DNA from: Firmicutes bacterium UBA1426
Lineage (GTDB): Bacteria > Bacillota > Clostridia > Peptostreptococcales > Anaerovoracaceae
Direction: 5' to 3'
Assembly (NCBI GenBank): GCA_002329675.1
Contig: DCUA01000221.1
Coordinates: forward strand, 1-13,164
DNA length: 13,164 nucleotides
In this document: one piece after another, positions 1-13,164 of the stretch
How the letters are laid out: each line of letters opens with the position of its first letter
Numbering within the stretch: the stretch's first letter is position 1
Program-made: the position numbers and the translations under genes
Notes under the pieces: generated by a model
The model's input: only the letters and a program-made list of their open reading frames with translations
Database searches by the model: none
What the model was told of the DNA's origin: nothing

Positions 1-17
1 CCTTTTCGGACACTTTG

Positions 18-100
18 TGGTGCGGTTGAAGGGACTTGAACCCATACCCTCTCGGACACGGCCCTCAACCGTGCGCGTCTGCCGATTCCGCCACAACCGC
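18..100 (-). tRNA. tRNA-Leu (anticodon GAG), CCA end encoded
   Basis: Read on the minus strand, the sequence folds as a class II tRNA. The acceptor stem GCGGTTG pairs with CAACCGC, followed by discriminator A at position 21 and an encoded CCA at 20-18. The D arm is typical of tRNA-Leu. The anticodon stem CACGG/CCGTG holds the loop TTGAGGG, giving anticodon GAG, which reads CUC and CUU leucine codons. The variable arm is short (TCC, loop GAGA, GGG). The T loop is TTCAAGT. The T stem ATGGG/CCCTT contains one U-U mismatch at the second pair, which is unusual but tolerable. It is served by its own promoter just upstream, so it need not depend on read-through from the gene at 171-1736. Whether more tRNAs follow lies outside the window. 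Confidence 0.97.
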
Positions 101-119
101 ATGCTTTTCAGCCACGAAT

Positions 120-151
120 ATTATAGTAACTGGATGGCTCCTCTTTGTCAA
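120..151 (-). promoter_or_regulatory. Promoter of tRNA-Leu, housekeeping sigma type
   Basis: On the minus strand a perfect TTGACA (151-146) is followed after 17 bp by TACTAT (128-123), which itself overlaps a perfect TATAAT (125-120) at a 20-bp spacing. The 17-bp pairing is the more likely functional one. Transcription would begin near position 115, about 15 nt before the mature tRNA. The -35 box lies inside a short inverted repeat, TTTGTC-TT-GACAAA. Confidence 0.72.
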
Positions 152-170
152 GACAAATTATGATTTTTTG

Positions 171-1736
171 CTATTCCTCTGTCTTCAACCGGGACACTCT
201 CCAATTTTCACTGCCATGATAGATATTATAGAAATAAGGCTCAATATCACCTGTCAGATCTGTTGAAGCAGCAAATCCATAAGTTTTGTACAAAAGACAG
301 TAATAAGGGATTTCGCTGGTGTAGAGTTGATGGAGAGATTCAAAAGTCTTTCTCTTCTCTGGTGTTGGTATACCTTGCTGAAGTCTGTCCAGCAGACTAT
401 CCATCTGCGGATTTGCGTACTTGATGAGATTGTCGCTTTCGCTGTGAAGAACCGGTCTTAAATCGTAGTTCTCGTGGAATCGAAAGCCTCCCAAAAAAAG
501 GTCAAATTCTCCTTTTTCAAGAGCCGCATTATAATCATCTTTTAGCAGAGGTATCAGCGTAATGGAGATCCCCGCCTTCTCCAAGCCGGATTTTATCACC
601 TGGGCAGCAAGGTTACGTGCCTGATTCTCCGCATTGAAAACCAAATTAAGAGATAGTCCTTCGTATTCAGCACTTTTCAAGAGCTCAACGGCCTTGGCGG
701 TGTCATAATCATAGAGAGCTCCATCGCTTTCTACTCCCATGTAACCCGGGTAATAGATGGTATCATTTAATACTCCGCTATTATAGTAGCAGGTTTCCAG
801 GATCATCTGATTGTCAATTGCATGCGCAATAGCCTGCCGTACAACGGAGTTCTGCAGTGCTCCATGACTGAAGTTAAAGCCGAGGACCTCAACCTCATTG
901 GACAAAAACGGTACCATTTTGACCACCTTGTCCTCAACCAGGGTGTTCCGGTTTATATCCTTCAGATAGGTCAAATCCATTTCCCCGATATGGAAAAGGT
1001 TCACCGCTTCTTCCTTTTTAGGAATGAACTTAAATTGAAGAGTATTTTCAGGCACGGCCCCTCTGTAATCGGGATTGGGTGAAAGGGTTATCTGCTTTCC
1101 GGTCTCCAGATCGCTAATCAGATAAGGGCCCGTTCCCATAGGTATAAAGCCTGCCTCATCTTTGGCAAGATCACCGGGTCTTTTGTACTTATGAGAGGGC
1201 AGAATGGGAAACATAAGGTTTTCGAGAGCAGCTTGATTTCCATCCGCAAATTGGATCTGTATAGCATGAGTATCGAGGACTTTTGAAGACTTTATCAGAT
1301 CCAGGGAAGGTCCGTAAGTGCCCCTTCGCGCTGCAGGAATGCTTTTGTATGCGTCAATGGAGAACTTTACATCCTCAGCTGTAAAAGACTCACCATCCTG
1401 CCATCTCACACCTTCACGCAAGCGTATATGCAGAATCGTTCCATCCTGGTCATATTCATAGCTCTCGGCCAGCGCGCCTACCGCTTCAAGGTTGCTATTG
1501 AAGGCAAAAAGACCATCGTAGATCAGCTTGTTAAAATGGTAAGTGTCCTCATCAAGGGACAACAGGGGATTCAGTGTGCGAACCTTTTCCATGGGGATAG
1601 AAACAACAGCCGAAGTAATGCGTTCCGGTTCAGCTTCTGCTTCCTCACCGGGAAAAGTCCTGTCTTCTGAACACCCGGATACAGACAGTAACAGCAAAAT
1701 CAAAAATATAGAAGCTATGAATCGTCTTACCATCAT
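171..1736 (-). CDS. Solute-binding lipoprotein of a peptide-type ABC transporter (SBP family 5)
   Basis: This is a 521-residue extracellular substrate-binding lipoprotein of the OppA/DppA type (family 5), which captures oligopeptides, nickel complexes or similar solutes for an ABC importer. The N-terminus has two arginines, a hydrophobic stretch and the lipobox VSGC, with the lipidated cysteine at residue 22. The family signature follows around residues 88-130 (LAESYEYDQDG, then VRWQDGESFTAEDVKF). The length is normal. I chose the ATG at 1736 because it overlaps the coaE stop in an ATGA arrangement; a frame start at 1754 and the adjacent ATG at 1733 are alternatives. No permease or ATPase genes lie beside it, so it is an orphan binding protein at the end of the sigma-polA-coaE unit. 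Its ligand cannot be told from sequence. The family is clear; the substrate is unknown. Confidence 0.9.
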   Translation of the reverse strand: MMVRRFIASIFLILLLLSVSGCSEDRTFPGEEAEAEPERITSAVVSIPMEKVRTLNPLLSLDEDTYHFNKLIYDGLFAFNSNLEAVGALAESYEYDQDGTILHIRLREGVRWQDGESFTAEDVKFSIDAYKSIPAARRGTYGPSLDLIKSSKVLDTHAIQIQFADGNQAALENLMFPILPSHKYKRPGDLAKDEAGFIPMGTGPYLISDLETGKQITLSPNPDYRGAVPENTLQFKFIPKKEEAVNLFHIGEMDLTYLKDINRNTLVEDKVVKMVPFLSNEVEVLGFNFSHGALQNSVVRQAIAHAIDNQMILETCYYNSGVLNDTIYYPGYMGVESDGALYDYDTAKAVELLKSAEYEGLSLNLVFNAENQARNLAAQVIKSGLEKAGISITLIPLLKDDYNAALEKGEFDLFLGGFRFHENYDLRPVLHSESDNLIKYANPQMDSLLDRLQQGIPTPEKRKTFESLHQLYTSEIPYYCLLYKTYGFAASTDLTGDIEPYFYNIYHGSENWRVSRLKTEE

Positions 1737-2332
1737 AGACCTTCGTTCCCCCACAGTTCACTTAGCCTTTCATCGATTTGTTCATAAAGGATATCTCTAT
1801 CGCAACAATTATTCAACACCACATCGGATCTTTTGATCTTTTCGTCACGACCTGATTGATATCGGATCCTTTTCCGAACATCCTCCATGCTGCTTCCATC
1901 CCGCTCCATGACCCTTTGAATGCGTACATCTTCGTCTGCATCCACCAGCCAGACCTGATCCATATAACGATCCATCCCCGTTTCAAAAAGCAGTGGAACA
2001 TCGATGAATACAACCGGTTCCTCCGTCATAGCCTTCGCTCTGCTCAGAAGTATCTCTATGACTTTCCCGTGCATGATCTGATCCAGTATTTTTTTGTTTT
2101 CCGGATCTGAGAATGCAATCTTTGCCAGTGCACCCCGATCAAGGCTTCCGTCCGGGTTAAGGATCTCCTCCCCAAAGGTACGGGAAAGCTCGGAGAGTGT
2201 CTCTGTTCCCGGCTCCACGATTTCTCTTGCGACCAGATCTGCATCCAACACCGGGTATCCCTTTTGTTTCAGATAATCGGAAACGGTTGATTTCCCCGCA
2301 CCGATCCCCCCGGTCAGCCCGATAAGTTTCAT
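1733..2332 (-). CDS. coaE: Dephospho-CoA kinase
   Basis: The protein has 199 residues, the usual length. It carries out the last step of coenzyme A synthesis in the cytoplasm, phosphorylating the 3'-hydroxyl of the ribose of dephospho-CoA with ATP. Visible motifs are the P-loop GGIGAGKST at residues 8-16, the DADLVAREIV segment at 30-39 and the family signature IDVPLLFETG at 110-119. A basic RKRIRYQ stretch near 153-159 falls where the lid closes over ATP. A Shine-Dalgarno AGGAG sits about 7 nt upstream. It lies 22 nt after polA, a common bacterial neighbour, and its stop codon overlaps the start of the lipoprotein gene by 4 nt, which suggests translational coupling. Confidence 0.97.
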   Translation of the reverse strand: MKLIGLTGGIGAGKSTVSDYLKQKGYPVLDADLVAREIVEPGTETLSELSRTFGEEILNPDGSLDRGALAKIAFSDPENKKILDQIMHGKVIEILLSRAKAMTEEPVVFIDVPLLFETGMDRYMDQVWLVDADEDVRIQRVMERDGSSMEDVRKRIRYQSGRDEKIKRSDVVLNNCCDRDILYEQIDERLSELWGNEGL

Positions 2333-2354
2333 GTCCTGCTCCTGTTAGCTGGTG

Positions 2355-5066
2355 TTACTTAAGCTCGTACCAGTTTTCTCCTGTATTCAGATCCACACAC
2401 AGAGGCACCTTTAACTCCAGTGCATTCTCCATGTTTTCTCTTAATATGACTTTTACGCGTTCCAATTCTTCCCTGTGTGCCTGTATGATCAATTCATCAT
2501 GGACCTGCAGAATCAACCTGGATTTCAGACCTTCGGCCAATAGCTGCTTGTGACAGCGGGCCATGGCTATCTTGATGATGTCTGCAGCAGATCCCTGGAT
2601 GGGACTGTTCATGGCAAGCCGTTCTCCCGCCTGTCTCTGTATATAATTACTGGCTTTGATTTCGGGAATCGGCCTCTTCCGGTTCATAATGGTCGTGACG
2701 TAGCCGTTTTTTCTGCATTCCTCTACCTGACGGTCCATAAAGGCTTTCACATTGGCATATTTTTTAAAATACTCTTCAATGTAGATCTCCGCCATTTTTC
2801 TGGATATGTTCAACTCTGTAGCCAGACCAAAGCTGCTCATACCGTATATGACCCCAAAGTTAACAGCCTTGGCATTGCTCCTCTGGATTGAGGTCACTTC
2901 AGATTCGGGAACTCCGAACACCTTAGCCGCTGTTGTTCTGTGAATATCCGCACCCTGCCGGAAGGCCCCGATCAGCGTGGGATCCTCTGACAAATGGGCC
3001 AACACACGCAACTCGATCTGAGAATAGTCTGCTCCCACAAGAATGTATTCATCACTCTCGGGAATAAATGCTTTTCGCAGGCGCCTGCCTACTTCCTGTT
3101 TGATGGGGATGTTCTGCAGGTTTGGTTCCGTACAGCTGATACGCCCTGTGGCCGCAATCGTTTGCTGAAAATGCGCATGGATCTTGCCGTCATCATGGAG
3201 CATGGGTAACAACCCCTCCACATATGTGCTGTTCAACTTGGACAGGGTCCTGTATTCCAGGATCTGATCCACGATTTCATGATCGCCTCTCAGTCGTTCC
3301 AGTATTTCCGCATTTGTTGAATATCCGGTCTTGTTTTTCTTCCCGGACGGAAGCCCCAGTTTGTCAAACAGGATCTCACCCAACTGTCTCGGCGAGTTGA
3401 TGTTGAATTCCTCACCGGCCATAGAGTATATTTTCGAAGATATTTCGGCAATTTGTCCGGTCAGTGTCTGCCCTGCACGTAGCAGTTCATTCCGGTCCAC
3501 CGCAAATCCCTGGACCTCCATATGTGCTAACGAGCTGATCAAGGGTAGCTCTATCTCTTCAAATACCGGAAGGAGTCCTTCGCTGTTCAATCTATCATGC
3601 AGAACAGGATGGAGGGAAAACAAAGCAGCACACCATCTCGCACCATAACCCGGGTAGTCGATCTGCGGCTTTTCCAGAAATCCCAGTTGTTCTTCCTGAG
3701 TATTCGAGGTTTCGGGTCCTTCCAGCTCCTGATAAAAATATTCCAGAGTCAGCGCATTCAGGTCGTAGCTGCGCTTGCCGGGTTGGAGCAGATATTGGGC
3801 AATTGCTGTATCAAAAGCTGTTTCCGGCTCCCAATTTTCTAAACCGCTGCTTAGAAGGGCGTAATAATCCTCCTGGATATAATGCCCCACATAGCGTAAT
3901 TTCGTTTCTATAATCAACGATTTCAGCTCTTTTTGAAGGTCCTGAGCAGACAGATCGATATAGAAGCACTTCTGTTCCGTAGACAGGGCAGCCCCTGTGA
4001 GGATCGGTGCCCCTTTATGATTATTATCACTGAATACCTTCAGTGCCACAAGGTCACCATCCCCTAAATCCTTTTTCAGAACCTTAAAATCCTGTGTACT
4101 TTTTATGATTGTGATTGGTAGTATTTTTATTTCGGCAGAATCCCGATCTGATCTATGTTGGTCACTGCCTTCGGGTATCTGCAGCTTTTTAAGAAAACTG
4201 TTGAATTCCAGTTTCTTATAAAGCTCAATGAGCTTCTCGTATTCCGGTTCTTCCTCCACATAGTCCTCAAGATTTACTTCGATGGGAACTTGTGTATTGA
4301 TCTCCGCCAGACGCCGGCTCATAATGGCAAGCTGAGCATTCTCTTCAACTTTTTCCCGAAGCTTCGCGTTAGTGATCTGATCAGTATTACTGATCAGGTT
4401 AGCAACGCTGCCATATTCAAGCACGAGCTTTTGCGCCGTCTTTTCGCCCACTCCGGGCAGGCCTGGAATGTTATCCGAGGAATCGCCCATCAATCCTTTG
4501 AAGTCAATGAATTGCTCCGGTGTAAACCCGTACTTGTCCATCATCGCGTCATAATCATATACTTCAAACTCAGAAATGCCCTTTTTTGTGATGATTACCT
4601 TTGTGATGTGAGTAGCCAGCTGGAGTGCATCTTTATCTCCGGTGATGATGAGGGGTTCATACTCCTGCTCTTCGGCTATTCTGGCAACTGTGCCTATTAT
4701 ATCGTCCGCCTCAAAACCATCGATCTCAAGGATCCGTATGTTCAAAGCATCCAACAGCTCCTTCAGAACAGGCAATTGCATCGCAAGCTCCGGGGGCATT
4801 TTCTTTCTTCCCGCTTTGTAACCCTCAAACTCCAGATGGCGGAAAGTCGGTGCTTTTCTGTCAAAGGCCACCACCATATAACCGGGCTCGTAGTCTTTCC
4901 TTATTTTTTGCAATATATTAAGAAAACCGTACACCGCTTGTGTGTACAGTCCTTCTTTTGTGATCATCGGTCTTTGAATAGCATAATAAGCGCGGTTGAT
5001 CAGGCTGTTACCGTCAATCACTATCAGTCTGCGGTTCATCTCCTTCTGTGCTTTTCTCTGAATCAT
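2355..5066 (-). CDS. polA: DNA polymerase I, with a degenerate proofreading domain
   Basis: This 903-residue enzyme fills gaps and removes RNA primers in replication and repair. The 5' nuclease domain (about 10-295) keeps its acidic metal ligands: D18, D69, FEADD at 118-122, D144/D146 and D195/D198. The middle domain (about 310-500) keeps the exonuclease fold but has lost catalytic residues. The position of E. coli D355/E357 reads K343/F345, and that of D501 reads W478; only D400 remains. Proofreading is therefore predicted to be absent. The polymerase domain is intact: motif A D680, motif B R729/K733/F737/Y741 and motif C H856/D857/E858, each exactly 25 below the E. coli number. I chose the ATG at 5066 because AAGGAG lies 6 nt before it; the ATG at 5039 has AAGGAG abutting it. 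The start lies 53 nt inside the preceding gene. Confidence 0.98.
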   Translation of the reverse strand: MIQRKAQKEMNRRLIVIDGNSLINRAYYAIQRPMITKEGLYTQAVYGFLNILQKIRKDYEPGYMVVAFDRKAPTFRHLEFEGYKAGRKKMPPELAMQLPVLKELLDALNIRILEIDGFEADDIIGTVARIAEEQEYEPLIITGDKDALQLATHITKVIITKKGISEFEVYDYDAMMDKYGFTPEQFIDFKGLMGDSSDNIPGLPGVGEKTAQKLVLEYGSVANLISNTDQITNAKLREKVEENAQLAIMSRRLAEINTQVPIEVNLEDYVEEEPEYEKLIELYKKLEFNSFLKKLQIPEGSDQHRSDRDSAEIKILPITIIKSTQDFKVLKKDLGDGDLVALKVFSDNNHKGAPILTGAALSTEQKCFYIDLSAQDLQKELKSLIIETKLRYVGHYIQEDYYALLSSGLENWEPETAFDTAIAQYLLQPGKRSYDLNALTLEYFYQELEGPETSNTQEEQLGFLEKPQIDYPGYGARWCAALFSLHPVLHDRLNSEGLLPVFEEIELPLISSLAHMEVQGFAVDRNELLRAGQTLTGQIAEISSKIYSMAGEEFNINSPRQLGEILFDKLGLPSGKKNKTGYSTNAEILERLRGDHEIVDQILEYRTLSKLNSTYVEGLLPMLHDDGKIHAHFQQTIAATGRISCTEPNLQNIPIKQEVGRRLRKAFIPESDEYILVGADYSQIELRVLAHLSEDPTLIGAFRQGADIHRTTAAKVFGVPESEVTSIQRSNAKAVNFGVIYGMSSFGLATELNISRKMAEIYIEEYFKKYANVKAFMDRQVEECRKNGYVTTIMNRKRPIPEIKASNYIQRQAGERLAMNSPIQGSAADIIKIAMARCHKQLLAEGLKSRLILQVHDELIIQAHREELERVKVILRENMENALELKVPLCVDLNTGENWYELK

Positions 5067-5859
5067 GTATTTCTCCTTGCTCTCCCCTGAGAATCATAGG
5101 TTCATCAACGATTTGGCCTTCAGGATCCATAAGTATGTGAACTTCAAACAAATAGCTCCCGGTTTCACTATCTCTCTCGCAGTCCGTAACTTTATATTCA
5201 TAACCGGCCAGATATTCATCTACCAATCTTCGATACATCCAATATTCTTCCGTTGCCGCAACATACTTGCTGCCTTCTCTGCATAGGGTATCGGCTTCGG
5301 AACTCTGCATCCCATAGTAGATCTCTGCCTGCCCGGCATCCTGACCATTGCTGTCGGATTCACGGCTGCCCTCAGCATCTACTCTGCCCATAGCTGTAAC
5401 AGGCTGCTCCACTGGTAGAGTCAGCTCTTCCTTTGCTCGGATACTGCCGGCATCATCGATGCCTTTCGAGGCATCCAGTGCGGCGTTATCATTGGACATA
5501 TCCGCAGAAAGGCTCATCGGCGCATCCGCAGACTCTTCAGCCGGATTTACTCCCCTGTCGGGTCCGATGACATCATTATACATGGACACAGATGCAAAAA
5601 CAACTACAAAACATGCAGCTGCCGTTGCCGCCACTTTCAGATACCATTTGCGTTTCTCGTTTGCAGCAATCGCAAGCCTCTCTTTTCTGATCCTGCTGCC
5701 TTCCTCTTTCAACGCCTCGCTGAAACGCTTTTCAAAAGAATCCGGTATTTCAACCTCCGGGACATTGTGAAGGATTGCCAGTAGCTTTTCCATATCATTA
5801 TCCAGGATTTCGTTATCTATATCAATTGTTACATTATGCAAATCTGATTTCTTTTCCAT
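5014..5859 (-). CDS. Single-pass membrane protein, probable anti-sigma factor for the upstream ECF sigma
   Basis: This 281-residue protein has one membrane segment near residues 72-94. The first 71 residues are charged and predicted cytoplasmic; about 185 residues are predicted outside. The cytoplasmic part contains IPDSFEKRFSEAL (38-50), the kind of short amphipathic element seen near the start of many clostridial membrane-bound anti-sigma factors. It has no HxxxCxxC zinc motif, so it is not a classical ZAS anti-sigma. The outer part begins with a low-complexity Ala/Ser/Asp linker (about 100-180). It ends in a compact region with YWMYRRLVDEYLAGY and LFEVHILMDPEG, followed by an acidic tail. 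I do not recognise this outer domain. AGGAGG lies 5 nt upstream of the ATG, and the gene follows the sigma gene by 27 nt. The anti-sigma role is inferred from position and topology. Confidence 0.72.
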   Translation of the reverse strand: MEKKSDLHNVTIDIDNEILDNDMEKLLAILHNVPEVEIPDSFEKRFSEALKEEGSRIRKERLAIAANEKRKWYLKVAATAAACFVVVFASVSMYNDVIGPDRGVNPAEESADAPMSLSADMSNDNAALDASKGIDDAGSIRAKEELTLPVEQPVTAMGRVDAEGSRESDSNGQDAGQAEIYYGMQSSEADTLCREGSKYVAATEEYWMYRRLVDEYLAGYEYKVTDCERDSETGSYLFEVHILMDPEGQIVDEPMILRGEQGEIHDSEKSTEGDEPQTDSD

Positions 5860-5886
5860 TGGCGCCTCCTTCCCCTTTCTATCTTG

Positions 5887-6474
5887 TTAGACGCAGGATC
5901 TGTCGTATTGTTCCAGGATACTTTGCTTGAGTTTCTGCCTGGCACGATTGATCCTGGATTTCACTGTTCCCATGGAGCAATTGAGGATCTGCCCGATTTC
6001 TTCATAGGAAAAACCCTGTATATCCCGAAGTATAATAATGTCTTTCTGTTCTTTGGGGATCTCATTCAGGCAGTTCAGGACACAAGAGGTTGTGAGCTTT
6101 GCGTCAAATACCTCTGAAGGAGTGGGTGCGGTATCCGGTATTTCGATCATGGTTTCCCCATCTTCGTCTGTAAGATAAAGGCTAACATTAGTTCGTTGAT
6201 TCTTGTTCTTTCTAAGGAAATCGTTACAGGTATTTACTACGATCCGGTAGACCCAAGTATCAAACTTACAGTCCCCCTTAAATTTATTCAGATGGCGAAA
6301 TACTTTAATAAGGCTTTCCTGCAGGACATCCATAGCGTCCTCTTCGTCCCGCAGATAGCGAAGCGCCGTATTATAGGCCTTGGTTTTACAGTTTTGGATC
6401 AGCAATTCAAAGCTGGCCTCGTCTCCCGACTTGGCCTTCTCTATAAGAATTGCCTCATTGTAAACATCAGCCAT
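5887..6474 (-). CDS. RNA polymerase sigma factor, ECF subfamily (SigW/RpoE-like)
   Basis: This 195-residue sigma factor has only regions 2 and 4, the layout of the extracytoplasmic-function group. Region 2 covers roughly residues 20-90 and includes DEEDAMDVLQESLIKVFRHL, which contacts core polymerase, and FDTWVYRIVVNTCNDFLRK, which melts and reads the -10 element. A linker rich in acidic residues and proline (about 95-125) leads to region 4 (about 130-188), with the helix-turn-helix FSYEEIGQILNCSMGTVKSRI that reads the -35 element. Such factors switch on envelope or stress genes when released by a membrane anti-sigma partner, here presumably the next gene. A good minus-strand housekeeping-type promoter lies upstream at 6522-6550, so expression need not depend on itself. 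The regulon cannot be inferred here. Confidence 0.95.
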   Translation of the reverse strand: MADVYNEAILIEKAKSGDEASFELLIQNCKTKAYNTALRYLRDEEDAMDVLQESLIKVFRHLNKFKGDCKFDTWVYRIVVNTCNDFLRKNKNQRTNVSLYLTDEDGETMIEIPDTAPTPSEVFDAKLTTSCVLNCLNEIPKEQKDIIILRDIQGFSYEEIGQILNCSMGTVKSRINRARQKLKQSILEQYDRSCV

Positions 6475-6504
6475 ATGGATTACCCTTTTCTACAGAAAAA
6501 AATG

Positions 6505-6513
6505 TGTTATACT
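6505..6513 (+). promoter_or_regulatory. Extended -10 promoter of the PHP phosphatase gene
   Basis: The plus strand shows TGTTATACT, an extended -10 (TGn plus TATACT). I see no good -35 box at the expected spacing. The start would be near 6520, giving a leader of about 33 nt with GGAGG at 6543-6547, 5 nt before the ATG. Its predicted start lies within a few bases of the opposing promoter's start. Confidence 0.6.
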
Positions 6514-6521
6514 AAAAAGCA

Positions 6522-6550
6522 ATTATATCACAGTTAAAAAACGGAGGCAA
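6522..6550 (-). promoter_or_regulatory. Promoter of the ECF sigma operon
   Basis: On the minus strand TTGCCT (6550-6545) is followed after exactly 17 bp by a perfect TATAAT (6527-6522) preceded by TGA, an extended -10. Transcription would start near 6515. The -35 box coincides with the ribosome binding site of the divergent PHP gene. This is a housekeeping sigma pattern, not a typical ECF promoter. Confidence 0.7.
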
Positions 6551-6552
6551 TT

Positions 6553-7362
6553 ATGTATCTGACCCCCCTGGTTGATTACCACACACATACTACTTTTTCA
6601 ACAGACGGCTCTTCCACGATGAGGGAGATGGTATCGGCTGCCGCAGATGCCGGGATCAGCGAGATTGCTATAACTGATCACTATGATCCTGATTACCGAT
6701 TAGATGGCTGGGGCGAAGAATTCTCACAGGTTGAGTATCAGAATGAATTGATCCTCGTCCGTGAGGAGTTTAAGGATAGGGTTACGCTGGTCAAAGGCCT
6801 GGAGATCGGCATTCAGCATGGCGATACACTTAATAAATGCAGGCAGGCTGTAAGATCCTTCAACTATGACTTTATCCTCGGGTCTTTTCACTGTGCGGAA
6901 GAGTTTGAACTCTCCAACGGAAGTTTTTTTGAAAACCGCTCTGTAGAAGCAGCGACATTAGCCTTTTACAAATACGTTTATGATTGCCTGTATGACTACA
7001 AAGACTATGATGTGCTTGGACACATCAACGTCATCGATCGTTACGGTCCCTACGTTCCCTCTTACCATGATCTGATGGACGTAGTCTCCGAGGTCCTGAA
7101 ACTGATTATCCGGGACGGAAAAGGTATCGAGATCAATACCTCCTCCTTCCGTTATGGCATGGGAGATCACACCACACCCTCCCAGGATATTTTACTGCTC
7201 TACCATGAGCTTGGAGGAGAAATAATAACCGTGGGATCCGATGCTCATTCTGTCTGCGATGTGGGGTACGGGATCAAGTGGGCTTATGAGAAAATGAAAA
7301 GCGTTGGCTTTAGGTATGTTACCACCTTCAACCAACGCAAACCTGAATTTATTAAATTATAA
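6553..7362 (+). CDS. PHP-domain phosphatase, histidinol-phosphatase (HisJ/HisK) type
   Basis: This 269-residue metal-dependent phosphoesterase belongs to the PHP superfamily. All the usual metal-binding motifs are present in order: HTH at 10-12, STDG at 16-19, TDH at 41-43, E84 in GLEIG, H113 in SFHCAEE, H147 in GHINVIDRYG, E193 in GIEINTSS and SDAH at 229-232. Length and motif pattern fit the HisJ/HisK histidinol-phosphate phosphatases, which remove phosphate from L-histidinol phosphate in histidine synthesis. No his genes lie nearby, so another phosphomonoester substrate is quite possible and I give no gene symbol. The start is set by GGAGG 5 nt upstream. It is the only plus-strand gene here; it ends 24 nt from the converging peptidase gene, with no clear terminator between them. 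Confidence 0.92.
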   Translation: MYLTPLVDYHTHTTFSTDGSSTMREMVSAAADAGISEIAITDHYDPDYRLDGWGEEFSQVEYQNELILVREEFKDRVTLVKGLEIGIQHGDTLNKCRQAVRSFNYDFILGSFHCAEEFELSNGSFFENRSVEAATLAFYKYVYDCLYDYKDYDVLGHINVIDRYGPYVPSYHDLMDVVSEVLKLIIRDGKGIEINTSSFRYGMGDHTTPSQDILLLYHELGGEIITVGSDAHSVCDVGYGIKWAYEKMKSVGFRYVTTFNQRKPEFIKL

Positions 7363-7386
7363 TCTATGATGGGGAACTATTATACC

Positions 7387-8349
7387 CTAAAGGAAATCCT
7401 TTGCTGCCTTAAGGCCATAAGCGGGCTCCGCCATCCTGGCCGCCCGGTTGATGGCTCTTGCCATGACATCTGCCGCTAAAGCTCCCACGGCATCCGGCAT
7501 GACTTCGGTTTCTCCCGTGGCAAGGACGAAGATGGTATCTCCATCAGCCATTGTGTGTACAGGGCGGATCGCTCTTGCAAAGCCGTTATGCGCTATCGAA
7601 GCGATCTTATTCGCCTGGGTTTTTGTCAGTTTGGCATTGGTAACAATACAGCCTATCGTAGTATTTCCGCTGAACACATTTCTGTTTTTGTCGTACTCCT
7701 CGTACATGGTTTTCTCGGTGTTGTAAATGGCGGTCTTGTCCTTATTCAGAATACCGGCAATGGCTTTTCCCGTGTCAACATCCACCACATCACCCAGGGC
7801 ATTGACCGCTACTATGGCTCCGATGATCCATTCACCTATTTGGACTGCATAGGTTCCGAGACCACTCTTCATCATATACTCCATCCCGAGAAATTTACCG
7901 ACAGTTGCGCCGGTGCCTGCTCCGACGTTGCCTTCCAAAGGTTTTTCTGACGAAGCATTCAAACAGGCCTGATAGCCCATAGCCTTATCCGGTCTGCATT
8001 TGGGGTCTCCAACTACAAGATCAAACAGGGAAGCTCCGCAGACGATTGGAACCACACCGACCCCGACATCAAAGCCTTTTCCGTTTTCTTCAAGATACTG
8101 CATCGCACCGGATCCTGCATCCAAACCGTAGGCGCTTCCTCCGGACAACATAACTGCATGGATCTGTTCTACCAGATTGACAGGTTTGAGAAGTTCTGTT
8201 TCCCTTGAAGCGGGCCCTCCTCCTCTCACATCCACACCGGCATAAGCTCCTTCCTCACACAGTATAACGGTGCAGCCGGTACCGCCCTCAACATTCTGGG
8301 CGTGACCTACTTTGATCTCTTTTATATCCGTAATGCTGACTTCTTTCAT
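7387..8349 (-). CDS. P1-family (DmpA/NylC-like) self-processing aminopeptidase
   Basis: This 320-residue enzyme is of the N-terminal nucleophile type (peptidase family P1, like DmpA, beta-peptidyl aminopeptidases and NylC). Family marks visible are GGTGCTVIL near residue 22, DVRGGGPASRET (40-51), LSGGSAYGLDA (68-78), GAGTGATVGK (143-152) and GNTTIGCIVTNAKLTK (228-243). By analogy the precursor cuts itself between N229 and T230, freeing Thr230 as the nucleophile of the small subunit. There is no signal peptide, so it acts in the cytoplasm. Members cleave N-terminal residues from short peptides or amides; the exact substrate is uncertain. The SD GGAGGAGGG ends 5 nt before the ATG. The gene lies 71 nt after the OPT transporter on the same strand, which suggests it degrades what that protein imports. 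Confidence 0.93.
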   Translation of the reverse strand: MKEVSITDIKEIKVGHAQNVEGGTGCTVILCEEGAYAGVDVRGGGPASRETELLKPVNLVEQIHAVMLSGGSAYGLDAGSGAMQYLEENGKGFDVGVGVVPIVCGASLFDLVVGDPKCRPDKAMGYQACLNASSEKPLEGNVGAGTGATVGKFLGMEYMMKSGLGTYAVQIGEWIIGAIVAVNALGDVVDVDTGKAIAGILNKDKTAIYNTEKTMYEEYDKNRNVFSGNTTIGCIVTNAKLTKTQANKIASIAHNGFARAIRPVHTMADGDTIFVLATGETEVMPDAVGALAADVMARAINRAARMAEPAYGLKAAKDFL

Positions 8350-8377
8350 TTTGTCCCTCCTCCAAATAAAATAATCT

Positions 8378-8400
8378 GTAGGGGCGGAATCCGCCCCTAC
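8378..8400. repeat. GTAGGGGCGG palindrome in the OPT-peptidase gap
   Basis: A 10-bp perfect stem, GTAGGGGCGG and CCGCCCCTAC, encloses a 3-nt AAT loop. It is far more GC-rich than the flanks. Sequences of this GTAGGGGCG type are familiar as dispersed intergenic palindromes in many bacteria, so a scattered repeat is likely; copy number cannot be judged from one copy. In the direction of the genes it is followed by the T-rich AGATTATTTTATTT, so it may also weaken or end transcription, or protect the 3' end of the OPT message. Confidence 0.85.
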
Positions 8401-8420
8401 GGAAAATCGGTTGAAAGCCG

Positions 8421-10073
8421 TTAGAGAGACTGCATGATTCGAACTGCCTGAATGAGTGCTATTATGACACCTACAACAGCCTCACCGCCTAAAAGACCCG
8501 CTGCGATGATCTGGCCATTCCCACCTTCTTCAAACTTTGGTGCAGCTTTCATGACGACAAACCGCAATGCTCCACCTATAAATGCTGTCATGGAAAGGTA
8601 GAAAGGCAGATAAACGCCGAGCCCCAAAGTCATGACCGGGAAGTTCACAATATAAAGTATGATAGCAGCAATCAATCCGATGACAAATGAGGGGATGTGA
8701 GAGATCCCACCCACCATTGCCGCAACAGCACTTGCCTGAGGTGCCGGGAACATATCCGGATTACCGAAGGCAGAGGGGCCATAGGCCTTTAAGATAACCA
8801 AAAGTACGACTACAGAGACGAAGGCACCTATGATGCCACCAATCACTTCGCCCAGCCACTGGGCTTTTGGATCGGATCTCAATATGTATCCGGCTTTGAA
8901 GTCGTTCATGACATCACCAACAAGTCCGCAGGCAACTGCGACGATAGCTGCTACAAAGAACGCTTCCGTCTGTCCGATGCTCGAGACGGCTTTTGTTGCC
9001 AGTAAAACGATGATTCCAAAGATCTCCATGGGGTTAATCCCTGATTGACCTACACATTGTGAAGACATGGCGGTTGCCAGCCATACGCCAATAATCGTAC
9101 AAATGGAGGCGACAATACCCATATCTGCTAAGAAGGTGAATATAAATGCCAGGATCACCATGACGATGGGGGCCCATCTGAGAGATACCATGCCACCACC
9201 GACTCCGCTCTTGCTGAACATAGGTCCGAATATTTCCTTTGCTTTTGGAAGAATTCCTTTCACGATGATACCGATACCGGTACCTACCATAAGGCCGATT
9301 CCAAGAGAGGATTTTATGCTGGCTGCCGTAGCCGCATCCCAAAGCCCTGCCATCTGACCCCCGATGAGGATCCCGAAATCACCGATGATGGCTCCAAGGA
9401 ACCACACACCGATAAATACAGGGCCGATAATAAACCCTACAGCGACAAGCATAAGAGAAAGCCACATGCCTCCCAGAGATCCAAAAGGCATCATTTTCTT
9501 AAACCATACAACGCCCGCGCCAAAGGTTCCAAACCAGTCTCTAAGCACTGTAAACAACGCTGCTACGCCCAGAGATGCAAATAAGGTGCCTGCTTTTTTC
9601 CCTCCTTCGTCTCCGACGATCAGGGTTTCTGCGGCTGCCTGCCCCATGGGATAGGGGAGCTCTTTAATTTCTATGAAATATTTACGAATAAGTGCTGTGA
9701 ATATCAAGCCTAAGATTACGCCACCCAGAGTAATAACTACCAATGCAACAGTACTGACCTCTGCATTTGCGTCCAGCATCCAGATACCGGGCAGAGTGAA
9801 GGCTAAACCTCCTGCTACCATAGCCCCCGCTGACATTGCCGTATGGGTTACATTGATCTCATTGATGTTGGTGTTCCCTAAAGCCTTCAACGCAAACATG
9901 GATACCAGGGCTACGAACATGATGGGCCAGGGTAAGGCGCCCAGCTTCAAAGCCACGAACATGGAGCTCATGGTCAGAATGATAGCTCCCACAGCTCCGA
10001 TGATCATTCCTCTCACCGTAAACTGTTCCTTGAAGGATGTCGCATACTTTGCAGATCTTTGTTCTTGTGACAT
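8421..10073 (-). CDS. OPT-family oligopeptide transporter
   Basis: This 550-residue integral membrane protein has a dozen or more hydrophobic segments spread over the whole length and no ATPase domain. It is a proton-coupled OPT/YSL-type importer, for which bacterial substrates are generally short peptides or metal-chelate compounds. Family marks are the N-terminal RGMIIGAVGAII segment, KELPYPMGQAAAETL near residues 137-151, GGMWLSLML near 200, DFKAGYILRSDPKAQWLGEVIG (about 390-411) and the C-terminal GNGQIIAAGLLGGEAVVGV. It is somewhat shorter than the common 600-700 residues but has both ends. An ideal SD AAGGAGGT (10087-10080) lies 6 nt before the ATG. It probably shares a transcript with the downstream P1 peptidase. 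Its long leader contains the RNA candidate described separately. Confidence 0.95.
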   Translation of the reverse strand: MSQEQRSAKYATSFKEQFTVRGMIIGAVGAIILTMSSMFVALKLGALPWPIMFVALVSMFALKALGNTNINEINVTHTAMSAGAMVAGGLAFTLPGIWMLDANAEVSTVALVVITLGGVILGLIFTALIRKYFIEIKELPYPMGQAAAETLIVGDEGGKKAGTLFASLGVAALFTVLRDWFGTFGAGVVWFKKMMPFGSLGGMWLSLMLVAVGFIIGPVFIGVWFLGAIIGDFGILIGGQMAGLWDAATAASIKSSLGIGLMVGTGIGIIVKGILPKAKEIFGPMFSKSGVGGGMVSLRWAPIVMVILAFIFTFLADMGIVASICTIIGVWLATAMSSQCVGQSGINPMEIFGIIVLLATKAVSSIGQTEAFFVAAIVAVACGLVGDVMNDFKAGYILRSDPKAQWLGEVIGGIIGAFVSVVVLLVILKAYGPSAFGNPDMFPAPQASAVAAMVGGISHIPSFVIGLIAAIILYIVNFPVMTLGLGVYLPFYLSMTAFIGGALRFVVMKAAPKFEEGGNGQIIAAGLLGGEAVVGVIIALIQAVRIMQSL

Positions 10074-10243
10074 GACAATACCTCCTTAATAATATCGATT
10101 CCTGATAATTGCTATAGTACTTCTATCCTCCTTTCATTATGAAACAATTACGTATTCGGTATTTGGGTATAGTAATGCTATTAATTAAACGATATTCTCA
10201 CTACAGTCTATCACAGATGCTCCAAAATAATCCAGACAATTAC
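10074..10243 (-). other. Proximal leader of the OPT gene; no coding sequence seen
   Basis: These 170 nt, AT-rich, link the U-tract at 10244-10250 with the OPT start. The only strong signal is the SD next to the start. A weak extended -10 (TGA-TAGACT, 10213-10205) could give a local promoter but has no convincing -35. A second SD-like AAAGGAGG (10134-10127) is not followed by a start codon. A short palindrome TTTCAT-A-ATGAAA lies beside it. Confidence 0.4.
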
Positions 10244-10269
10244 AAAAAAATCCCGAATGTGTCGTCAGG
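10244..10269 (-). terminator. Terminator-like hairpin and U-tract at the end of the RNA candidate
   Basis: On the minus strand CCTGA (10269-10265) and TCGGG (10256-10252) form a 5-bp stem with one G-U pair and an 8-nt loop, followed by A and seven T residues (10250-10244). The stem is short for an intrinsic terminator, so partial read-through into the OPT gene is plausible. Confidence 0.55.
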
Positions 10270-10496
10270 TTCCTAATTCACAACCTATCCCATGATAGGT
10301 GGGTTTTCTGTTCCTGCTTCTGTCTTCCTCTCAAAGGGGGCCTGACATAGGCGGCGGAAACGCGAAGTCCCGTGAACTAAACGTAGGTTAAATTACAAAA
10401 CCTTAACGAACACCTCAGGATCTTAATCATTAGTATGAGGACTTTCCTTGTCCTTATGCTGACAATGTTTTCAAAATCGATCTGTCCTTATTGGTT
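10244..10496 (-). ncRNA. Candidate structured small RNA or leader RNA of unknown family
   Basis: A near-consensus promoter places a start near 10496 and a U-tract follows at 10250-10244, giving an RNA of about 253 nt with no open frame of note. Visible stems are AGGAC/GTCCT with loop AAGGAAA (10454-10438), CCTGA/TCAGG closing a large arm (10419-10341) that contains CGGGA/TTCCG, ACCTATC/GATAGGT with loop ATGG (10300-10283), and the terminator stem. A purine-rich stretch separates the arms. I do not recognise the family. The segment CTGAGGTGTTCG (10418-10407) recalls part of 6S RNA, but the whole does not fold as one long rod, so I do not call it 6S. It could be a free small RNA, or a terminated leader controlling the OPT gene 170 nt downstream. 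Structure and transcription are inferred from sequence only. Confidence 0.5.
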
Positions 10497-10502
10497 GACT
10501 TG

Positions 10503-10531
10503 ATTATAGCACTAAAGCATCACAAAATCAA
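10503..10531 (-). promoter_or_regulatory. Strong housekeeping promoter of the RNA candidate
   Basis: On the minus strand TTGATT (10531-10526) and a perfect TATAAT (10508-10503) are separated by exactly 17 bp, with TGC before the -10 box (extended -10). It begins 9 bp past the yebC stop codon and points away from yebC. It is one of the best-matching promoters in the window. Confidence 0.8.
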
Positions 10532-10539
10532 CATATTCC

Positions 10540-11265
10540 TTATTCTTCGTCCAAAGGAACAGCACAGTTATGTGAGACTTTTTGAACATCGTCGTTTTCT
10601 TCGAGCATATCGATCATCTTTCTCAGGCTTTTCATCTCTGACTCTCCCGGAGTCGCTTCTATAGAAGGAACGAATTCCACATCCGCTTCCACGAAATCGT
10701 AGCCGGCTTGTTTCAAGGCATCTGATACAGCATTAAAGTTCTCCGGCAAAGTCTGAACTTCAAAACTATCTTCATGAATGAGAACATCTTCTGCCCCTGC
10801 ATCCAGTGCGGCTTCCATAAGTGAGTCCTCATCAATGGCATCGATTTTTTCGATTAAAAGGATTCCTTTCCTCTCAAACATGTAGGATACACATCCGGGG
10901 ACTCCGAGATTCCCTCCATGTTTATCAAATGCATGCTTGATACTGGAAGCTGTCCTGTTCCTGTTATCCGTCAGTACGTCAACGATCACGGCAACTCCAC
11001 CGGGTCCATATCCTTCAAAAATACCCGGCTCGTACGCTTCTCCGCCTAATTCACCTGTACCTTTTTGAATTGCACGGTTAATGTTGTCGTTGGGCATGTT
11101 GATGGCTTTTGCCTTATCGATGGCATGCTTTAATGCTACGTTATATTCAGGATCGCCTCCTGACTTGGCTGCAACAGAAATAGCTCTGGCATACTTGGTA
11201 AATATCTGTCCTCGCTTTGCGTCCTGGGCAGCTTTTCTGCCCGCTATCGTTCCATGTCTTCCCAT
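10540..11265 (-). CDS. yebC: YebC/PmpR-family protein (DNA-binding regulator or ribosome-associated factor)
   Basis: This 241-residue protein of normal family length begins MGRHGTIAGRKAAQDAKRGQ, a variant of the family N-terminus, followed by IFTKYARAISVAAKSGGDP. The family's central block is also present: AKAINMPNDNINRAIQKGTGE (about 53-73) and YGPGGVAVIVDVLTDNRNRT (about 85-104). The acidic C-terminal third, with SLMEAALDAGAEDV, is typical as well. YebC proteins were first described as transcriptional regulators; several bacterial members are now linked to translation through difficult proline-rich sequences. The sequence alone does not decide between these roles. AGGAGGT lies 5 nt before the ATG. 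The gene follows the dehydratase-related gene by 107 nt, which hold an inverted repeat. No ruvC or ruvAB, frequent yebC neighbours, lie in the window. Confidence 0.95.
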   Translation of the reverse strand: MGRHGTIAGRKAAQDAKRGQIFTKYARAISVAAKSGGDPEYNVALKHAIDKAKAINMPNDNINRAIQKGTGELGGEAYEPGIFEGYGPGGVAVIVDVLTDNRNRTASSIKHAFDKHGGNLGVPGCVSYMFERKGILLIEKIDAIDEDSLMEAALDAGAEDVLIHEDSFEVQTLPENFNAVSDALKQAGYDFVEADVEFVPSIEATPGESEMKSLRKMIDMLEENDDVQKVSHNCAVPLDEE

Positions 11266-11296
11266 TTTTTACCTCCTGCTCTATACGCAAATCAAC

Positions 11297-11330
11297 ACCT
11301 TGTATCAATCAGAACGAGGGATTACAAGGT
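11297..11330 (-). promoter_or_regulatory. Inverted repeat in the yebC leader
   Basis: Exact 8-bp arms ACCTTGTA and TACAAGGT are separated by 18 bp. An inner AATC/GATT pairing could extend the hairpin with a small bulge and a 9-nt loop. There is no following U-tract on the minus strand, so it is not an obvious terminator. It lies about 30 nt upstream of the yebC start and could be an operator or a leader hairpin. I found no clear promoter in this 107-nt gap. Confidence 0.5.
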
Positions 11331-11372
11331 CATCACTTCCTACATCAATAGGTTACCAAAAAAATGCATATA

Positions 11373-13164
11373 TTACAAGTTTGGCGGAGGTTCTTCCATA
11401 TGCTTAAAGGCGGTTGCCATCATCAGTTTAATCCGGTTCAGTTGGTTTACATCGCTGGCACCCGGATCGTAGTCTATAGCTGCGATGTTCGCTTTTGAAT
11501 GATAATTCCTCAGAGGCTTTATCATACCTTTTCCCGTCACGTGATTGGGCAGGCATGCAAATGGCTGAAGGCAGACGATATTTGTAATACCGCTGTCAAT
11601 GAGCTCAACCATCTCACCTGTGAGGAGCCATCCCTCTCCGCATTGATTGCCAAGGGAAGTTACCTTTTTCGCTTTTTCAGCAGTATCCCGAATATGAGCC
11701 GGCCCTTGAAAGCGTTTGCTATTGTTCAGTGCTTTCCGTGCATCCGAACGGAACCATTCGATAATGCGAATGGACATCTCGTTCTTCAGCATCGTTGAAA
11801 AACTTCCCGATAATTCCAGGAGATTATACTTTTTACTGTGCATCCCATAAAGGAAGAAATCCATCAGATCCAGAACGACTGCCTCTCCGCCCTCCTTTTC
11901 GATGACGCTGACAATATCGTTATTTGCCATAGGATGGTATTTCACGAGAATTTCTCCAACAACTCCTACTTTGGGTTTTCGGATATCCAAAAGAGGTAGT
12001 TCATCAAAATCTTTTATCATATGTCTGATGTTTTTCCGTAGGGTCGAAAGACTGCCATCCCTGACATTCTCAAGAGCAATGGCAGACCATTTTTCCGCAA
12101 GGGAATTGGCCGAGCCCGGTTCTGCTTCGTAAGGCCTCGTTGCGTAGAGGACTCGCATCATTACGTCCCCGTAGAGCAGTGATATGCCTCCCCTCTTGAT
12201 CAACCCGGGAGAGAGAGTAAATCCCGGATTGGTTTCCAGGCCGGTCCAACTGAAAGATATTACCGGCACCTGCTCCATGCCAAGATCCACCAGTGCTTTT
12301 CTCAGGAGGGAAATATAGTTGCTGGCACGGCATTGTCCCCCAGTCTGTGACAGGATCACTGCAGTACGATCCAGATCGTGTTTGCCGGACTTCAGTTCAT
12401 CAATGACCTGCCCCAGGGTCACGATAGTAGGATAGCAGACATCGTTGTTGATATAGCGAAGTCCCTCTTCTACAGCATTCTTACTCACGGAGGGCATGAG
12501 CACGGCTTTATACCCTTCTTCGCGCAATGCAGTCTCGATAAACTGGAAATGGATCGGAGACATCTGGGGTACCAACAATGTGTACTCAGGTTTCATTTCT
12601 TTGGTGAAATATACTCTTTCGAATGGCTTAGAAAAAGGTACCGGTTTAATATTATTTTTAGACCGTTCGTTCATCGCCGCCCGAAGAGAACGGATCCGGA
12701 TCCTGGCCGCACCTAAATTGGAACCTTCATCTATCTTCAATACTGTATACAACTTATTGCGATTGCGCAGCAGCTCCTCAACCTGTTCTGTAGTCACAGC
12801 GTCCAGACCGCAGCCGAATGAATTGAGCTGGACAAGTTCCAGCTCCTCGTGGTCTCCTGCCACTTCCGCTGCTTTATAAAGTCTGGAATGATACATCCAT
12901 TGATCCAGAACACGGACGGGTCTTTTGAAATCCGCAAGATGACTTACCGAATCTTCAGTAAGTACAGCCATGTTATAGGAATTGATCATCTTGTCAATGC
13001 CATGGTTGATCTCCGGATCCAGATGATAAGGCCTCCCGGCTAAGATCACGCCCGCGATACCCATTTTCTTTATTAACTCAAGAGTGAGCTCCCCTTGCTG
13101 CCGGATATCTTCTTTGAACGCCCTGTCTTCCATTCTCGCCTTTGCCACGGCAGCTTTGATCTCA
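11373..13164 (-). CDS. Acyl-CoA dehydratase activase-related / 2-hydroxyacyl-CoA dehydratase-like iron-sulfur protein, partial
   Basis: The frame is open to the right edge, so this is the C-terminal 597-codon (596 with stop removed) part of a larger protein; an in-frame GTG at 13148 has no claim to be the start, since sense codons EIKAA continue before it. Counting from that GTG, recognisable family segments are AGVILAGRPYHLDPEINHG (32-50), NSFGCGLDAVTTEQ (109-122), NDVCYPTIVTLGQVIDEL (235-252), QTGGQCRASNYISLLRKAL (268-286), NQCGEGWLLTGEM (501-513) and QPFACLPNHVTGKGMIKPLR (528-547). These belong to the very large proteins that join BcrAD/BadFG-type ATPase domains to a dehydratase-like part with conserved cysteines (here C113, C238, C273, C503, C526, C532), probably binding an iron-sulfur cluster. 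They are common in anaerobes; the true reaction is not settled. The ATPase part would lie outside the window. Confidence 0.85.
   Translation of the reverse strand, partial: EIKAAVAKARMEDRAFKEDIRQQGELTLELIKKMGIAGVILAGRPYHLDPEINHGIDKMINSYNMAVLTEDSVSHLADFKRPVRVLDQWMYHSRLYKAAEVAGDHEELELVQLNSFGCGLDAVTTEQVEELLRNRNKLYTVLKIDEGSNLGAARIRIRSLRAAMNERSKNNIKPVPFSKPFERVYFTKEMKPEYTLLVPQMSPIHFQFIETALREEGYKAVLMPSVSKNAVEEGLRYINNDVCYPTIVTLGQVIDELKSGKHDLDRTAVILSQTGGQCRASNYISLLRKALVDLGMEQVPVISFSWTGLETNPGFTLSPGLIKRGGISLLYGDVMMRVLYATRPYEAEPGSANSLAEKWSAIALENVRDGSLSTLRKNIRHMIKDFDELPLLDIRKPKVGVVGEILVKYHPMANNDIVSVIEKEGGEAVVLDLMDFFLYGMHSKKYNLLELSGSFSTMLKNEMSIRIIEWFRSDARKALNNSKRFQGPAHIRDTAEKAKKVTSLGNQCGEGWLLTGEMVELIDSGITNIVCLQPFACLPNHVTGKGMIKPLRNYHSKANIAAIDYDPGASDVNQLNRIKLMMATAFKHMEEPPPNL

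Follow-up and report, generated by a model that had tools for sequence, protein, structure and literature searches.

The stretch of DNA analysed here (13,164 nt; hereafter the window) contains, on its minus strand between yebC and a gene for an OPT family transporter, an element of about 250 nt, and the question is which RNA this element encodes and from where it is transcribed. The first-pass annotation assigned it to no RNA class, considered it either a free small RNA or a leader whose terminator gates the transporter gene, and ranked it as the strongest candidate in the window for something undescribed; a search against Rfam covariance models, conservation in close relatives, and covariation in the predicted stems were proposed as checks. 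Genomes are denoted below by G numbers, G000 being the window's own draft genome. The features of the locus are collected in Table 1.

Table 1. Features at and around the 6S RNA locus, in window coordinates.
Feature	Position	Strand	Basis
yebC, upstream neighbour	10540..11265	-	NCBIfam NF001030/TIGR01033 above cut-off
Distal sigma-A-type promoter, TTGATT-17-TATAAT, TG before -10, predicted start near 10496	10503..10531	-	sequence; G002 likewise
5' leader, ~72 nt, predicted distal start to 6S 5' end	10425..10496	-	inferred from promoter position and Rfam boundary
Proximal block, GCATAAGGACAAGG-N8-CATACTAAT, possible second promoter	10429..10459	-	common to G000, G002, G023, G032
6S (SsrS) RNA gene, mature-like region, ~179 nt	10246..10424	-	RF00013 and covariation in 30 aligned copies
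3' arm of closing stem and T run, likely intrinsic terminator	10246..10269	-	sequence and fold
OPT family transporter, downstream neighbour, not a conserved partner	8421..10073	-	Pfam PF03169

Identity and structure of the RNA

A scan of the whole window with Rfam 15 at curated thresholds returned two matches in all, a tRNA and, on the minus strand at 10246-10424, 6S RNA (RF00013), the latter with 63.6 bits against a gathering score of 46.4 and E-values of 6.2e-11 in the window scan and 2.1e-12 for the 451-nt stretch 10090-10540. The match spans positions 1 to 187 of the 187 in the model and is not cut off, and its score is moderate, the alignment containing several small deletions relative to the model and some mispaired positions. 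A permissive Rfam scan of 10090-10540 gave RF00013 as its sole match, with no other family for the leader. Because this single match of the stretch is RF00013, the statement that the element matches no RNA class had to be abandoned, and its ranking as a candidate for something undescribed gives way to a known family; an undescribed RNA class is ruled out by the Rfam match together with the covariation given below. One 6S copy was found in the window's draft genome. The tRNA gene (RF00005) lies near the window edge, at 21-100 on the minus strand.

The hairpin-rich, non-coding character reported for the stretch was confirmed, in that it holds no open reading frame of at least 60 amino acids and folds better than shuffled sequences: 10238-10424 reaches -59.1 kcal/mol (z -3.59; 1 of 200 shuffles equally good), and z -2.01 when the leader is added (3 of 200). 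A rod composed of closing stem, central bulge, and terminal stem appears both in this single-sequence fold and in the consensus fold of 30 aligned copies, taken from 52 located copies with the weakest-scoring ones (G005, G015, and G059) and the contig-end-cut copy of G023 left out. The RNAalifold consensus of these 30 copies has 45 pairs, of which 92.2% of cells are paired (77.9% in shuffles) and 33 show two-sided changes (21.6 in shuffles), with a covariation score of 0.462 (0.198 in shuffles); none of 500 shuffles reached the alignment on any of five measures, in a test that somewhat favours the structure since the structure was derived from the same alignment. Structures slid along the alignment left only 38-48% of cells paired. 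Invariant in all 30 copies are GG-CC beside the bulge (columns 57-58 with 139-140) and CG and GC in the closing stem (columns 17-18 with 183-184), and the bulge sequence AACCTAC equals the majority consensus, which is compatible with a role as template for product RNAs. The short stem and seven T residues described at the end of the element are present as well, the stem being just part of the 3' end of the long closing helix that joins the two ends of the 6S RNA.

Distribution and genomic neighbourhood

The RF00013 family was detected in 49 of 61 genomes (the window's own and 60 relatives), in 45 of them above the cut-off, and in 39 of the 42 genomes with a completeness of 90% or more and a contamination of 5% or less. 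Ten of the 12 genomes without a family match belong to the same family and were searched at the DNA level, yielding a clear copy in the same-genus genome G002 (88% identity over 235 nt spanning the RNA and part of the leader), a 53-nt partial match in G028 (E 5.8e-5), and nothing convincing in the other eight, two of which are the well-assembled G004 and G001, a draft from the same genus. When the sample was widened to 296 same-family genomes, 134 had a DNA match (E up to 1e-6). G004, 100% complete by estimate, contains spoIVA, and its 6S RNA, found neither by family model nor by DNA, may be absent or too diverged. The two refuting conditions set in the first pass, lack of conservation in close relatives and lack of covariation in the stems, thereby both came out in favour of a real RNA.

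Neighbourhoods were determined by tblastn with the window's own proteins, by which a very distant OPT protein could be missed, and the window was included in the family counts. Of the 25 same-family loci whose upstream flank reaches 800 nt or more, 17 have yebC on the same strand 8-1027 nt ahead of the 6S RNA, and yebC is likewise upstream in 2 of 25 order-level loci. An OPT gene follows, at gaps of 29-1011 nt, in 4 of the 23 same-family loci whose downstream flank is 1 kb or longer, and in none of 25 order-level loci, which were counted whatever the length of their flank; the 6S RNA thus has no fixed association with OPT. An attenuator gating the transporter gene, as suggested by the common strand, the terminator-like stem and T run, and the correctly given distance of ~170 nt from 10246 to the start codon at 10073, was rejected on this synteny and is extremely improbable, as the RNA is kept while OPT follows in few loci and the whole element is already explained by 6S RNA. 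From the initial alternative of a free small RNA or an OPT leader, the first thus stands, as 6S RNA, and the second falls, the RNA being kept whatever lies downstream.

NCBIfam OPT models match the transporter gene below their cut-offs. Downstream of it lies a gene for a family S58 peptidase (PF03576), and the two (7387-10073, minus strand) form a plausible pair for peptide uptake and cleavage. Between them, at 8375-8403, lies a near-perfect inverted repeat with 14-nt arms (93% complementary, 1-nt gap), a candidate for either a terminator or a dispersed palindromic repeat.

Taken together, family membership, fold, covariation, the T-run end, and genomic place directly support the element as the 6S RNA gene of this genome, ordinary in itself, with a probability of roughly 0.97.

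Distal promoter and leader

The promoter described in the first pass was recovered on the minus strand, where TTGATT starts at 10531 and TATAAT, 17 nt further and preceded by TG, ends at 10503. By number, promoter-like sites are not enriched (1 found; shuffles average 1.4), and the same arrangement, including the extended -10, recurs in the same-genus genome G002. Moreover, a TATAAT ending 78-98 nt ahead of the 6S RNA is encountered in G000, G002, G023, and G032. A transcript from the predicted start would carry a leader of ~72 nt ahead of the 6S 5' end and would thus be a precursor of ~250 nt. Such a precursor is not unusual, as clostridial 6S RNAs of two or three sizes have been published and interpreted by the authors as processed forms (excerpts of PMC3649979 and PMC3879012): the C. 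difficile 6S RNA (RCd3), with sigma-A -35 and -10 elements, gives bands of about 200 and 175 nt (PMC3649979), and that of C. acetobutylicum gives three bands (PMC3879012).

Transcription would probably start near 10496, at the distal promoter, with trimming of the ~250-nt precursor to ~180 nt, or near 10424, at a proximal promoter, or at both. Two further candidates in the leader were discarded: an AGGAC/GTCCT hairpin as a conserved structure, and a short open reading frame from a start codon near 10430 (judged by eye), neither of which is kept in G002.

A conserved block in front of the 6S RNA

Immediately before the 6S RNA (about 10425-10459), a block (GMATARGGACAARG...CATAMTA) is conserved in four genomes of three genera, G000, G002, G023, and G032, while the leader ahead of it is not. 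Over the last 45 leader nt, G000 has 38, 31, and 31 identities with G002, G023, and G032, values reached by 0, 2, and 0 of 500 shuffled pairs, and further upstream the same comparisons resemble shuffles (328, 343, and 147 of 500); the three remaining pairs among these genomes follow the same pattern. The block stands at the same distance from the 6S RNA in G000, G002, and G032 and one base closer in G023. As a putative element, the block is supported by this conservation.

Judged by the consensus letters of sigma-E and of B. subtilis SpoIIID, the layout resembles a sigma-E promoter, with a -35 (GCATA), 17 nt, and a CATA -10, and contains a SpoIIID-like GGACAA; sigma-H and sigma-K, judged by their consensus letters, seem to fit less well. 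Within the 100 nt preceding the 6S RNA, KMATA-N16-18-CATA is present in 4 of 78 genomes, which are exactly the four block genomes, and in 8, 22, 81, and 72 of 2000 shuffles of their leaders, counts that overstate its weight because the pattern was chosen after the block was seen. These 78 upstream regions, 51 from genomes with spoIVA and 27 from genomes without, remain from 90 genomes fetched among the DNA-matched ones after the removal of 12 (10 with spoIVA, 2 without) in which no anchor for the 6S start was obtained; where an anchor contains many mismatches, its placement may in some cases be wrong.

The SpoIIID-like core WWRRACAR is found in the blocks of G000, G023, and G032 and is absent from that of G002; it is frequent by chance, occurring in 395-726 of 2000 leader shuffles and in 16 of the 78 upstream regions. 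Family-wide, RRACAR-N10-CATAMTAAT is present at 29 places in 28 of 349 genomes, three of which are the 6S blocks of G000, G002, and G032, and it misses G023, whose block deviates; a reversed-pattern control is about as frequent (31), so that this pattern is not specific by itself. A contig pattern scan for the block gave three stretches, two with the same upstream sequence as G002 and G032 and one of Clostridium simiarum, where inspection by eye of the 500 nt read revealed no 6S RNA. The block is absent from the close sporulating relatives G009 and G014, G009 having a plain TATAAT in its place. In a midpoint-rooted tree of the short 6S sequences, from which G005, G015, and G034 were left out and in which G023 is partial, the four block genomes do not form a clade, and their common ancestor is also ancestral to G009, G026, and six others without the block.

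Readings of the block

Three readings of the block were weighed. It is possible, at somewhat less than even odds, that the block is a weak housekeeping (sigma-A) promoter with CATAMT where relatives have TATAAT, its spacer binding another regulator or none. By eye, TATAAT is indeed found at about the same distance from the 6S RNA in several relatives, e.g., G009 and G113; however, the thresholded promoter scan picked up the distal promoter only, and a conserved spacer (GGACAA) is unexpected for a plain sigma-A promoter. As a separate observation, eight relatives with spoIVA (G072, G096, G105, G113, G153, G164, G187, and G215) seem by eye to have two -10 boxes before the 6S RNA, a distal one resembling TATAAT or TATACT and a proximal one reading CATATAAT or AATATAAT.

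A processing signal in the precursor, recognised by a nuclease that trims the leader, is rather doubtful. It would agree with the two or three sizes published for clostridial 6S RNAs (PMC3649979 and PMC3879012, as excerpted above) and with the AGGAC/GTCCT hairpin predicted in the leader, but this hairpin is impossible in G002, where its 3' arm is replaced by A-rich sequence, and the near-constant distance between block and 6S RNA is promoter-like.

The third reading, an unlikely one, takes the block as a mother-cell sporulation promoter of the sigma-E type with a SpoIIID box, from which 6S RNA would be made anew from its mature 5' end. Consistent with it, GMATA-17-CATA recurs in four genomes of three genera whose leaders further upstream are no more alike than shuffles, the CATA stands at -13 from the 6S 5' end, and among the 78 upstream regions the layout is confined to the block genomes; that the pattern was picked post hoc counts against it, as do the chance frequency of WWRRACAR and its lack in the G002 block. 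The excerpt of PMC517825 gives lengths of 8 and 10 nt for the sigma-E elements of B. subtilis, separated by 12 (+/-1) nt, and a SpoIIID box KRTAACARK has been proposed for C. difficile (excerpt of PMC5025042), which AAGGACAAG of the window fits only in part.

The sporulation genes point both ways. spoIVA, present in 84 of the 296 genomes of the family sample, was found in all four block genomes and in G009, and not in G026; spoIIID was detected in five of eight genomes searched, namely the block genomes G002, G023, and G032, as well as G009 and G014. In the window's draft, spoIIID was not found, spoIVA is in two pieces, spoIIIAA is above the cut-off, and the sigma-E model matches only below its own (best 236.9 against 348.6 bits), this model being unspecific, with matches in 10 of 14 control genomes. 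GCATA precedes spoIVA in all four block genomes, with TATATT instead of CATA at the -10 position; in G000 and G002, spoIIIAA is preceded by GAATA with CATA 16 nt further. A loose sigma-E-like pattern was encountered in 8 of 13 upstream regions of spoIVA, spoIIIAA, and spoIID, a count that covers sporulation genes only and no control genes. Against the reading stand the sporulating genomes G009 and G014, which do not have the block. The block occurs in 4 of the 51 genomes with spoIVA and in none of the 27 without, numbers too small to establish a connection between block and sporulation. Two side observations concern G000: at C108 (8895-10308) and C74 (10603-11186), the matches to spoIVA and to a sigma-E-like gene are both split into pieces, which may reflect assembly errors or broken genes, and upstream of spoIIIAA at L109 (C67), several GGGACAGACCCC-like repeats in both orientations are seen by eye.

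The fuller proposal that the 6S gene of this lineage is served by two tandem promoters, the distal one for housekeeping and the proximal one for the mother cell, where sigma-E would read it under modulation by SpoIIID, is slightly less likely still and is offered as a tentative suggestion. Among the papers searched, none joined 6S RNA, clostridia, and yebC, and none paired SpoIIID with its consensus string; the one paper naming both 6S RNA and SpoIIID concerns another RNA, as far as its title and the start of its abstract indicate. No claim is made that a 6S sporulation promoter is absent from print.

Discussion

As a 6S RNA, the element is ordinary, and its identification chiefly corrects the first reading of the locus. 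By analogy with its family, the rod with its open central bulge would imitate an open promoter, bind the housekeeping RNA polymerase holoenzyme, and hold the polymerase back, and the RNA would come off again upon transcription of short product RNAs from the bulge by the polymerase. The excerpt of PMC12005410 describes both promoter mimicry and product RNAs for 6S RNA. Polymerase binding, product RNAs, and a role in growth phase are thus expected of this copy from family knowledge. If the proximal block were a sporulation promoter, it would directly link an RNA that generally holds the polymerase to the mother cell's change of sigma factors, and with tandem promoters 6S RNA would be made on purpose in that cell, helping to hand the polymerase to the sporulation sigma factors.

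Compared with known systems, the RNA shares with the 6S/SsrS family (RF00013) the full-length model match, the rod with central bulge, and the closing stem followed by a T run; it differs by several small deletions only, and nothing was seen in it that falls outside the family. With the C. difficile RCd3, whose two sizes suggest a primary and a processed form, it has an upstream sigma-A promoter in common (PMC3649979, in excerpt), but here ~72 nt separate this promoter from the mature end, and a longer precursor is predicted. In B. thuringiensis, according to the excerpt of PMC7726162, deletion of 6S-1 lowered sporulation, and 6S RNA likewise arises as a precursor, possibly followed by processing; its 6S-1 and 6S-2 genes stand in tandem as an operon under a common promoter with canonical -35 and -10 elements, whereas one copy was found in the draft genome analysed here.
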